64,000 bases of DNA, taken from NCBI RefSeq assembly GCF_013385985.1, contig NZ_JACAOY010000016.1:1-64000 (forward strand). The letters are read 5' to 3'. Positions 1 to 64,000 of this stretch are shown here, one piece after another. Within the stretch, counting starts at the first letter, position 1. Each line of letters begins with the position of its first letter. A program made the position numbers and the translations under genes. This DNA comes from Pseudomonas sp. B6002. Lineage in GTDB: Bacteria > Pseudomonadota > Gammaproteobacteria > Pseudomonadales > Pseudomonadaceae. The notes beneath the pieces were generated by a model, which had not been told where the DNA came from, did no database searches, and worked only from the letters and a program-made list of their open reading frames with translations.

Positions 1-23
1 TGGCGGTGAAGGAGAGATTCGAA
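1..23. repeat. attL: left copy of the prophage attachment core
   Basis: The first 23 bases are identical to positions 40784-40806, which form the CCA end, acceptor stem and T-arm side of the intact tRNA-Ser gene. The sequences diverge at base 24. The copy here is a tRNA 3'-end fragment with nothing tRNA-like behind it, so it is the recombined remnant. Because the window starts at base 1, the core could extend further left out of view. Confidence 0.9.
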
Positions 24-795
24 AGTACCCGCACCCGCAATCTCGCAACCGAGCCCCCAGAATACAAGGGTTCCAGCGGTGCCAACTGCGCAAAAGCATT
101 CCCACGCCATTCCCACGAGCATCAGCATACACCTCTATACGCGTGCGCATCACACGTACAGGGGGCTGAAATTCGAAATCTAGAGGGGGGGCAAAAAAAG
201 AGTAACATAAGTAATCTTGACCGTTTCTTACGTTCAAGCCATTGAAATTAAAGGTTTTTTCAATGCCTCAAAAAGGTAATTTTCAAGTAATATTGAAGTA
301 ATCTGATTACTCTTTATAAATGTAATTCTCACGCCTATAAAAATCCTTTAAAAACAATAGATTGCTAAAAAATTACCTTTTCGATTACTTCTCTGTTACT
401 CCTTTTTGTAATACCCAACCCCACGGAATACGTGGCCTCCAGCCCATTACCCAGTCGTGGTTACTGAAATTACTCTTTTTGAAATCCCCCCTTACCTATA
501 CAGCAAGACCTCACCTAAATGTCAGTTATCGTCCAAAAGCAGTCATTCAATGCTCTATAAAATCGGGGGATTCAGATGGACATGGAGACCCTGTACACAA
601 ACGCACAAACGCATCACAGATGCAGTGACGCTATTACCGCAGCCCTAAGTTATCCTACGCACATATTGAGGCGAGAACTGGCGTCGGAACCGATGTGGAT
701 CGAGAGTTCCGAAAGTCGACGACTATGAAAATAGCCCCCCTCCCTCGAGAGAGGCCTGATAAAATCGCCAAGCAGCAGTAGCAAACTTTTGAGTG
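24..795. other. non-coding left arm of the prophage
   Basis: No convincing gene. Short open frames here have no ribosome-binding site and low-complexity, unrecognisable translations. The stretch from about 190 to 480 is AT-rich and carries many TTACT/AGTAA motifs (separate entry). It lies next to attL on the side away from the integrase, where a phage attP arm is expected. Confidence 0.6.
193..480. repeat. cluster of TTACT / AGTAA repeats (putative integrase arm or regulatory sites)
   Basis: Recurring AGTAAT/ATTACT motifs occur in both orientations: AAAAAGAGTAAC ending at 205, AAGTAATC at 209, AAAAGGTAAT at 271 with its exact inverse ATTACCTTTT at 372, CAAGTAATA at 284, a perfect 15-bp palindrome AGTAATC-T-GATTACT at 297-311, GATTACTT at 383, GTTACTCC at 395 and ATTACTCTTTTT at 469-480. 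Spacing is irregular. Position beside attL suggests recombinase arm sites; an operator or origin role is not excluded. Confidence 0.55.
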
Positions 796-2574
796 TTAGC
801 GATACTCTATAGGATACATTCCATCAAACTGGTGATTAGATTCAAGTATGAAAAGCCTCAGCCTTTCCATCTGCTCTTCTAAGTCCAAGCATTTCAAGTC
901 AGCAACATAATTAGACGTATAGTACTGTGCTACTTTAACCTTGCTCGCCTCTTTTACTTCTCCTCCCTTGGTTTTGTTATATTTTAGAAGATTAGACCAT
1001 CGTCCACGGCTTTCTAGTGATTTCGCTGAAGGATGGACCGCGAGAACAGCTGCCTCTACAAATGTTTCATCTAAGTAGTTCTCAACCTCTCGCCCCTTTG
1101 TAACCCACGCAAATCCGGGGCCAAGGTCGAACTCCTCTTGCAGCCGCTGCTTAGTCAAGGACAACTTGGCGTGAGCGCTAGATTTATCACTATCAAACAT
1201 TATTACGGAATGTCTGTTAAGCTTTCTAATACTTATAAAATCTTCAAGCCGTTCTTGCTCATCGTTATCCAACGCCGTCAAATGACTAAATAGTCGACCG
1301 CCATAAAACATTATTGAATAGTGCACACCTTCCACAAAACTATCGACAAGCGAGGCGATCCAATAATTTAAGTAAATCCTATCGGAAGGTCCTTCAACCC
1401 AAATAACACAGTTAGCCTGCAAAATATCGGATGCCTTATACCCAAGGTTACTGCAAATTTCTGAACGTTGCTTGGTACTGGATATAGCCTCAACTTCAGT
1501 AGCCCCCTCGACTTGCGTGACATGAAAAATTTCTGCCTCTACAGCATCTAATAAATGCGCAGAATGAGTGGTGAAAAAATATTGATTATTAGTTTTATTA
1601 TTTAGGTATGCTACCAACTTCCGCTGAAGCAAGGGATGCAAATGCAGCTCGGGCTCTTCTATACATAATATACTGTCCTCGAGCAGAGTAGCGGCCGCTG
1701 CAAGTATAATAACCTCATGCACACCGGTCCCCAAGGATTCTAGCGGCAACGTTTTACCGTCCATATGAACGAGTATCATATCTCGATCATGAGGTATCTC
1801 TATTGAAGCGCTTAGATTTTCTAGCACATCGGATAAGAAATTATTTATTGCGATAAATTTTAGCTTGTCTTTCTGAAGTTCTAAAGTTGGGTTCTGAATT
1901 TTCGCCAAGCGTTCGATTATCCCTTCTCCGCTGAAATCTGCGGCCTGACTCCCCGACGCTCCAATTTTCCTTATTGCAGGAATCACTTCAATCTTTGGCA
2001 CAGTATCTGGAGAGTAAGCAAGCGCTAACATTGTTTCAGGAAACCAATGAGCTTGTAAGCTCCCGCCACTCTGATTAGTTAAACCCATCCATAAAAACCG
2101 CCATTCATTGGCATTAAGTATCCCCCCAACCTCGTCTCTATCATAAACCAAGGTAAACTTTTTACTTACATCATCATATAGATAAACAAACCACAATCTC
2201 ATCCCATCATTAAACGCTGGACTCATCAGTACTTTTTTCGCTGACTGTAAATTTTGCTGAGAGGCTCCGTAGATAATTTTTTTCCAAATATAATCATCAA
2301 CTTCAGAAAATTGCAAATTAAACGCGACTCTACGACCGACCTTGCCTTCTGAAATATGCTCATCTATCGCAGGTAGTTTAATAGCGTCGCTTATCTTCTC
2401 GCCTTTTACTCCACGCAAAAGAGCAGGATAGTAATGAAAAAGAAAGTTGATAATGTTAGATTTTCCAATATTATTTTGACCTATAATAAAATTTACTTTT
2501 TTTAAGGGCGCCAACTTAATAAGCTTATCCCCAACACTTCGATACCCCGAAAAACCAAATCCCTTTAGCAACAT
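796..2574 (-). CDS. old: OLD-family ATPase/TOPRIM nuclease (P2 old-like exclusion protein)
   Basis: The 592-aa protein has an SMC-like ATPase N-terminus: Walker A GQNNIGKS at residues 32-39, a signature-like LESLGTG near 278-284, Walker B SILCIEEPE at 301-309 and the H-switch FFTTHS at 333-338. A TOPRIM domain follows, with VIWVEGPSD at 390-398 and a later MFDSDK acidic pair. This order defines OLD-family ATP-dependent nucleases. In P2 the founding member excludes lambda and kills recBC hosts. No UvrD-like partner lies next to it, so it looks like a stand-alone class 1 OLD rather than Gabija. It is the outermost gene at attL, with AT-rich codon use unlike the structural genes, as expected of cargo. 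Its activity against other phages is inferred. Confidence 0.85.
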   Translation of the reverse strand: MLLKGFGFSGYRSVGDKLIKLAPLKKVNFIIGQNNIGKSNIINFLFHYYPALLRGVKGEKISDAIKLPAIDEHISEGKVGRRVAFNLQFSEVDDYIWKKIIYGASQQNLQSAKKVLMSPAFNDGMRLWFVYLYDDVSKKFTLVYDRDEVGGILNANEWRFLWMGLTNQSGGSLQAHWFPETMLALAYSPDTVPKIEVIPAIRKIGASGSQAADFSGEGIIERLAKIQNPTLELQKDKLKFIAINNFLSDVLENLSASIEIPHDRDMILVHMDGKTLPLESLGTGVHEVIILAAAATLLEDSILCIEEPELHLHPLLQRKLVAYLNNKTNNQYFFTTHSAHLLDAVEAEIFHVTQVEGATEVEAISSTKQRSEICSNLGYKASDILQANCVIWVEGPSDRIYLNYWIASLVDSFVEGVHYSIMFYGGRLFSHLTALDNDEQERLEDFISIRKLNRHSVIMFDSDKSSAHAKLSLTKQRLQEEFDLGPGFAWVTKGREVENYLDETFVEAAVLAVHPSAKSLESRGRWSNLLKYNKTKGGEVKEASKVKVAQYYTSNYVADLKCLDLEEQMERLRLFILESNHQFDGMYPIEYR

Positions 2575-3553
2575 ATCACTCTCAGCCTACTTATTAATTT
2601 AATTATAACAACTCTTCCGCTTTATTAGACTTATGTAAATCTCACTCTGCGATCCACCACGCAGTGCTTGTGAATTGCTGGAAGTCGTATCAATCCTAAT
2701 GGTGCAATCGCATTACTGGGTATTGAAATTTCCCCAAGCTAAGAACCCGGTTCGATTCGCCCACCTTCACATACTGCATTCTCTCTAGACCTCCACAGGT
2801 ACGGATTCACCGTCAAGCCCGATTGATGATCGTTATCGTAGTCTTGAAGTGTCGTCGCAACAGCGCGCACGCGCAACAGCTAGCGAACCTCCGCCAGCTC
2901 CTTCTGAATTTACGGCTTTTCATATTCACCAACGGGAAAGAGGTTAGGAAGGTAGGTTTTTTACCTGTAGCTCTGAAAGTCTGGTCTGTTATGGCTTCGC
3001 GGAAGGTTCGCAAGGTTAGCTTTTCGGTTAGGTCTGGTTATCTCCTACCTTTATTAGGGTCAAATATTCAATATATAAAATCCTTTATAAACAGTATCTT
3101 ACGAATCACTAACCTTTAACCTAACCCATCAAAGTTAGGTCGCAAGCCCAACAAACACGGGCCCTGCACCCCACCCCCCCCCCTTTCAAAATAAAACTAA
3201 CCTTTTTCCCGAAGCACCTATTGAATTCAACGGTTCGTGCACTCTGATAAGAGTTGCGCAATACATCTACCCTCGCAGGGTTCCGCAGGTTTAAGCACCC
3301 TCCAAAATGCCAAGCAAGCTCCCAGCCTGGGCTACCGAGATTAGTCCGCAGGAGTGCAGAAAAACCGACACCTTTAGCCCGCAGGCGAGGTGGGGGGACG
3401 ACGGCGCGCGCCAGGTGCAATGCCACTCCAGCGAACGGAATGTGGCACGCCAACTCCCCGGAGCATTTTCAACAGAGCGTCGTATCTGTCTAGTCTCCCA
3501 GACAACCCTGATACCGTATTCATACACAGTATTTGCACAGCGGATTTGCCTTC
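2575..3553. other. 979-bp stretch without a convincing gene
   Basis: Open frames on both strands here lack ribosome-binding sites and resemble no protein I know. It contains a cluster of GGTTAG/CTAACC motifs between 2942 and 3203, a poly-C run near 3173-3184 and AT-rich DNA at 3060-3110. Promoters for the leftward old gene and the rightward gene at 3554 would have to lie here. I cannot place them with confidence. Confidence 0.5.
2942..3203. repeat. dispersed GGTTAG / CTAACC motif cluster
   Basis: GGTTAG occurs at 2942, 3014 and 3026, GTTAGG at 3134, and the complement CTAACC near 3109, 3121 and 3197, with related GGTAGG at 2951 and CCTACC at 3044. Seven or more copies in about 260 bp of non-coding DNA exceed what I would expect by chance. 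They may be binding sites; the function is unknown. Confidence 0.35.
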
Positions 3554-3694
3554 ATGAACTTCGATCAGGCCAAAGTTCTCAGACTTCAGCAGTCGCACTC
3601 GACCCTCGACGACCACGACTTCCGAATGCAAAACCCGGAGGCGCACCGGAAAACACTTCGCTCGATGTCAGCGACATTGGCAACAGGGGGCTGA
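3554..3694 (+). CDS. short N-terminal reading frame, probably the front part of the next gene
   Basis: Forty-six codons starting MNFDQAKVLRLQQ and ending in TGA just after a GGGGG run at 3686-3690. The translation looks protein-like (charged, amphipathic). A shift of -1 within or just before the G-run carries the frame straight into the downstream open frame at ...GLIDQLKNLEMKK. I read 3554-4251 as one ancestral gene that either lost one base or uses frameshifting. The alternative is a separate small protein. No strong Shine-Dalgarno sequence precedes it. Confidence 0.4.
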   Translation: MNFDQAKVLRLQQSHSTLDDHDFRMQNPEAHRKTLRSMSATLATGG

Positions 3695-3717
3695 TCGACC
3701 AGCTCAAAAACCTCGAG

Positions 3718-4251
3718 ATGAAAAAGATCGCAGATGCAGCGTACTGGCACGCTGTAGAAGCGATCTTGAGCTTCCATGATCGATATCGGAGATCTTCGAG
3801 TTGTGAGGTTGTGAGAGCGAGAACCGGTGGGCTACGAGGGACAATCAGCCTTACAATCTATGTTGAAGCAACTGATGAGCCCCCTGGTCCAACCAACGTG
3901 TATAACGGGAAGGTTTACCCAGACGCGAATGGAGCAGACCTTGCGCTGAGCATGATGCGAGAAATTGTTAGGATCACTGGCCTTTTTTTGACGACGCCTG
4001 ATGGACTACAGTACAAACTGGTCGAGACAGCACGCATTACAGATGGTAGGACTTATGAGCCACCCCAAGATCCAGAAAACTTAGCGGGCTCTGATCGATA
4101 TTGCACAGATCGCCCAAGAGTGTCGCGACCGTCGAACATTCGAAAGCTAATTGAGCTGGCCAGATTCTGTACCTGCCCCTCCTGCCTTGGTCGGTTTGGG
4201 CAGAGTGAAGACTGCACAACGTGCTCAGAAAAAGGTTTTGTGAAAGAATAA
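3718..4251 (+). CDS. hypothetical protein with C-terminal zinc-knuckle motif
   Basis: From MKKIADAAYWHAVEA the frame gives 177 aa; the frame is open further upstream without a good start. The C-terminus has two CxxC pairs (CTCPSCLG, then CTTCSEKGF), like the DnaJ-type zinc knuckle of some phage antiterminators. That likeness is short and I do not assign the function. The gene lies between old and a two-TM protein in the attL-to-cos cargo block. If fused to the 46-codon frame upstream, the protein would be about 230 aa. Confidence 0.5.
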   Translation: MKKIADAAYWHAVEAILSFHDRYRRSSSCEVVRARTGGLRGTISLTIYVEATDEPPGPTNVYNGKVYPDANGADLALSMMREIVRITGLFLTTPDGLQYKLVETARITDGRTYEPPQDPENLAGSDRYCTDRPRVSRPSNIRKLIELARFCTCPSCLGRFGQSEDCTTCSEKGFVKE

Positions 4252-4318
4252 TAATGTGCTGGACAACGACAAATACAAAAAAGTAGAAAAAAACACTCAA
4301 ACACAATCAAGGCTAACA

Positions 4319-5092
4319 ATGAAAAACTTGAGAAGTTATGACCCCATATGGATGGGCACCCTTACTGGCTTGGCGGCTTTAATCCTATGGTATTTTTCGA
4401 GCCTCGCAATCGAAAAGTCAATTACTCCTTCTGCAGATAAAATCTGGCCATTTATCTCTGCTGGGCTTGGTGCTTTTTCTGGCTCTTATTTCGCTTACCT
4501 GTTCAGGAAACACGAAGAAAAGCAGGCAAGTAAAAACAAAATAAAACTCGCGTTAGACGCGTGCCTTTTTACGTCAATTCGGCAATACAATGCCATGTAC
4601 CAAATGAAAAACTATTTTGACCATTATCCGGGGGACCTTGATCAAGCGTTCTCAATGAGCGCTGTAAAATTTCCAGATTATAAAGACGCACGAATCGATT
4701 TCGACAGCTTAAATTTCTTAAATGACTTCGATGAAATTAGTCACCTCATCGACTTAACAATAGAACAAGAACGATTTGAACAAACCATTGTAAGCATGGA
4801 AATGAGAAATAGTTTCCATGCCGAAAAACTTCAACCTGCACTTGAAAAACATGACATTAACGGCCGCGAGCTTCCGCTAGAAAAGATCGAGCAATTAATT
4901 GGCCCACTTATCTTTCATACCGCATTAAGAAATGCCAAACAAACTTATGCACTTCTCTGCGAAAATTTAAATTCAAATCATAAACTTCATCAAAGCACTT
5001 GGAATATCGCAAGGAGATTATTCCCCGACAGAGCATTCTTGAAGCCCTCGCCACTGCCACCACCGATCATAGATAGTCAGCGAGGGCAATAA
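4319..5092 (+). CDS. hypothetical membrane-anchored protein, two N-terminal TM segments
   Basis: The 257-aa protein begins MKNLRSYDPIW; AAGG lies 6 nt upstream of this ATG. A GTG 63 bp earlier is in frame but has no ribosome-binding site. Two hydrophobic segments occupy about residues 12-33 and 44-64, then a charged boundary (RKHEEKQASKNK) and a roughly 185-aa helical, probably cytoplasmic domain. AT-rich codon use and its place in the att-cos cargo block mark it as accessory. I do not recognise the family. A membrane-anchored exclusion protein is possible but only inferred. Confidence 0.65.
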   Translation: MKNLRSYDPIWMGTLTGLAALILWYFSSLAIEKSITPSADKIWPFISAGLGAFSGSYFAYLFRKHEEKQASKNKIKLALDACLFTSIRQYNAMYQMKNYFDHYPGDLDQAFSMSAVKFPDYKDARIDFDSLNFLNDFDEISHLIDLTIEQERFEQTIVSMEMRNSFHAEKLQPALEKHDINGRELPLEKIEQLIGPLIFHTALRNAKQTYALLCENLNSNHKLHQSTWNIARRLFPDRAFLKPSPLPPPIIDSQRGQ

Positions 5093-5129
5093 TCCACTAC
5101 TGCAACCGAGGAGAAATTCTTCGACAGGA

Positions 5130-5153
5130 AAAAGCCACCTCTAGGGTGGCTTC
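5130..5153. terminator. bidirectional hairpin terminator between convergent genes
   Basis: Perfect stem AAGCCACC (5132-5139) / GGTGGCTT (5145-5152) with a 5-nt loop. Read on the minus strand it is followed by a T-run, suiting termination of the leftward methyltransferase gene that stops at 5182; it also ends the rightward gene stopping at 5092. Confidence 0.75.
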
Positions 5154-5181
5154 TTACAATGGTATTTCACTTTGAATCAAT

Positions 5182-5976
5182 TCAAAACAACCCCCCCAAT
5201 GCATCGGGCTCCCAATTCAAAATGATCAGCTCCCCGCTGACCTCCGCTCTACCCTGCCGCTGATTAGCCGTGCTATATCGGATATCCACCATTTCGAAGT
5301 GGAACCCATCAAACACACGTCGAATATCAGGATGATCGTTGATGCTGACCATCACCTTGCCTTTACAGCGCCGCATGAACTCGGCCATACGCTCGTAGTT
5401 TTCGAAAGGGAAATCCACACCATAGCCGGCGGTCTGCCAGTAAGGCGGATCCATGTAGTGGAAGGTATGCGGCCGGTCGTACCGCTCCGCGCATTCCAGC
5501 CAGCCCAGATTCTCTACGTAGGTGCCTGAGAGGCGCTGCCACGCGGCGGATAGGTTCTCCTCAATCCGTAGCAGGTTGATCGCCGGACCGGTGGTGGCTG
5601 TGCCAAATGTCTGCCCGCTGACCTTCCCCGCGAACGCATGGTGCTGCAGGTAGAAAAACCGCGCAGCCCGTTGAATATCAGTGAGTGTTTCAGGCCTGGT
5701 CATCTTCTGCCATTCGAACACCTGTCGAGAGCTGAGCGCCCACTTGAACTGGCGCACGAATTCCTCGAGGTGGTTCTGCACAACGCGGTACAACGTCACC
5801 AGGTCGCCGTTGATGTCATTGAGAACCTCAACCGGCGCGGCCTGGGGCCGCATGAAGTAAAGCGCGGCACCGCCGGCAAAAACCTCGACGTAGCATTCAT
5901 GGGGTGGAAACAGTGGAATTAGACGATCTGCCAGGCGACGCTTGCCGCCCATCCACGGGATTATCGGTGTGCTCAT
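5182..5976 (-). CDS. dam: Dam-type DNA adenine N6-methyltransferase (D12 class)
   Basis: The 264-aa protein starts MSTPIIPWMGGKRRL, with AGGA about 7 nt upstream of the ATG. It has the PWMGGK motif I, FAGGAALYF and NDINGDL of the SAM pocket, and the catalytic DPPY (HYMDPPYW) of D12-class N6-adenine methyltransferases. The usual Dam length is about 270 aa. No restriction endonuclease is adjacent, so it is an orphan modifier, perhaps protecting phage DNA or affecting expression. The gene reads leftward just outside the cos-like region and is the innermost gene of the cargo block. The longer upstream frame would run through the cos-like repeats and is not used. Confidence 0.88.
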   Translation of the reverse strand: MSTPIIPWMGGKRRLADRLIPLFPPHECYVEVFAGGAALYFMRPQAAPVEVLNDINGDLVTLYRVVQNHLEEFVRQFKWALSSRQVFEWQKMTRPETLTDIQRAARFFYLQHHAFAGKVSGQTFGTATTGPAINLLRIEENLSAAWQRLSGTYVENLGWLECAERYDRPHTFHYMDPPYWQTAGYGVDFPFENYERMAEFMRRCKGKVMVSINDHPDIRRVFDGFHFEMVDIRYSTANQRQGRAEVSGELIILNWEPDALGGLF

Positions 5977-6019
5977 AAGTGATCCTTGTTTCGACAATTG
6001 GATTCGCTTAGGCTTCGCA

Positions 6020-6131
6020 CCCCCTGCGCAGTGGGGCGAGGCCTTGGTTGGAGCACTCGGCGTGTTCGAGTGTTTCAGCGTCGAACCGGTGTTGACGCAC
6101 CGGTTCGTCGCCTCGTTTGCTGCGCAGGGGG
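6020..6131. other. cos: putative cos region with nested inverted repeats
   Basis: A perfect 12-bp inverted repeat, CCCCCTGCGCAG (6020-6031) and its complement (6120-6131), encloses a second perfect 10-bp stem, CGAACCGGTG / CACCGGTTCG (6082-6091 and 6098-6107, 6-nt loop). Between them, at 6035-6056, a stretch begins GGCGAGGC and ends GGAGCAC. From memory, P2-type cohesive ends begin GGCGAGGC and end AAAGCAC. The position, directly beyond the portal gene Q, is where P2 has cosN. Confidence 0.65.
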
Positions 6132-6133
6132 TT

Positions 6134-7183
6134 TTAGGCCCCCACGGGAATTTCATAAGGTTTGAAGCGCACGACCTCCTCCCCAAGCCAGTCATTCACC
6201 TGCGCCATACGCGCTTGAATCGGCTCCAGTTCATTGGCCGCATAGATCTGCGCCGCCTCCCTGATCGACCCAAACCCACCAGCGTTCTGCGGCACGATGC
6301 CCATCAATTGCGGCGGAATGCGCAAGCTGGCCAGCACGTCGTCGCGGGTCTGGTTTTTGATTGAGTTGAATTCGTCCTTGGCTGTCACTTCGCTGACCGG
6401 GATGATCTGCAACCCGTCCTTTTTTCCATTCGGCGAGTAAACGAAGAGGTTGCGGAAGTTGCCCGGCCCCTTGGAATCCTTGAGCGCCTTGCGCAGTGAA
6501 TCGACATCCGCTTCGTTCTGCGCGGCGTCGGTCATGTAGAGGATGAAGCCGGCATGGCTGCCGTTCTCGTAATACTTGCGGCGAAACAGCGTGGCCGATT
6601 CATTCAGCAACGCCGACTGCAAGGCGCTGATCCACTCGGGCAGGCCATACACCTCCTGATGCAGATCCGATTCCCGCAGATGAAAAACGGTGCCCGGTTC
6701 AAATTCGTGCTCTTCCTTCCAGCCCTGGACCATGAACTGCCGGCCGTCCTTGCCCGAGCGCATGTACTTCGCCAGCGGCGGTACCAGCTCGTGCACCGGG
6801 CCGAGCATCGAGCGCCGTCCCTCCAGATAGCCGTTACCCAGGCACAGGAAGTCCAGGGCGAACTGTTCGAACGCTGCCCGCGACAGCAGCCGGTGTGGAA
6901 TGAAGGTTTTACTCAGCAAATTGCGCTTGAACATCAGTCCCGAGTGAAGGTGCACGCTGGACCCCACAGACCGTGCCAGACCGTCCAACGACAACGGCGG
7001 CTCGTACCAGCGCCCGTTAAACCAGCACTCCAGATAATCAAACACCTCCCGGCCACTCAACACCGGTGACGGATCGCCGAAGCTGAAAGCATCCATCTTG
7101 CTTTCACTGCGCGGAATGAACTCCTGCGTTGCAACTGTGGAAGCCTGGGCCACTTGCTTGGTATTTCTGCGGCGGTTCGACAT
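6134..7183 (-). CDS. Q: phage portal protein, P2 gpQ family
   Basis: The 349-aa protein starts MSNRRRNTKQ; its ATG overlaps the stop of the terminase gene as TGATG, showing translational coupling. Features of gpQ-type portals are the N-terminal GREVFDYLECW and PPLSLDGLARS segments and the C-terminal IPPQLMGIVP and GFGSIREAAQIY stretch. It forms the dodecameric ring for DNA entry and joins the tail. It is transcribed leftward with P, as in P2, and ends 3 bp before the cos-like repeats. Confidence 0.95.
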   Translation of the reverse strand: MSNRRRNTKQVAQASTVATQEFIPRSESKMDAFSFGDPSPVLSGREVFDYLECWFNGRWYEPPLSLDGLARSVGSSVHLHSGLMFKRNLLSKTFIPHRLLSRAAFEQFALDFLCLGNGYLEGRRSMLGPVHELVPPLAKYMRSGKDGRQFMVQGWKEEHEFEPGTVFHLRESDLHQEVYGLPEWISALQSALLNESATLFRRKYYENGSHAGFILYMTDAAQNEADVDSLRKALKDSKGPGNFRNLFVYSPNGKKDGLQIIPVSEVTAKDEFNSIKNQTRDDVLASLRIPPQLMGIVPQNAGGFGSIREAAQIYAANELEPIQARMAQVNDWLGEEVVRFKPYEIPVGA

Positions 7184-8940
7184 CAAAAAATCTCCATCCG
7201 CCCGGTATTGGCAGTGGTCTGCCCCTCCAGCGGTTCGTTGTGCAATGCGTGAAAGAGCGCCCACGCCAAGTCGGCGTGGCCGGTGTTGTCGTTGCGGCCG
7301 GCGGTGTAGGTGAATTGGCGACCGCCTGCGGTGATGGTCTTGCGGATCGCCATCAATGACTGCGCCATGTCGGTCCAGCCGGCGTCGAACTCCAGCCGGC
7401 CCCGGTGGATCACGTCGTAGGCCTTCAGCACCAGGCGGGTCTTGACCTCAGGCGAATAGCTGAACGTGGTGACATTGGGGAAGAATTGGCGCACCAGCTG
7501 CGCCACGCCGCTACCCAGACCGGTGACGTCAATCCCGATGTACGTCACCCAATACCGATCGCAGACGGCTTTGATCACGCTCGCCTGCGCCGCGAAGTCC
7601 ATGCCTCGGAACTGGTGACGCTCCAGTACCCGGAACTTGCCCCCTGGCACCAGCGGCGGCGCGACCACCACCAGGCCCGAGCAATCGCCAGTTTCCGCTG
7701 GGTCATATCCCACCCACACCTGGCGATCACCGAAAGGCCGCATGGCAAACGGCTTGTAGTCCTCGGCCCACTCGACCCAGCTGTCGACCATGCAGGGCTG
7801 CAACACTGTCAGCGGGAAAATACTCGCGCCGTCGTCGACGAATTCGCACATGAGTAGGTTTGCGAACGCTTCGGGGCTGTACTCCCGCCGCAGTTCTTCA
7901 ATGTCGAACAGGTCGCAACCACCCTGCTCCGCATCAAGGATGGTGACGATCTGCCGCCATAACCGGTCTTCACAGAACCGGCCCTGCTGGAGCGCACCGT
8001 GGGATACGTCGACTTTGGTGTGCTGAGCCGCCGGCTTGCCCTTGTTGAAGCGCTCGCCCGTCCAGAATGTGTAGGCCTCATGGGCCATGGTCGACGGCGT
8101 CGAGAAGTAGGTTTTGCGCCACTTCTTGTGCATCGCCATACCCGAGGCAACCTTGTTCAGCTCCTCAAACTTGAACGTCCAGAAGAATTCGTCAAAGTAG
8201 AAATTGCCGTGGTAGCCCTGGGCCGTGCGCGCGTTGGTACCGAGAAAAAACAGTTCGGCGCCGTTCGGCAGCACGATGGGATCACCAGTCAGCTCGACGC
8301 CGATGACCTCGCGGGCAAACGCCTGAATGTAGCCACGGAACAGGTAGGCTTGATTCTTCGACGCCGACAAGAAAATCTGATTGCGCCCGGTTTCCAGCGC
8401 ATCAATAAACGCCTCACGGGCAAAGTAGTAAGTGGCGCCGATCTGCCGGCTTTTGAGGATGACGCGGGTGCGCTGATTGCCCGCCCGGTGCCAGTCTTTC
8501 TGGTAGTCGAAACACCCATCGATAAACGCTTCGCGCAGAAGCTCAATCTGGTCTTCGCTGATGTCGTTTTTCGACGTCTTTTTCTTCGGGCCTTCGTTGC
8601 GCTTGGCGAGGTTGGGGTTGAGTTCAGTTTCGGTACCGCCACCCTGAAAGCGCTGAATGCGGGCCTGTCGCTCCAACTGCCGGTGCAGCAGGTCGATCTC
8701 TTTGAAGTCCCCGCCGCTCTTGCCTTCCTTGAGGATCAGCTGCACCAAACGCGCTTCCAGCGCCCCGCCGATGCGCTCGACGTTATCCGCCCGGTCCCAC
8801 TCGTCGCGGGCCTTCCAGCTGTGTAGCGTTTTTTCCTTTTCGCCCGTAGCCTCGGCAATCTCGCAGATGCGCCAACCCATCCAATACAGGAACTTGGATT
8901 GGCGTCGGGGATCGATTGGGAGCAGTTCAGTCGTAGTCAT
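7183..8940 (-). CDS. P: terminase large (ATPase) subunit, P2 gpP family
   Basis: The 585-aa protein begins MTTTELLPIDPRRQ; an upstream in-frame GTG (8961) is possible but less likely. The N-terminus has a helix-turn-helix (ICEIAEATGEKEKTLHSW), then the ATPase with Walker A-like KSRQIGAT and Walker B NFYFDEFFW, and a C-terminal RNase H-like nuclease starting VGYDPAETGDCSG. It packages DNA into procapsids together with gpM. P and Q form a leftward operon diverging from O; a TTGTAG-N9-CTACAA dyad lies in the shared intergenic region. Confidence 0.95.
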   Translation of the reverse strand: MTTTELLPIDPRRQSKFLYWMGWRICEIAEATGEKEKTLHSWKARDEWDRADNVERIGGALEARLVQLILKEGKSGGDFKEIDLLHRQLERQARIQRFQGGGTETELNPNLAKRNEGPKKKTSKNDISEDQIELLREAFIDGCFDYQKDWHRAGNQRTRVILKSRQIGATYYFAREAFIDALETGRNQIFLSASKNQAYLFRGYIQAFAREVIGVELTGDPIVLPNGAELFFLGTNARTAQGYHGNFYFDEFFWTFKFEELNKVASGMAMHKKWRKTYFSTPSTMAHEAYTFWTGERFNKGKPAAQHTKVDVSHGALQQGRFCEDRLWRQIVTILDAEQGGCDLFDIEELRREYSPEAFANLLMCEFVDDGASIFPLTVLQPCMVDSWVEWAEDYKPFAMRPFGDRQVWVGYDPAETGDCSGLVVVAPPLVPGGKFRVLERHQFRGMDFAAQASVIKAVCDRYWVTYIGIDVTGLGSGVAQLVRQFFPNVTTFSYSPEVKTRLVLKAYDVIHRGRLEFDAGWTDMAQSLMAIRKTITAGGRQFTYTAGRNDNTGHADLAWALFHALHNEPLEGQTTANTGRMEIF

Positions 8941-8986
8941 GGCCGCGATGCTGCCGCCCACGCCTGCGAGTCAGTAGCGCCGCCCC

Positions 8987-9007
8987 TTGTAGTCCCGCTC
9001 TCTACAA
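8987..9007. promoter_or_regulatory. Ogr-type activator site between divergent P and O operons
   Basis: Perfect dyad TTGTAG (8987-8992) - N9 - CTACAA (9002-9007), giving TGT-N13-ACA. The same arrangement occurs before FI (21798-21818) and, less perfectly, before V (16470-16488). P2 late promoters carry TGT-N12-ACA near -55, bound by the zinc-finger activator Ogr. One site here could serve both divergent operons. Confidence 0.65.
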
Positions 9008-9095
9008 TCCCGTCCCGTTGCCGCAACTCGCGCGCGTCACGACCATGCCCCTCATTGCAACGCACTTAGCGCCCAACGCATTGAGGATTCCCGGC

Positions 9096-9926
9096 ATGAA
9101 GAAATTCCGCAGTAATTGGTTCCGCGTCGCCGTCGAGGGCGCTACCTCGGACAAGCGCACCATCAAACGTAGCTGGCTGGAACAGGCGGCGAAGAACTTC
9201 AACCCATCCACCTACGGTGCCCGCATCTGGCTGGAGCACTTCCGCAGCCTGCTTCCCGACAGCCCTTTCAAGGCCTACGGTGACGTGCTCGCGGTCAAGA
9301 CCGAAGAAGTGGAAATCAACGGCCAGAAGAAGCTGGCCCTGTTCGCCCAGGTCGAGCCGACGCCCGATCTGATCGCCATGAACAAGGCCAAGCAGAAGAT
9401 TTATACCTCGATCGAAATCGACGACAGCTTTTCGGACACCGGCGAGGCCTATATCGTCGGCCTGGCGGTGACCGACTCCCCGGCCAGCCTGGGCACCGAT
9501 GTACTGTCTTTTTCCGCGCAGAAGCCAGAATCCAGCCCATTCAAAGACCGTCATTACTCCGCGACGTCGATGTTCACCGAGGCAGTGGAAACCGAGTTGC
9601 TGTTTGAGGAAATCGAGGACAAACCCAGCCTCGGCGCCCAGCTCTTCAGCAAGGTGCAGGCACTGCTCGGCGGCAAACAGGCGAAGGACGATGCTGAATT
9701 CGCCCAGATCGGCCAGGCCGTCGAAGCGATTGCCGACCACGTCAAGGATCTGCCTGATCAGTTGGCCGCCGAGATGAAATTCTCCGGAGAACTGAACACC
9801 AAGGTTGAGCAACTGAGCAAAGACCTGGTCGAGCTGAAAACCACCCTCGGCAAAACCCAAGACCACTCCCAAACCCAGCGCCCACCGGTAACCGGCGGCG
9901 GCAAAACAGCCCTGGCTGAATTCTGA
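9096..9926 (+). CDS. O: capsid scaffolding protein / prohead protease, P2 gpO family
   Basis: The 276-aa protein starts MKKFRSNWFRVAVEG, with GAGGA about 8 nt before the ATG. The N-terminal half is the serine protease domain typical of gpO (GPO family: ARIWLEHFR, DVLAVKTEEV, TSIEIDDSF). The C-terminal part is a charged helical scaffold (LNTKVEQLSKDLVELKTTLG). It shapes the procapsid, cleaves the capsid protein and is itself removed. It is the first gene of the rightward capsid operon. Confidence 0.92.
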   Translation: MKKFRSNWFRVAVEGATSDKRTIKRSWLEQAAKNFNPSTYGARIWLEHFRSLLPDSPFKAYGDVLAVKTEEVEINGQKKLALFAQVEPTPDLIAMNKAKQKIYTSIEIDDSFSDTGEAYIVGLAVTDSPASLGTDVLSFSAQKPESSPFKDRHYSATSMFTEAVETELLFEEIEDKPSLGAQLFSKVQALLGGKQAKDDAEFAQIGQAVEAIADHVKDLPDQLAAEMKFSGELNTKVEQLSKDLVELKTTLGKTQDHSQTQRPPVTGGGKTALAEF

Positions 9927-9966
9927 CCTGCGGCCTACACCGCCCAGCCCACTATCGGAGACACCC

Positions 9967-10989
9967 ATGCGTAACGACACTCGAAAACTCTTCACCGGCT
10001 ACCTCAGCCAGGTCGCACAGCTCAACGGTGTTGAATCGGCCACCGCCACATTCAGCGTCGATCCAACAATCCAGCAGCGCCTGGAAACCAAGATTCAGGA
10101 GTCGAGCGAATTCCTGACCAAGGTCAACGTCATCGGCGTTGATGAACAGGAAGGCGAAAAGGTCGGACTGGGCGTAGGCGGCACCGTTGCCAGTCGTACC
10201 AACACCAACGTCAAAAAACGTGAGCCGCGCAGCATTGGTACTCTGTCGAGCGACAAGTACAAGGCCGAACAAACTGACTTCGACACCTTCGTAAGCTACA
10301 AACAGCTCGACGCCTGGGCCAAGTTCCCGGACTTCCAAACCCGCCTGTCCAGCGCCATCGCCCAACGTCAGGCGCTCGACCGTATCCAGATCGGTTTTTA
10401 CGGCGTTTCGGCCGCAGAGCAAACCGACCGCACCACGCACCCACTGTTGGAAGACGTCAACATCGGCTGGCTCCAGCAGTACCGCACCCACGCACCCGAC
10501 CGCGTGCTGAAGGAAGGCGCCGTCGCCGGCAAGATCACCATTGGCAAAACCGGCGACTTCAAGAACATCGACGCCCTGGTCTACGACGCCATCCAGTTGC
10601 TTGACCCTTGGTACCGCCGCAACCCTGGCTTGGTGGTGCTGACCGGCCGCGAGCTGGTCCACGACAAGTTCCTGGCCCTGGTCAACAAAGACCAGGACGC
10701 GACCAACACCCTGGCGAGCGACCTGATCATCTCGCAACGCCGCGTCGGTGGTTTGCCGCTGTACGAGGTGCCGTACATCCCCGAAGGCACGATCCTCATC
10801 ACCACCTTCGCCAACCTGTCGGTGTATTGGCAGATCGGCGGTCGCCGCCGCTACCTCAAGGAAGAGCCAGAGTGGAACCGCGTGAGCAACTTCGAATCGT
10901 CGAACGAGGCGTATGTGGTCGAGGAATACGGCCTGGGCTGCCTGCTGGAAAACATCAAGCCGGTTGAAGACGCAGGCAGCGAGGGTTAA
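9967..10989 (+). CDS. N: major capsid protein, P2 gpN family
   Basis: The 340-aa protein (MRNDTRKLFTGYLSQVAQLNG) matches the gpN family in length and landmarks: an N-terminal helical segment removed by the gpO protease, the conserved GLGVGGTVASRTNT, and a C-terminal RVSNFESSNEAYVVEEYG. It builds the icosahedral head. It lies between O and M as in P2 and has the GC-rich codon use of the rest of the late block. Confidence 0.96.
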   Translation: MRNDTRKLFTGYLSQVAQLNGVESATATFSVDPTIQQRLETKIQESSEFLTKVNVIGVDEQEGEKVGLGVGGTVASRTNTNVKKREPRSIGTLSSDKYKAEQTDFDTFVSYKQLDAWAKFPDFQTRLSSAIAQRQALDRIQIGFYGVSAAEQTDRTTHPLLEDVNIGWLQQYRTHAPDRVLKEGAVAGKITIGKTGDFKNIDALVYDAIQLLDPWYRRNPGLVVLTGRELVHDKFLALVNKDQDATNTLASDLIISQRRVGGLPLYEVPYIPEGTILITTFANLSVYWQIGGRRRYLKEEPEWNRVSNFESSNEAYVVEEYGLGCLLENIKPVEDAGSEG

Positions 10990-10993
10990 CCCC

Positions 10994-11695
10994 ATGGCAC
11001 TTAGCATCGCCCAAGCCCACCAGCGCCGCGCACGCGCGGCCATGGAGGCAGCGAAAACGGCACCACAGCAATCCATGGCCGGCGCCACCGCCTACGAGCA
11101 TCAGTTGAATCAGTTGCTTCAGGATCGGCTTCGTCTGAAAGCGATTCAGTCCACCGCCGCAAAAGAAGCACTCAAGCCACAGTTGCTGCCCCAGTACGTC
11201 CCCTATGTCGAGGGCGTGCTTGCAGCCGGCAACGGTGCCCAGGACGACGTTCTGACCACCATCATGGTTTGGCGGATCGATGCCGGTGAATACAGCGGCG
11301 CCTTGGACATCGCCGACTACGTGCTCAAGCACAAGCTGATCATGCCCGACCGTTTCGAGCGCACCACCGGTTGCCTCGTCGCAGAAGAAATCGCCACCGC
11401 CGCACTGAAAGCGCAAAAAACCAACGGAAGTTTCGACCTGAACATCTTGCATCGCACCGTTGAGCTGACCGACGACGAAGACATGCCAGACCAAGCCCGC
11501 GCCAAGCTCTACCTGGCAACGGGCCGCGCCACGGTGCACGGCATCACAGCGGAGGAACCCGGTCAGCCGGGACAGGTTCAAGCCGGTATCGACCTGCTCA
11601 AGCGCGCCATCGAGCTGCACGACAGCTGCGGCGGCAAGAAGGATTTGGACGGCGCCGAACGCCTCCTGAAAAAACATACTGCCACCGGTAGTTAA
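10994..11695 (+). CDS. M: terminase small (endonuclease) subunit, P2 gpM family
   Basis: The 233-aa protein starts MALSIAQAHQRRARAAM five bases after the end of N. It has the gpM pattern of an Arg-rich N-terminus and the central DVLTTIMVWRIDAGEYSGALD segment. With gpP it recognises and cuts cos. In this P2 class the small subunit holds the cos-cleaving activity. The C-terminal third contains tetratricopeptide-like helices (ARAKLYLATGRAT). Confidence 0.93.
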   Translation: MALSIAQAHQRRARAAMEAAKTAPQQSMAGATAYEHQLNQLLQDRLRLKAIQSTAAKEALKPQLLPQYVPYVEGVLAAGNGAQDDVLTTIMVWRIDAGEYSGALDIADYVLKHKLIMPDRFERTTGCLVAEEIATAALKAQKTNGSFDLNILHRTVELTDDEDMPDQARAKLYLATGRATVHGITAEEPGQPGQVQAGIDLLKRAIELHDSCGGKKDLDGAERLLKKHTATGS

Positions 11696-11799
11696 CCGAG
11701 CGTCCCCACGCACCCCGCCGGCTCGGGGCGGATCGGCCAGGCCGCTCCTCCTGAACGTGAAGCCCCGACCACCGGCGACCTATTTTTGAGTGCCGTTCC

Positions 11800-12261
11800 A
11801 TGAGCGCATTTGTAGCCAGCGGCCCAGTCACCGGCGGTCACATCAACACCGATCCATTCTGGCCTTCGATCGATCTGGACGACTTGCGCGCCACCCTGCG
11901 CATCGACTCCAGCGTCACCCCGGCCCGCCTGGAGACTGCCGTGATCGCTGCCGCCATCAACCTCAACCGTGAGTTGAAGCTGTGGAAGGCCAAACAACAG
12001 GCCGCCGGCTACGCCACGTTGGCAGATGTGCCTGACGACATGATCAACGACGTGTCGGTCCAGGCTCACCTGTACCGCCGCGCGATCGAGGCCGGTACCG
12101 GCGCCGAAGTCTGCGAGCGGTACCGCGACTACAGCGCGACCAACACCGGCAGCGACAAAGCCGAAGAAACCACCCCAACCATCGACGACTACCGCCGCGA
12201 TCTGCGCTGGGCCGTCCGCGACTTCCTCGGGATCAGCCGCACCACAGTGGAGCTGATCTGA
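11800..12261 (+). CDS. L: head completion/stabilisation protein, P2 gpL family
   Basis: The 153-aa protein contains FWPSIDLDDLRATLRIDSSVT and a C-terminal DDYRRDLRWAVRDFLGISRTTVELI, characteristic of gpL. It caps the portal vertex after packaging and joins head to tail. The 104-bp gap after M holds no gene. Its TGA overlaps the X start codon (TGATG). Confidence 0.92.
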   Translation: MSAFVASGPVTGGHINTDPFWPSIDLDDLRATLRIDSSVTPARLETAVIAAAINLNRELKLWKAKQQAAGYATLADVPDDMINDVSVQAHLYRRAIEAGTGAEVCERYRDYSATNTGSDKAEETTPTIDDYRRDLRWAVRDFLGISRTTVELI

Positions 12262-12473
12262 TGCCCGTAGCCATCCGCACCAATCAAAACGACACCGTCG
12301 ACGCCCTCTGCTGGCGGTTCTACGGCCGCACCGCCGGCGTCACCGAGGCCGTGCTGGAAGCCAACCCCGGCTTGGCCGAGCACGGTCCGATCCTGCCGCA
12401 AGGCCTTGTCGTCAACATGCCCGAAGCCCAAACCAGCGCGCCCCAGCGGCAGATGGTGCAGCTATGGAACTGA
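12261..12473 (+). CDS. X: tail protein X, LysM-like
   Basis: The 70-aa protein (MPVAIRTNQNDTVDALCWRFYGRT) has the LysM-like fold of P2 gpX: a short N-terminal strand, the DTVDALCWRFYG helix and the GPILPQGLVVNMP strand. It is an essential tail protein of uncertain exact position. It is translationally coupled to L by a one-base overlap. Confidence 0.92.
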   Translation: MPVAIRTNQNDTVDALCWRFYGRTAGVTEAVLEANPGLAEHGPILPQGLVVNMPEAQTSAPQRQMVQLWN

Positions 12474-12500
12474 CCCCCTGCATCGAAGGAAAACCACACC

Positions 12501-12854
12501 ATGGCTGATCCGACTTCCAGCGTTGTGACTGGCCTGCTCATTGGTCTGGGCCTGTCTACCGTAACGCCCGTTATCGACGACGGGGCGCTATTCGGCGCCA
12601 TCCTCGGAGCCTGGCTGGTTACCAGTACCAAGCGCGACCTCAAAGTCTGGCAGCGGCTGGGCTCACTGTTCCTGTCGGCCGGCGTGGGTTACCTGTTTGC
12701 GCCCATGGCCTTACAGGCAATTCCGTTTATCACCAGCGGCGGCAGTGCATTTGTCTGTGCCCTGGTGGTCATCCCGATCAGCATCAAGCTGATGGTGTGG
12801 GTGGAAAAAGCGGACATCTGGGACATATGGCGTCGCATCAGAGGGGGCACCTGA
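12501..12854 (+). CDS. phage holin-like membrane protein
   Basis: The 117-aa protein begins MADPTSSVVTGLLIGLGL. It has three to four hydrophobic segments (about residues 8-24, 28-43, 52-70 and 78-98) and a charged C-terminal tail (IWDIWRRIRGGT). AAGGA lies upstream. It is the first gene of the lysis cassette, followed at 2 bp by another membrane protein and then endolysin and spanins, so it is probably one of a holin/antiholin pair. Which of the two is the true holin cannot be told from sequence. Confidence 0.75.
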   Translation: MADPTSSVVTGLLIGLGLSTVTPVIDDGALFGAILGAWLVTSTKRDLKVWQRLGSLFLSAGVGYLFAPMALQAIPFITSGGSAFVCALVVIPISIKLMVWVEKADIWDIWRRIRGGT

Positions 12855-12855
12855 T

Positions 12856-13134
12856 ATGCCGAACATCGAACTGGCCGTGCAGTTGATTACAGCGATCGCT
12901 TACCTGCTGAGTGCCCTGCGCCTGGCCTGCTACACCCGAGGCGATGCGCGGTACCGCCGCAGCATCTCGCTGTTGGCAAGCCTGTTTGGCGCCACGTTGT
13001 GCATCTGCGGTCTGGAGATCCTGCTGGAGCGCCAGCCCACCAGCCTCGGGCAGGCCGCTGCCGTCGTGCTGCTCTGCATCCTAATTTTCCGTTCACGCGG
13101 CAACGTCGCCGCCCTGTTGAGGCCCAGCGCATGA
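12856..13134 (+). CDS. second phage holin-like (3-TM) membrane protein
   Basis: The 92-aa protein (MPNIELAVQLITAIAYLLSAL) has three hydrophobic segments at about residues 4-22, 36-54 and 64-83, matching small 3-TM holins of Pseudomonas and Burkholderia P2-like phages. Its stop overlaps the endolysin start as ATGA. With the preceding protein it likely sets lysis timing. Confidence 0.75.
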   Translation: MPNIELAVQLITAIAYLLSALRLACYTRGDARYRRSISLLASLFGATLCICGLEILLERQPTSLGQAAAVVLLCILIFRSRGNVAALLRPSA

Positions 13135-13976
13135 CCACCACCCTTCGCCACGGCGACCGCTCGCAAGCAGTGCTGATGCTGCAAAAGAACCTCAACAAGC
13201 ACGGTGCCAACCTCTACCCTGATGGTGTGTTCGGCGACGACACTGAATCGGCTGTTCGCGCTTACCAGCTGAAAGTCGGCCTGGTCGTCGATGGCGCCGC
13301 TGGCGAAAAGACCCAAACCAGCCTGGCCGGTGGCGACTGCACGCAGATGCTGCGCAACAATGACCTGGTGGCCGCCGCCGAACGCCTCGACGTTCCGTTG
13401 GCGAGCATCTACGCGGTCAATGAAGTGGAATCGAAGGGCAAGGGCTTTCTCGACAACGGCAAGCCGGTGATCCTGTTCGAACGGCACATCATGTACCGCC
13501 AGCTCGCCACGGCGCGACATGCCGGCGATGACGCGGCAGAACTCAAGCGTCACGCGGACCAGCTCGCCACCGCCAACCCTGCCCTGGTCAACCCGAAGCC
13601 TGGCGGATACATCGGCGGTACCTCCGAACACCAGCGCCTGGCCATGGCACGCCTGATCGACGACACAGCCGCACTGGAGTCGGCTTCCTGGGGAGCCTTC
13701 CAGATCATGGGCTTTCATTGGAAGCGCCTCGGCTACGCCAGCGTGCAGGCCTTCGTCGCGGCAATGGCTGCCAGCGAATCGCAGCAGCTCGACGCCTTCA
13801 CCCGCTTCATCGAAACCGACCCGGTGCTGCACAAGGCTCTGAAGGGCCGCAAATGGGCCGAGTTCGCCAGGCTCTACAACGGGCCGGATTATCTGCGGAA
13901 TCTCTACGACACCAAGCTCCAGCGCGCCTACGAGCGGCACGCAGCCTGCGAGTGTGGCAAAGGGGTGGCGGCATGA
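13131..13976 (+). CDS. endolysin: peptidoglycan-binding plus N-acetylmuramidase domains
   Basis: The 281-aa protein is modular. Residues about 1-65 form a peptidoglycan-binding domain (GDRSQAVLMLQKNLNKHG, DGVFGDDTESAVRAYQ). Residues about 90-275 are an N-acetylmuramidase domain (DUF3380 type) with the candidate catalytic Glu in AVNEVESKGKGF, then PVILFERHIMYR and SWGAFQIMGFHW. It cleaves host peptidoglycan at lysis. No signal peptide is seen, so release depends on the holins. P2 K is a different enzyme; this modular form is common in Pseudomonas phages. Confidence 0.92.
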   Translation: MTTTLRHGDRSQAVLMLQKNLNKHGANLYPDGVFGDDTESAVRAYQLKVGLVVDGAAGEKTQTSLAGGDCTQMLRNNDLVAAAERLDVPLASIYAVNEVESKGKGFLDNGKPVILFERHIMYRQLATARHAGDDAAELKRHADQLATANPALVNPKPGGYIGGTSEHQRLAMARLIDDTAALESASWGAFQIMGFHWKRLGYASVQAFVAAMAASESQQLDAFTRFIETDPVLHKALKGRKWAEFARLYNGPDYLRNLYDTKLQRAYERHAACECGKGVAA

Positions 13977-14176
13977 TCGACTTCGACGCATTGCAAAAGC
14001 TGCGGGTAGAGGACGGTGACCTGCTCGTGGTGCCGGAGTCGACCGAACAGAGCGACATGGAGCTGCTGGCCGAAGCCATCCAGATCATGAACGGCGCTCG
14101 CGCCGTGATCGTGCGCGGTCCAATCAAACAGCTCGACACCGCGGCCATGAACAAACTCGGCTGGTACCGCGCATGA
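13973..14176 (+). CDS. small conserved phage protein in the lysis cassette
   Basis: The 67-aa protein (MIDFDALQKLRVEDGDLLVVPE) is coupled at both ends by ATGA overlaps, to the endolysin upstream and the i-spanin downstream. That makes it a real gene despite its size. It has no signal or TM segment. I do not know the function; the position suggests a lysis accessory role. Confidence 0.7.
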   Translation: MIDFDALQKLRVEDGDLLVVPESTEQSDMELLAEAIQIMNGARAVIVRGPIKQLDTAAMNKLGWYRA

Positions 14177-14616
14177 GCACGTTGCGCCAGGCTCTTTATG
14201 GCCTCGCACTGCTCGGCGCCCTGGTGCTGCTGATCTGGGTCCAAGAAACGCGTATCGACGTCGCTGAAGGTAAAGCTGAACGGGCACAGGATGCGACCAA
14301 GACCGCCCGCGAGGACGCAGACCGCAACTTGAAGACGGCCAACACCCTAACCGACACCCTTAAGCAGGAACGCGATGCACAGAGCACCCTGCGCGCCCAA
14401 CAGGATCAGTTGCGCCAAAACCTGGCCAAACGCGAGCGAACAATAGAGGAGCTGAAACGTGAAAATGACGACCTTCGGAAATGGGCTGATCAGCCTCTGC
14501 CTGACGCTGCTCGCCGGTTGCGCGAGCGCCCCGCCATCACCGGCGCCGCCGCTTATCGTGACTGGCTGTCCGGCCGTAGTGCCGTGCCACCTGCCGGCGA
14601 CAAGCCCGATCAATAA
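14173..14616 (+). CDS. lysB: i-spanin (LysB/Rz-like)
   Basis: The 147-aa protein has one N-terminal TM segment (about residues 6-24), then a long charged coiled coil (about 30-105, AEGKAERAQDATKTARED through REHTIEEL-like heptads) and a C-terminal periplasmic tail. That is the inner-membrane spanin layout. It spans the periplasm with the o-spanin encoded in an overlapping frame inside its 3' part and fuses inner and outer membranes at lysis. Confidence 0.88.
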   Translation: MSTLRQALYGLALLGALVLLIWVQETRIDVAEGKAERAQDATKTAREDADRNLKTANTLTDTLKQERDAQSTLRAQQDQLRQNLAKRERTIEELKRENDDLRKWADQPLPDAARRLRERPAITGAAAYRDWLSGRSAVPPAGDKPDQ

Positions 14617-14716
14617 CGGTGACCTCCTGACCGACGAAGACCGCGCCGAAGCCGCCTGGGCTGACTGCGCGGCGCAAGTCGACATGGTCTACAAACACCA
14701 GCAGGCCAACCCATGA
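14459..14716 (+). CDS. lysC: o-spanin (LysC/Rz1-like lipoprotein), nested in a different frame
   Basis: The 85-aa protein starts with GTG at 14459 (an ATG at 14465 is also possible). It has a lipoprotein signal ending LLAGC (lipobox), then a Pro-rich stretch (SAPPSPAPP). It overlaps the last 158 bp of lysB in another frame, the classic Rz/Rz1 arrangement. It is predicted to be an outer-membrane lipoprotein partner of LysB. Confidence 0.88.
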   Translation: MKMTTFGNGLISLCLTLLAGCASAPPSPAPPLIVTGCPAVVPCHLPATSPINNGDLLTDEDRAEAAWADCAAQVDMVYKHQQANP

Positions 14717-15195
14717 ATAAGCCGGAAAGCCTGCGCGCCCACCTCCTGGCCACCGTCGCCGAGTTCAAGCACAACCCCGACCGTCTGCTGATTTTCATCG
14801 ATAACGGCAAGGTCCGCTGCACTGCAGCCCACACCCTGTCGTTCGAATACAGCTTTGACCTGCAGATCATCCTTACCGAGTTCGCCGGCCATCCCGACAG
14901 CGTGATCCTGCCGATTCTAGGTTGGCTGAGCGTCAACCAGTCTGAGCTGCTGGACAACCTCGACAAGGTCAAAGACGGCATACAGTTCGAAGCCGACATC
15001 CTGGACAAGAACAAGGTGGACCTCAGCATTACCCTGCCGCTGACGGAACGGGTTGTGGTCGGAGAGGATGACCAAGGCAACACCACCGTGAAGCATCCGA
15101 ACGAACCGCAGTACGTGGCGGGCTACCTCGATCCGAACTGGAAGCCTGGAGCCCAGGGCAACACCAGTGAGTGGAGAGTCCCTGATGGCGAATAA
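14713..15195 (+). CDS. R: tail completion protein, P2 gpR family
   Basis: The 160-aa protein (MNKPESLRAHLLATVAEFKHNPDRL) contains the gpR landmarks SFEYSFDLQIILTEFAGHPD and ILGWLSVNQSELL. It helps finish the tail end that joins the head. Its start overlaps the o-spanin stop (ATGA) and its last bases overlap the S start. Confidence 0.92.
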   Translation: MNKPESLRAHLLATVAEFKHNPDRLLIFIDNGKVRCTAAHTLSFEYSFDLQIILTEFAGHPDSVILPILGWLSVNQSELLDNLDKVKDGIQFEADILDKNKVDLSITLPLTERVVVGEDDQGNTTVKHPNEPQYVAGYLDPNWKPGAQGNTSEWRVPDGE

Positions 15196-15640
15196 CCTGG
15201 AAGCGCTGGAAACCTGGGCGGCGGTGCTGCTGGATCGGCTGGAGCCAGGTGAGCGCGGCAAATTGGCTCGGAGCATTGGGCAAGAACTGCGGCGCAGTCA
15301 GCAGAAGCGCGTGATGGCTCAGGAGAACCCGGACGGGAGCAAGTTTGCGCCGCGTAAGCAGCGGAACCTTCGCGGAAAGCAGGGCCGGGTTCGTCGGAAG
15401 TTGGCGATGTTCAAGAAGCTGCGGACTGCGTCGTATCTGAAGGCTCGTGGTGATAGCAATAATGTGACGGTAGGGTTCACCGGGCGCATTGCCCGGATCG
15501 CCAGGGTTCACCAATACGGCTTGAAGGATCGTGCGGAGCGTGGTGCTCCAGATGTGAGGTACGAACAGCGTGAAATATTAGGATTCACTGATGCAGACAT
15601 CAACTTAATCAGAGACAAGATACTTTCGCACGTAAACTAA
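15185..15640 (+). CDS. S: tail completion protein, P2 gpS family
   Basis: The 151-aa protein starts MANNLEALETWAAVLL inside the end of R. It contains the family pattern RSIGQELRRSQQKRVMAQENPDG and a C-terminal REILGFTDADINLIRDKIL. It acts with gpR in tail completion. Its stop codon overlaps the stop of the opposite-strand DUF2971 gene (shared bases 15638-15639), showing how tightly that gene was set in. Confidence 0.92.
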   Translation: MANNLEALETWAAVLLDRLEPGERGKLARSIGQELRRSQQKRVMAQENPDGSKFAPRKQRNLRGKQGRVRRKLAMFKKLRTASYLKARGDSNNVTVGFTGRIARIARVHQYGLKDRAERGAPDVRYEQREILGFTDADINLIRDKILSHVN

Positions 15641-16341
15641 AGATCTTCGATACTGAAAACCTCACCATCAACTTCAAAACCCTTAGGTTTCCGATACAAC
15701 ACCGACCTAGATATTCGCCCTACGAACCCCAACTTAAGCTTGAAGTAAAACATAAACGCATTAACTAGTTCATCAGGTGCCCTCGGATCCAGAACAATGC
15801 TTTGGATGAAACGATGAGGGTCAACAGGTATAGTTATACCTTTTTTTCCATCCGCTCTAACTTCTTCCGGGCAAAACAGCGTGGCACGCCATTCGTTTTC
15901 ATGACTGAAGGCCTCTCGCTTCATGTAAAGCATATCAACCGCTTCGCCAATTACAAAAAAATCGTTCAAGCTTTCAGCGACTTTCTCAGCCTTTTCATTA
16001 AGCCTAGTCTGAGAGACATATTCAACTTTGCGAAGTCGGTAATTATAATTTTTATCCTTGATTCCGGATCTTATAACCTGCCTAAACCTTTCCTCAGTAG
16101 TAGATATCCGCACACCCATTCCATCTTTAGAATATATTCGCCACAAGGCATCGGAAGTATGTGTACGACTCCAGCACTGCCCAAAAAGCGCATGATCCTT
16201 AGAATGCCTAATTAGTTGTTCATAGGGATCATCCCAAGTACTGGGATTTGCAAAATAGAGTTCTTGTCTTTCAAAAATCTGGACAACTCGCGAGAAGTCC
16301 ATAATCCGATACAAGCCTGTAGACTCATTTTTGGTTGCCAT
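15637..16341 (-). CDS. DUF2971-family protein inserted within the tail operon
   Basis: The 234-aa protein has the DUF2971 landmarks: N-terminal YFANPSTWDDPYE, central DALWRIYSKDGMGVRIST, and AFSHENEWRATLFCPE, followed by VDPHRFIQSIVLDPRA. The molecular function is unknown; members are scattered in mobile elements and some sit in defence islands. It is antisense to the late operon, AT-richer than its neighbours, and its stop overlaps that of S, so it is a later acquisition (moron). It is likely expressed from its own promoter in the lysogen. A lysogenic conversion or exclusion role is inference. Confidence 0.8.
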   Translation of the reverse strand: MATKNESTGLYRIMDFSRVVQIFERQELYFANPSTWDDPYEQLIRHSKDHALFGQCWSRTHTSDALWRIYSKDGMGVRISTTEERFRQVIRSGIKDKNYNYRLRKVEYVSQTRLNEKAEKVAESLNDFFVIGEAVDMLYMKREAFSHENEWRATLFCPEEVRADGKKGITIPVDPHRFIQSIVLDPRAPDELVNAFMFYFKLKLGFVGRISRSVLYRKPKGFEVDGEVFSIEDL

Positions 16342-16469
16342 GATCCCCCCCTAGTTGGCATTGGTCCTCTTCAGATCATAACTGGGCGCCCCCTAAGTCG
16401 CCACTATTATGGCATCACATCAAAGGCGTAAACCTTTCAATCAGAAACCTATAGGACGGCACTAAGTCA

Positions 16470-16488
16470 TGTAGACCGCGTCGGTACA
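16470..16488. promoter_or_regulatory. Ogr-type activator site before V
   Basis: TGTAG...GTACA with TGT at 16470-16472 and ACA at 16486-16488 (N13), the same spacing as the dyads before O and FI but with less perfect arms. It lies 48 bp before the V start, close for a -55 site, so the true V start or the spacing may differ. Confidence 0.55.
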
Positions 16489-16535
16489 ACCTGAGAATAC
16501 TGCACCCCCACGCGCGTGGCGCCATCATCAGCGCC

Positions 16536-17108
16536 ATGAACGACTTCGCCGCCCTCTCCCGCATGCTCGAAAACCTTATCCGCTTCGGCGTCATCGCCGC
16601 CGTGCAGATGGAACCCCCGCGCGTGCAGGTCAAGACCGGGTCACTGACCACCGCCTGGCTGCCGTGGCTCGCCCTGCGCGCTGGCTCTGACCGCGAATGG
16701 GACCCACCCACCGTCGACGAACAGGTGATCCTGTTCAGCCCATCCGGCCAGCTCGCCAATGGCATCGTCGTAACCGGGCTTTTCAGCGACCACATCCCTG
16801 CCAATGGTAATCGCCCCGGCCTGCATCGGCGCACCTACGCCGACGGCGCAGTGATCGAGTACGACAGCGTCGCCCATCACCTGAACGCCACCCTGCCCGA
16901 AAGCGGTACCACCAGCCTGGTGAGCAAGGGCGGGATCAACATCATCGGCCCCATCAATCACCAGGGCGATTACAACCAAACCGGCAACCAGAACGTGGTC
17001 GGCCTGGTGACCGTCTCCGAAGACGTGGTCGCGGCCACCATCAGCCTGGTCAAGCACCTGCACGGCGGCGTGCTGGTGGGCAGCGCGAAGACGGGGAAAC
17101 CAGAATGA
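16536..17108 (+). CDS. V: baseplate spike protein, P2 gpV family
   Basis: The 190-aa protein has an N-terminal OB-fold (AVQMEPPRVQVKTG, TAWLPWLALRAGSDREWDPP, VDEQVILFSPSG) and a C-terminal beta-helix spike. It ends with LVKHLHGGVLVG, whose H-x-H is the iron-binding tip motif of P2 gpV. The trimer pierces the outer membrane. It is the first gene of the V-W-J-I-H-G operon. Confidence 0.94.
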   Translation: MNDFAALSRMLENLIRFGVIAAVQMEPPRVQVKTGSLTTAWLPWLALRAGSDREWDPPTVDEQVILFSPSGQLANGIVVTGLFSDHIPANGNRPGLHRRTYADGAVIEYDSVAHHLNATLPESGTTSLVSKGGINIIGPINHQGDYNQTGNQNVVGLVTVSEDVVAATISLVKHLHGGVLVGSAKTGKPE

Positions 17109-17449
17109 ACCGCGAAACCGGCGCAACCATCAGCGACCTGGACCACATCGGCCAGAGCATCACGGACATCCTTACCACCCGCATCGGCACGCGCGTGATG
17201 CGCCGCGAATACGGCAGCTTGCTGCCCGAGCTGGTCGACCATCCCTTCAATGACGCCACGCGCCTACGCGTTTACGCGGGCTCAGTCATGGCGTTAATGC
17301 GTTGGGAGACCCGTATCAGCCTCAGTCGCGTGCAGTTCCTCGGCGCGAACCTGCAAGGGCAGTCCGTGCTTGATCTGGAGGGCTCCGTCGTCGACACCAA
17401 TGAACCCTTTAGCCTGAGCCTGCCACTGCAACTGGGGGGAAGCGTATGA
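17105..17449 (+). CDS. W: baseplate wedge protein, P2 gpW / T4 gp25-like
   Basis: The 114-aa protein (MNRETGATISDLDHIGQSITDIL) shows the gp25-like fold: HIGQSITDILTTRIGTRVMRREYGS, then LVDHPFNDATRLRVYA. The EYGS/PF.D pattern is conserved in P2 W and type VI secretion TssE. It starts in the V stop (ATGA). Confidence 0.95.
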   Translation: MNRETGATISDLDHIGQSITDILTTRIGTRVMRREYGSLLPELVDHPFNDATRLRVYAGSVMALMRWETRISLSRVQFLGANLQGQSVLDLEGSVVDTNEPFSLSLPLQLGGSV

Positions 17450-18357
17450 ATTCCTTTGCCGCGATTGACCTCAGCCAGCTCCCGGCGCCGCAGATCGTCG
17501 AGCAGATCGACTTCGAATTGATCCTGGCCGAGCGCAAGGCCTACATGATCAGCCTGTGGCCGATCGAGGAACAGGAGCAGATCGCAGCGCGCCTCGACAT
17601 GGAATCGGAACCCCTGGCAAAGCTGCTGCAGGAGAACGCCTACCGCGAAACCATCTGGCGTCAGAGAGTGAATGAGGCGTCCATGGCGAACCTGCTGGCC
17701 TTTGCCAAAGGCCCCGACCTGGATCAACTGGCTGGCAATTTCAACGTACAGCGCCTGGTGGTTCAGGAAGCCAAGCCCATGGCAGTCCCGCCCCTCGCGC
17801 GGATTATGGAAAGCGACGACAGCTTGCGCGAACGGGCGCAAATGGCCTGGGAGGGCTTGAGCACCGCCGGCCCGCGCCAGAGCTACATATTCCACGCCCG
17901 AGGCGCTGACGGCCGTGTTGCCGATGCCACGGCCGAAAGCCCATCACCCGCCGTGGCGGTTGTTACCGTGCAGGCGCTGCTAGGCGACGGCAGCGCGTCT
18001 GCCGACCTGGTCAACGTCGTCAAAAAGCACCTGAGCGACGATGACCGCCGGCCCGTTGCCGACCGCCTCACCGTCCAGGGTGCGGTGATCATCCGTTACG
18101 CGGTTAAAGCCAAGCTCTACCTGCTGACCAACGGCCCCGAGTCAGAGCCAATCCTTGCGGCAGCCGAACAGCGCCTGCTGGCATACGTCCACCAACGTCG
18201 ACGCCTCGCAATGGAGGTGTCGGAATCAGCGCTGCACGCCGCGTTGTTCGTCGAGGGGGTTCGCAAAGTTGAGCTGGAAGACTGGGTCGATATCGTCGCC
18301 ACCAAAGAACAGGCGCCCTACTGCACCGGTGTGACCATCACGCGGGGCGTTGAATAA
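17446..18357 (+). CDS. J: baseplate assembly protein, P2 gpJ family
   Basis: The 303-aa protein contains the gpJ markers IDFELILAERKAYMISLWP, NLLAFAKGPDLDQLAGNFNV, AWEGLSTAGPRQSYIFHARGAD and a C-terminal AALFVEGVRKVELEDW. It forms the baseplate wedge with W and I. It overlaps W by ATGA and I by TAATG, consistent with one polycistronic unit. Confidence 0.95.
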   Translation: MNSFAAIDLSQLPAPQIVEQIDFELILAERKAYMISLWPIEEQEQIAARLDMESEPLAKLLQENAYRETIWRQRVNEASMANLLAFAKGPDLDQLAGNFNVQRLVVQEAKPMAVPPLARIMESDDSLRERAQMAWEGLSTAGPRQSYIFHARGADGRVADATAESPSPAVAVVTVQALLGDGSASADLVNVVKKHLSDDDRRPVADRLTVQGAVIIRYAVKAKLYLLTNGPESEPILAAAEQRLLAYVHQRRRLAMEVSESALHAALFVEGVRKVELEDWVDIVATKEQAPYCTGVTITRGVE

Positions 18358-18974
18358 TGGGCGCCCAGCAGCTGCTGCCGAACAACTCCACGTCGCTTGA
18401 GCGCCAGGCTGCTCAGGCCCTCGCGCACATTCAGCGCGTACCGATCCCGCTGAGAACGCTCTGTAACCCGAGCACCTGCCCGGTGGTGGCACTGCCCTAC
18501 CTGGCCTGGGCCTTCTCCGTCGACCGCTGGGACAGCAACTGGACCGAAGCTACCAAGCGCGCAGCCATCCGATCATCCCGCTACATCCACGCGCACAAAG
18601 GCACCATCGGCGCCCTGCGCCGCGTGGTCGAGCCCCTGGGGTACCTTATTGAGGTGGTGGAATGGTGGCAGACCGTACCGGAAGGCGTGCCCGGCACCTT
18701 TGCGTTGAAGGTCGGAGTGCTGGACACCGGCATCACCGAAGAAATGTACCAGGAGCTTACCTGGCTGATTGATGACGCCAAGCCGCTCACCCGCCCACTG
18801 ACCGGCCTGGCCATCAGCCTGGAAAGCACCGGCACCGTGTTCATTGGGGCCTGCGTGTACGAAGGCGACGAACTCAGCGTTTACCCACCGACCCAGCGCG
18901 ATATCGACGTCAGCGGCTTGTACCGCATCGGTGGCCGCGAACACCATATCGACACGATGGACATCTACTCATGA
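18357..18974 (+). CDS. I: baseplate/tail protein I, P2 gpI family
   Basis: The 205-aa protein has the gpI pattern LPYLAWAFSVDRWDSNW, RSSRYIHAHKGTIGALRRVVEPLGY, and a C-terminal half joining baseplate to fibre. One-base overlap with J upstream and ATGA overlap with H downstream. Confidence 0.94.
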   Translation: MGAQQLLPNNSTSLERQAAQALAHIQRVPIPLRTLCNPSTCPVVALPYLAWAFSVDRWDSNWTEATKRAAIRSSRYIHAHKGTIGALRRVVEPLGYLIEVVEWWQTVPEGVPGTFALKVGVLDTGITEEMYQELTWLIDDAKPLTRPLTGLAISLESTGTVFIGACVYEGDELSVYPPTQRDIDVSGLYRIGGREHHIDTMDIYS

Positions 18975-21415
18975 CCGACCAAAACAGCCAGTTCTTCGCG
19001 ATCCTCACCGCCGTCGGTGAAGCAAAGCAGGCGAACGCCGCAGCCCTCGGCACAGCCTGGACGTTCGCCCAGATGGCCGTGGGTGATGCCAACGGCACCG
19101 ACCCTATCCCCAGCCGCACCCAAACCAAACTGATCAACGAGCGCCGACGTGCACCGTTGAACCAAGTGAAGGTTGACCCGGCCAATGCCAGCGTGATCAT
19201 TGCCGAGCAGATTATCCCCGAGAGCGTCGGCGGCTGGTGGGTGCGGGAGCTTGCGCTGTACGACGCGGACGGCGATATGGTCGCGGTCGCCAACTGCGCG
19301 CCCACGTTCAAGCCGCTGCTCAACCAGGGCTCTGGCCGGACGCAGGTGATTCGAATCAACCTGATCGTCAGCAGCACGGCGAACATTGAGCTGAAGATCG
19401 ACCCCAGCGTTGTCTTGGCGACTCGCGAATACGTCGACACGGTCATTGTTGAGGCGCTATCAAAGCTGGACTACAAGCACTCAGTGCTGGCGGCAACTAC
19501 GGCAAATATCACGCTGAGCGGTATCCAGACCATCGACGGCGAGCTGTTGCCGGCCGGTGCCCGTGTCCTGGTGAAGGATCAGGCTCAAGCCAAGGAAAAC
19601 GGTATCTACGTTGTCCCCGTAGCGGGCGCCTGGAAACGTGCGCTGGATGCTGACACCAGCGTCGAAGTGACGCCTGGGCTGTTTGTCAGTGTCGAAAAGG
19701 GCACGGTCAACGGCGATAGCGTGTGGCAGCTGGTGACGGATGCGCCGATTGTCCTGGGCACCACTGCGCTGGCCTTCGAAATGGTCGCTGGACGCACGGG
19801 TGTCAGCGCGGGCGCATACACCAAGGTGACGGTCGACAAGTACGGCCGGGTGATTGCCGGTACCACCCCTACCACACTGGCGGGTCACGGAATCACCGAC
19901 ACATACACCAAGGATGAAATCGCGGCGATGATCGCCCAGGCCTCGGCGTTGCCTGTAGGTTCGATGATCGGTTTTCCCGTGGACAAGGTGGCGCCGGGCT
20001 TTCTAGAGCTGGACGGTAGCGTGAAAAGTGCGGCGGTTTATCCGGACCTGGCCACGTTTCTGGGCGGGGCATTCAACAAGGGTGACGAGGGTGCTGGAAA
20101 TTTCCGCCTGCCAGAGTCACGCGCTGAGTTCCTGAGGGGCTGGGATCATGGACGCGGTGTGGATGCAGGGCGTTCGCTCGGCAGCTATCAGCTTGACGGG
20201 ATTCAGGGGTTCCGTTTGGAGACCATGCGAGCGCTGAGTGGCGATACATGGGGTAACGACAATGGTGGTGCTGGAACGCCCGCATCCGGTCCGCCATTGG
20301 GGACGGGAACCCCAGGAGTTCGTCCTCGAAATCTTACTGGGGCATTCGTCACGGATGGAGTAAACGGAGTGCCCCGTGTTGGCTCGGAGACCCGTCCGCG
20401 AAACTTGGCGGTGATGTGGTGTATCAAGGCCTGGAACGCGCCAATCAATCAGGGAAATATTGATGTTGCCGCGCTTGAGACTGAGGTGCGCGCCCTCAGA
20501 AAAATGACGCTGTCCGGCTACAAGGGGCTTTATGTCTCGGCAACTGGCACAAACGCACTGATTGCGATCAGGGCGCGCAGTTTGACCATAGGAGGCGGTG
20601 TATCGGCGCGGGTGGTTGAGTTTCTGGATCTGATCGTCAACCTCGGAACTGTAGGGCTTGGCGGGTTGGATGCTGGAGTTCTCGCGGCGTCGAGCTGGTA
20701 CAGCACTTGGGTGGCGACAAATGGTGAAGTGACGGCGGGTATCGCGGCGCTTATTCCGATTGTTACGGGCAACACCACAGCGGGCTCTGCCGTCATTCCT
20801 GGTATTGCCAGTACGGCGTCTATGCGCCCAGGCATGCAGTTTTCCGGGGCTAGCTTCCCACCTGGGGCATTCATCAAGTCGGTCGACTCGCCAACCCAAA
20901 TCACTGCCAGCGTTCCGGCGATCACTACCGGTGCCGGGGCACCGCTGCGATTTGTTTATGAGCCTCTGTTGCCTGCTGGTTACATCGCCAAGCGAGTTAA
21001 CGCATTTGTTACCGATGCTACGGCGAACAAGTACCCCCTGTGTTTCGATCAGACCGGTGGCAGGGTGACAATGAGTCCAAGGGCTGGGACCAACGGAGCC
21101 AGTAACATTGCGATGGCTCAGGGCGTTCAGGGGACGATTAGCGGAACAGGGGTAAGCGTTTCAATTGATCCCTTCGTCCCGCCAACGGCGTCGGCCATTG
21201 AGATTTTCATCAGTACGCAATCATCGTCCGGCGGAACGGTGCAGGTGGGGCGTGCGGGGAGTCTTCTGGTGGGTATTGTCTTGAGCATCACTAACGAAGC
21301 AAACCAATTTTCTAGTGCTGTCATCACATTGGACAGCGTTGGCCGGAGCTTGAATTTCGCCAGCAACTTGACCGCCGGCATACTTGGTTGCAGGGGCTGG
21401 GAGGACAACTTATGA
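18971..21415 (+). CDS. H: tail fibre protein, P2 gpH-like
   Basis: The 814-aa protein begins with the conserved N-terminal tail-collar fibre domain (FAILTAVGEAKQANAAALGT, KVDPANASVIIAEQIIPESVGGWWVRELALYD), which docks on gpI. A repeat-containing shaft follows, then a collar domain (LPVGSMIGFPVDKVAPGFLELDGS, NFRLPESRAEFLRGWDHG) and a long C-terminal receptor-binding region rich in Gly/Ala/Ser/Thr. The N-terminus is conserved and the C-terminus is expected to vary between relatives, setting host range. It pairs with the assembly protein that overlaps its stop. Confidence 0.94.
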   Translation: MTDQNSQFFAILTAVGEAKQANAAALGTAWTFAQMAVGDANGTDPIPSRTQTKLINERRRAPLNQVKVDPANASVIIAEQIIPESVGGWWVRELALYDADGDMVAVANCAPTFKPLLNQGSGRTQVIRINLIVSSTANIELKIDPSVVLATREYVDTVIVEALSKLDYKHSVLAATTANITLSGIQTIDGELLPAGARVLVKDQAQAKENGIYVVPVAGAWKRALDADTSVEVTPGLFVSVEKGTVNGDSVWQLVTDAPIVLGTTALAFEMVAGRTGVSAGAYTKVTVDKYGRVIAGTTPTTLAGHGITDTYTKDEIAAMIAQASALPVGSMIGFPVDKVAPGFLELDGSVKSAAVYPDLATFLGGAFNKGDEGAGNFRLPESRAEFLRGWDHGRGVDAGRSLGSYQLDGIQGFRLETMRALSGDTWGNDNGGAGTPASGPPLGTGTPGVRPRNLTGAFVTDGVNGVPRVGSETRPRNLAVMWCIKAWNAPINQGNIDVAALETEVRALRKMTLSGYKGLYVSATGTNALIAIRARSLTIGGGVSARVVEFLDLIVNLGTVGLGGLDAGVLAASSWYSTWVATNGEVTAGIAALIPIVTGNTTAGSAVIPGIASTASMRPGMQFSGASFPPGAFIKSVDSPTQITASVPAITTGAGAPLRFVYEPLLPAGYIAKRVNAFVTDATANKYPLCFDQTGGRVTMSPRAGTNGASNIAMAQGVQGTISGTGVSVSIDPFVPPTASAIEIFISTQSSSGGTVQVGRAGSLLVGIVLSITNEANQFSSAVITLDSVGRSLNFASNLTAGILGCRGWEDNL

Positions 21416-21774
21416 GCTTTGCAATTTGTGTTGATAGGCCGGCGTTTCGTGCTGTGAGCGGCCCTGACGATGTTGGGCCTGGCGAATACTGGAGCCAATT
21501 CCCGCTCGACAATGTCCCGCTTTTGTCGGAGGCCGAGGAGGCCGCACTGCAGGAGCGAGTTTGGCGAGATAGCGCGCTGTCGTCGGCTTTGTGGTTGCGT
21601 GAGCGCCATAGGGATCAGCTCGAAATTGAACATCCGTCCACGCTGACGCAAGAGCAATTTACGTCACTGTTGGTTTACATGCAGGCCCTGCGGGACTGGC
21701 CGCAATCGCCGGACTTTCCGAACAGCGACCACCGGCCTATTGCTCCAAATTGGATCGAAACACAGATCCGATAA
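21412..21774 (+). CDS. G: tail fibre assembly chaperone
   Basis: The 120-aa protein starts MSFAICVDRPAFRAV with its ATG overlapping the H stop (ATGA). It has the C-terminal signature of Pseudomonas fibre assembly proteins: LLVYMQALRDWPQSPDFPNSDHRPIAPNW. It is thought to help trimerise the fibre tip and normally co-evolves with the H C-terminus. Confidence 0.88.
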   Translation: MSFAICVDRPAFRAVSGPDDVGPGEYWSQFPLDNVPLLSEAEEAALQERVWRDSALSSALWLRERHRDQLEIEHPSTLTQEQFTSLLVYMQALRDWPQSPDFPNSDHRPIAPNWIETQIR

Positions 21775-21797
21775 TTATCGTTGATGGGTGGCGCGCC

Positions 21798-21818
21798 TTG
21801 TAGCGTTGCCACCTACAA
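21798..21818. promoter_or_regulatory. Ogr-type activator site before FI
   Basis: Perfect dyad TTGTAG (21798-21803) - N9 - CTACAA (21813-21818). Its centre is 87 bp before the FI start codon, so a start of transcription about 55 bp downstream would leave a normal leader. It matches the site between P and O in arms and spacing. Confidence 0.65.
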
Positions 21819-21894
21819 CGCTTGCCTCTCGCCCATCCGGCGCGCGCGCGGCAGCCTGTGCACTGTCATTCCATCACAGCGCAGGCAACCACCC

Positions 21895-23070
21895 ATGGCC
21901 GGTTCAGACTATCTCCACGGCGTGCGGGTTCTCGAACTCAACGACGGCACCCGCCCCATTCGCACCATCGCAACCGCAGTCATCGGCCTGGTATGTACGG
22001 CTGAAGATGCAGACCCGCTCGCTTTCCCGCTGGACACCCCTGTCCTGCTGACCAATGTGCAAACCGCCATCGCCAAAGCCGGCGTCAAAGGCACCCTGGC
22101 GAAGAGCCTTCAGGCCATCGCGGACCAGACCAAGCCCTACACCATCGTGGTGCGGGTCAAGGAAGGCGCAGACGAAGCCACCACCACCAGCGCCCTGATC
22201 GGCACCACCACCGCCGACGGCAAGTACACCGGCATGAAAGCCCTGCTCGCCGCCAAGGCCCGAGTAGGCATGACGCCGCGCATTCTCGGAGTGCCAGGCC
22301 TCGACAGTCAGCCGGTGGCCACCGCACTGGTATCTATCGCCAAAGACCTGCGCGCCTTCGCCTACGTAAGTGCGTGGGACTGCAAAACTAAGGAAGAGGT
22401 GGTCGCCTACCGCGAAAACTTCGGCGCACGTGAAGTCATGCTGATCTGGCCGGAGTTCCAGAACTGGAACACGGTTACCAGCGCAACCGTCACCGCGTCG
22501 GCAGTAGCCCGTGCGCTGGGCCTGCGGGCGCTGATCGATAAAGACATCGGCTGGCACAAAACCATCTCCAACGTCGCCGTCGACGGCGTGACCGGTATCA
22601 GCGCCGACGTGTTCTGGGACCTGCAAAACCCAGCCACCGACGCCAACTACCTCAACAGCAACGAGGTCACCACCCTGATCAATGAGGGTGGCTTCCGCTT
22701 CTGGGGTAGCCGCACGTGCAGCGACGACCCGCTGTTCGCCTTCGAAAACTACACCCGCACCGCGCAGATCATCGCCGACACCATGGCCGAGGCGCACATG
22801 TGGGCCATGGACAAGCCCATGCACGCCTCCCTGGTCAAAGACATCATCAACGGGATCAACGCCAAATTCCGCGAACTGGTCAACCAGGGCTACCTGATCG
22901 GCGGCAGCTGCTGGTACCCGGAAGACATCAACGACAAGGACACCCTCAAGGCCGGCAAGCTGACCCTGGATTACGACTACACCCCCGTGCCGCCCCTGGA
23001 AGACCTCACCCTGCGTCAGCGCATCACCGACCGCTACCTGATGCAGTTCGCCGCCGCCGTCAACGCTTAA
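21895..23070 (+). CDS. FI: contractile tail sheath protein, P2 gpFI family
   Basis: The 391-aa protein starts MAGSDYLHGVRVLELNDGTRPI, a hallmark of Myoviridae P2-type sheath, and has VSAWDCKTKEEVVAYRENFGAREVMLIWPEF and the C-terminal LTLDYDYTPVPPLEDLTLRQRITDRYL. An upstream extension is open but begins in the promoter region and is rejected. It contracts to drive the tube through the envelope. Confidence 0.96.
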   Translation: MAGSDYLHGVRVLELNDGTRPIRTIATAVIGLVCTAEDADPLAFPLDTPVLLTNVQTAIAKAGVKGTLAKSLQAIADQTKPYTIVVRVKEGADEATTTSALIGTTTADGKYTGMKALLAAKARVGMTPRILGVPGLDSQPVATALVSIAKDLRAFAYVSAWDCKTKEEVVAYRENFGAREVMLIWPEFQNWNTVTSATVTASAVARALGLRALIDKDIGWHKTISNVAVDGVTGISADVFWDLQNPATDANYLNSNEVTTLINEGGFRFWGSRTCSDDPLFAFENYTRTAQIIADTMAEAHMWAMDKPMHASLVKDIINGINAKFRELVNQGYLIGGSCWYPEDINDKDTLKAGKLTLDYDYTPVPPLEDLTLRQRITDRYLMQFAAAVNA

Positions 23071-23128
23071 ACCGGGCCTCCCCCGCAAGGGGAGTTAACC
23101 CTGTGCCATAACCCCGGAGATTCCCGCC

Positions 23129-23644
23129 ATGGCCATGCCTCACAAACTGAAAAACATGAACCTGTTCAACGACGGCGGCAGCTACGCAGGCAAGGTCAAG
23201 ACCGTCACCCTGCCCGCCTTGGGCCGGAAGATGGAAGCCTGGCGCGCCGCCGGCATGAATGGCCCGGTCAAGGCTGACCTCGGCATGTCCGACGACGGCA
23301 TCCAGCTGGAATGGAAGCTGGGCGGCCTGGACCTGATCGTGCTCAAGCAGTTCGGCGCGGTCAACGCAGCGGGGATTGCTCTGCGCTTCGCCGGTGCTTT
23401 CCAGCAGGACGACACCGGTGAAATCAGCGCGATCGAAGTGACGGTTCGTGGTCGTCACGAAACCATTGAAATGGGTGACGCCACACCTGGTGAAGACACC
23501 GAGCACTCCGTCACCACCACCTGCACCTACTACAAGCTGACCGTCGACAACGAAGACATCATCGAAATCGACCTGCTCAACTTCATCGAAAAGGTCGGCG
23601 GCATCGACATGCTGGAGAAACAGCGCAGCGCCATCGGCCTTTGA
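23129..23644 (+). CDS. FII: tail tube protein, P2 gpFII family
   Basis: The 171-aa protein (MAMPHKLKNMNLFNDGGSYAG) matches gpFII in length and in the NLFNDG start, the LGMSDDGIQLEWKLGG centre and the C-terminal DIIEIDLLNFIEKVGG. It polymerises inside the sheath. It follows FI after a 58-bp gap with a GGAG ribosome site. Confidence 0.96.
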   Translation: MAMPHKLKNMNLFNDGGSYAGKVKTVTLPALGRKMEAWRAAGMNGPVKADLGMSDDGIQLEWKLGGLDLIVLKQFGAVNAAGIALRFAGAFQQDDTGEISAIEVTVRGRHETIEMGDATPGEDTEHSVTTTCTYYKLTVDNEDIIEIDLLNFIEKVGGIDMLEKQRSAIGL

Positions 23645-23693
23645 TCGCCAGCATCGATCGTTAACCCAAAACCTCACTACCAGGAGCTTTCCC

Positions 23694-24029
23694 ATGAAAC
23701 CCGCAGCTACCGAACAACCAGACGTACAACCCCTGGCCGACGACAACACTGTCATCCTCGACACGCCGATCCGTCGCGGCACAACCACCATCGACAGCAT
23801 CACCCTGCGCAAGCCCAAATCGGGCGAGCTGCGTGGCGTGAGCTTGTCCGAGCTGTTGCAAATGGACGTCAACAGCCTGGTGAAGGTGGTGCCGCGCATC
23901 AGCAGCCCTACCCTTACTGCGATTGAAGTCACGTCGATGGACCCTGCCGATCTGTTCGCGCTCGGCACCAAGGTGTGCGGTTTTTTGTTACAGAAATCGA
24001 TGAAGACGGACGCATCCCTCGTTGCGTAG
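23694..24029 (+). CDS. E: tail assembly protein E
   Basis: The 111-aa protein (MKPAATEQPDVQPLADDNTVIL) has the E-type LDTPIRRGTTTIDSITLRKPKSGELRG block and a C-terminal PADLFALGTKVCGFL. AGGAG precedes the ATG. Near its 3' end a T6G slippery heptamer allows -1 frameshifting to make E+E'. E and E+E' are chaperones for tape-measure assembly. Confidence 0.92.
   Translation: MKPAATEQPDVQPLADDNTVILDTPIRRGTTTIDSITLRKPKSGELRGVSLSELLQMDVNSLVKVVPRISSPTLTAIEVTSMDPADLFALGTKVCGFLLQKSMKTDASLVA
23981..23987 (+). other. -1 ribosomal frameshift site (T TTT TTG)
   Basis: The heptamer T-TTT-TTG is in phase with E codons GGT TTT TTG. A slip of -1 moves ribosomes into the E' frame. P2 uses the same T6G heptamer between E and E', and many tail phages use an equivalent signal between their tail assembly chaperone frames. 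Confidence 0.85.
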
Positions 24030-24157
24030 AAGACGCCATGGCCGACCTGGCCGTGGTTTTTCACTGGGCGCCGGCTGACATGGATCAGTTGAGCCTGAAG
24101 GAACTGATGGACTGGCGTGAGCGCGCCAGGGTGCGGAGCTCCACCGATGGCAAATGA
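23987..24157 (+). CDS. E': E' extension of the tail assembly protein (translated by -1 frameshift)
   Basis: After the T6G site the -1 frame stays open for 56 codons (VTEIDEDGRIPRCVEDAMAD through RVRSSTDGK). It contains the conserved WAPADMDQLSLKELMDWRERA typical of E'. It has no ribosome-binding site of its own and overlaps the T start, so it is expressed only as the E+E' fusion, starting at 23694. The product would be about 154 aa. Confidence 0.82.
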   Translation, partial: VTEIDEDGRIPRCVEDAMADLAVVFHWAPADMDQLSLKELMDWRERARVRSSTDGK

Positions 24158-26822
24158 TCTGAAGCTTCAGGTGCTGCTCAGTACCATCGACAAGGCTACC
24201 CGCCCGCTGAAGCACATCAGCGAAGGGGGCATCCAGACTGCACGCGCCCTCAAGGACGCTCGCGACCGCCTGAAAGAACTCACCAACCAACAAAAAGACG
24301 TCAGCGCCTGGCGCGCTCAGCGTGCGGCTGCAGAGCAAACTGGTGCTTCGCTCACTGCTGCACGCGATCGAGTCAAATCCCTCAGCCAGGAACTCGCCGC
24401 CACCGACGCGCCGACCAGGGCAATGACCCGCAGCTTCCAGGCAGCAGTGCGCGAGGCCACCCGACTCAAGCAGCAACACCAGCAACAGAACGTGCAGTTG
24501 CAAGGCCTGCGATCGAAGCTCTACGACGCCGGCATCAGCACTAAAAATCTGGGCACCCATGAGCGCCAGCTGCGCGAACAAATCAACTCCACCAACGCCA
24601 GCATCAGTACGCAATCCAAGCGTATGGCCGAGTTAAGCGCCCAGCATAAGCGTGCAGCGGCAGCTCGCAGCCAAATGGAGAAGTCCCAGCGCGCCGCCGG
24701 CAACCTTGCTGTGAACGGCGCCGCCGGCTTGGGTGTTGGCTATGCAGCGAGCCGCCCCGTTGCCGCCGCAGTGAAGGCTTTTGCGCCAAATGAGGATTCC
24801 GCGACACAGCTCAAAGTGTCGATGATGGACAACACGGGCAAAGTCTCCGAGGACTTCCAAAAGATCACTGATCTGGCCACCAAGCTGGGCGACCGGCTGC
24901 CAGGCACCACGGCTGACTTCCAGAACATGATGACGATGCTCCGGCGCCAGGGCATCAGCGCTCAGAGCATCCTCGGTGGTACCGGTGAAGCTGCAGCATA
25001 CCTCGGCGTCCAGTTGAATATGGGAGCCACAGAAGCGGCTGAATTCGCCGCCAAGATGCAGGACGCCACGCGTACCAGCGAAAAAGACATGATGGGGCTG
25101 ATGGATACCATCCAGCGTGGTTTCTATGCCGGTGTTGACCCAACAAACATGCTACAGGGCTTCAGCAAGATTGCCCCAGTGATGGACGTAATCAAGAAGT
25201 CAGGGATCGATGCTGCAAAGGAACTGGCGCCGCTGCTAATCATGATGGACCAGGCAGCTATGGACGGTGGTTCCGCAGGCAACGCCTTCCGCAAAATTTT
25301 CCAAGCGGGGCTGAATCAAGACAAAGTCGACAAAGCGAACAAAGCGCTCGCGAAATCTAAACCGGGGATGTCGTTCAAGTTCACGGATGACAAGGGCAAC
25401 TTTGCTGGACTGGAAAATCTGTATGCGCAAATTGAGAAGCTGAAGGGCCTGAACGATACCGATCGAACAGAAATAAAACAGACGTTGTTCGGGGATGATG
25501 CGGAGACGATGTCGACTCTGGACGCCATGATGAACAAGGGTCTGGCGGGATATCGGGAAGTCCAGCAGAAGCTGCAAACTCAAGCCGACCTACGCACCCG
25601 TGTGAATGAACAGCTAGGCACCCTCACCAACGTCATGGAGGCTGCAGAAGGCAGTTTCACCAACGCCATGGCTGAGTTCGGTGCAGCGGTAGCGCCTGAC
25701 CTGAAAGACCTGATCAATACGCTGGGCGAGATCGCCAATAGCGTCGGCACTTGGGCCAGGGAGAATCCAAAACTTGCCGGGGGCCTGGTCAAGGTCGTGG
25801 CTGCAATTGCCGCGATGGCATTCGTTTTCGGCGGTATGGCACTGACCATGGCAAGCATGCTGGGGCCGTTCGCGGTGCTGCGTTACGGCATGACCCTGTT
25901 CGGTCTCCAGGGTGGCGGTATCACCAAAATGCTCGGCCGGTTGATGCCCACGCTGACCGGACTCGCCCGCAATGCGTTCCCGATGTTTGCCCAAGGCGTT
26001 CGTATGGTCGCCACGACAATGGGCGGCGCCCTGCTGACCGCCCTGCGCACCGTAGGCGTGGCTCTGTGGGGGCTGGCAGCGAACCCAATCGTTCTGATCA
26101 TCGCCGCCGTTGTCGCCGCGCTCGCCGGCGGAGCCTACCTGATATACAAAAACTGGGATGCGGTGAAGAACTACTTCGCCAACGCCTGGACCGAGATCAA
26201 AGCGGGTTTCGATGGTGGGATCGGCGGCATCATCACCACCCTGGTCAATTTCAGCCCCCTAGGCCTTATTTACCAAGCGTTCGCCGGCGTGATGAGTTAC
26301 CTGGGCATCGAACTACCCGGCCGCTTCACCGAGTTCGGCGGCATGATCGTCAACGGCCTGATCAACGGGCTGACGGCCGGCATCGGCGCCGTCAAAAACG
26401 CCATCGGCTCGATCGGAGACGCCAGCATTGGTTGGTTCAAGGAAAAACTCGGCATCCACAGCCCGTCGCGGGTGTTTGCGGAGCTGGGCGGGTTCACCAT
26501 GGCCGGGCTTACTCAGGGCCTTGAGGGAGGGCAGAAAGGCCCGCTGGACGCCTTGACCAGCATGAGCAAGCAGATGACCGCCGCCGGCACTCTGGCGCTC
26601 GGCGCTACCGCGATGCCGGCGTTTGCCGTGGATAACACGCCGCCCATCAGCAGCTCGCCCTCGGCGGCGGTTTACGACAGCCACGACACTTACCAAATCA
26701 CAATTCAGGCAGGGCCTGGCACCGACATGCAGAGCCTGGAAAAGAGCCTGCGCGCAATGATGGCCCGCATCGAAAACGAAAAGAAAGCGCGTCAGCGCAG
26801 CAAACTCTCCGACCTGGAATAA
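24147..26822 (+). CDS. T: tail tape measure protein, P2 gpT family
   Basis: The 891-aa protein starts MANDLKLQVLLSTIDKATRP, typical for this family, overlapping the end of E'. It has an N-terminal coiled coil (about residues 30-190), then a central domain, hydrophobic segments around 540-680 (AAIAAMAFVFGGMALTMASM, AANPIVLIIAAVVAALAGGAYLIY), and the conserved C-terminal WFKEKLGIHSPSRVFAELGGF. Its length sets tail length. It nucleates the tube with E/E+E'. Confidence 0.95.
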   Translation: MANDLKLQVLLSTIDKATRPLKHISEGGIQTARALKDARDRLKELTNQQKDVSAWRAQRAAAEQTGASLTAARDRVKSLSQELAATDAPTRAMTRSFQAAVREATRLKQQHQQQNVQLQGLRSKLYDAGISTKNLGTHERQLREQINSTNASISTQSKRMAELSAQHKRAAAARSQMEKSQRAAGNLAVNGAAGLGVGYAASRPVAAAVKAFAPNEDSATQLKVSMMDNTGKVSEDFQKITDLATKLGDRLPGTTADFQNMMTMLRRQGISAQSILGGTGEAAAYLGVQLNMGATEAAEFAAKMQDATRTSEKDMMGLMDTIQRGFYAGVDPTNMLQGFSKIAPVMDVIKKSGIDAAKELAPLLIMMDQAAMDGGSAGNAFRKIFQAGLNQDKVDKANKALAKSKPGMSFKFTDDKGNFAGLENLYAQIEKLKGLNDTDRTEIKQTLFGDDAETMSTLDAMMNKGLAGYREVQQKLQTQADLRTRVNEQLGTLTNVMEAAEGSFTNAMAEFGAAVAPDLKDLINTLGEIANSVGTWARENPKLAGGLVKVVAAIAAMAFVFGGMALTMASMLGPFAVLRYGMTLFGLQGGGITKMLGRLMPTLTGLARNAFPMFAQGVRMVATTMGGALLTALRTVGVALWGLAANPIVLIIAAVVAALAGGAYLIYKNWDAVKNYFANAWTEIKAGFDGGIGGIITTLVNFSPLGLIYQAFAGVMSYLGIELPGRFTEFGGMIVNGLINGLTAGIGAVKNAIGSIGDASIGWFKEKLGIHSPSRVFAELGGFTMAGLTQGLEGGQKGPLDALTSMSKQMTAAGTLALGATAMPAFAVDNTPPISSSPSAAVYDSHDTYQITIQAGPGTDMQSLEKSLRAMMARIENEKKARQRSKLSDLE

Positions 26823-26827
26823 CCACC

Positions 26828-27268
26828 ATGATGATGGCCCTCGGCATGTTCGTGTTCAGCCTCCACACCGCCGCCTACCAGGAGCTGCAACGCCAAACCG
26901 ATTGGCGCCACGCCAGCAACAACCGCATCGGTGCAGCCCCCGCGCGGCAATTTGTTGGCCGTGGCGAAGACGCCATAACCCTCCCCGGTATCCTCTTCCC
27001 AGAATTGGCCGGCACAGCCCTCAGCCTCGACTCGCTGCGCCTGATGGCAAACACCGGCAAGGCCTGGCCGATGGTCGAGGGCACGGGGCGGATCTACGGA
27101 CTGTGGGTGATCGAAAGCCTCAATGAAACCAGGACCATATTTTTCCCCGACGGTACGGCGCGGCGCATTGATTTCACTCTGAGCCTGAAGCGTACCGACG
27201 ATGACCGTATCGACCTGCTCGGCGCCGGTACCAGCATCGGCGTCAACATCCTGCGGGGCCTGCTGTGA
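26828..27268 (+). CDS. U: tail protein U, P2 gpU family
   Basis: The 146-aa protein (MMMALGMFVFSLHTAAYQEL) has the gpU signature QRQTDWRHASNNRIGAAPARQFVG and WVIESLNETRTIFFPDGTARRIDFTLSLKR. It sits near the tail tube end. Three consecutive ATG codons make the exact start ambiguous by up to two residues. Its TGA overlaps the D start (GTGA). Confidence 0.95.
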   Translation: MMMALGMFVFSLHTAAYQELQRQTDWRHASNNRIGAAPARQFVGRGEDAITLPGILFPELAGTALSLDSLRLMANTGKAWPMVEGTGRIYGLWVIESLNETRTIFFPDGTARRIDFTLSLKRTDDDRIDLLGAGTSIGVNILRGLL

Positions 27269-28536
27269 TCGAGCCCATCATTGCCAAGGTCACCGGTTAC
27301 CTGCGAAACACCGCAGAGCGTTACGTCCGGGACGCAGCCTATCCGGTGCCGGCCTTCCGGCTCGCCGTCGACGGCCTGGACATCGCCCAAATTATCAGCC
27401 CACGATTAATGAGCCTGGAGCTGACCGACAACCGCAGCGTAGAGGCCGACCAACTCAGCATCACCCTCAGCGACCATGACGGCTTACTGACGATTCCGCC
27501 GAAGGGAGCAGTGATCCGGTTGTGGTTGGGCTGGAGCGACACCGGCCTGGTGGACAAAGGCACCTACACCGTCGACGAAACCGAACATAGCGGTGCGCCA
27601 GACGTGCTCAGCATCCGCGCTCGATCGGCAGATCTGCGCAAAGGCCTGAAAACCAAGCGCGAGCGCAGCTGGAGCAACACCACCCTCGGCGACGTCCTGG
27701 GCGATATCGCCATCGGCAACGGACTCACCGCCACTATTTCCGGTGCCCTCGACGGTTTGCCCATCCTGCAGCTCGACCAGGCGAACGAGTCTGACGCCAA
27801 TCTGATCAGCCGTCTGGGCGAAGAATTCGACGCGGTGGCCAGCGTCAAAGCCGGATGCCTGCTGTGCCTGCCGGCGGGTGGCGGCAAGACCGCCAGCGGC
27901 ATGGACCTGCCCCATATCACCCTCACCCGCGCCGATGGCGACCAGCACCGCTACCTGCAAGCCGACCGCGACAGCTACGACGGCGTGCGCGCCTATTACT
28001 ACGACGTGAACAGTGCCAAGAAACAGGAGGCAATCGCAGGCGGCGGCGAAAATCTCAAAGATCTGCGACACACTTACAGCGACCAACAATCCGCACTGCG
28101 CGCCGCCCGGGCGGAGTTCCGGCGACTGCAACGCGGCAGTGCTACGCTCAGCTACACCCTAGCAATGGGCCGGCCGGATCTGATCCCTGAGTTGACGTAC
28201 ACGCTTCAGGGAGTGAAAGCGGAAATCGACGAGATCATCTGGTACGGCGGGAATGTGGCGCACAGCCTGAGTGCGGACGGTGGGTATACCGTCAGCCTGG
28301 AGCTGGAGAGCAAGCTGCCGGATGACAACGTTGAAGACCTGGCAGAAGAGAATCGAGGCGATTACACAGGGATCATTGCCTACTACCGCGATCAGAAGAC
28401 CGGGAAGGAAAAGACGATTACGGCGGGGGATCAGACGAAGCCGAGACGGTTGCGGTGGTTGTATGCCAGTGAGAAGACGGCTAAGCGGGCGGTGGATAGG
28501 GAATGGGGCAAAATGAAGAGTCCTTCTAGCCAATGA
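27265..28536 (+). CDS. D: baseplate hub protein, P2 gpD family (late gene D)
   Basis: The 423-aa protein starts with GTG and contains LMSLELTDNRSVEADQLSITLSDHDG, GVVIRLWLGWSDTGL-like and EYDAVASVKAG-like gpD motifs, and ends with YHIVTLELESKL-like and KRAVDREWGKM elements. It is the T4 gp27-like hub that carries the V spike. It is the last gene of the late block; the next gene is convergent, 8 bp away, with no obvious terminator between. Confidence 0.94.
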   Translation: MIEPIIAKVTGYLRNTAERYVRDAAYPVPAFRLAVDGLDIAQIISPRLMSLELTDNRSVEADQLSITLSDHDGLLTIPPKGAVIRLWLGWSDTGLVDKGTYTVDETEHSGAPDVLSIRARSADLRKGLKTKRERSWSNTTLGDVLGDIAIGNGLTATISGALDGLPILQLDQANESDANLISRLGEEFDAVASVKAGCLLCLPAGGGKTASGMDLPHITLTRADGDQHRYLQADRDSYDGVRAYYYDVNSAKKQEAIAGGGENLKDLRHTYSDQQSALRAARAEFRRLQRGSATLSYTLAMGRPDLIPELTYTLQGVKAEIDEIIWYGGNVAHSLSADGGYTVSLELESKLPDDNVEDLAEENRGDYTGIIAYYRDQKTGKEKTITAGDQTKPRRLRWLYASEKTAKRAVDREWGKMKSPSSQ

Positions 28537-28544
28537 AGACGATT

Positions 28545-29096
28545 TTATTGAATTGTAAGCATCGCATGCATACGCTTTACAATCATAATTATAGTCAGCA
28601 TCAAATTGGCGGTAACAAAGATCACCAGAGGAGTAAGTACATACCGAGCATAATCAATCTTAACAACCCCCCCTGAAAACTCAAAAACAGAAACCACTTT
28701 ATATAAAATAGAATGCACAAAACACAACCCAACCAACAATATAGAGCTAACAATAGAAAAACAAATATTGTAATACAACTGCTTAAGCAAATCCTTCTTC
28801 GCATTATACAAAGGATCAACAGCCTTCAGCCCACTCATATCTTTTAGCTTGCTTTCCTGATCATATACAAGAACCAAAACAGAGAGTAACAAAGCTGTAA
28901 AGATTGCACCAAAGTTGACCAACATGGAGGAAACGTCCTTATTTAAATTGTAGCCAGCATAGCAACCTAGCGCTGCGACAACTCCAGGAAAAGCAAAAAA
29001 TGTCACATAGTCCATAAGAGAACGCTTACCAGCAGGATCAGCCAGAGTAGCTATATGCCCCAGAACAATATCAGTAACATTTATCTTGCTGCTCAT
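28545..29096 (-). CDS. four-TM membrane protein, second gene of the repressor-linked pair (RexB-like position)
   Basis: The 183-aa protein starts MSSKINVTDIVLGHIA; a strong AAAGGTGG lies just upstream and its ATG overlaps the stop of the preceding gene (ATGA). Four hydrophobic segments lie at about residues 29-48, 56-78, 108-131 and 150-172. The loop between TM2 and TM3 is charged (DQESKLKDMSGLK). I do not recognise the family. Gene order repressor - soluble protein - 4-TM protein on one strand mirrors lambda cI-rexA-rexB, where RexB is a 4-TM ion channel that depolarises cells infected by other phages. The link is by architecture only, not by clear sequence likeness. Confidence 0.75.
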   Translation of the reverse strand: MSSKINVTDIVLGHIATLADPAGKRSLMDYVTFFAFPGVVAALGCYAGYNLNKDVSSMLVNFGAIFTALLLSVLVLVYDQESKLKDMSGLKAVDPLYNAKKDLLKQLYYNICFSIVSSILLVGLCFVHSILYKVVSVFEFSGGVVKIDYARYVLTPLVIFVTANLMLTIIMIVKRMHAMLTIQ

Positions 29097-30007
29097 ACCA
29101 CCACCTTTATCCCGGGATACATAAGCTCTATAAATTCGTTTAACAGTGTAGTACACCATTTATGCAAAGACTTCGGCTCCGGATTACCGCCAATCATCTC
29201 AACATCCTCTTCATCCATGATTATTTCACAAATTTGATCCTCAGCCGGCACTCCAACCGTAAACGTACGTTTCTTACCGTCAAGCTCCACGACAGCCTTG
29301 ATCTGACCACAGTGGGGGCGAAGAGATTCAATTACACCATACTCTTCAGTGCCTGGGGTCATAAAGTCGACCAGCGCCCCTAACTTACCTCTAGATGGTG
29401 CTTTAATTACAAGTTGTTGCTCTTTGTGCCCAAGCTTTTTAAGCTGATCCGTTATATCGGCCATAGCTTGAAACTTTGTCAACTTTATTTCCTTGGTCAC
29501 CGCCTTTTCCCACAGCTGAAATGCTTTCTTGTAGGCAAGCGGATTCATATGCAGAGTGCGCTTTGTGGTTTTACTGAAGTCTTCCCTAAGCAAATCATAT
29601 AGAAGAGTTTTAATCCCATTACCTTTATAGCTATGAAGAAGCGCTATCCCCTCATCAAAGCCAGCAGGAATATAAAACCTCACATAATGCCGAATTATCT
29701 CGGCATTTTTTTGTGCTTTCTCAAAATCAACATTACCTGTCTCAATATCGATGATATTGTTTTTTACGCCATATGTACCAGCCTCAAACCACCCAGCCAT
29801 TTGCCTAATTTCTGGATAATACTTCATCCCAAAAAAACGATAAACCTGCTTACTTTCCTCAACAATCTTGAACTTATCCCCTTGTGCAGTAATGAAATCC
29901 CGAAAAAGATCATACGCGTCGTACTGCCCTATCTTATCCAACACTGAATAACGCTCATCACTGTACGGATTGAAGCACCGGATGGAATAGGGGGATATTG
30001 AATGCAT
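29093..30007 (-). CDS. unknown soluble protein, first gene of the repressor-linked pair (RexA-like position)
   Basis: The 304-aa protein starts MHSISPYSIRCFNPYSDERY and has no TM segment or signal peptide. Notable blocks are VYRFFGMKYYPEIRQMAGWFEAGTYG, an IRHYVRFYIPAGFDEGIALLH / GNGIKTLLYDLL segment near residues 105-140, and an acidic C-terminal stretch (EIIMDEEDVEMIGG). The segment order (IPxG..GIxLLxxxGxxGIKT) recalls unknown proteins I associate with phage-exclusion genes, but I cannot name the family. AT-rich; coupled by ATGA to the 4-TM gene. It lies 254 bp beyond the repressor stop on the same strand, so it may be read in the lysogen from the repressor promoter or its own. Confidence 0.75.
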   Translation of the reverse strand: MHSISPYSIRCFNPYSDERYSVLDKIGQYDAYDLFRDFITAQGDKFKIVEESKQVYRFFGMKYYPEIRQMAGWFEAGTYGVKNNIIDIETGNVDFEKAQKNAEIIRHYVRFYIPAGFDEGIALLHSYKGNGIKTLLYDLLREDFSKTTKRTLHMNPLAYKKAFQLWEKAVTKEIKLTKFQAMADITDQLKKLGHKEQQLVIKAPSRGKLGALVDFMTPGTEEYGVIESLRPHCGQIKAVVELDGKKRTFTVGVPAEDQICEIIMDEEDVEMIGGNPEPKSLHKWCTTLLNEFIELMYPGIKVVV

Positions 30008-30261
30008 GAGACCACACCACTACAAGTTATCAATCATTAATTTACGACACACAAACCGGCTTCAATACTTAATGCGACAACAAGTCACAAAAATTAACTC
30101 AAGACGACTTAAGTAACGCAGAAATTTATTTGGGGTGAGTATTTTCATAGATCACATCCATTGTGATAATTCTTATATGGCCGTTTTTCAGTTCATCGAC
30201 CATTTCTAAAGGCACCCAACAAATCATCCGTGATGGGAAATCCGTTCTTAATGGGTACAGA

Positions 30262-30669
30262 CTATGCTGGCCGTTTGGTATCGGCAAGTGCTTCAGTCAA
30301 ATCCTTGAGGCGCTGCTCGACATCCATTAAGCGTTTCTTTTCTTCAGCAGCGCTCTGTATCTCCCGCTTACCGGCCTCTCCAAGCGAACGGAACAGCTCA
30401 AGAATGGCCTCCTCCTGCAGATTCTTTGTTTGTGCTTCCGACGAGGCCGCCGAAACACCCAGACACATAGACCCCTCACCCGTCAGCAGCCAATCCAGGC
30501 TTATACCCAAATGAGTGCGAATGGCTGCCATGGCCTTCGCATTGGGCTCACGCTCGCCCAGAAGGTAGTTCTGAAGCGTCCTGTAAGGGATCCCCACTAC
30601 TTCTGAGGCCTCCTTTATAGACATACCTCTGTCGTCGATTACGCTGCGCAGGCGAGCGGCTATACTCAT
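30262..30669 (-). CDS. C: C-type phage repressor, XRE-family HTH
   Basis: The 135-aa protein starting MSIAARLRSVIDDRGM has an XRE helix-turn-helix at about residues 15-37 (SIKEASEVVGIPYRTLQNYLLGEREPNAKAM). The C-terminal half is a charged coiled-coil-like helix (EAGKREIQSAAEEKKRLMDVEQRLKDL). It lacks an S24 peptidase domain, so SOS cleavage is not expected, as for P2 C. An in-frame ATG at 30699 lies inside the operator dyad and is less likely as the start. It diverges from the cox-like gene across a 90-bp switch region. Confidence 0.85.
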   Translation of the reverse strand: MSIAARLRSVIDDRGMSIKEASEVVGIPYRTLQNYLLGEREPNAKAMAAIRTHLGISLDWLLTGEGSMCLGVSAASSEAQTKNLQEEAILELFRSLGEAGKREIQSAAEEKKRLMDVEQRLKDLTEALADTKRPA

Positions 30670-30686
30670 TTTTTCATGAATTCCAA

Positions 30687-30714
30687 TTGACGCACTCATT
30701 TTGGTGCGTATACT
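30687..30714 (+). promoter_or_regulatory. rightward early promoter with repressor operator
   Basis: -35 TTGACG (30687-30692), 16-bp spacer, -10 TATACT (30709-30714), pointing at the cox-like gene. An inverted repeat ACGCAC-N8-GTGCGT lies between and over the boxes (30690-30709), where a bound C dimer would block RNA polymerase. This is the expected lysis-lysogeny switch of a P2-type phage. Confidence 0.75.
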
Positions 30715-30758
30715 GCGAACAAACAGGTACATCTTAACCAACTAGGAACACTCGAACC

Positions 30759-31019
30759 ATGAGCCAAGCCATGGAAAAGCGCCAGATCCAAGCACGGCTG
30801 ATCGAGCGCGGCAGCAACTTCCGTCAGTTCGCCCTCAGCCACGGCTATGAAGTGCGCACAGTGACGCAAGTGGTTCAGCGTTGGGCCGGGCACAAAAAAC
30901 TGCCTCGTGGCCGGTTGACGTTCCAAATCCTGCGAGACCTATCGCGGGTAATCGGTGAGGAAGTGCTGCCGGGAATTCTTGCGGAGAACACCGAGCAAAT
31001 TTCAGCACCGGCTGTATGA
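30759..31019 (+). CDS. Cox/Apl-like early regulator (HTH)
   Basis: The 86-aa protein (MSQAMEKRQIQARLIERGSNF) carries a helix-turn-helix (NFRQFALSHGYEVRTVTQVVQRW) followed by a basic stretch and an RDLSRVIGEEVLPGIL tail. It is the first gene read from the early promoter and faces the repressor, the position of cox in P2 and apl in 186. Such proteins repress the lysogenic promoter and act as excisionase. An ATG at 30771 is an alternative start. Confidence 0.7.
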   Translation: MSQAMEKRQIQARLIERGSNFRQFALSHGYEVRTVTQVVQRWAGHKKLPRGRLTFQILRDLSRVIGEEVLPGILAENTEQISAPAV

Positions 31020-31059
31020 AACGACTGTAGGGGCGATGACTCCAGGGAGAAACCAGAAG

Positions 31060-31533
31060 ATGAAACGCCCAGTTCTAGCGACCAAGCGCCAGGTCATGAG
31101 CGCAGTGATCAGCGACTACGAAGGTGGACGGGAGTGCGCAGCAGCGCGCCTTGGGTACGAACTGAAGAAGTTCGATAACCACATCTACGAAAACGCCGGC
31201 AGCCGGCCTTTGAGCGATGAACAGATTCATCTGTTAGAGCAGGACATGGGCACGACCTACCTGCCGGAATACATCGCCGCCATGTACGGCGGGATGTTCG
31301 TCCCCCTCGCCACGCCTGAAACGCTGGATAACGTGGACCTCTACAACAGGTCAGTACGGGCGGCAGCCAAGCGTGGCGTGGTCGACCAGATCATTGCGAA
31401 GGCACTGGACGACGGTGTCATTGAGCGGGACGAAGCCGAGGCGATCTTGCGCGCTCACAGCCATTACATGGCAGCCCGTCACTCTGAGGTGCTGGCAACG
31501 ATCCTGCTGCACAGCCGGGGGACCAAACAGTGA
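31060..31533 (+). CDS. CII/YmfL-like phage regulatory protein
   Basis: The 157-aa protein starts MKRPVLATKRQVMSAV with GGAGA 10 nt upstream. It resembles the phage CII/YmfL regulatory family: an N-terminal HTH-like segment (DYEGGRECAAARLGYELKKFDNHIYE), then RPLSDEQIHLLEQDMGTTYLPEYIAAMYGGMFVPL. It lies second in the early operon, as in 186-like phages where CII helps establish lysogeny. The assignment rests on position and motif pattern. Confidence 0.7.
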   Translation: MKRPVLATKRQVMSAVISDYEGGRECAAARLGYELKKFDNHIYENAGSRPLSDEQIHLLEQDMGTTYLPEYIAAMYGGMFVPLATPETLDNVDLYNRSVRAAAKRGVVDQIIAKALDDGVIERDEAEAILRAHSHYMAARHSEVLATILLHSRGTKQ

Positions 31534-31543
31534 GCGACTGCAA

Positions 31544-31759
31544 TCAGCCTTTGCCGAGTCGTGACTTGATCTCTTTGAGCGCGGTGGCCACGTCGTCGAC
31601 AGCAAAGCGTATGTCTTCGGCGCTCACCACCAGCCCCGGCGCTTCCCGGTCGGTCAGTTTTGTTGCGTCACGACCACGCATCACTTTCGCCAGTGCTTCA
31701 TGCCGCTCCTGCAAACGTTGCAGCAAGCGCTCGACTTCTCTTTTTGAGTGATTACCCAT
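31544..31759 (-). CDS. small hypothetical protein, divergent from a paralogue-like gene
   Basis: The 71-aa protein (MGNHSKREVERLLQRLQERHE) has two helical halves and a C-terminal VVSAEDIRFAVDDVATALKEI. That segment resembles SGTDIRLAIGDAITPLN in the divergent gene that begins in the same CATG (31757-31760). It is antisense to the early operon. The function is unknown. Confidence 0.5.
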   Translation of the reverse strand: MGNHSKREVERLLQRLQERHEALAKVMRGRDATKLTDREAPGLVVSAEDIRFAVDDVATALKEIKSRLGKG

Positions 31760-31949
31760 GACCTACATCCCTGAAGAAGAAAGGAAACATCTAACGGATT
31801 TGCTGGTGATCGCTCAACAGCGACTGAACACATTAAAAGAAATCGTCGCCACCACCAATCACGACTGTTCTGGCACTGACATCCGCCTAGCCATCGGTGA
31901 CGCAATCACACCATTGAACATTGCCCAAGAAGCTGCGGAAGCGCTGTAA
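31758..31949 (+). CDS. small hypothetical protein, paralogue-like partner of the divergent gene
   Basis: The 63-aa protein (MTYIPEEERKHLTDLLVIAQQRL) is helical and shares the DIR(L/F)A(I/V)xDAxT pattern with the protein encoded on the opposite strand from overlapping start codons. It fits into the early operon, 12 bp before ogr. The function is unknown. Confidence 0.55.
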   Translation: MTYIPEEERKHLTDLLVIAQQRLNTLKEIVATTNHDCSGTDIRLAIGDAITPLNIAQEAAEAL

Positions 31950-31961
31950 AGGACGCCGTTT

Positions 31962-32249
31962 ATGAGCACTTACAAACTGGTCTGCCCCCACTGCCACGGC
32001 CGCATGCGCATCCGCACCAGTGAAGGCCAACATATTTTCCTGCGTATCACCTACATGCAATGCACCAACGAAGCGTGCGGCTGGGCGGTGCGTGCTGAAT
32101 TTCAAATGACCCACGAGCTGAGCCCCAGCGGCATGCCCAACCCAGCTGTAAAGCTGCCAGTTGCAGATGTGGTCATTCGTCGCCAGGCAATGCGAACCCC
32201 CAACGATCAACCCGATCTGCTGGACCAAATGGAAATGGAGCGTGCGTGA
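31962..32249 (+). CDS. ogr: Ogr/Delta-type zinc-finger late transcription activator
   Basis: The 95-aa protein has cysteines at 8, 11, 34 and 39: C-X2-C-X22-C-X4-C, exactly the Ogr/Delta/B signature, in the context YKLVCPHCHGRMRIRTSEG...YMQCTNEACGW. Such proteins bind near -55 of P2 late promoters and contact RNA polymerase alpha. In P2, ogr lies after D; here it has moved into the early operon. The three TGT-N13-ACA dyads before P/O, V and FI are its likely targets. Confidence 0.9.
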   Translation: MSTYKLVCPHCHGRMRIRTSEGQHIFLRITYMQCTNEACGWAVRAEFQMTHELSPSGMPNPAVKLPVADVVIRRQAMRTPNDQPDLLDQMEMERA

Positions 32250-32620
32250 TGAATACAGCTACTCACACCGATTACCAGGAATACCAGGCGACCATGCAAG
32301 CCGCCGGCCTGTCCTTTCTGCAACGCCATCAGGGCGAACACCTCGGCAACGACCAGTTGCTGTTCTGCCGCGCCGTGCAGCACCTGGTGGGCAGTTTGGA
32401 AGTGCCGTTGCACATGGCCGAAAAGCTGATCAGCCGAGCCTACGGTGAACTCAAATCTAACAACGACCGCCACCAACTGGACGTCGACGTTAGTTCCGGT
32501 GCAGTGGCCGTCATCACCGATCCGGCCAGCGGTATGACTTGGGCTGTACCGGTCAGCCTGATTTACCAACGCATCATCAACGCACCGGAAAACCGCCGAC
32601 TGCGCCTCGTAACACCGTAA
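32249..32620 (+). CDS. hypothetical early protein
   Basis: The 123-aa protein (MNTATHTDYQEYQATMQAAG) overlaps the ogr stop as TGATG; a GTG one codon earlier is possible. It is helical in the first half (GEHLGNDQLLFCRAVQHLVGSLEVPLHMAEKLISRAYGEL) and strand-like later. It is part of the early operon. I do not recognise the family. Confidence 0.65.
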   Translation: MNTATHTDYQEYQATMQAAGLSFLQRHQGEHLGNDQLLFCRAVQHLVGSLEVPLHMAEKLISRAYGELKSNNDRHQLDVDVSSGAVAVITDPASGMTWAVPVSLIYQRIINAPENRRLRLVTP

Positions 32621-32692
32621 CCCCCGACTAACCCCGCCCTGCCCAGTTCCCAATGGGTTTGGGTGAGCTTTGCCCGCAATCCGAGGTGGACC

Positions 32693-32926
32693 ATGGAAAT
32701 CGACATCGCCATCACCGCAAAACTGCCCCGCGACCAGGCCGAGGCACTGCTCGTTGAGCTGCGTGCGCAGTACGCGTTGCTGTTCAACGAGCATTGGTAT
32801 GACGACCGTTTTCGCATGATTCCCGAAGGGTTGCGGCACGGCTCGTTGCTGGTGGCCTTCCCTGGGTTGGCCGCACGAAAAAGCCTGATAGGCGCCCTTA
32901 AACACAGTCTCGACGAAGCGAAGTAA
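32693..32926 (+). CDS. small hypothetical early protein
   Basis: The 77-aa protein starts MEIDIAITAKLPRDQAEALL; GAGG precedes the ATG. It looks like a compact alpha/beta protein. It ends 6 bp before the primase-helicase gene and is likely co-transcribed with it. The function is unknown. Confidence 0.6.
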   Translation: MEIDIAITAKLPRDQAEALLVELRAQYALLFNEHWYDDRFRMIPEGLRHGSLLVAFPGLAARKSLIGALKHSLDEAK

Positions 32927-32932
32927 GCCACG

Positions 32933-35656
32933 ATGGAAATGGAACAAAGGCTGCGAGCCGACGTCATCCAACGCATTGAGCGGGACTACCAGCTTAAGCA
33001 CATGACAAACACCAATTACATGCGCAAGGGTGTGTGCCCAGCCTGCCGCCAGAAAACCCTTTACACCTTCTACGACTCGCCCTGGACGTTGATCTGCGGA
33101 CGGCCGGAAAAGTGCGACCACCGTGTCTACGTGAAAGACGTCTACGACGATCTGTTCAACGACTGGAGCAAGACCGCGCCGTCGACAGCGGACAACCCCC
33201 AGGCCACAGCACGCGCCTACCTTGAGTTTGCGCGAGGTTTCAAATTTGAGCTCATCGCCGGCTTGTTCACTCAGGATAACTACTGGGATGGACTGTTAAA
33301 TATAGGTAGCGCCACGGTGCGTTTCGCCTTGGAGAAAGGTGGCTACTGGGAGCGCCTGATAGATCGGCCCGACCGATTCGGCAAGATGAAAGCCCGCTTC
33401 CGCCCCACCGGCGAAGGTTTGACCGGTTACAAGGGCGTCTGGTGGTGCCCGCCGAGTGTGGACCTGCTGGAAGTCGACGAGCTGTTCATCGTCGAGGGAA
33501 TCTTCGACTCCATCGCTCTGCTGCACAACGAAGTGCCGGCCGTGTCGATGATGTCCAGCGCTCCCTGCCCTATCGACTCACTCAAGGCCCTGGTCAAGTT
33601 GCGTCAGGACGCTGGCAAACGTCTCCCGCACCTGGTGTGGGCACTGGATAACGAGCCAGTCGCCAAGGCGAACATGCGCCGCTGGGCGAAGGAAGCGAGC
33701 GAGCTGGGCTTCAACTGCAAAGCAGCCGTTATCCCGCAGCCAAACGGGAAAAAGGTCGATTGGAACGACCTGCACTTGCGGTGGAAGTCGATAGAGGGCG
33801 ACGACAAACGCGCCGAGTGCATTGAGCAGGAGCTTGGCGAAGCGCGTCACCAGGGCGATTTGCTGCTGGCTGATTCGGCTGAAGAAAAGGCGTTCCTGAT
33901 CTACGTGCGCAACGAGCGCAAAGAATTTCACTTCACGTTCCGCAAACGCTTGTACTGGTTTCGGCTGGACCTCGAAAAATACGACCGTGCGATGACCGAT
34001 CTGGAAAGCTCGGAACGCCACGAAGACCAGTTGCTCACGGAAGAACAGCGACGCTACAAGGCACTGCGCCAATCTGGATCAGTGACCAGCATCGCCAACT
34101 GCAATTTCCAGGCGCTGTATTACATGCGCAACGACCTCACCGACGAGGCTTGGTATTACTTCCGTATTGAGCGCCCACAAGGGCCGGCCATCAAGAGCAC
34201 GTTCACAGCCAAACAGCTCACGTCGGCGCCTGAGTTCGCGAACCGCTTGCTCAACGTCTCCAATGGCGCAATGTTCGAGGGCAGCGCGCAGCAACTGAAA
34301 CGGATCCTGGCCCCACAGCTGGACTGCCTGAAAACCGTCAACACCATCGAATGGATCGGCTACAGCCGCGACCATGGCGCCTATGTCTTCAACGACCTGG
34401 CCTTTCATGGCGGCAAGGTTCAGGTGCGCAACAAGGAAGACTTTTTCGACCTGGGCAAGCTGAGCATCAAGTCACAGAGCCAGTCGCCGGTGCTGCACAT
34501 CAACACCGACCTCAACGCCTATAACGAAGGTTGGTTCGACATCTACTGGCGCTGCTTTGGCGTACAGGGGCTGGTGGTACTGGCCTGGTGGCTGGGCGCG
34601 TTGCACGCCGAGCAGATCCGCCAGATCCACAAGTCGCTGATGTTCCTTGAGCTGGTGGGTGAAGCCGGATCGGGCAAGACCACGCTGGTGGAGCTGCTGT
34701 GGAAGTCGGTCGGGCGCACTGATTACGAAGGCTTCGACCCGTCCAAAGCAACCGCTGCGAGCCGTGCGCGTAACTTCTCGCAGGTCAGCAACTTGCCGGT
34801 AGTGCTGATCGAATCCGAGCGTGAACAAAAGGAAGGCCAGCCGGTTAAACACTTCGATTGGGATGAACTGAAAACCGCCTACAACGGCCGCAGCGTTCGC
34901 TCCACCGGCGTGAAAAACAACGGCAACGATACCCACGAACCACCGTTCCGTGCCGCCCTGCTGATAGCGCAGAACAACCCGGTAAACGCGTCCGAACCAA
35001 TCCTGCAGCGTATCTGCCACGTCCACCTGACACGTGAACATCACACACCGGAAACCAAGCAGTATGCCGAGCAGTTGGAGCGCATGCCGATGGACAGCAT
35101 CAGCGGCTTCTTGGTCAAGGCGTTGCAACGTGAAAGCGAAACCATGCGCCTGATGGAGGAAAACACCTCCGGCTACGAGCAAGAGCTACTGGCCCAGCCA
35201 GGCGTGCGCACCGTGCGTATTGCCAAGAACCACGCCCAATTGCGCAGCCTGGTGGATGCACTGGCCGGTGTCGTGCCGCTCGGCGAACGCCGCAGGGCCC
35301 TCGCACACGCTGAAATCAGTCGCATGGCCGTGGAGCGGCAGCAGGCAATCAACGCCGACCACCCGACCGTGCGCGAGTTTTGGGACCTGTACGAATTCCT
35401 CAATGGCATGGACGAGAAAGCCGCGCTGAACCATGCGCGTCGCGATGGGCTGATAGCCGTGAACCTCAACGAGTTCGTAGAAATGGCCGCCAATAAACGG
35501 CAACAAGTCCCGCCTTTGAGCGACCTGAAACGCCTGCTGAAGACGAGCAAATCACCCAAGTTTCTGGAGTCGAACAAGCCCGTCAACTCGGCACGCCAGG
35601 TCGACGCATTCGACAAACCTAAAACCATTCGCTGCTGGGTATTCCAGGGCGTGTAG
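32933..35656 (+). CDS. phage primase-helicase: zinc finger, TOPRIM and P-loop domains
   Basis: The 907-aa protein has an N-terminal CHC2-like zinc site (VCPACRQKTL, LICGRPEKCDH; about residues 33-62), then a TOPRIM domain (ELFIVEGIFDSIALLHN near 182 and HLVWALDNE near 230), and a C-terminal helicase-like domain with Walker A GEAGSGKTTL (about 577-586) and a downstream VVLIESERE. Together these suggest de novo priming and unwinding, unlike the rolling-circle nicking enzyme gpA of P2. It is the largest early gene. I found no gpA-type YxxxK nickase in the window. The family is common in Pseudomonas prophages; biochemical details are inferred. Confidence 0.82.
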   Translation: MEMEQRLRADVIQRIERDYQLKHMTNTNYMRKGVCPACRQKTLYTFYDSPWTLICGRPEKCDHRVYVKDVYDDLFNDWSKTAPSTADNPQATARAYLEFARGFKFELIAGLFTQDNYWDGLLNIGSATVRFALEKGGYWERLIDRPDRFGKMKARFRPTGEGLTGYKGVWWCPPSVDLLEVDELFIVEGIFDSIALLHNEVPAVSMMSSAPCPIDSLKALVKLRQDAGKRLPHLVWALDNEPVAKANMRRWAKEASELGFNCKAAVIPQPNGKKVDWNDLHLRWKSIEGDDKRAECIEQELGEARHQGDLLLADSAEEKAFLIYVRNERKEFHFTFRKRLYWFRLDLEKYDRAMTDLESSERHEDQLLTEEQRRYKALRQSGSVTSIANCNFQALYYMRNDLTDEAWYYFRIERPQGPAIKSTFTAKQLTSAPEFANRLLNVSNGAMFEGSAQQLKRILAPQLDCLKTVNTIEWIGYSRDHGAYVFNDLAFHGGKVQVRNKEDFFDLGKLSIKSQSQSPVLHINTDLNAYNEGWFDIYWRCFGVQGLVVLAWWLGALHAEQIRQIHKSLMFLELVGEAGSGKTTLVELLWKSVGRTDYEGFDPSKATAASRARNFSQVSNLPVVLIESEREQKEGQPVKHFDWDELKTAYNGRSVRSTGVKNNGNDTHEPPFRAALLIAQNNPVNASEPILQRICHVHLTREHHTPETKQYAEQLERMPMDSISGFLVKALQRESETMRLMEENTSGYEQELLAQPGVRTVRIAKNHAQLRSLVDALAGVVPLGERRRALAHAEISRMAVERQQAINADHPTVREFWDLYEFLNGMDEKAALNHARRDGLIAVNLNEFVEMAANKRQQVPPLSDLKRLLKTSKSPKFLESNKPVNSARQVDAFDKPKTIRCWVFQGV

Positions 35657-35703
35657 GGGCTGCAACCCCTAGATATCTACCACCCAAAGGAGAAGCACCA
35701 TGC
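35654..35703 (+). repeat. hairpin leader, copy 1
   Basis: Stem TAGGGG / CCCCTA around CTGCAA, then CCACCCAAAGGAGAAGCACC and the ATG of the gene at 35700. It matches copy 2 at 36021-36073 over most of its length. AAGGAG is a strong ribosome-binding site. It may be a translational control element or the trace of a local duplication. Confidence 0.65.
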
Positions 35704-36011
35704 ACATCCAAGTCATCACCGGTGACGGCAGCCAGGGCGAAACCAACCGTCTTCGACACCTGAAAGAGCTGAAGGACTGGTTTAACAAGTCCGGGAAAAT
35801 CGTTCACGCGGAGGCCTACGACCCGACAGGGTTGGTCGCGATCCTGGATGTTCGTGCGGTCAGCGACAAAGAAATCCTGGTGCTGGAGTGCAGCCGGGAT
35901 CAGATCCAGGCGGTCCTGGAGTGGCAGTCAGCAACAGATGAGGTTGTTGAGTTTGAAAAACTGCTACTGCACCTGGTGCGGAAGCAAAACCCAACCGGCG
36001 AAAGCCAGTGA
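35700..36011 (+). CDS. hypothetical early protein
   Basis: The 103-aa protein (MHIQVITGDGSQGETNRLRH) starts after AAAGGAG in the first hairpin leader. It looks alpha/beta with no TM segment (IVHAEAYDPTGLVAILDVRAVSDKEILVLEC). It lies between the primase-helicase and a second small gene with the same leader. I do not recognise it. Confidence 0.65.
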   Translation: MHIQVITGDGSQGETNRLRHLKELKDWFNKSGKIVHAEAYDPTGLVAILDVRAVSDKEILVLECSRDQIQAVLEWQSATDEVVEFEKLLLHLVRKQNPTGESQ

Positions 36012-36020
36012 GAAGGTGGT

Positions 36021-36073
36021 GTCGAGGGGCTGCAACCCCTCGACACCGACCACCCAAAGGAGAAGCACCATGC
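36021..36073 (+). repeat. hairpin leader, copy 2
   Basis: Perfect 9-bp stem GTCGAGGGG / CCCCTCGAC (36021-36029 and 36036-36044, loop CTGCAA), followed by the same CCACCCAAAGGAGAAGCACC and an ATG at 36070. The conserved part covers the hairpin, the ribosome-binding site and the first codons, while the genes behind differ. Confidence 0.7.
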
Positions 36074-36336
36074 AAGTGAATCAACCCAAAGGCGGCACCG
36101 CAGAGGCTACCACAACCCCGCTGGCTGTCGGCGACAAGGTCAGCTACGTCGCTATAAGCGGTGGTGGCCAGCAATACCGGCTCAGTGCTCGTACCGGCGT
36201 CATAGAAGCGATCGATGGCAGCGTTGCCACCTTGCGAGCTCCGAACGGTCGCAGCATCACAAAACCGCTCAACAAACTGACACCAGACGGCCAGCCCAAT
36301 GCGCTCACGCGCACGCTCATGGAGGGCCACTCATGA
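36070..36336 (+). CDS. small hypothetical protein, KOW/SH3-like
   Basis: The 88-aa protein starts MQVNQPKGGTAEATTTPLAV and has an SH3-like pattern: VGDKVSYVAISGG, TGVIEAIDGSVATLRAPNGRSITKPLNKL. The second half is a small beta-barrel like those that accompany nucleic acid enzymes. Its stop overlaps the start of the methyltransferase gene (ATGA), so the two are coupled. The function is unknown. Confidence 0.65.
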   Translation: MQVNQPKGGTAEATTTPLAVGDKVSYVAISGGGQQYRLSARTGVIEAIDGSVATLRAPNGRSITKPLNKLTPDGQPNALTRTLMEGHS

Positions 36337-38324
36337 TCAAGCGCACCCTCACCCACTTCCACCTCTGCTGCGGCCTTGGCAGCGGCGCCGCTGGCTTCAG
36401 CGACTCCAAACCATTCCTGGGCCCCGTGCAAGCTGAGTGGCGTTGCCTGGGCGGCGTAGATGTCGACCCGGCCGGTTTGCGTGACTTCCAGATGATGACC
36501 GGTGTGCCTGGCACACTGATGGACCTGTTCACCCGCGAGCAGTTCGCCGCATTCCACGGCCTGCAGCCGCCCGCCGGCTGGAAAGAAGCCACTGCCGAAG
36601 ACCTGCGCCGCGCCGCTGGCAACGAAGACCCGGACGCGGTGTTCATCAGCAGCCCCTGCAAGGGCGCTTCAGGCTTGCTGTCCGAGACAATGAGCCAGAC
36701 GCCCAAATACCGGGCACTCAACGAGCTGACGTTGCGCTGCGTGTGGCTGATGTGTGAAGCCTGGAAGCACAATCCGGTGTCGCTGATCGTGTTCGAAAAC
36801 GTACCGCGCCTCGCCACCCGGGGCCGCTACCTGCTGGATCAGATCACCAAGTTGCTCAGGCACTACGGTTACGCGGTGGCTGAAACCACCCACGACTGTG
36901 GTGAAATCGGCGGGCTGGCCCAGAGCCGCAAGCGCTTCCTGCTGGTGGCCAGGCACGTCGAGAAGGTGCCTGCGTTTCTGTACGAACCGGAAAAGCGCAG
37001 CCTGCGCGCCGTTGGTGACGTGTTAAGCCGCATGCCGCTGGCCGGCGATATCGATCAGGCTGGGCCGATGCACAGGGTGCCTGCATTGCAGTGGAAAACT
37101 TGGGTGCGCCTAGCCCTGGTTGAAGCCGGCAAGGATTGGCGCAGCCTGAGCCGGTTTGCGATCGAGGACGGCTACCTTCGCGACTTCGTGATCGTGCCGG
37201 AATATCGCGCCGGTTACATGGGGGTGCACGACTGGCAGGACACCGTCGGCACAGTCGCCGGCCGGTCGAGCCCAACCAACGGCAAGTTCTCGGTTGCAGA
37301 CCCTCGACCGACCAGCAAATTCGAATACACCCAATACGGCGTGCTGCCCTATGACCGTCACTGTGGTGTGGTCACCGGCCAACGCAGCCCTGGGCAAGGA
37401 ACATTCAGTGTTGCTGACCCGCGCATGGGCGGCGAGCGCCACAACAACGTGTTCCGCGTGGTGCGCAATGATCAGGCCGCCGGCACAGTGACGGCCGGAC
37501 ACGGCCCCAGTTCGGGAGGGCAGGCGTTGGCAGATCCTCGGCAACCGTCCAAGGGCTTCGGAAAGTACCTGGTCACCGACTACAGCAAACCGGCCGGTAC
37601 CGTCATCGCCGGCAGCACCACCGGCCAGGGCACTTTCGCCGTGGCCGATCCGGCCTACAAGAATTGGCACCCCGCCGCCAGCACGCAAAAACTGCGTATT
37701 ACGCCCTGGTGCGAAAGCGCCAAGACAGTGACCGGCTCGCAACAGGTCGCCAGTGGCGCGTTATCGATCGCAGATCCGCGCCCGGGCATGTCGCGCACCA
37801 AGGGCGATGCCTACCTGACCGGCGGGCATTATGGGGTCGTCGACTACAACACCCCGGCCGGCGCCGTTTCCGCCAGCGCATGCCACGACAATGGCCGGTG
37901 GTCGGTCGCAGACCAGCGCATGCCGGCATCCAACGACCGACTGACCTGCATGATCACCAGCCTCGACGGTACCTGGCACCGCCCGTTCACCACCCTGGAG
38001 CTGGCTGCGCTGCAATCGCTGTTTGATCCAGAGGACCACTGGTCAGCAGATCCGCAGACCGCTCATGAGATTGAGCGTATGCAGCGGGTTCGCAAGATTG
38101 AACAGGCGGGGGTTTTCCAGCTGGACGGTATCAACGACGGCCACCACCGGGAGCGGATCGGCAACGCAGTACCGCGCGCGGCGGCAAGGGCGATGGCCGA
38201 TGTGTTCGGCATGACGCTGCTGCTTTCCGAGGCTGGGGAGACGTTCATGCTCAGCAACGTGTCGATTTGGGTGCAGCCGGTGGCGATTGCGTTGAGCGTG
38301 ACCCAGCAGGAGGTTGGTGTATGA
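36333..38324 (+). CDS. C5-cytosine DNA methyltransferase with six internal repeats
   Basis: The 663-aa protein has C5-methyltransferase motifs: I (HFHLCCGLGSGAAGF), IV with catalytic Cys (FISSPCKG, in place of the usual PPCQ), VI (IVFENVP), VIII (QSRKRFLLVAR) and X (RERIGNAVPRAAARAMA). Between VIII and X, six copies of a roughly 20-residue unit of form G(T/V)V-x7-G-x3-(V/I)ADPR occur at nucleotides 37248-37919, spaced 110-140 bp apart, in the target-recognition region. Typical enzymes are 330-480 aa, so the repeats explain the extra length. No restriction enzyme is nearby. It probably protects phage DNA from restriction, perhaps with several targets. Confidence 0.85.
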   Translation: MIKRTLTHFHLCCGLGSGAAGFSDSKPFLGPVQAEWRCLGGVDVDPAGLRDFQMMTGVPGTLMDLFTREQFAAFHGLQPPAGWKEATAEDLRRAAGNEDPDAVFISSPCKGASGLLSETMSQTPKYRALNELTLRCVWLMCEAWKHNPVSLIVFENVPRLATRGRYLLDQITKLLRHYGYAVAETTHDCGEIGGLAQSRKRFLLVARHVEKVPAFLYEPEKRSLRAVGDVLSRMPLAGDIDQAGPMHRVPALQWKTWVRLALVEAGKDWRSLSRFAIEDGYLRDFVIVPEYRAGYMGVHDWQDTVGTVAGRSSPTNGKFSVADPRPTSKFEYTQYGVLPYDRHCGVVTGQRSPGQGTFSVADPRMGGERHNNVFRVVRNDQAAGTVTAGHGPSSGGQALADPRQPSKGFGKYLVTDYSKPAGTVIAGSTTGQGTFAVADPAYKNWHPAASTQKLRITPWCESAKTVTGSQQVASGALSIADPRPGMSRTKGDAYLTGGHYGVVDYNTPAGAVSASACHDNGRWSVADQRMPASNDRLTCMITSLDGTWHRPFTTLELAALQSLFDPEDHWSADPQTAHEIERMQRVRKIEQAGVFQLDGINDGHHRERIGNAVPRAAARAMADVFGMTLLLSEAGETFMLSNVSIWVQPVAIALSVTQQEVGV

Positions 38325-38572
38325 CTGTGTTCCTGCTGCTTTATCTGTGCGCCGATACGACCCGGATGGATTGTCAGGTAGTGAAGGCTGATAGCTGGAA
38401 CGGGCCTCACGCTTACGAGCGATGCATTGACGTCGTACCTGGCCTCACTGAGGCACTTACCGCGCGCAACCGAGAGCGACATCGGTTCGTTTGTGAAATC
38501 CAATCCGACGCCCCACAGCCCGCTGACCATGTGTCCCGGCCGACCTTTATCCATCAATCATTTCGGATGTAA
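38321..38572 (+). CDS. small hypothetical protein with N-terminal hydrophobic segment
   Basis: The 83-aa protein (MTVFLLLYLCADTTRMDCQV) is coupled to the methyltransferase stop by ATGA. The short hydrophobic start may be a weak signal or part of a fold. Four cysteines (CADTTRMDC, RCID, VCEIQ) could form disulfides or bind metal. The function is unknown. Confidence 0.55.
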   Translation: MTVFLLLYLCADTTRMDCQVVKADSWNGPHAYERCIDVVPGLTEALTARNRERHRFVCEIQSDAPQPADHVSRPTFIHQSFRM

Positions 38573-38582
38573 GGGGGACGCA

Positions 38583-38792
38583 ATGAACAACGGAAAATCC
38601 TTCCCCTGGAACCTGGACCTAACCGGCATATGCGACCAGTGCAACAGATCCCGTGCCCACGGCAACCACCAGAAGTGCAGCAAAGCGCGTCAGGCGCTCA
38701 ACGCCAAGCGTCGGGCCGAGGAAGCCCAAGCCGGTACCACACCAGCACCTAGAAAAAGTGCCGGCCTGTTCTGGTTACTTCGCCAGCAGTGA
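38583..38792 (+). CDS. small Cys/His protein, possible zinc finger
   Basis: The 69-aa protein (MNNGKSFPWNLDLTGICDQCN) has CDQC followed by HGNHQKC, a likely zinc site, then a basic helix (KARQALNAKRRAEEA). GGGGGA precedes the ATG. It ends 26 bp before a terminator and closes the early operon. The function is unknown. Confidence 0.6.
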   Translation: MNNGKSFPWNLDLTGICDQCNRSRAHGNHQKCSKARQALNAKRRAEEAQAGTTPAPRKSAGLFWLLRQQ

Positions 38793-38817
38793 TCGGCAAT
38801 ACTTCAGCGCAATACAC

Positions 38818-38842
38818 AAAGGCCCGGAGACGGGCCTTTTTT
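38818..38842 (+). terminator. rho-independent terminator at the end of the early operon
   Basis: Stem AAAGGCCCG / CGGGCCTTT (38818-38826 and 38831-38839, loop GAGA) followed by TTTTTT. It separates the early operon from the integrase gene, which must have its own promoter or read-through. Confidence 0.85.
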
Positions 38843-38886
38843 CTTTCACCTGGAAGAATCTTTCAATACATCGCGTGGGGACGCAT

Positions 38887-40053
38887 ATGGCAGATGGTGT
38901 AGAGGCCCGTGGCAATTCGGTACGGGTCTATTTTCGTTTTAATGGAGAGCTGTGCCGGGAGCTGGTGCCCGGAGGCAACACACCGGCCAACCGCGAGCAT
39001 GCAAAGCGCCTGGTCACAGTCATCGAATACGAGATACAGGCCGGCACCTTCGATTACCGCCGGCACTTTCCCGAGTCGACCAAATTGGCCGAGAACAGCT
39101 TCGGGCACTACCTGGACCTATGGTTGACCATCAAGAGCAACAGCGTGGCCGCGACCTCTTTCCGGGGGTACAAGAATAAGGCTGAGGTCCATGTGCGGCC
39201 GCGCTGGGGGGACGTTCAGATCGATCAGATTGACCACTTGGACCTGCAGGAGTGGATTCAGGGGCCGCTGTCGAAGCGGCTGAAGAACAAAACCATCCGC
39301 GACATCATCAGCAATGTGCGCCAGGTGTTCCGGCTGTACCGCACCCGGAAGAAGGTCGCGCACGACCCAACTGAAGGGTTATTCGTGCGTCTGCCCGATC
39401 CGGAGGCGCCGGATCCGTTCAACAGGGCCGAAATCAAGCAGATCCTCGAAACACCGACCAATCGTACTCAGGAGCTGCTGATGGTGCAGTTCATGATTTG
39501 GGCAGGGCCGCGGGTGTCGGAGACTATTGCCCTGGCATGGGAGGATGTCGATCTGAAACAGGGGACAGTGACTTTCCGCCGATCCAAGGTGCGGGGAGCC
39601 TATCGCGTGACGAAAACCCGGCGCTCTACTCGCAAGGTGCGTCTGCTGGAGCCTGCATGGGATGCCCTACGCAAGTTGGACACGATCAACCAGCTCAAGA
39701 CCGTGGACACGGTCGACGTCGTCGAGCGGGACAACAAGACCATCCGCAAGCACAAGCTGCACTTTGTATTTCTGAACACAAAGAGCGGCGTGCCGCACGT
39801 CAGCGACTTTGTCGTGAGGGACAGGTTCTTCAAAGCACACTTGAAAGCGGCCGGCGTTCGCTATCGCGGGCCAGGTCAGTGTCGGCATACCTACGCCAGT
39901 CAGTTGCTCACCACTGGTGTGGCTTCGGTTGACTGGATCGCGGAGCAGATGGGGCATACCAGTGCGAATATGATCCGGCAGCACTATGGGACGTGGATCA
40001 ATGAAGATGGACCAGACGTTATTGCAATACTAGAGCAAGCGCTACGTCTGTAG
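38887..40053 (+). CDS. int: tyrosine site-specific integrase
   Basis: The 388-aa protein has an N-terminal arm-binding domain, a SAM-like core-binding domain (NSFGHYLDLWLTIK, about residues 65-160), and a catalytic domain with Arg in WAGPRVSETIALAW, the RHTYAS box (GQCRHTYASQLLTTG; the first His of the usual HxxR is Gly), the second His in QMGHTSANMI, and nucleophile Tyr in RQHYGTW. It inserts the phage at tRNA-Ser, 730 bp away. The start MADGVEARGNSVRVYFRF follows the terminator directly; a longer frame upstream overlaps the zinc-finger gene and is not used. Confidence 0.93.
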   Translation: MADGVEARGNSVRVYFRFNGELCRELVPGGNTPANREHAKRLVTVIEYEIQAGTFDYRRHFPESTKLAENSFGHYLDLWLTIKSNSVAATSFRGYKNKAEVHVRPRWGDVQIDQIDHLDLQEWIQGPLSKRLKNKTIRDIISNVRQVFRLYRTRKKVAHDPTEGLFVRLPDPEAPDPFNRAEIKQILETPTNRTQELLMVQFMIWAGPRVSETIALAWEDVDLKQGTVTFRRSKVRGAYRVTKTRRSTRKVRLLEPAWDALRKLDTINQLKTVDTVDVVERDNKTIRKHKLHFVFLNTKSGVPHVSDFVVRDRFFKAHLKAAGVRYRGPGQCRHTYASQLLTTGVASVDWIAEQMGHTSANMIRQHYGTWINEDGPDVIAILEQALRL

Positions 40054-40075
40054 CGCTTAGATCAAACGTGGCCAT

Positions 40076-40441
40076 TCAAGACGTCGGTTTTACACGCGTC
40101 GTTTTCCATGTATTTATTTCAAACAAAACCGCCGCATCCCCTTCATCATTCCAAATGGGTGAACCGCTGTTCCAGTAACACTTATGCCAAGTGACACCAG
40201 CGTGAACCGATTTAGAGTAACTCCCTTTCTTGGTGTAGAGCGCGACCCGCTCGCCTTTCTTTGCTTCGACAGTGCCGAACCAATACGTATGACGATGCTT
40301 ATTTGAGAGCTTCCCAGAAGATGTATATGTCGTGTCTGCAACCATGTAGCGGTTGAGTGTGCAGTCTTCCACCACCGTCATTAACACACGCTCTTCGCTC
40401 GCATCTCCATGACCATGAATGCTATCTATTATGAGCTTCAT
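40076..40441 (-). CDS. hypothetical protein, possible lamin-tail-like (Ig) fold
   Basis: The 121-aa protein starts MKLIIDSIHGHGDASEERVL with GGAG 5 nt upstream. The pattern RHTYWF..., AKKGERVALYTKKG, HKCYWNSGSPIWNDEGDAAVLFEIN resembles the beta-sandwich of lamin-tail domains (a strand, V.LYT..G, a W.....W box, GD.A.L). It lies between int and attR, antisense to int, where phages often carry cargo expressed in the lysogen. The likeness is a pattern judgement and the function is unknown. Confidence 0.6.
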   Translation of the reverse strand: MKLIIDSIHGHGDASEERVLMTVVEDCTLNRYMVADTTYTSSGKLSNKHRHTYWFGTVEAKKGERVALYTKKGSYSKSVHAGVTWHKCYWNSGSPIWNDEGDAAVLFEINTWKTTRVKPTS

Positions 40442-40495
40442 CACATCTCCTTGTTTAGGTGCAGTATCAAGTGTCGGAGGTGACTTTAACTTCTT

Positions 40496-40705
40496 TCATG
40501 GCCTTCTGATAGCACCCATAAGTCCAAGGAGGGATTCGAAATATCGACGAGGCCGCAGCCTCCTACTCGAACCATTCTGCAAATTTTTTTTGAGCCATCT
40601 GACAAACGCATGCAGACCGATGCGAGGGGGTTGCATCGCGGGATCAATCATCCAGTCTCTACCTTTACTCTCAGTAGCAGCCGTCATTCCCACGAATGTT
40701 CCCAT
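40496..40705 (-). CDS. small hypothetical protein upstream of the lamin-tail-like gene
   Basis: The 69-aa frame (MGTFVGMTAATESKGRDWMI) has AAAGGA about 5 nt before its ATG, and its end lies 54 bp before the next gene on the same strand. It is basic (SSRRLRPRRYF) without TM segments. The ribosome-binding site supports it, but codon pattern and size make it uncertain. Confidence 0.4.
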   Translation of the reverse strand: MGTFVGMTAATESKGRDWMIDPAMQPPRIGLHAFVRWLKKNLQNGSSRRLRPRRYFESLLGLMGAIRRP

Positions 40706-40735
40706 ATGAGTCCTTTTTCATCCCCTGAAAACACA

Positions 40736-40769
40736 AAACCCCTGAAAACTTTAACGTTTTCAGGGGTTT
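40736..40769 (-). terminator. strong hairpin terminator downstream of tRNA-Ser, supplied by the prophage
   Basis: A perfect 14-bp stem AAACCCCTGAAAAC (40736-40749) / GTTTTCAGGGGTTT (40756-40769) with a 6-nt loop. On the minus strand it stands 14 bp beyond the tRNA 3' end and is followed by a T-rich run. A third CCCCTGAAAAC lies at 40722-40732. It is inside the prophage, so integration gives the tRNA transcript a new terminator. Confidence 0.75.
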
Positions 40770-40783
40770 AGTTGTTTCGAATT

Positions 40784-40806
40784 TGGCGGTGAAGGAGAGA
40801 TTCGAA
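40784..40806. repeat. attR: right copy of the attachment core (3' end of tRNA-Ser)
   Basis: Identical to positions 1-23. It consists of the encoded CCA, discriminator G, acceptor stem and the T-arm side of the tRNA-Ser gene. The tRNA remains intact on this side, and the integrase gene is the nearest large gene. Confidence 0.9.
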
Positions 40807-40873
40807 CTCTCGATACAATTTCTTGTATACACACTTTCCAGGCGTGCTCCTTAAGCCACTCGGACACTTCACC
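40784..40873 (-). tRNA. serX: tRNA-Ser (anticodon GGA)
   Basis: Ninety nucleotides. Acceptor stem GGTGAAG pairs with CTTCACC, discriminator G, CCA encoded. The anticodon arm CACGC-CTGGAAA-GTGTG gives anticodon GGA (reads UCC/UCU). A long variable arm (ATACAAGAAATTGTAT, self-complementary) and the T-arm GAGAGTTCGAATCTCTC mark a class II serine tRNA. It is the integration target of the prophage. The symbol is a generic choice. Confidence 0.95.
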
Positions 40874-41194
40874 GTATCTCGTCAAACCAGTTCAGTCTGT
40901 CGAGGCGCGCTAATGTAGTCGAAAGCCTTTCTGATGGCAAAGGTTTTTTTCAGAATTTTCATGCGGTTAGCAGGTTATGCCGGCGTACGCCCGGTAAGGG
41001 GCGGTGATTCTGCCATTCTCAGGCTTGTGTGGCACGCGTCTGGGACGGCTGTTGGGCCCTGCCCTAGGCTGTCTGGCAGCGAGCAGGTGGGAAAAGTCTG
41101 ACTGGGTAGTCAGTCACGGCGCTTTACCCGGGCAGGCGTGGTGGGTAACGTCTGCGCCTATGTCTCTATAACAAGTCCTACAAGGAACCGCGTC
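40874..41194. other. intergenic region between tRNA-Ser and the crotonase gene
   Basis: Holds the tRNA promoter (40912-40940) and, further right, GC-rich DNA with no gene. The crotonase promoter must be here; AAGGA (41182-41186) is its ribosome-binding site. I see no other structure. Confidence 0.55.
40912..40940 (-). promoter_or_regulatory. sigma-70 promoter of tRNA-Ser
   Basis: On the minus strand: -35 TTGCCA (40940-40935), 17-bp spacer, -10 TACATT (40917-40912). Transcription would begin near 40904, about 30 nt before the mature 5' end at 40873. It lies outside the prophage, so the tRNA stays expressed in the lysogen. Confidence 0.65.
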
Positions 41195-41887
41195 ATGAGT
41201 GAGTTGATTGCTTACCACCTCGAAGACGGTATCGCGACCCTGACCTTGCGCAACGGCAAGGTGAATGCCATTTCTCCGGCGGTGGTCAGTGCGTTCAATG
41301 AAGCGCTGGACCAGGCGGAGAAAGACCGCGCGGTGGTGGTGATCACCGGCACGCCGGGCATTCTGTCCGGTGGGTATGATTTGAAAGTGATGACCGCCGG
41401 CCCTAAAGAGGCCATCGGCCTGGTGACTTCCGGCTCGACGCTGGCACGTCGCCTGTTGTCGCACCCGTTCCCGGTGATCGTCGCGTGCCCTGGGCATGCG
41501 GTGGCCAAGGGTGCGTTCCTGCTGTTGTCGGCAGATTATCGGATTGGCGTGGAAGGCCCGTTCAGTATTGGGCTGAATGAAGTGGCGATCGGCATGACCA
41601 TGCACCACGCCGGGATCGAGCTGGCGCGGGATCGCCTGAGCAAGGCGGCGTTCCAGCGCTCGGTGATCAATGCCGAGATGTTTGACCCGCAAGGTGCCGT
41701 GGGCGCCGGCTTCCTCGATAAGGTGGTCGCCCCCGAGGAGCTGCACGCAGCCGCCCTGGAAGCCGCGCGGCAGTTGAAGAAGATCAACATGAACGCCCAC
41801 AAGCACACCAAGCTGAAAGTACGCAAAGCGCTGTTGGACGCACTGGATGACGCGATCATTCAGGACCAGGGCCACATCCTGAGCTAA
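41195..41887 (+). CDS. crotonase/enoyl-CoA hydratase family protein
   Basis: The 230-aa protein starts MSELIAYHLEDGIATLTLRN with AAGGA upstream. It has the crotonase fold: GILSGGYDLKVM (oxyanion-hole strand), the VACPGHAVAKGAFLLLSADYRIG helix, and FSIGLNEVAIGMTMHHAGIELARD. It is slightly shorter than usual (about 255 aa). Substrate is unknown; hydratase or isomerase on acyl-CoA is likely. The canonical second catalytic Glu position reads as NEVAIG. It is followed by its own terminator, so it is monocistronic. Confidence 0.88.
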   Translation: MSELIAYHLEDGIATLTLRNGKVNAISPAVVSAFNEALDQAEKDRAVVVITGTPGILSGGYDLKVMTAGPKEAIGLVTSGSTLARRLLSHPFPVIVACPGHAVAKGAFLLLSADYRIGVEGPFSIGLNEVAIGMTMHHAGIELARDRLSKAAFQRSVINAEMFDPQGAVGAGFLDKVVAPEELHAAALEAARQLKKINMNAHKHTKLKVRKALLDALDDAIIQDQGHILS

Positions 41888-41908
41888 GCCCCTACTGCTA
41901 TCACAGCA

Positions 41909-41935
41909 AAAGCCCGGCCCTGCGTCGGGCTTTTT
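41909..41935 (+). terminator. rho-independent terminator after the crotonase gene
   Basis: Stem AAAGCCCG (41909-41916) / CGGGCTTT (41926-41933) followed by TTTC. It ends 20-50 bp beyond the crotonase stop. Confidence 0.85.
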
Positions 41936-42101
41936 CTTACAAATAAACCTGATCCTTCCTTAGCCGCTCTAGCCGGGCCATATCGGCACATGTTGAAACA
42001 TGTGCTCAAACATCGCCTATCTCCTACGTCTGTAGGGGCAATTGCCGAATACAGTGCACATCCGTACACTGCGCCACCTTTTGTCCCGATGGGCCGTGTC
42101 G

Positions 42102-42845
42102 ATGCTTTTTCTGTTACGTATGTTGTTGATGGGCCTGCACTTTATGCTGGCGGGCGTGTTGGGCGTGCTACTGGGCGTGTGCCGACCGTTCAACCCGGAT
42201 AACAGCCGCCTGTGCGCGCGCCTGTACGCGTTGCCGGCCATGTGGATTCTGGGGCTGAACGTGAAGGCCGATGTGGATTCGCTGCGCAACAAGCCGGGCA
42301 CGTGCGTCGTCATCGCCAACCATCAGTCCAACTATGACCTGTTTGTGTTCGGCACCGTGGTGCCCCATCGCACCGTATGCATTGCCAAGAAAAGCCTGAA
42401 ATGGGTGCCGCTGTTCGGCCAATTGTTCTGGCTGGCGGGCAATGTGCTGATCGACCGCGGCAATGCGCACAAGGCACGCCGCGCGATGCTCACCACCACC
42501 CACACCTTGCAGCATGAAGACACCTCGATCTGGGTGTTTGCCGAAGGCACGCGCAACCTGGGCAAGGGCCTGCTGCCATTCAAGAAAGGCGCGTTTCATA
42601 TGGCGATTGCCGCCGGTGTGCCCATCGTGCAGGTGTGCGTGAGCAACTATGTGAACCATATGCAGCTTAATCGCTGGAACAGTGGTGATGTGCTCATACG
42701 TTCTTTGCCGCCGATTCCTACCAACGGGATGACGTCGGATGACATTCCCGCTCTGCTGCAGGCGTGCCAGGCGCAGATGGCGGAATGCATTGCGCAGATG
42801 GATGCGAGTGTTACGCGGGGGAGTTGTGAGGCGCGGGTTGTTTGA
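42102..42845 (+). CDS. plsC: PlsC-type 1-acyl-sn-glycerol-3-phosphate acyltransferase
   Basis: The 247-aa protein starts MLFLLRMLLMGLHFMLAGVL (a GTG two codons earlier is possible). N-terminal TM segment about residues 1-25. Acyltransferase motifs: NHQSNYDLF (HX4D, motif I), FVIDRGN-like (motif II), VFAEGTRN (motif III) and GVPIVQVCV (motif IV). It makes phosphatidic acid from lysophosphatidate at the inner membrane. Pseudomonas genomes hold several paralogues. Confidence 0.9.
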   Translation: MLFLLRMLLMGLHFMLAGVLGVLLGVCRPFNPDNSRLCARLYALPAMWILGLNVKADVDSLRNKPGTCVVIANHQSNYDLFVFGTVVPHRTVCIAKKSLKWVPLFGQLFWLAGNVLIDRGNAHKARRAMLTTTHTLQHEDTSIWVFAEGTRNLGKGLLPFKKGAFHMAIAAGVPIVQVCVSNYVNHMQLNRWNSGDVLIRSLPPIPTNGMTSDDIPALLQACQAQMAECIAQMDASVTRGSCEARVV

Positions 42846-42866
42846 GATTGGAGGGAGGTAAGTGGG

Positions 42867-42895
42867 CCGGCGCGAGCAAGCTCGCTCACTACAGG
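42867..42895. repeat. single REP-like element
   Basis: GCGAGC-AA-GCTCGC (42872-42885) within a GCCGGCGCGAGCAAGCTCGC context, followed by ACTACAGG. It is a solitary intergenic palindromic repeat between plsC and corA. Confidence 0.55.
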
Positions 42896-42966
42896 TTGTA
42901 ACAATTGAACTCGCTTCGGGCTAAGCTGCCAGACACCTGTCCCCCTAATAAGAAGCGATCTGCACC

Positions 42967-43938
42967 ATGGGTAGAGTTGTTGCGGCCGCCGTCTACAGCG
43001 CCGGTAAGAAAGTCACTGATATCACCCTGGACGAAGGCGCGGCCTGGGCCGCCAAACCCGACCACTTTGTGTGGATCGGCCTGGAAGAACCCAACGCCCA
43101 GGAGCTGGCCAACCTGCAACGCCAGTTCAACCTGCATGAACTGGCCATCGAAGATGCCCTGGAAAAACACAGCCGGCCGAAGCTGGAAACCTTCGGCGAT
43201 GCGCTGTTCATCGTCACCTACTCACCGGTGCGCGAGAACGGGAAGCTGGTGTTTATCGAAACCCATATCTTTGCCGGCAACGGCTACATCATCACCGCAC
43301 GCAATGGCCACTCAGCGTCCTACGGCTACGTGCGCCAGCGTTGTGAGGCGCGACCGCTGCTGCTGGAACATGGGGAAGATTTCGTACTGTATGCACTGCT
43401 GGATTTCGTCACCGAAAACTACCAGCCGGTGAGCGAGGCAATCCACGCCGAGATCGACGAGCTGGAGCGCAACGTGCTGTGCAACTCGCTCAACGAAAAC
43501 GATATCCAGAACCTCCACGGCCTGCGCCGCGACGTGTTGCGGCTCAAGCGTTATGTGGCGCCGATGGTGGAGATCAGCCAGGAATTGCAGAAGCTGAGCT
43601 TCCCGTTCATCGACAAGAACATGCGCCCGTACTTCCGTGATGTGCAGATCCACGTGACACGCCAGATGGAAGACCTCACCACCCTGCGTGACATCGCCAG
43701 CCAGACCATCGAGATCGGTGTGCTGCTGGAGGCTTCGCGCCAGAGCGTGGTGCAGCGCAAGTTCGCTGCCTGGGCGGCGATCCTCGCGTTCCCCACGGCA
43801 GTAGCGGGGATTTATGGGATGAACTTCCAGAACATGCCCGAGCTGCAATGGCACTACGGCTATTTTGCGGTGCTCGGGTTTATCGCGGTGGGCTGTACGG
43901 GCTTGTGGGCCAGTTTCAAGCGGTCGGGGTGGTTGTAA
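42967..43938 (+). CDS. corA: CorA-family magnesium/metal transporter
   Basis: The 323-aa protein has a large cytoplasmic N-terminal domain and two C-terminal TM segments. The first ends in the signature YGMNF (IYGMNFQNMPELQWHYG), which forms the outer mouth of the channel; TM1 is AAWAAILAFPTAVAGI and TM2 YFAVLGFIAVGCTGLWASF. It is a pentameric Mg2+ channel in the inner membrane. A ribosome-binding site is not obvious, but the ATG matches family starts. Confidence 0.93.
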   Translation: MGRVVAAAVYSAGKKVTDITLDEGAAWAAKPDHFVWIGLEEPNAQELANLQRQFNLHELAIEDALEKHSRPKLETFGDALFIVTYSPVRENGKLVFIETHIFAGNGYIITARNGHSASYGYVRQRCEARPLLLEHGEDFVLYALLDFVTENYQPVSEAIHAEIDELERNVLCNSLNENDIQNLHGLRRDVLRLKRYVAPMVEISQELQKLSFPFIDKNMRPYFRDVQIHVTRQMEDLTTLRDIASQTIEIGVLLEASRQSVVQRKFAAWAAILAFPTAVAGIYGMNFQNMPELQWHYGYFAVLGFIAVGCTGLWASFKRSGWL

Positions 43939-43968
43939 AACGTTGCCGACGCACGACCGCCATCGCGC

Positions 43969-44694
43969 TTAAGCTGTGGCTTCGGGTTTGTGGGCCACGA
44001 AGCGCATCATCCACTCCGCCACGGTTGCGCCGTGGTGGTCACGTTCCAGGCTGGCGACGCCGTGGGTGTAGACCTTCTCACCCAGGGTTGTCTGAAGTAT
44101 TTCCAGCAGTTCGCGGGAATAGTCGTGGATGAACTCCGGGTGGCCCTGGAAGCACAGCACCTGGTCTTCGATGTGGTAGGCAGCGTAGGGGCAGAAATCG
44201 CTGGAAGCGATCACCGTGGCGTTGTCCGGCAGCGTGGTGACCTGGTCCTGGTGACTGATCAGCAGGGTCAGTTCTTCCACCACCGGGCTCATCCACGGGG
44301 CCTTGGCGTTCAGTTTGTAATCATGGATGCCCATGCCCCAGCCTTTGCTGGCGCGCTCGGTCTTGCCACCCAGCAACAGCGCCAACAACTGATGGCCGAA
44401 GCAGATCCCCAGCAGCTTGTCGCCACGCGCATAGCGCTCGAGCAGGTAAGTCTTGAGGGTCTGGATCCACGGGTCGGTGCCGAAAGAATCGGCCTTGCTG
44501 CCGGTCACCAGGTAGGCATCGAACACTTCATCGTCCGACGGGTATTCGCCCTGCACCACGTTGTAGACAACAAAGTCAGCAGCAATCGGTTGCTTGGAAA
44601 ACAGGCGCTTGAACATCTGCCCGTACCCTTGGTACTGATCGATCAAACCTGGACGCAGGATATCGGTTTCCAGGATACAGACGCGTAGCGACAT
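43969..44694 (-). CDS. class I glutamine amidotransferase
   Basis: The 241-aa protein has the catalytic Cys in GICFGHQLLA (about residue 97), and the His-Glu pair in CFQGHPEF (about 185), forming the triad. The N-terminal VCILETDI and DAYLVTGSKADSF are usual for stand-alone GATases of the GuaA N-terminal type. It may act on gamma-glutamyl compounds or supply ammonia; the acceptor is not known. It is monocistronic. Confidence 0.9.
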   Translation of the reverse strand: MSLRVCILETDILRPGLIDQYQGYGQMFKRLFSKQPIAADFVVYNVVQGEYPSDDEVFDAYLVTGSKADSFGTDPWIQTLKTYLLERYARGDKLLGICFGHQLLALLLGGKTERASKGWGMGIHDYKLNAKAPWMSPVVEELTLLISHQDQVTTLPDNATVIASSDFCPYAAYHIEDQVLCFQGHPEFIHDYSRELLEILQTTLGEKVYTHGVASLERDHHGATVAEWMMRFVAHKPEATA

Positions 44695-44782
44695 AAAAAA
44701 TACCTGACACGGTGATGGGAATAATGCACACCCCAGAGCCTGCCTTGAAACACCCCTTCAAGGCAAGTCCGCCAAGCGACCA

Positions 44783-44878
44783 CCTGTAGGAGCGGGCTTG
44801 CCCGCGATGGCGACATTTCAGCCGACAAACAGGTTGGCTGATACACCGCTTTCGCGGGCAAGCCCGCTCCCACAGGGG
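44783..44878. repeat. paired REP element (BIME)
   Basis: CCTGT(A)GGAGCGGGCTTGCCCGCGA and its inverse AAAGCGGG-type arm TCGCGGGCAAGCCCGCTCCCACAGG-like flank a roughly 45-bp centre. It lies between the divergently placed amidotransferase start and the end of the fad operon and can act as a transcription barrier. Confidence 0.85.
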
Positions 44879-44908
44879 TTATGTAGTGCTCACGCCATGG
44901 CGTTTCGG

Positions 44909-47056
44909 TCAGGTGAATATCTGGCCCTGGGCAGCTTTTTCAAGTAGCAAGGCCGGGGGGTTGAACCGTTCGCCATATTGCTCGGCCAGGTAACGCGCAC
45001 GGGCGATGAAATCGTTCAGCCCGTATTGGTTTATGAACTGCAACGCGCCGCCACTCCACGCAGCAAAACCGATACCGAAGATCGAACCGACGTTGGCATC
45101 GGCCGTGGACATCAACACGCCCTCCTCAACACAACGCACGGTTTCAATGGCCTGGATAAACAGCAAACGGTCGCGCACATCCTGCGGCGAGATCTGCTGG
45201 TCGGCGCGTTCAAAGCGGCTTTTCAGCTCCGGCCACAGGTGCTTCTGCCCGCCATTGGGGTACTCATAAAACCCGCCACCCGCCGCCTTGCCCAAGCGTT
45301 TGTATTCATTGACCAACAGGTCGATCACCGCCGTGGCCGGGTGTGCCGGCATTGACTTGCCTTCTGCCTGCAGATCCTTGGCGGTTTGCTGCCTTATATG
45401 GCTCATCAGGCTGAGGGACACTTCATCCGAGACGGCCAGTGGTCCCACCGGCATGCCGGCCTTACGCGCTTCGGTCTCGATCATCGGCGCGGCCACGCCC
45501 TCGCCGAGCATGGCAATGCCTTCGTTGGTGAAGGTGCCGAACACCCTTGAGGTGAAGAAACCCCGGCTGTCATTGACCACGATCGGGGTTTTCTTGATTT
45601 GCAGGACGAAATCAAAACCTCGGGCCAGGGTTTCGTCGCTGGTGTGAGCGCCCTTGATGATTTCCACCAGCGGCATCTTGTCGACCGGACTGAAGAAATG
45701 CAGGCCGATGAACTTGGCTGGATCCGGCACGGCCTTGGCCAAACCGCTGATCGGCAGTGTGGAGGTATTGGAGGCGATCACCGCATCAGCGCCGACCACA
45801 CTGTGCGCAGCGGCCGAGACTTTTGCCTTGAGTTCACGGTCTTCAAACACCGCTTCGATGATCAGGTCGCAACCGGCCAGATCGGCGTCGGCGGCAGTGG
45901 GAAGAATCCGCGCCAGGATGATTTCCCGCTGCTCGGCGGTCATTTGCCCACGGCTGACCTTCTTGTCGAGCAGCGCCGCTGAGTGCGCCTTGCCCTTTTC
46001 AGCGGCGGCCAGGTTGATGTCCTTGAGCACCACGTCGACGCCGGCGCTGGCGCTGACGTAGGCAATGCCCGCGCCCATCATTCCGGCACCGAGCACGCCG
46101 ACTTTGCGCGTGACATAGGGCGCAACACCTCTGGGCCGCGAGCTGCCGGCGTTGATTTCGTTGAGCTGGAACCAGAAGGTGCCGATCATGTTCTTCGCCA
46201 CTTGCCCGGTGACCAGCTCGGTGAAGTAGCGGGTTTCGATCAGGTGCGCCGTGTCGAAATCCACTTGGGCCCCCTCCACGGCGGCACAGAGGATTTTCTC
46301 CGGCGCGGGGAAACAGCCCTGGGTCTTGCTGCGCAAAATCGACGGCGCGATGGCCAGCATCTGCGCGACTTTCGGGTTGGACGGCGTCCCGCCCGGCAGT
46401 TGATAGCCCTTGCCGTCCCACGGCTGTTTCGCCTCCGGGTTCGCGAGAATCCACGCCCGGGACTTGGCCAGCAACTCATCACGATCGGCTGCCAATTCTT
46501 GAATCAAGCCAGCTTGCAGCGCTTGTTGGGGCCGCACTTTTTTGCCTTCCAACAAATACGGCAAGGCTTTTTCCAGCCCCAGCAGGCGCACCATGCGCAC
46601 TACCCCACCGCCGCCCGGCAACAGGCCCAGGGTCACTTCCGGCAACCCCAGCTGTGTGGATGTGGCATCCAGCGCGACCCGGTATTGGCAGGCCAGGCAG
46701 ATCTCCCAGCCGCCACCCAGTGCGGCGCCATTGATCGCGGCCACTACCGGTTTGCCGAGGGTTTCCAGGCGGCGCAACTGCGCCTTCAGCTCCAGCACAC
46801 CGTCATAAAAATCTTTGGCGTGGGCCTTGTCGACCTTGATCAACTCATTGAGGTCGCCACCGGCAAAAAACGTCTTTTTGGCCGAGGTGATGATCACACC
46901 GGCAATACTGTCCCTTTCCGCCTCCAGGCGCGTGAGCGTGGCCGCCATGGCTTCGCGGTACGCGCCGTTCATGGTGTTGGCGCTCTGGCCGGGCATGTCG
47001 AGGGTCAGCACCACGATCTGGTCCTGGCCTTTTTCGTAACGAATGGCTTGGGTCAT
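44909..47056 (-). CDS. FadB/FadJ-like multifunctional fatty acid oxidation enzyme
   Basis: The 715-aa protein starts MTQAIRYEKGQDQIVVLTLD. Residues about 1-190 are an enoyl-CoA hydratase domain (IVTSAKKTFFAGGDL-like, NGAALGGGWEICLAC and LGLPEVTLGLLPGGGG). From about 320 the NAD-binding Rossmann fold of 3-hydroxyacyl-CoA dehydrogenase begins (VGVLGAGMMGAGIAYV), with the catalytic HFFSPVDKMPLVEI, then the C-terminal dimer domain (GGGFYEYP). It performs the hydration and oxidation steps of beta-oxidation. Cotranscribed with the thiolase 16 bp upstream. A longer frame at the 5' side overlaps the thiolase and is not used. Confidence 0.93.
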   Translation of the reverse strand: MTQAIRYEKGQDQIVVLTLDMPGQSANTMNGAYREAMAATLTRLEAERDSIAGVIITSAKKTFFAGGDLNELIKVDKAHAKDFYDGVLELKAQLRRLETLGKPVVAAINGAALGGGWEICLACQYRVALDATSTQLGLPEVTLGLLPGGGGVVRMVRLLGLEKALPYLLEGKKVRPQQALQAGLIQELAADRDELLAKSRAWILANPEAKQPWDGKGYQLPGGTPSNPKVAQMLAIAPSILRSKTQGCFPAPEKILCAAVEGAQVDFDTAHLIETRYFTELVTGQVAKNMIGTFWFQLNEINAGSSRPRGVAPYVTRKVGVLGAGMMGAGIAYVSASAGVDVVLKDINLAAAEKGKAHSAALLDKKVSRGQMTAEQREIILARILPTAADADLAGCDLIIEAVFEDRELKAKVSAAAHSVVGADAVIASNTSTLPISGLAKAVPDPAKFIGLHFFSPVDKMPLVEIIKGAHTSDETLARGFDFVLQIKKTPIVVNDSRGFFTSRVFGTFTNEGIAMLGEGVAAPMIETEARKAGMPVGPLAVSDEVSLSLMSHIRQQTAKDLQAEGKSMPAHPATAVIDLLVNEYKRLGKAAGGGFYEYPNGGQKHLWPELKSRFERADQQISPQDVRDRLLFIQAIETVRCVEEGVLMSTADANVGSIFGIGFAAWSGGALQFINQYGLNDFIARARYLAEQYGERFNPPALLLEKAAQGQIFT

Positions 47057-47072
47057 GACAGGTTCCTTGGGC

Positions 47073-48278
47073 TCAGAGCCGTTCGATGATAGTGGCGATG
47101 CCCATGCCACCGCCGACACACAGGGTGGCCAGGCCGTAGCGCTGCTGGCGGGCTCCCAGCTCGTCGAGCAAGGTGCCGAGGATCGCGCAGCCGGTGGCGC
47201 CCAACGGGTGGCCCATGGCGATGGAGCCGCCGTTGACGTTGACTCGCGCAGCGTCAATGCCCATGTCCTTGATGAACTTGAGCACCACCGAGGCGAACGC
47301 TTCGTTGACTTCGAACAGGTCGATGTCCTCAACCCGCAAACCGGCCTTGGCCAGGGCTTTGCGGGTGGCGGGCGCCGGGCCGGTGAGCATGATGGTCGGG
47401 TCGGTGCTGGTGACCGCCGTGGCAACAATGCGCGCCCGCGGTTGCAGGCCCAGTTCGCGGCCTTTCGCTTCGGAGCCGATCAGCATCAGCGCGGCGCCAT
47501 CGACAATGCCGGAGCTGTTGCCCGGCGTGTGCACATGGTGGATGCGCTCCACATGGCTGTAGACCCGCAATGCGGTGGCGTCGAAGCCCATCTGCCCCAT
47601 CATTTCAAAGCTGGGCTTGAGTTTGCCCAGGCCTTCGAGGGTGGAGTCGCCGCGGATGAATTCGTCATGGTCCAGCAGCACGATGCCGTTCTGGTCCTGC
47701 ACCGCGATCAGCGATTTGTTGAAAGAACCGTCTGCACGCGCCCTGGCAGCTTTCTGCTGGGACTGTAGGGCAAAGGTATCCACGTCCTGGCGCGTGAAGC
47801 CTTCCAGGGTGGCGATCAGGTCGGCGCCGATGCCCTGGGGCGTGAAGTGGCTGTGCATATTGGTGTGCGGGTCGAGCACCCAGGCGCCGCCGTCGCTGCC
47901 CATGGGCACGCGGGACATGGACTCGACGCCGCCCACCACCACAAGATCTTCAAAGCCGGAGCGCACCTTCATGGCGCCCAGATTGACCGCCTCCAGGCCC
48001 GAGGCGCAGAAGCGGTTGATTTGCACCCCGGCGACACTGATGTCCCAGTCCGCCACCAGTGCGGCGGTCTTGGCGATGTCGGCACCCTGGTCACCCACCG
48101 GGGTGACGCAGCCCAGGACAATGTCATCCACTTGGCGCGTGTCGAGGTCACTGCGTTGGGCCAGCGCGGTGAGCAGGCCGGCCACCAGGTTCACCGGCTT
48201 GACGCTGTGCAGGGCACCGTCCGCCTTGCCTTTGCCACGGGGCGTGCGTATCGCATCAAAGATCAAAGCTTGGGTCAT
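47073..48278 (-). CDS. acetyl-CoA C-acyltransferase (thiolase), FadA/FadI-like
   Basis: The 401-aa protein has the thiolase active sites: acylated Cys in [11 protein letters not shown], the NEAFASVV Asn-Glu motif, [14 protein letters not shown] (His) and CVGGGMG (second Cys). It removes acetyl-CoA in the last beta-oxidation step and is the first gene of a two-gene operon with the multifunctional enzyme. [21 protein letters not shown] is the family start. Confidence 0.95.
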
Positions 48279-48668
48279 GACGTCCTCTAACCGCTGTGCA
48301 TGTGTGCCCCTACCTTAGGCCCGATTGACACGGTTTCAATGACGGATGCGCTCATTGCTTTTGACCCCCACGCTCGGACGAACGGTAGGCTGCGGCGGCA
48401 ATTGCTTGATTAATCGTTTTAGCTGTCTAGCCAAGGGTCTGGCGCCAAGATGGCGATAGGCCTCATTCCGTTTTTAGCGCAAATGCTGATTAGCTGATAT
48501 GAAATGGATCTAAGCCACGCAGAACGAGGGCTCTAAGGTTGAATCTGTAAGGAGCTGCTGCCGGGTTTTGCTGGAGCAGTTGTAAGAAAAGTGCAACGTC
48601 ACATCGCGATACTGAAATAAACCGGCACGCATTTGACGCTCAGGAATAACAACAAAAGGCAGTCAGCC
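48279..48668. other. intergenic region upstream of the thiolase operon
   Basis: About 390 bp separating the leftward thiolase operon from a rightward small gene. It must contain divergent promoters; I could not identify boxes with confidence, nor a PsrA-type site. No gene is seen. Confidence 0.5.
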
Positions 48669-48764
48669 ATGTTCAAGCATACGAAAGTTCGTCAGGCGGG
48701 ACTTATTCTGTTCGCCACCACACTGATTCTGATCTTGCCCAACTTAACCAAGGTTATTGGGTGA
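48669..48764 (+). CDS. 31-aa single-TM micropeptide
   Basis: MFKHTKVRQAGLILFATTLI and a further LILPNLTKVIG give a basic N-terminus, one TM helix (about residues 10-26) and a short polar tail. AAAGG lies 11 nt before the ATG, a little far. The composition is typical of small bacterial inner-membrane proteins with the N-terminus inside. I recall similar short proteins in Pseudomonas but cannot name a function. Confidence 0.5.
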   Translation: MFKHTKVRQAGLILFATTLILILPNLTKVIG

Positions 48765-48926
48765 TACACCGATCCCTACATTCCGTGCACACACTGCACC
48801 AGGACTGCAGCTTTTGGCAGCACCTGCCGGGACATTGCGCATAGCGGTCCCGTTGCAGGGGCTGTCTTTTTGCGCGCAGATTTCCGGTATCGTGAGCCCC
48901 ACCGCCACTTCACACCGGGCTCTCTC

Positions 48927-49733
48927 TTGAAAACCCCCCTTGCCGCTCTCGCCTTGCTGCTGGCCTTGCCGGTTTCAGCTGCGCAATTGACCATCGAACT
49001 GGACCACACCACCAAGACCTGGCAAACCGCCGACCTGCTCAAACTGCCCGAAGCGCAGACGGTGCAGATCGCTGATGACGTTTCCTACAAACGCAACATG
49101 ACCTATCGCGCTGTGCCGCTGGCAGTGCTGCTGCCGGGTCTTGAGCCCCAAAACCACCTGCAAGCTGTTGCCCTGGATGGGTTCGCCGCCGAACTCGCTG
49201 CCGCGCCGCTGCTGCAAAAAAGCGGCGCCCGCGCCTGGCTGGCGGTAGAAGACCCGGCCCACCCGTGGCCTGCGCTGGCCGACGGCAAACCCAGCGCCGG
49301 GCCGTTTTACCTGGTGTGGACCGACCCGCAGGCCGGCCATATCAGCCCCGAGCAATGGCCGTTCCAGATCTCCGGGATCAAGCAGTTGAAGACGGTTGCC
49401 GAGCGCTTTCCCGCGCTGCTGCCGGACCCAAAGCTGGCCGCCAATGACCCGATCAATCAGGGCTTTGCGCTGTTCCAGAAAAACTGCCTGGCTTGCCACC
49501 GCCTCAATGGCGCAGGCGATGCGCAAGTGGGGCCGGACCTGAATATTCCCTACAACCCCACCGAGTATTTCGGCGGTGATTTCCTCAAGCGTTACATCCG
49601 CGACCCGCAGAGCCTGCGGCATTGGCCGCAGGCAAAGATGCCGGCGTTCGCGTCCAGTGTGCTACCGGACAATGAGCTGGATTTGTTGGTGGGGTATTTG
49701 AAGCATATGGCCGGTCGCAAGCAGCAACCCTGA
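48927..49733 (+). CDS. c-type cytochrome with N-terminal extra domain
   Basis: The frame has no ATG near the front. The TTG at 48927 gives MKTPLAALALLLALPVSAAQ, a clean Sec signal peptide, and I use it (268 aa); a TTG at 48870 is the alternative. Residues about 20-150 are a domain of unknown role with sulfite-oxidase-like features (YKRNMTYRAVPLAVLL). The C-terminal cytochrome c domain has heme site CLACH and axial Met in QAKMPAFASSVLPDNELDLLVGYL. It is periplasmic and likely transfers electrons. Confidence 0.78.
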   Translation: MKTPLAALALLLALPVSAAQLTIELDHTTKTWQTADLLKLPEAQTVQIADDVSYKRNMTYRAVPLAVLLPGLEPQNHLQAVALDGFAAELAAAPLLQKSGARAWLAVEDPAHPWPALADGKPSAGPFYLVWTDPQAGHISPEQWPFQISGIKQLKTVAERFPALLPDPKLAANDPINQGFALFQKNCLACHRLNGAGDAQVGPDLNIPYNPTEYFGGDFLKRYIRDPQSLRHWPQAKMPAFASSVLPDNELDLLVGYLKHMAGRKQQP

Positions 49734-49758
49734 GCCCAAGCACACGTCAATTCTGGGC

Positions 49759-49864
49759 GCTGGCTTGTGTGGGAGCTGGCTTGCCTGCGATGGCATCACC
49801 TCGGTGCATCTGTTGTACCGAGGCGTCTGTATCGCGGGCAAGCCCGGCTCCCACACAAGCCAGC
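49759..49864. repeat. paired REP element (BIME) with 18-bp perfect outer arms
   Basis: GCTGGCTTGTGTGGGAGC (49759-49776) pairs perfectly with 49847-49864; inside it, TGGCTTGCCTGCGAT faces ATCGCGGGCAAGCCC. It lies between convergent genes and may end both transcripts. Confidence 0.85.
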
Positions 49865-49884
49865 TCACATTAGATCTACGTCGC

Positions 49885-50688
49885 CTATTGCTGCTGGACT
49901 GAAATGACGGGCGTTGGCGCCACAAATACCTTGGCATGCATCTGCTCATGCCCGCCGCCACGGCGCATGCCGCGTACCGGGCAGGCGTCGAGGTAATCCA
50001 GGCCCACGGCCAGCTTCAAATGCCGTTCCGGGCGGGCCAGTTGATTGGTCACGTCGAAGCTGTACCAGGCGTCATCCAGCCAGGCTTCGGCCCAGGCGTG
50101 GCTGGCCAGGTGCGCGCTTTCTTCGCTGTACAGATACCCCGACACATACCGCGCCGGAATTCCCAGGCTGCGCACGCAGGCCAGGAATGCATGGGCATGG
50201 TCCTGGCACACGCCCACCCCGCCAGCAAAGGCCTGGGCGGCGCTGGTGTCGACTTCAGTGGCGCCCGGCGTGTAGGCCATCGCCTGGTTGAGCCCGTGCA
50301 TCAGGTCAATCAGTGCCGTGCGGTCGCGACGCTGATGACAGTGCTGCTCGGCAAACCGGCGCAGGGCGTCATCGGGTTCGGTCAGACGTGTGCTGCGCAG
50401 AAACGGGAAAGCCGATTGGCTCTCGTGTTCGGCCTCGCGCAACTCGTCGATGTCGACCTGGCCCCGGGCGCCGATGATGATGGCATCGTGGGGCTCATCC
50501 AGGGTCAACACATGCAGGATATTGCCGAACGGGTCCACCTGGGCGCGCACGGGGCGCGGCAGGTCTAGCTGCCAACTGAGCACGTGCTGACGCTCGCTGT
50601 CGTGGGGCGTGAGGCGCAGGTACTGGATGCTCGCACGCACCTGGTCCTCGTAGTGGTAGGTGGTTTCGTGGCTGATGGAGAGTCTCAT
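49885..50688 (-). CDS. transglutaminase-like cysteine peptidase
   Basis: The 267-aa protein has an N-terminal bacterial transglutaminase-associated region (MRLSISHETTYHYEDQVRAS) and the Cys-His-Asp triad in GVCQDHAHAFLA, SHAWAEAWL and SFDVTNQ. It is probably an amidase or protease; the substrate is unknown. It is third in an operon with alpha-E and ATP-grasp genes, overlapping the former by ATGA. This trio recurs in many proteobacteria. Confidence 0.9.
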   Translation of the reverse strand: MRLSISHETTYHYEDQVRASIQYLRLTPHDSERQHVLSWQLDLPRPVRAQVDPFGNILHVLTLDEPHDAIIIGARGQVDIDELREAEHESQSAFPFLRSTRLTEPDDALRRFAEQHCHQRRDRTALIDLMHGLNQAMAYTPGATEVDTSAAQAFAGGVGVCQDHAHAFLACVRSLGIPARYVSGYLYSEESAHLASHAWAEAWLDDAWYSFDVTNQLARPERHLKLAVGLDYLDACPVRGMRRGGGHEQMHAKVFVAPTPVISVQQQ

Positions 50689-51635
50689 GCGGCCTCCAGG
50701 TAGGAACTGTAGATGGCGTCGCCCAACTGGCGCACCAAAGGGATAAAGTCGGTCAGCCAGGCGTGCAGGCCTTCCTCGAGGATTTCGTCGATGGCCGTGA
50801 AGCGCAGGCGAGCGTCCATCTCGGCCGCCAGGCGTTGAGCCGGTCGACCGTTAAGGCCGGGCAGGCTGGCGAGGATCTGATCGATCTCCTCACTGCAAGC
50901 GCGCAGCGAACGGGGCACATCGGCGCGCAACAGCAACAATTCGGCGACTTGGCGCGCACCGGGTGCATCACGGTAGATCTCGGTGTACGCCTCGAACGAC
51001 GACAACGCCCGCAACAATGCACTCCACTGGTAGTAGGCGTGGGCCGTGCCGTCAGTGACAGCAGCGGCCTGGTCGCCGGCCATTTCGTAGCGCGCATCCA
51101 GTAGACGCAAGGTGTTGTCAGCTCGTTCAATAAAGGTGCCCAAGCGAATGAAACGGAAGGCATCGTTGCGCATGATGGTGCCGTAGGTGGCACCGCGAAA
51201 CAGGTGCGAGCGCTCCTTGACCCACTCGCAGAAACGGCTCATGCCGTAGCGGCTGAGGCCCTGCTGGGCGATATCGCGAATATCCAGCCAGGTGGCGTTG
51301 ATGTTTTCCCACATGTCGGCGGTGATTCGCCCACGCACCGCATGGGCGCTGGCCCGCGCAGCCCCGAGACAGCTGTAGATACTGGCGGGGTTGGCCGCAT
51401 CCAGCGCAAAAAAGTGCAGCAGGTGTTCGGCATGCAGTTCGCCATGGCGTTCGCGGTAATCATCCAGCGTGCCGGTGATCAGCAAGGGCATGGCCAATTC
51501 GTGCAGGCCGTCGCCGTGCCCGTCCTGGGGCATCAACGACAGGGAATAGCTGACATCGAGCATGCGTGCGAGGTTTTCCGCACGCTCCAGGTAGCGCGAC
51601 ATCCAGTACAGGTCGGAGGCAGTTCTACTCAACAT
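50685..51635 (-). CDS. alpha-E domain protein
   Basis: The 316-aa all-helical protein starts MLSRTASDLYWMSRYLERAENLARML, the marker of the alpha-E family, and contains GTFIERADNTLRLLDARYE. The family always goes with circularly permuted ATP-grasp and transglutaminase-like proteins and is suggested to take part in a peptide-forming system. It sits 4 bp after the ATP-grasp gene. Confidence 0.92.
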   Translation of the reverse strand: MLSRTASDLYWMSRYLERAENLARMLDVSYSLSLMPQDGHGDGLHELAMPLLITGTLDDYRERHGELHAEHLLHFFALDAANPASIYSCLGAARASAHAVRGRITADMWENINATWLDIRDIAQQGLSRYGMSRFCEWVKERSHLFRGATYGTIMRNDAFRFIRLGTFIERADNTLRLLDARYEMAGDQAAAVTDGTAHAYYQWSALLRALSSFEAYTEIYRDAPGARQVAELLLLRADVPRSLRACSEEIDQILASLPGLNGRPAQRLAAEMDARLRFTAIDEILEEGLHAWLTDFIPLVRQLGDAIYSSYLEAA

Positions 51636-51639
51636 GGCA

Positions 51640-53049
51640 TCAGTCCTCCACCACCCAGGTGTCTTTGGTGCCCCCGCCCTGGGACGAGTTGACCACCAGC
51701 GAGCCTTCGCGCAGGGCCACGCGGGTCAGGCCGCCCGGCACCACGCGGGTTTCCTTGCCGGACAAGACGAACGGGCGCAGGTCGATGTGGCGCGGCGCAA
51801 TGCCGTTTTCGACGAAGGTCGGGCACGTGGACAGGCACAAGGTGGGCTGGGCGATATAGGCATGGGGCTTGGCCTTGATACGCGCACGGAAGGCTTCGAT
51901 CTCCGCCGCCGTGGACGCCGGGCCCACCAGCATGCCGTAGCCACCGGAGCCCTGGGTTTCCTTCACCACCAGGTTCGGCAGGTTGGCCAGCACATGGGAC
52001 AGTTCGTCAGGCTTGCGGCATTGGAAGGTAGGAACGTTCTTCAAGATGGGCTCTTCGTCCAGGTAAAACCGGATCATCTCGGTGACGAAGGGGTACACCG
52101 ACTTGTCATCCGCCACCCCGGTGCCAATGGCATTGGCCAGCACCACGTTGCCCGAGCGATACGCAGCGAGCAGGCCGGGCACGCCCAGCATCGACTCCGG
52201 GTTGAAGGCCAGCGGGTCGAGGAACGCGTCGTCGAGACGACGGTAAATCACATCCACCGCCTTGGGGCCGTCAGTGGTGCGCATGAACACGCGGTCATCG
52301 CGCACGAACAGGTCGGCGCCTTCCACCAGTTCCACGCCCATTTCCCGGGCGAGGAAGGCATGCTCGAAGAACGCGCTGTTGAAGCGGCCCGGGGTCAGCA
52401 CCACCACGCTGGGGTTGTCCAGGGGGCTTGAGCTTTTCAGGGTGTCGAGCAGCAGGTTGGGGTAATGGTCGATGGGCGCGATGCGCTGGGCAGCGAACAG
52501 TTCGGGGAACAGGCGCATCATCATCTTGCGGTCTTCGAGCATGTAGCTCACGCCGCTGGGGGTGCGCAGGTTGTCTTCCAGCACGTAGTAGGTGCCGTCG
52601 CCATCACGTACGAGATCGACCCCGGAAATGTGGGAATACAGGTCACGGTGCAGGTCCAAGCCCTGCATCGCCAACTGGTATTGCTCGTTGGCCAGCACCT
52701 GTTCGGCGGGGATGATCCCGGCCTTGATGATGCGTTGTTCGTGGTACAGGTCGGCAAGAAACATGTTCAGCGCCTTGACCCGTTGAATGCAGCCACGCTC
52801 GACAACCCGCCATTCACTGGCCGGAATGCTGCGCGGGATGGTGTCGAAGGGAATCAGGCGCTCGGTGCCCTGCTCGTCCCCGTAGAGGGTGAAGGTGATT
52901 CCGGCGCGGTGAAACAGCAAATCGGCTTCGCGCCGGCGCTGGGCCAGCAGTTCAGCCGGGGTTTCGGCCAACCATCGGGCGAACTCGCGGTAATGGGGGC
53001 GAACCTGCCCTGCCCCATCGTACATTTCGTCGTAATAAGTGCGGATCAT
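51640..53049 (-). CDS. circularly permuted ATP-grasp protein
   Basis: The 469-aa protein starts MIRTYYDEMYDGAGQVRPHY with AAGGAG 6 nt upstream; the open frame extends further but without support. It has the YVLEDNLRTPSGVSYMLEDR, LTPGRFNSAFFEHAFLAREMG, and VKETQGSGGYGMLVGP segments of the circularly permuted ATP-grasp family. ATP-grasp enzymes join a carboxylate to an amine, so this may ligate peptides acted on by the transglutaminase-like partner. First gene of the three-gene leftward operon. Confidence 0.92.
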   Translation of the reverse strand: MIRTYYDEMYDGAGQVRPHYREFARWLAETPAELLAQRRREADLLFHRAGITFTLYGDEQGTERLIPFDTIPRSIPASEWRVVERGCIQRVKALNMFLADLYHEQRIIKAGIIPAEQVLANEQYQLAMQGLDLHRDLYSHISGVDLVRDGDGTYYVLEDNLRTPSGVSYMLEDRKMMMRLFPELFAAQRIAPIDHYPNLLLDTLKSSSPLDNPSVVVLTPGRFNSAFFEHAFLAREMGVELVEGADLFVRDDRVFMRTTDGPKAVDVIYRRLDDAFLDPLAFNPESMLGVPGLLAAYRSGNVVLANAIGTGVADDKSVYPFVTEMIRFYLDEEPILKNVPTFQCRKPDELSHVLANLPNLVVKETQGSGGYGMLVGPASTAAEIEAFRARIKAKPHAYIAQPTLCLSTCPTFVENGIAPRHIDLRPFVLSGKETRVVPGGLTRVALREGSLVVNSSQGGGTKDTWVVED

Positions 53050-53286
53050 GCCGTACTCCTTGTCACCCGGACGCAAGAACCATCGCAAGGCCCGTGCCAG
53101 CGGCATAAACACTTTAAAATCAGTGAGTTGAATTAATGCGAGGCACACGTCGCACCGTCCTGGTGCGCAGAATGCCCGGCGCCATGGCGCACGCTTCATC
53201 GCAATGCGGGCTTTGGCTATCAACAGCATAGTCAGAGTTGATTTCACTGCCCGCTGAAGCTTGCGGATAATCACCACCATCTGCTG

Positions 53287-53402
53287 AACAGGACTCGTCC
53301 TACAGCTTTACCCTTTGCGCAATCGGTACCGTGGTACTTCGTGTACCGACCGGCTCCTCCGGTCTTCCCTTTAGGCCACCCTTCTTAGGGTGGCTTTTTT
53401 TT
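53287..53402 (+). ncRNA. candidate small RNA
   Basis: In a gene-free interval between two leftward genes the plus strand shows consecutive hairpins: AGGAC-TC-GTCCT (53290-53301), TCGGTAC/GTACCGA (53323-53329 and 53343-53349), GACCGG-CTCCT-CCGGTC (53348-53364), then a rho-independent terminator GCCACCCT-TCTT-AGGGTGGC (53375-53394) with an eight-T run. No coding frame uses that terminator, so a plus-strand non-coding transcript of about 110 nt is likely. I did not match it to a named RNA. Confidence 0.5.
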
Positions 53403-53414
53403 GCGCCGCGAAAT

Positions 53415-53497
53415 TGTAGGAGCCCGGCTTGCCGAATCGTCGCACCGCGGCGATGGCGTTCTTGAGATCGCCATCGCCGGCAAGCCGGGCTCCTACA
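53415..53497. repeat. paired REP element (BIME)
   Basis: Perfect 19-bp inverted arms: TGTAGGAGCCCGGCTTGCC (53415-53433) and its complement at 53479-53497. It lies directly after the candidate small RNA. Confidence 0.9.
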
Positions 53498-53582
53498 GGG
53501 GTGTGGGGGTCTTCATGTTGGGGAGGTATAAACAAAAACGGCCGACCCTAAGGTCAGCCGATACGCTGTGTTTCTCATACTG

Positions 53583-53924
53583 CTACATGGGTAACCCACG
53601 CACCTCCTGCTTGACGCCCCAGCCTTCGATGATCCCGCCCAGCGGCTCGACCACCGCTTCAAAGTCTTGCTCGAAGTCTCCTATGCCGTCGTAGGTCGCG
53701 AACATGATTTTGCTCAGTTCCAGGTACCAGGCGCCGTCGTCGCGCGCACTGACCTGGGCATTCAGGGATTCCCCGCGAAACCGACCCGCCGCCCTGCGCG
53801 CCCGTTCCTCATCCGGGAAAATGGCGTAGAACTCGATGGGGTGGAAACGTGAGAAGTCGAAGCCGCCTTCTTTCATGCGGCGCAGAACGTTGGTGCTGAT
53901 GTCTTCTTGATAGGCTGTGCTCAT
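53583..53924 (-). CDS. rraB: RraB-family ribonuclease E regulator
   Basis: The 113-aa protein shows the RraB pattern: DISTNVLRRMKEGGFDFSRFHPIEFYAIFPDEERARRAAGRF, then the DGIGDFEQDFEAVVEPLGGIIEGWGV C-terminal block. E. coli RraB binds RNase E and changes its activity. GGAG lies before the ATG. The gene is monocistronic. Confidence 0.88.
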   Translation of the reverse strand: MSTAYQEDISTNVLRRMKEGGFDFSRFHPIEFYAIFPDEERARRAAGRFRGESLNAQVSARDDGAWYLELSKIMFATYDGIGDFEQDFEAVVEPLGGIIEGWGVKQEVRGLPM

Positions 53925-54138
53925 GAAAAGTGCTCCTCAAATTGATGGATAGACTTTCCGTGCTTCCCGAAGCCCGCGCCCTAACGGCGCGGGTGCTACG
54001 GCAAATAACAACACCGAGGGAAAACAAGCATGTAGCTGACAAGACCAGACCTTAGCGAATCATTCGCTGATCTCGATTGCAGAGTAGCGCGAAGCTATCA
54101 CCTCCACCAGAGGCGCTTTAATGGCAGTCAGGGAATGT

Positions 54139-54375
54139 TCAGGCGGCAGGCGAGATGTCGAGGATCTGGATACTGTTCTGGTCTTTGAGGATCTTGACCG
54201 TCGGCTCGGGCTTGCGGCCCTCCAGGTCATTGAGGTCAAGCTCGGCCGCAACGGGCACCAGCTTGTTGCGAATCATGTGCGCAGCGTCTTCGAGGCTGGG
54301 CTTTTGTTCGCAGGTGAACTGCTCCACAGCTTTAACGCCGTGGTCATCAACGAATGTAATTTGCCACGTTTGCAT
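54139..54375 (-). CDS. small conserved hypothetical protein
   Basis: The 78-aa protein starts MQTWQITFVDDHGVKAVEQF with a strong GAGGAGG 5 nt upstream. It looks alpha/beta without TM segments. I know no function. It stands between rraB and a START-domain gene; spacing suggests it is separate. Confidence 0.65.
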   Translation of the reverse strand: MQTWQITFVDDHGVKAVEQFTCEQKPSLEDAAHMIRNKLVPVAAELDLNDLEGRKPEPTVKILKDQNSIQILDISPAA

Positions 54376-54478
54376 CGGTGCCTCCTCGATAAAGCCCGCG
54401 TGTGGGCTCACATCTATCTGGACCTTGGGGGTTCGCCAAACGTTCCACCCAAGGCCGGAGGCACCGGACCGATAGCGC

Positions 54479-55084
54479 TTACTTCTCGGCGCGTTCCTTG
54501 AGGGCTTTCAAGGTGTTGAACGGCGCGTCCACCACGAACTTGTTGGCCAACCACGACGGCACGCTACCACCTGGCTCGGTGTGCACCTGGTAAGTGACTT
54601 CGGTCTGGCTGTCGCCTTTTGGCACCAGCTTCCAGAAGCCATCCACCTGGGCCACACGCACGTAGCCTTTGACTTCAGGCTGGTAGGTCGGCACTTCCAG
54701 CAGCTTGCGGGTCACGGTACCGTCAGCCGCCTTGCTGGTGGTGATTTCGAGGATGGAATCGCGGTCGGTCACCGGGAACGGTGCCTTGAACTGGGTATAG
54801 GTCCAGCTCTTGTCACCTTCGGTCTTCAGCAATTTCTGCGATTTGCACTCGTGGATCCAGGTGCAAGCGCCGACGGCGTCTTCCTGCAGCGCTACGATTT
54901 TTGCCACCGGAGCCTTGATCACGGTCACACCGCGATAGGCCTTGTACTTGGAGCCGGCAATTTCGCTCAAAGACACTTTGATACCGTCTTCGTCCTTGGC
55001 GACTTGCCAATCCTCAGCCTGGGCAGTGGCAGCAAACAACACCGTAAAACCGCACAACACAGCCATTCGTTTCAGCGAACCCAT
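54479..55084 (-). CDS. START-domain lipid-binding periplasmic protein
   Basis: The 201-aa protein begins MGSLKRMAVLCGFTVLFAAT with a Sec signal peptide cut near AQA-ED. The rest is a START (Bet v1-like) domain: KDEDGIKVSLSEIAGSKYKAYRGVTVIKAP, WIHECKSQKLLK, PVTDRDSILEITT, GFWKLVPKGDSQTEVTYQVHTEPGGSVPSWLANKFVVDAP. These proteins bind hydrophobic ligands. The ligand is unknown. Confidence 0.88.
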   Translation of the reverse strand: MGSLKRMAVLCGFTVLFAATAQAEDWQVAKDEDGIKVSLSEIAGSKYKAYRGVTVIKAPVAKIVALQEDAVGACTWIHECKSQKLLKTEGDKSWTYTQFKAPFPVTDRDSILEITTSKAADGTVTRKLLEVPTYQPEVKGYVRVAQVDGFWKLVPKGDSQTEVTYQVHTEPGGSVPSWLANKFVVDAPFNTLKALKERAEK

Positions 55085-55125
55085 TGTTGTATTCCTTATT
55101 GTTGAAGTTCCGATAGTAAAGCCCA

Positions 55126-55380
55126 TCAAGCCGCCGTCATCTGCTCCCACCAGCCGATCAATCGGATTGCATCGGCCTGGTCGGTGCCACACACCTCAGG
55201 ATCTGCCTTGAAATCACTGCACACCGCAGGTCGCTCCGGCTGGCCAAACAGCAGGCATAGCTGTTCGACCGACAAGTGCAGGCAACGCTCCCCCGCAGGT
55301 TTGCCCTGAGGCATTCCCGGCAGCGGTGAACTGATGGAGGGGGCGATGCAGCAAGCGCCACAGCCTTCACGGCATTTCAT
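55126..55380 (-). CDS. YkgJ-family cysteine cluster protein
   Basis: The 84-aa protein has MKCREGCGACCIAPSIS and later GERCLHL and PAVCSDFKADPEVCG. The C-X3-C-X2-CC pattern is the YkgJ-type CxxxCxxCC metal site. It is a likely zinc or Fe-S binding protein of unknown role. It ends about 40 bp before the START-domain gene, on the same strand. Confidence 0.85.
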   Translation of the reverse strand: MKCREGCGACCIAPSISSPLPGMPQGKPAGERCLHLSVEQLCLLFGQPERPAVCSDFKADPEVCGTDQADAIRLIGWWEQMTAA

Positions 55381-55542
55381 GACCAGCAGGTCCTCGACGA
55401 CTCAATGTGGATGGCCGGGCTAGAGTACGCCCTAAAACAGCCGTTTTAAAATGGTCTAACAGGGGTTTTTCGCACAAAACAAAAGTGACTGACCAGTCTG
55501 CGACAGATGGTCGAAGGTCGGGGTCACCTTCGGGGGAAAAGT

Positions 55543-56034
55543 TTACTGCTTGAATTCGAAATCCAGCGCGGCGCCTTCCACTTCACGCCGCTCTTCGTTA
55601 CGCAGTTGCAGCTTCATCTCGTTGCTGAGCAGGCGGCCGTTGATCTGGAACGCGCTGTTGTCCGACGGCTTCTCACCGAACATCGGCGGCAACAACGGCA
55701 CACTCTTGGGCTTGGGCATGGTGCCAATCGGCTGCAAGTGCCGGACCATGTCCGACGGCAGGGAAAGGTCCAACTGTGCCGGTGGCAGTTGGGTCTGGGC
55801 GACTTCATGGGCCGATTTGGACTTGCTGGCGATCGGTGCACGCTTTTTGATCGCCGCCGCCTTTTTCTTGGCGGCCGGGGCTTTTTTAGCCGGGGCCGGT
55901 TTCTTCGCGGGGGTCTTCTGCTGGCTGCTGGCGGCGGGCTTGCTGTCTGTCACGGGGGTTGCCGCCAGCACCGTGCCGACGTTGCACAGGCTTAGCAGGC
56001 CAATCACCACAGCAGCGCGAAAAATAGAGGTCAT
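55543..56034 (-). CDS. exported Ala/Lys/Pro-rich protein
   Basis: The 163-aa protein starts MTSIFRAAVVIGLLSLCNVG, with a signal peptide cut near VLA-AT. Residues about 30-75 are a low-complexity stretch of KKPAPAKKAPAAKKK type, like the tails of histone H1-like or TolA proteins. A conserved C-terminus follows (LDLSLPSDMVRHLQPIG, NEMKLQLRNEERREVEGAALDFEFKQ). Probably periplasmic. I do not know its function. Confidence 0.75.
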   Translation of the reverse strand: MTSIFRAAVVIGLLSLCNVGTVLAATPVTDSKPAASSQQKTPAKKPAPAKKAPAAKKKAAAIKKRAPIASKSKSAHEVAQTQLPPAQLDLSLPSDMVRHLQPIGTMPKPKSVPLLPPMFGEKPSDNSAFQINGRLLSNEMKLQLRNEERREVEGAALDFEFKQ

Positions 56035-56138
56035 ATCGCCAACAGCATTAACGGCAGAGGGCCATATGCTCGCTTGTTGTGCGCGGCATGACAAGCGTGC
56101 TGATCTGCCGGCGATCCGTACTGTCCCCAATGCACGCC

Positions 56139-57578
56139 TCAAAAACCCGCTGCGGTTTCCTGGCACAACTGGCTGGCAAGCATCCCCAGTGTCATCAGCG
56201 CGCGCTCTGCCTCGCGGTTCCACGGGGTGCCGCAGTTGAGGCGAATACAGTGGTTGAACTGTTCCGTATTACTGAATATCACCCCGGGCGCAATGCTGAT
56301 GCCCTGCTGCAAGGCGCGCACGTGCAGTTCCTGAGTATTGACCCGGCCCGGCAAACTGACCCACAAGATAAAGCCCCCGGTCGGACGAGTCATTTGCGTG
56401 CCTTCCGGGAAATACTGCTGCACCGCCAACTGAAATGCGCTGAGGTTCTTGCGGTATTCCTGGCGGATGTAGCGCAGGTGCCGGTCATAGCCACCGTTTT
56501 CCAGGTAGGCCGCGACGCCCATCTGGGTCACGCTGCACGCCGAGTGAGTGCTGAACATCTGCAGACGCTGGATTTCCTGCTGGTACTTGCCAGCGATCAT
56601 CCAGCCGATGCGCACACCCGGCGACAAGGTCTTGGAAAAGCTCGAGCAGTAGATCACCCGGTCCAGGCGGTCGTAGGCTTTAAGCGCCTTGGTACGGCCC
56701 AGCTCGAACATCAGCTCGCCGTAGATATCGTCCTCGACGATCTGGATATCAAAGTCCGACGCCAGGCGCAGCAGTTGCTTCTGGCGCTCCTCGGGCATGG
56801 TCGCGCCGAGCGGGTTGCTCAAGCGCGTGGTCAGCACCAGGGCCTTGATCGACCATTGGTTGGCCGCCAATTGCAGGGCTTCCAAACTCATGCCGGTGGC
56901 CGGGTCGCTGGGGATCTCGATGACTTTAAGGCCCAACAGGTCCGCCAGTTGCAGCAAACCGTAATAGGTCGGCGACTCAGCGGCGATCAGGTCGCCAGGG
57001 CGCGTCAGCACACGCAACGACATCTGCAACGCGTCGACACAGCCGTGGGTAATCACCACTTCGGAAGGGTCCACCACCACGCCGGCGTCACGCATGCGGA
57101 TCGCCACCTGGCGGCGCAACGGCTCGAAGCCGGGGCTGAACATGTAGCTGAACGCCCGCGGGCTCTGGAAGCGCGTGACCTTGGCCAACTGCTGGTGCAG
57201 TGCCCGTACGGGCAGGTAGTCGACACTCGGCACGGCCGCGCCCAGCGGGAACACCCCTTCGCGGCGCGACTCGACCAAGACCTGCTGGATGATGCTGCTG
57301 CGGGTGACCAACCCTGGGCGCTCGACCCGTGCGATGTCCGGCGTAGGGGCCGTCAGCGCGGGGGTCTGGTGCACGTAGTAGCCCGATTGCGGCCGCGCCC
57401 GGATCAGCCCCTGGTCTTCCAGGTTGGCGTAGGCCTGCAATACCGTCGCATGGCTCACATTGAGCTGGGAGCTCATCTTGCGCACCGAAGGCACGCGCTC
57501 CCCCGGTTGATAGACACCGCGCCGGATATCCTCAGCCAGTTGCTGGGCGATACGTTGGTAAAGCAACAGATTGGTCAT
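56139..57578 (-). CDS. MocR-type GntR regulator with aminotransferase domain
   Basis: The 479-aa protein has a GntR winged helix (YQRIAQQLAEDIRRGVYQPGERVPSVRKMSSQLNVSHATVLQAYANLEDQGLI, residues about 7-62), then a class I aminotransferase fold with PLP Lys in YCSSFSKTLSPGVRIGWM (about residue 308). MocR regulators use PLP as an effector and control vitamin B6 or amino acid genes. The target here is not obvious; neighbours are lipoprotein genes and no biosynthetic gene. Confidence 0.92.
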   Translation of the reverse strand: MTNLLLYQRIAQQLAEDIRRGVYQPGERVPSVRKMSSQLNVSHATVLQAYANLEDQGLIRARPQSGYYVHQTPALTAPTPDIARVERPGLVTRSSIIQQVLVESRREGVFPLGAAVPSVDYLPVRALHQQLAKVTRFQSPRAFSYMFSPGFEPLRRQVAIRMRDAGVVVDPSEVVITHGCVDALQMSLRVLTRPGDLIAAESPTYYGLLQLADLLGLKVIEIPSDPATGMSLEALQLAANQWSIKALVLTTRLSNPLGATMPEERQKQLLRLASDFDIQIVEDDIYGELMFELGRTKALKAYDRLDRVIYCSSFSKTLSPGVRIGWMIAGKYQQEIQRLQMFSTHSACSVTQMGVAAYLENGGYDRHLRYIRQEYRKNLSAFQLAVQQYFPEGTQMTRPTGGFILWVSLPGRVNTQELHVRALQQGISIAPGVIFSNTEQFNHCIRLNCGTPWNREAERALMTLGMLASQLCQETAAGF

Positions 57579-57721
57579 GACGCAGCACTCGATTTCACGG
57601 GTATTTTATTTTTGTGTGAAACATACCGGCACAGTTTAGAAGTGTACGGGGACAGTTGCCACAATAGTCGAGCGCGGGCGGGAGTGACAGTAAAAACTGT
57701 AAGGGTGTACACCAAACAACG

Positions 57722-57808
57722 GTGGGAGCTGGCTTGCCTGCGAAGACGGTGTGTCAACCAATGAAATATTGACTGATACACCGCCTTCGCAGGCAAGCCA
57801 GCTCCCAC
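57722..57808. repeat. paired REP element (BIME), 23-bp perfect arms
   Basis: GTGGGAGCTGGCTTGCCTGC plus GAA (57722-57744) and its exact complement (57786-57808) flank a 41-bp spacer. It lies between the MocR gene and the OmpA-like gene. Confidence 0.92.
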
Positions 57809-57828
57809 ATTTTGATCGGTGCCAGGCG

Positions 57829-58644
57829 TTAGCGGGCGGCGCCGAGTTGGCCTTTTTCATCGGAGAAGACGATCTCGACCCGACGGTTCTGCGCCCTGCC
57901 CCGCTCGGAAGCGTTGGCCTCCACCGGGTACTGATCGCCATACCCCTGGACTTCGATGCGTTGCTCATCAATGCCCAGGTCCATCAACACATCGGCCACC
58001 GATTGCGCACGGTCGCGGGACAGTTTCAGGTTTTCCTGCTCGCCGCCGGTGTTGTCGGTGTAACCCTCAATGCGCACTGTGCGCTTGGGGTTCAGTTGCA
58101 GGAACTGCACGATTTTCAGCACCGTGCGGTTGGCCGAGTTTTCCAGCTCGGCTTCACCGGTGTCGAACAGCACATCGCCCAAGGTCATCACCAAACCTCG
58201 ATCGGTCTGGGTGGTGGTCAGGCTGGCGATTTGCTGCTCAAGCCACTTGCCTTGCTGCTGCACGCTGGCCAGCTTGTTTTCACGCAGGGCCAGTTGCAGG
58301 CGCTGGCGCTCCAGTTCGAGCTTGACGCCGCGCTCGGCGTTGAGCGCCTGTTCGGTGTGTTCACGGGCGATGGCACTGTAGCGCTGGCTCAGGTAGGCGT
58401 AATGCACCACGTCGGCGCCGCTGCCCCAGTAGCTGGACAAACGGTCGGCGCGGGCCAGGGACTCGCCGGCACGGATAATGTCCTTGGGCGCAAAGCGCAG
58501 CACGTTGGTATCTTCCTTGACCTTCTGGAAGTCATTGCTGGCCAGTTGCAAGGCCTGCTCGCTGTTGGGCTGGCTGGCACAACCGCCCAACGCCGCGCTG
58601 CCCAGCAGCAACACACAGCTCAATCCACGGATCAACGGGCTCAT
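57829..58644 (-). CDS. OmpA-family outer-membrane lipoprotein
   Basis: The 271-aa protein has a lipoprotein signal (LLLGSAALGGC), a helical middle (residues about 90-150) and a C-terminal OmpA peptidoglycan-binding domain (MTLGDVLFDTGEAELENSANRTVLKIVQFL, VRIEGYTDNTGG, LSRDRAQSVADVLM, NRRVEIVF). It tethers the outer membrane to peptidoglycan. Its ATG overlaps the end of the DUF4398 gene (ATGA), so the two are an operon. Confidence 0.93.
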   Translation of the reverse strand: MSPLIRGLSCVLLLGSAALGGCASQPNSEQALQLASNDFQKVKEDTNVLRFAPKDIIRAGESLARADRLSSYWGSGADVVHYAYLSQRYSAIAREHTEQALNAERGVKLELERQRLQLALRENKLASVQQQGKWLEQQIASLTTTQTDRGLVMTLGDVLFDTGEAELENSANRTVLKIVQFLQLNPKRTVRIEGYTDNTGGEQENLKLSRDRAQSVADVLMDLGIDEQRIEVQGYGDQYPVEANASERGRAQNRRVEIVFSDEKGQLGAAR

Positions 58645-59003
58645 TGGGCTTCTCCCAACTGCAATTGCTTGCGCAGGCGGGTAATGCGCGTGTTGAGCAC
58701 ATTCAGTTGTTCCTGGCTCTTGCGGGTCAGCACCTGGGCTTCGGCCAGGCGTGCGTCCAGCTCAGCCTGTTCGGCACGCATGCGCGCGTGTTTGTAGGAC
58801 TGGTCGGCCATGTCGGCCTTGGCCCGGGCGAATTTGTCTTCAGCCAGTTTCAGTTCAGGCGATTCATCGGTGCTGGCGCCCACCGCACTGGCTTGTTCCA
58901 GGGCCTGCTGGGTGAGGCGTATTTGTTCATTCGGCGCAGGATCGGCTGCACATCCCGCCAGAGCGACAACGGCGAGGGCCGCGAAAAGAGGTCGAAGAGT
59001 CAC
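58641..59003 (-). CDS. DUF4398-type lipoprotein
   Basis: The 120-aa protein has a lipobox (VVALAGCAAD), then a helical domain with the DUF4398 pattern SPELKLAEDKFARAKADMADQSYKHARMRAEQAELDARLAEAQ. It is commonly paired with an OmpA-like protein, as here, and probably interacts with it at the outer membrane. The gene 10 bp upstream on the same strand is a solute-binding protein. Confidence 0.9.
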   Translation of the reverse strand: MTLRPLFAALAVVALAGCAADPAPNEQIRLTQQALEQASAVGASTDESPELKLAEDKFARAKADMADQSYKHARMRAEQAELDARLAEAQVLTRKSQEQLNVLNTRITRLRKQLQLGEAQ

Positions 59004-59012
59004 TGAAAATCC

Positions 59013-59828
59013 TTACTTTGCTGGGGTGCCGACAGGTTGCTGCAATTGCGCTTTCCAACGCTCCAGATTGCGCTGCAACGCCGCTTGCGCCACACCGGAA
59101 GCGGGCAATTCTGTCATCTTTTTGGCCAACTGTCCGCGCAGCCACGGATCATTGCAGGCCGAGTTGTGGGAAATCGCCAGGTACAGGCCCGGCTGGTCGA
59201 TGGGCACTTCGCGGGCGACCAGGTCATTGCTCATGCCCAGGGTCTGGGCCATGGCCATGCCGGAATAACGTCCGGCCAGCACGTAGTCCACCTCACCGAG
59301 CAGCAGCTTCTGAAACGCGGGGGTCAGGGTGGGCAAACGCTGCAAGCTGAGTTGCTGGCCGGCAAACGTCTCGAAGTCGGCACTCAAGCGCGCCCGCTCT
59401 GACACTGCGCCCTTGTGGCCATGCAGGTCCGCGGCCGATGCATACACCAGCGTCGAGTCCTTGCGGGTCCACACCAGGTAATCGATCTGCACCAGCGCCG
59501 GGTGGATGTAGTCGAGGGTTTCCAGCTCGCCCAGGTTCAGCGGCGCATCGGCCAGAACGTCCATGCGCCCGCTGCGCACTTCCTCCAGCGCCAGGGAGCG
59601 CTTGCCGCCGTAGAGCAGGTCGATTTTCAGGCCGAGGTCCTTGCCCACCTGTTGCAACACATCGGCGGTGGCGCCGATCAGGTGCGTGGGGTCTTGCGGG
59701 TCACGCCACAGCAGCGGTGGCGCGTCCGGGCTGCCGGTGATCACCAGGCGCTCGCATTTGCCGGCGGCCGGCGCCAGGCCCGGCAGCAACGCAAGCCCCA
59801 ACAATACACTCCAACGACGCAATTCCAT
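59013..59828 (-). CDS. periplasmic solute-binding protein (family 3-like)
   Basis: The 271-aa protein starts MELRRWSVLLGLALLPGLAP, with a signal peptide. It has the type II periplasmic binding fold: PPLLWRDPQDPTHLIGATADVLQQVGKDLGLK, VRSGRMDVLADAPLN, VDYVLAGRYSGMAMA. No ABC permease is adjacent, so it may sense or bind rather than serve transport. A ribosome-binding GGAGG lies upstream. Confidence 0.82.
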   Translation of the reverse strand: MELRRWSVLLGLALLPGLAPAAGKCERLVITGSPDAPPLLWRDPQDPTHLIGATADVLQQVGKDLGLKIDLLYGGKRSLALEEVRSGRMDVLADAPLNLGELETLDYIHPALVQIDYLVWTRKDSTLVYASAADLHGHKGAVSERARLSADFETFAGQQLSLQRLPTLTPAFQKLLLGEVDYVLAGRYSGMAMAQTLGMSNDLVAREVPIDQPGLYLAISHNSACNDPWLRGQLAKKMTELPASGVAQAALQRNLERWKAQLQQPVGTPAK

Positions 59829-59860
59829 GACCCCTCCTCCCAATGACAAACGCATCCCTT

Positions 59861-59941
59861 GTAGGAGCCGGCTTGCCGGCGATGGCGTCCGTACGACCAA
59901 TACAGATTTGACAGGCCTATCGCCGGCAAGCCGGCTCCTAC
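59861..59941. repeat. paired REP element (BIME), 23-bp perfect arms
   Basis: GTAGGAGCCGGCTTGCCGGC plus GAT (59861-59883) and its complement (59919-59941). Same core family as the others in the window, with palindromic GCCGGCTTGCCGGC. Confidence 0.92.
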
Positions 59942-59945
59942 GGGG

Positions 59946-59976
59946 CAAAAAAAAGCCCGGTCATACGACCGGGCTC
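59946..59976 (-). terminator. rho-independent terminator of the etfBA operon
   Basis: Stem AGCCCGGTC (59954-59962) / GACCGGGCT (59967-59975), loop ATAC. On the minus strand it is followed by eight T. It ends the leftward etfBA transcript, 22 bp past the etfA stop. Confidence 0.92.
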
Positions 59977-59997
59977 TTTATAAGTGAAGCGGCTGGA

Positions 59998-60927
59998 TTA
60001 GACCAGCTTCTCCAACTCAGGTACAGCTTCGAACAAGTCCGCCACCAGGCCGTAATCAGCCACCTGGAAGATCGGTGCTTCTTCGTCCTTGTTGATCGCG
60101 ACGATCACTTTGGAGTCTTTCATACCGGCCAAGTGCTGGATCGCGCCGGAGATACCGACGGCGATGTACAGCTGTGGCGCGACGATCTTGCCGGTCTGGC
60201 CGACCTGCATGTCGTTGGGTACGAAACCTGCGTCGACGGCCGCGCGGGAAGCGCCGACCGCAGCGCCCAGCTTGTCGGCCAGGGCGTACAGGTGCTTGAA
60301 GTTGTCACCGTTCTGCATGCCACGGCCGCCGGAAACGACGATCTTGGCAGCGGTCAGCTCAGGACGGTCCGACTTGGCCAGCTCTTCGCCAACAAAGCTG
60401 GAAGTGCCAGCGTCGTGGGCAGCCGCAACGGCTTCAACGGCAGCCGAACCACCTTCGGCGGCAACCGGGTCGAAACCGGTGGCACGCACGGTGATGACTT
60501 TAATCGAAGCGTTGGACTGTACGGTCGCGATGGCGTTACCGGCGTAGATCGGGCGCTTGAAGGTGTCGGTGCTTTCTACCGAAATGATCTCGGAGATCTG
60601 GTCAACGTCCAGCTGCGCGGCAACGCGTGGCAGGATGTTTTTGCCGTTAGAGGTGGCGGCAGCCAGGATGTGGCTGTAGCCAGCGCCCAGCTCAGCTACC
60701 AGCGGAGCAACGTTTTCTGGCAACTGATGCGCGTAGGCGGCATTGTCAGCGTTCAGGACTTTGCTCACGCCCGCGATTTTCGCAGCGGCTTCAGCCACGG
60801 CGCCAGCGCCCTGGCCGGCAACCAGTACGTGAATGTCGCCACCGATTTTAGCAGCGGCAGCCACGGTGTTCAGGGTGGCCGGGGCCAGCACCTTGTTATC
60901 GTGTTCGGCGATTACGAGGATAGTCAT
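59998..60927 (-). CDS. etfA: electron transfer flavoprotein alpha subunit
   Basis: The 309-aa protein ([20 protein letters not shown]) has the C-terminal FAD-binding signature [43 protein letters not shown] and the [14 protein letters not shown] motif. With EtfB it carries electrons from acyl-CoA dehydrogenases to ETF-QO. It lies 2 bp after etfB. Confidence 0.97.
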
Positions 60928-60929
60928 GA

Positions 60930-61679
60930 TCAGATCACCTTCGCTTCGTTTTTCAGTTTCTCGACCAGTTCAGCCACCGATTTGACCTTGATGCCCGCGC
61001 TGCGAGCAGCCGGTGCTTCAACCTTGACGGTCTTGTTGGTGGAGGCGGTGGAAACGCCCAAAGCGTCTGGAGTCACCGACTCAAGCGGCTTCTTCTTGGC
61101 TTTCATGATGTTTGGCAGGGACGCGTAGCGCGGCTCGTTCAAACGCAGGTCGGTGGTGACGATGGCCGGCAGTTTCAACGAAACGGTTTGTGCGCCGCCG
61201 TCGATTTCACGGGTCACCGCGACGCTGTCGCCATTCACTTCAACTTTGGAAGCGAAGGTGCCTTGGCCGTAACCGGTCAGGGCAGCCAGCATCTGGCCAG
61301 TCTGGTTGTTGTCGCTGTCGATGGCCTGTTTGCCGAGGATCACCAGCTGAGGCTGTTCCTTGTCGACAACGGCCTTGAGCAGCTTGGCAACGGCCAGGGA
61401 GGTCAGCTCTTCAGCGGACTCGACCAGGATGGCGCGGTCGGCGCCCAATGCCAGGGCGGTACGCAGCTGCTCTTGAGCAGTGGTAGGGCCGATGGAAACC
61501 ACGACGATTTCAGTCGCCACGCCTTTCTCTTTCAGGCGGACGGCTTCTTCCACAGCGATTTCGCAGAAAGGGTTCATCGACATCTTGACGTTAGCAAGGT
61601 CGACGCCGGAATTGTCCGCCTTGACGCGAACTTTCACGTTGTAATCGACAACGCGTTTGACAGCTACAAGAACCTTCAT
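60930..61679 (-). CDS. etfB: electron transfer flavoprotein beta subunit
   Basis: The 249-aa protein ([20 protein letters not shown]) shows the EtfB signature [45 protein letters not shown]. It binds AMP and pairs with EtfA. First gene of the leftward operon, facing the ETF-QO gene across a 507-bp divergent region. Confidence 0.97.
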
Positions 61680-61948
61680 GGATTCCTCGTTACTCTCCGG
61701 TGAAAAGAAAGTCGCCTAGGCGAACCTGGCGGTTGATGCTCATCGGCACACAAGGGCACCTCCAAAAACGTCGGCGGATGACCTTGCTCACGGGAAGTGA
61801 TGACCGTTCGTCAGCAGTGACTGAGAGGTCATTCTTTATCGCAGCGTGTAAACTGCGCGCCATTGCTTGGACGCGCGCCACCTTTCTTGCTTTTGGACGT
61901 GCTCTTGAAACCTGCAGTCTGCCTACGGTAAGCGCAAAACCGACCGTA

Positions 61949-61978
61949 TATTGACCGGAACGCCTATTCTGGTCAATA
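61949..61978. promoter_or_regulatory. inverted repeat in the etf divergent region
   Basis: TATTGACC-N14-GGTCAATA, perfect 8-bp arms. The left arm also contains TTGACC, which could double as a -35 box for rightward transcription. The regulator is unknown. Confidence 0.4.
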
Positions 61979-62036
61979 CGGCAAAATAGCCCGTCATAAG
62001 CCGCGTCTCTTTGATTTACCTAGCCTGCGAGCAATT

Positions 62037-62050
62037 CAAACAAACGTTTG
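62037..62050. promoter_or_regulatory. PsrA-type operator
   Basis: CAAAC-AAAC-GTTTG fits the published PsrA consensus (G/C)AAAC-N2-4-GTTT(G/C). PsrA is a TetR-family regulator released by long-chain fatty acids, and the etf genes of P. aeruginosa (PA2951-PA2953) are, as I recall, among its targets. The site lies 137 bp before the ETF-QO start. Confidence 0.7.
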
Positions 62051-62186
62051 TATTGGACGCTGCCAGTGGTGTAGATATAATGCGCCACCTAGAGAGAAAG
62101 GTGGGTCCTGCCGTTGCTGCAAGACGACACCGAACCTCCACCCATTAGAAAAAAAAGCCTGTTGAGCCTTGAGTAGGAGATAGCCT

Positions 62187-63851
62187 GTGGAACGCGAATA
62201 CATGGAATTCGACGTGGTCATCGTCGGCGCTGGCCCGGCGGGACTGTCTGCCGCCTGCCGACTGAAGCAGAAGGCCGCCGAAGCCGGTAAGGAAATCAGC
62301 GTCTGCGTGGTCGAGAAAGGCTCCGAAGTCGGCGCCCATATCCTCTCCGGTGCCGTGTTCGAACCACGCGCCCTGAACGAACTGTTCCCGGACTGGAAAG
62401 AACTCGGCGCCCCGCTCAACACCCCGGTGGTGCGCGATGACATCTATGTACTGCGCAGCCCCGAAGCCTCCACCAAGGTCCCTGACTTCTTTGTGCCCAA
62501 GACCATGCACAACGAAGGCAACTACATCATCTCCCTGGGCAACCTGTGCCGCTGGCTGGCCCAGCAGGCCGAGAACCTGGGCGTGGAAGTCTACCCAGGC
62601 TTCGCCGCCCAGGAAGCACTGTTCGACGAAAACGGCGTGGTACGCGGGATCATCACCGGCGACCTCGGCGTCGACCGTGAAGGCAACCCGAAAGAAGGCG
62701 TCTACACCCCCGGCATGGAACTGCGTGGCAAGTACACGCTGTTCGCCGAAGGCTGCCGCGGCCACATCGGCAAGCAACTGATCCAGCGCTTCAACCTGGA
62801 CAGCGACGCCGACGCCCAGCACTACGGCATCGGCCTGAAAGAAATCTGGGAAATCGACCCGGCCAAGCACCAGCCAGGCCTGGTGGTGCACACCGCCGGT
62901 TGGCCACTGGACATCATGAGCGCCGAGAACACCGGTGGCTCGTTCCTCTACCACCTGGAAAACAACCAGGTGGTCGTCGGCCTGATCGTCGACCTGTCCT
63001 ACAGCAACACCTTCCTGTCGCCGTTCGATGAGTTCCAGCGCCTCAAGCACCACCCGGTGCTGGCCCAGTACCTCGAAGGCGGCAAGCGCATCAGCTACGG
63101 TGCCCGTGCCATCTGCAAAGGCGGCCTGAACTCGTTGCCGAAGATGGTTTTCAAAGGTGGCGCGCTGATCGGTTGCGACCTCGGCACCCTGAACTTCGCC
63201 AAGATCAAGGGCAGCCACACCGCGATGAAGTCCGGCATGCTCGCCGCCGACGCCGTGGCCGACCGCCTGTTCGCCGAATCCGAAGGCGGTGATGAACTGA
63301 CCGCTTACGTCGACAGCTTCAAGAACAGCTGGCTCTACGAAGAACTGTTCGCCAGCCGCAACTTCGGCCCGGCGATGCACAAGTTCGGCCCGATCCTCGG
63401 CGCAGGTTTCAACTGGTTCGACCAGAACATCCTGGGCGGCAAGATGCCGTTCACCCTGCACGACACCAAGCCGGACTACGCCTGCCTCAAGCTGGCCAAG
63501 GACAGCAAGAAGATCGACTACCCCAAACCCGACGGCAAGCTGAGCTTCGACAAGTTGAGCTCGGTGTTCCTCTCCAGCACCAACCATGAAGAAGAGCAAC
63601 CGTGCCACTTGAAGCTCAAGGACCCGAGCATCCCACTCGGCACCAACCTGCCGCTCTACGATGAACCGGCGCAGCGCTACTGCCCGGCTGGCGTGTATGA
63701 GGTGATCACCAAGGAAGACGGCGAGAAGCGCTTCCAGATCAACGCCCAGAACTGCGTGCACTGCAAGACCTGTGACATCAAGGACCCTTCGCAGAACATC
63801 ACGTGGGTCACGCCGGAAGGCGCGGGCGGACCGACTTACCCGAATATGTAA
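62187..63851 (+). CDS. electron transfer flavoprotein-ubiquinone oxidoreductase
   Basis: The 554-aa protein starts with GTG (MEREYMEFDVVIVGAGPAGL); AGGAGA lies 6 nt upstream. FAD-binding GAGPAGL is at residues about 14-20. The ubiquinone-site regions follow, and the C-terminal 4Fe-4S ligands are in RYCPAGVYE and NCVHCKTCDIKDPSQNITW. It passes electrons from ETF to ubiquinone at the inner membrane. It diverges from etfBA, as in other pseudomonads. Confidence 0.97.
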   Translation: MEREYMEFDVVIVGAGPAGLSAACRLKQKAAEAGKEISVCVVEKGSEVGAHILSGAVFEPRALNELFPDWKELGAPLNTPVVRDDIYVLRSPEASTKVPDFFVPKTMHNEGNYIISLGNLCRWLAQQAENLGVEVYPGFAAQEALFDENGVVRGIITGDLGVDREGNPKEGVYTPGMELRGKYTLFAEGCRGHIGKQLIQRFNLDSDADAQHYGIGLKEIWEIDPAKHQPGLVVHTAGWPLDIMSAENTGGSFLYHLENNQVVVGLIVDLSYSNTFLSPFDEFQRLKHHPVLAQYLEGGKRISYGARAICKGGLNSLPKMVFKGGALIGCDLGTLNFAKIKGSHTAMKSGMLAADAVADRLFAESEGGDELTAYVDSFKNSWLYEELFASRNFGPAMHKFGPILGAGFNWFDQNILGGKMPFTLHDTKPDYACLKLAKDSKKIDYPKPDGKLSFDKLSSVFLSSTNHEEEQPCHLKLKDPSIPLGTNLPLYDEPAQRYCPAGVYEVITKEDGEKRFQINAQNCVHCKTCDIKDPSQNITWVTPEGAGGPTYPNM

Positions 63852-63856
63852 GCCAA

Positions 63857-63887
63857 AAAAAGGCTCCCAAATGGGAGCCTTTTTTTA
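63857..63887. terminator. terminator after the ETF-QO gene
   Basis: Stem AGGCTCCC (63861-63868) / GGGAGCCT (63873-63880), preceded by seven A and followed by seven T, so it works in both directions. Confidence 0.92.
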
Positions 63888-63914
63888 CAGCTGACACAGC
63901 GCGGTCAGTTGTGA

Positions 63915-63992
63915 GAGCTGGCTTGCCTGCGATAGCGGTGGGCCAGCTATACATAAGGCACTGACAGACCGCTATCGCAGGCAAGCCAGCTC
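63915..63992. repeat. paired REP element (BIME), 25-bp perfect arms
   Basis: GAGCTGGCTTGCCTGCGATA plus GCGGT (63915-63939) and its complement (63968-63992). The arms are the longest of the six pairs in the window. Confidence 0.92.
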
Positions 63993-64000
63993 CCACATTG

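Follow-up and report, generated by a model that had tools for sequence, protein, structure and literature searches.

RexAB-like systems described to date number five in all, according to the available portion of a 2026 paper on Pseudomonas putida (PMC12894663); the other papers on Rex-like pairs are likewise cited here from the portions available. In phage lambda the gene order is cI-rexA-rexB, with a soluble protein of 279 aa and a membrane protein of 144 aa. Among the actinophages, genes 43 and 44 of CarolAnn give prophage defence and are both required for it (PMC6426606), and genes 30 and 31 of Sbash also give prophage defence, which is abolished by mutations in gp31 (PMC6426596); both pairs have been published as abortive-infection systems, and a RexB-like channel was proposed for each. 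Dimerisation and non-specific DNA binding are described for the Sbash, CarolAnn and Toast proteins, and the Gordonia phage DumpsterDude is listed as a Rex homologue (PMC11077077). In P. putida, RexABpp (PP_5643/PP_5644) is required for defence, and RexBpp, triggered by RexA overexpression, acts as an effector that suppresses growth and damages the membrane, with no depolarisation seen (PMC12894663).

The 64,000-nucleotide stretch of Pseudomonas sp. B6002 DNA analysed here (the window) opens contig C8 in a host genome of 6.68 Mb. Within it, a P2-type Pseudomonas prophage carries as cargo a pair of genes that is probably an abortive-infection (exclusion) system of the RexAB type. The analysis supports this by the order and coupling of the genes, their co-conservation and purifying selection, the homology of their products to Rex-like proteins of actinophages and their place in a swappable cargo slot. 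In layout the pair resembles that of lambda, and DumpsterDude gp45-44-43 shows the same repressor-RexA-RexB order. CarolAnn gp44/gp43 and Sbash gp30/gp31 are, like the window pair, a soluble and a four-TM gene that overlap; the CarolAnn pair also follows its repressor, whereas the Sbash pair, as far as the available text goes, is not beside its own. RexABpp, likened here by description, is a soluble plus four-TM pair in a Pseudomonas prophage downstream of a CI-like repressor, but two genes stand between the pair and that repressor, unlike in the window.

The gene pair and its prophage

The prophage extends from about 1 to 40806 and is bounded by a 23-bp direct repeat marking its left and right attachment sites, the right copy of which (40784-40806) is the 3' end of a tRNA-Ser gene (40784-40873, minus strand). 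Both window and contig begin with the left copy (1-23), and because the contig begins at base 1 this repeat may extend further; the prophage nevertheless seems complete. Matches to GpU (E 3.6e-45), GPD (E 1.7e-9) and terminase agree with the P2-type setting proposed by a sequence-only reading of this DNA, and a tyrosine integrase (38653-40053, plus strand; Phage_integrase, E 1.8e-15) belongs to the same prophage. The C repressor (30262-30669, minus strand) is a Cro/CI-type HTH protein of 135 aa that matches HTH_3 (E 1.4e-9) and PHROG repressor families 3037 and 8 (E 2.4e-14). Divergent from it lies an early gene (30759-31019, plus strand) called cox-like by position only, which had no match in a Pfam search.

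On the minus strand, C is followed by an AT-rich gap of 254 bp (30008-30261, GC 0.37), by the gene for a RexA-like soluble protein of 304 aa (29093-30007) and by that for a RexB-like four-TM protein of 183 aa (28545-29096), whose ATG overlaps the TGA of the soluble gene as ATGA. Gene D, encoding the baseplate hub (27265-28536, plus strand; Phage_GPD, E 1.7e-9), forms the left border of this cargo slot. An automatic ORF caller begins the membrane ORF at an in-frame ATG further upstream (204 aa); the inner ATG was chosen because the conserved family start, MSxKI, begins there. A Kyte-Doolittle scan found four hydrophobic stretches in the membrane protein, the first of them marginal (one window, 1.61, residue 27). 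The GC content is 0.42 for the soluble and 0.38 for the membrane gene, as against 0.61 for gene D and 0.58 for a replication gene. The order, coupling, four TM segments and AT-richness described by the sequence-only reading are all borne out by these data, and the window locus shows the RexAB-type layout of repressor, soluble gene and four-TM gene on one strand. In a comparison with four relatives, pN was 0.15-0.26 against a pS of 0.71-0.91 that is near saturation; on these values both genes look functional and under purifying selection.

Neither protein came near the cut-off in Pfam, NCBIfam or PADLOC, where the membrane protein hit nothing but DUF805 (E 1.1) and MAG2810 (E 0.06). PHROG placed the soluble protein in family 15676 (E 8e-16) and the membrane protein in 15250 (E 7e-15), both without assigned function. 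A PDB sequence search gave no match at E up to 10, and a Pfam search with 64 RexA-like members gave scattered weak matches, each in at most four members (best E 0.007). The sequence-only reading had named homology to a virion, replication or metabolic family as evidence against its proposal; no such family was matched by either protein in Pfam and the other libraries, and an identity as a gene of that kind was rejected on these grounds.

Kinship with described Rex proteins

Profile A5 was built from 64 RexA-like proteins with no actinophage row, and profile A6 from 64 RexB-like proteins; the hhalign nulls were six-frame ORFs taken singly, of which many are not genes. A5 aligned to DumpsterDude gp44 (Prob 96, E 1.5e-9), to CarolAnn gp44 alone (Prob 81, E 1.2e-5) and to a three-row profile of CarolAnn gp44, Sbash gp30 and Sejanus gp46 (Prob 96, E 3.6e-9, 260 columns), as compared with a best of Prob 1.6 among 121 unrelated ORFs. 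In addition, the family member in G098, another genome of the genus, matched the PHROG of CarolAnn gp44 by HMMER (E 3.6e-5). A6 aligned to DumpsterDude gp43 (Prob 98.9, E 1.4e-17; best of 250 unrelated ORFs, Prob 2.6) and detected neither CarolAnn gp43 (Prob 0.4) nor a membrane profile of CarolAnn gp43, Sbash gp31 and Sejanus gp45 (Prob 2.0). By profile, homologues of the soluble protein are the RexA-like proteins of DumpsterDude, CarolAnn and Sbash; that of the membrane protein is the RexB-like gp43 of DumpsterDude. The kinship is distant: identity between the DumpsterDude and window proteins is 15% (soluble, alignment A3) and 24% (membrane, alignment A4), and the CarolAnn and Sbash soluble proteins are about 66 aa longer, their membrane proteins not being detectably similar by profile.

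The relation to lambda is weaker. The A5 family reached lambda RexA with Prob 0.7 for the single sequence, 2.3 with three rows and 13 with eight diverse rows, all below accepted thresholds. The eight-row match is collinear around an IKPxR stretch and scored 30.9, higher than any of 100 column permutations (maximum 27.9); it was against these permutations, and not against six-frame ORFs, that this profile was judged. No profile homology to lambda RexB was found (Prob 0.1 and 0.5). The PADLOC RexA and RexB models, which detect lambda at 9e-110 and 8.6e-61, miss the window pair at E up to 10, and the pair falls into PHROG 15676/15250 and not into the PHROG Rex families 12654/14878. The same PADLOC models also miss the CarolAnn and DumpsterDude proteins scanned, and CarolAnn-type RexA likewise fails to reach lambda RexA by the same profile method, so the failure of the window family does not discriminate. 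A check of the seven named residues of RexBpp was uninformative, with at most three matching in any of 76 alignment rows, offsets allowed.

Since the library and RexB tests gave no match, we do not place the pair in the lambda RexAB sequence families. The best reading of the sequence comparisons is a RexAB-type pair, related to that of DumpsterDude and, in its soluble protein, to those of CarolAnn and Sbash, on a branch distinct from that of lambda. The sequence-only reading had proposed a RexAB analogue and a profile test of it; the proposal now draws on homology to the actinophage RexA-like proteins and DumpsterDude gp43, which is stronger than layout alone, although direct homology to lambda RexB was absent and that to RexA sub-threshold. 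Its description of the system as undescribed holds for the sequence branch, which is unnamed in the libraries searched, but not for the kind, which is known from lambda, CarolAnn, Sbash, Butters and P. putida RexABpp. A literature search, covering available portions of text, found no publication naming this gene pair, and a survey of P. syringae prophages (PMC13182921) contains no word starting with 'Rex'.

Distribution of the pair and exchange of slot cargo

Searches by tblastn with the soluble protein found two phage records, both Pf elements of P. aeruginosa (60% identity; 58% for the partner), and four plasmid records from Acinetobacter, in one of which the soluble gene is shortened. The membrane protein added DumpsterDude and three small enterobacterial plasmids; a Serratia plasmid carries the complete pair, the Kluyvera record begins within the soluble gene and has its 3' part, and a Klebsiella plasmid has a fragment of the membrane protein. 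As a scan query, the soluble protein alone gave no match in viral contigs and 32 unconfirmed stretches in genome contigs. Loci were gathered instead by a scan with a 12-row alignment of the membrane protein, which yielded 68 loci in IMG/VR and 25 in GTDB genomes; some elements are present in both collections. In 92 of these 93 loci the membrane-protein match is immediately preceded by a RexA-like ORF on its own strand, a result of a search that started from the membrane protein; the sequence-only reading had held that finding the two genes usually apart would speak against it. The exception (L061) has no upstream soluble ORF of at least 100 aa. The soluble ORF is short in two of the 92 (200 and 215 aa), and the membrane ORF was not found open in L048 and L103. 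By match coordinates, the genes overlap in 69 of the 92 loci and lie no more than 20 bases apart in 90. Both ORFs, with a soluble ORF of at least 250 aa, are present at 88 loci, or 63 after removal of near-duplicates. This suggests that Rex-like pairs are much more numerous than has been described, though of 399 genomes of this genus only 9, the present one included, carry the soluble gene. Models based on lambda also seem to miss these pairs, and the surprise lies in the number and mobility of the family members, which are found on tailed prophages, Pf filamentous phages and some plasmids.

Two coupled genes on phages and small plasmids could also be a toxin-antitoxin or addiction module that stabilises its carriers. 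We consider this highly improbable: several carriers already have annotated toxin-antitoxin pairs on the same element, and the homology points to Rex-like defence proteins. A further alternative arises from the Pf phages, where an accessory slot ahead of the repressor and excisionase holds this pair in PfAC16 and Kiwa plus ShosTA in PfAC02a. Kiwa, with KwaA described as detector and KwaB as effector (available portion of PMC11878078), belongs to the same architecture class of a small membrane protein and a soluble protein of about 300 aa, so that the window's membrane protein could be the one that senses infection and its soluble protein the effector. Gene order is reversed in Kiwa, however, where kwaA comes first, and the window pair has no PADLOC match; in the one Kiwa pair compared, neither KwaA nor KwaB was similar to it by profile (Prob 0.1 and 0.6). 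Identity with Kiwa was rejected on that comparison, and Kiwa-like roles are given next to no weight. The available text of the same paper lists only a toxin-antitoxin system and PfsE for PfAC16, and not this pair.

In the Pseudomonas prophages the site of exchange could be defined by its borders. With the C repressor as query, 12 of the 399 genus genomes matched at E up to 1e-25, among them the present one. The cox-like gene stands beside C in 11/11 related prophage pieces and gene D on the far side of the slot in nine; the G661 contig ends before D, and the G158 piece shows no D. Divergent alleles of the pair (26-28% identity in the soluble protein) are present in G098 and G661, and the other nine pieces are without it. 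Eight further D-bounded slots measure 1.7-3.3 kb with a GC content of 0.40-0.45, and their cargo was read by eye from ORFs. G136, G524 and G646 carry a three-gene set of which G674 has a divergent version, G645 a soluble-plus-membrane pair of 371+181 aa, and G175 an NA37 nucleoid-associated protein (PF04245, 2.1e-54) together with a partner of 426 aa. A G026 slot protein matches candidate PDC-M38A (1.1e-20) and, with its N-terminal part, PD-Lambda-5_A (2.8e-19), and a DruM-like methyltransferase lies on the opposite strand of that slot; G523 has other ORFs. The G645 and G175 pairs were compared as possible relatives of the window family and rejected (Prob under 1).

The C-to-D gap is certainly a variable cargo slot. 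With PADLOC at E 1e-3, 11 of 13 slot proteins from the neighbouring prophages had no match and only two, both of G026, matched, which is why we only infer a defence role for the slot. About 21 bp next to C are common to the window, L021 and G098, and the rest of the gap is unshared among 15 upstream pieces; that the shared sequence stops there places the swap point at the end of C. A defence hotspot beside the repressor is already known from P2-related elements in Vibrionaceae (available portion of PMC9122126). Similar exchange is seen in two other kinds of element, namely the Pf phages described above and Col(Ye4449) plasmids, in which the place beside mobC is taken either by this pair (L012, L011) or, in Yersinia ruckeri (L171), by lambda-type rexAB. 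The G098 C repressor is 79% identical to that of the window, and the many natural variants, with the window and G098 pairs behind related repressors in the same slot, offer a series for mapping triggers and RexA-RexB specificity.

Expression and proposed mechanism

Scans of the 254-bp gap found no intrinsic terminator and, with the E. coli consensus, no sigma70-like promoter on the minus strand, which would allow read-through from C. The promoter scan of the gap gave 2 sites, fewer than the 5.0 of shuffled sequences. Across the family, 10 of 56 eligible loci have a repressor-like HTH ORF on the same strand no more than 2 kb upstream of the pair, as against 1 of 59 with one downstream, a count made with a crude and insensitive profile; in L017 a CI-type repressor, identified by eye, stands 30 bp upstream. 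Repressor linkage recurs without being a family rule, and with such an ORF upstream in only 10/56 loci, the family is not characterised by co-expression with a repressor. The linkage on which the sequence-only reading was built therefore stands for the window locus, and for the DumpsterDude order, without being general. On plasmids and in Pf phages, transcription of the pair probably starts from a promoter of its own.

Position behind a repressor, in the window and in DumpsterDude, might alternatively reflect a role in lysogeny, with the RexA-like protein binding operator DNA and tuning the C/cox switch, much as in lambda, where RexA, independently of RexB, biases the CI-Cro switch (PMC11077077). 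This we regard as very unlikely. The pair also occurs on plasmids with no annotated phage switch adjoining, in PfAC16 it is convergent with the repressor and outside its transcript, and the slots of sister prophages mostly hold unrelated cargo.

Most likely, the pair works as RexAB is thought to work, as a DNA-binding sensor and a membrane effector that abort infection. In the model that we favour, the lysogen expresses the pair, probably either because transcription of C runs on into it or because it has its own promoter. By analogy with its relatives, the RexA-like protein is probably a dimer that binds DNA without sequence specificity; it would be triggered when another phage infects, through a phage protein or through DNA-protein complexes of replication. 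It would then switch the four-TM RexB-like protein to a state that breaches the inner membrane, so that both growth and the incoming infection would stop.

The roles could also be reversed. In mycobacteriophage Butters, the Rex-like pair gp30/gp31 is said to work with the soluble protein as antiphage effector and the four-TM protein binding and restraining it at the membrane (PMC12894663), a comparison we make by description; co-occurrence and translational coupling suit a restrained partner as well as they suit a sensor-effector pair. Against such an assignment stand the suppressors of RexABpp toxicity in Pseudomonas, which map to rexB (PMC12894663), the need for both CarolAnn genes and the loss of defence in Sbash gp31 mutants. 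We consider role reversal unlikely and retain the sensor-effector model.

A wider and rather doubtful possibility is that these loci make up a large unnamed Rex-type branch, mainly of Proteobacteria, which serves as an interchangeable cassette of tailed prophages, filamentous phages and mini-plasmids, and whose RexA might respond to a general feature of invading DNA, such as complexes formed in replication or recombination, and not to a single phage protein. If RexA did so, unrelated resident elements could all use the pair against any newcomer.

Paired and triple cargo genes between C and D

The gap between the C repressor and gene D, which carries variable cargo in related P2-type prophages, holds in genome G645 (L157 2936-4593) two genes joined by an ATGA overlap and encoding a 371-aa soluble and a 181-aa hydrophobic protein, behind a C repressor 96% identical. 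The architecture, a soluble plus a hydrophobic protein with ATGA overlap, is like that of the RexAB-type window pair, but profile comparison of the two pairs revealed no similarity. In G175 the same slot (L162 2655-4923) contains a gene for an NA37 nucleoid-associated protein (PF04245) overlapping that of a 426-aa protein in which hydrophobic stretches were recognized by eye. Unrelated to RexAB by profile comparison, these genes are possibly another cargo of DNA-binder and membrane protein.

A three-gene set recurs in this slot (L156 2593-4711; L158 5347-7447; L163 2356-4456; L160 2529-4687), encoding, in order, proteins of about 350-365, 132-147 and 209-231 aa, the third nuclease-like as judged by eye. 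Pfam and PADLOC scans of the L156 proteins, and a PADLOC scan of the first L160 protein, returned no match.

Further cargo of the window prophage

The prophage bearing the RexAB-type pair has a second cargo gene, AT-rich (GC 0.42), at 15637-16341 on the minus strand; its 234-aa DUF2971 product matches the PADLOC phage-defence candidate PDC-S31 (E 4e-60). Close to the left attachment repeat, a minus-strand gene at 796-2574 (GC 0.41) encodes a 592-aa OLD/GajA-like AAA ATPase (AAA_15, E 2.4e-20; GajA, E 1.4e-23), possibly a third cargo gene.

RexAB relatives elsewhere

In G098, the divergent RexAB pair is followed by a minus-strand gene (L146 15670-16476) for a 268-aa protein without a match in the PADLOC scan. 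ColE-type plasmids of 3-5 kb from E. coli and Yersinia ruckeri carry relatives of lambda RexA, as do Acinetobacter plasmids; L169, L170 and L171 are among the records, and these relatives are annotated as hypothetical.
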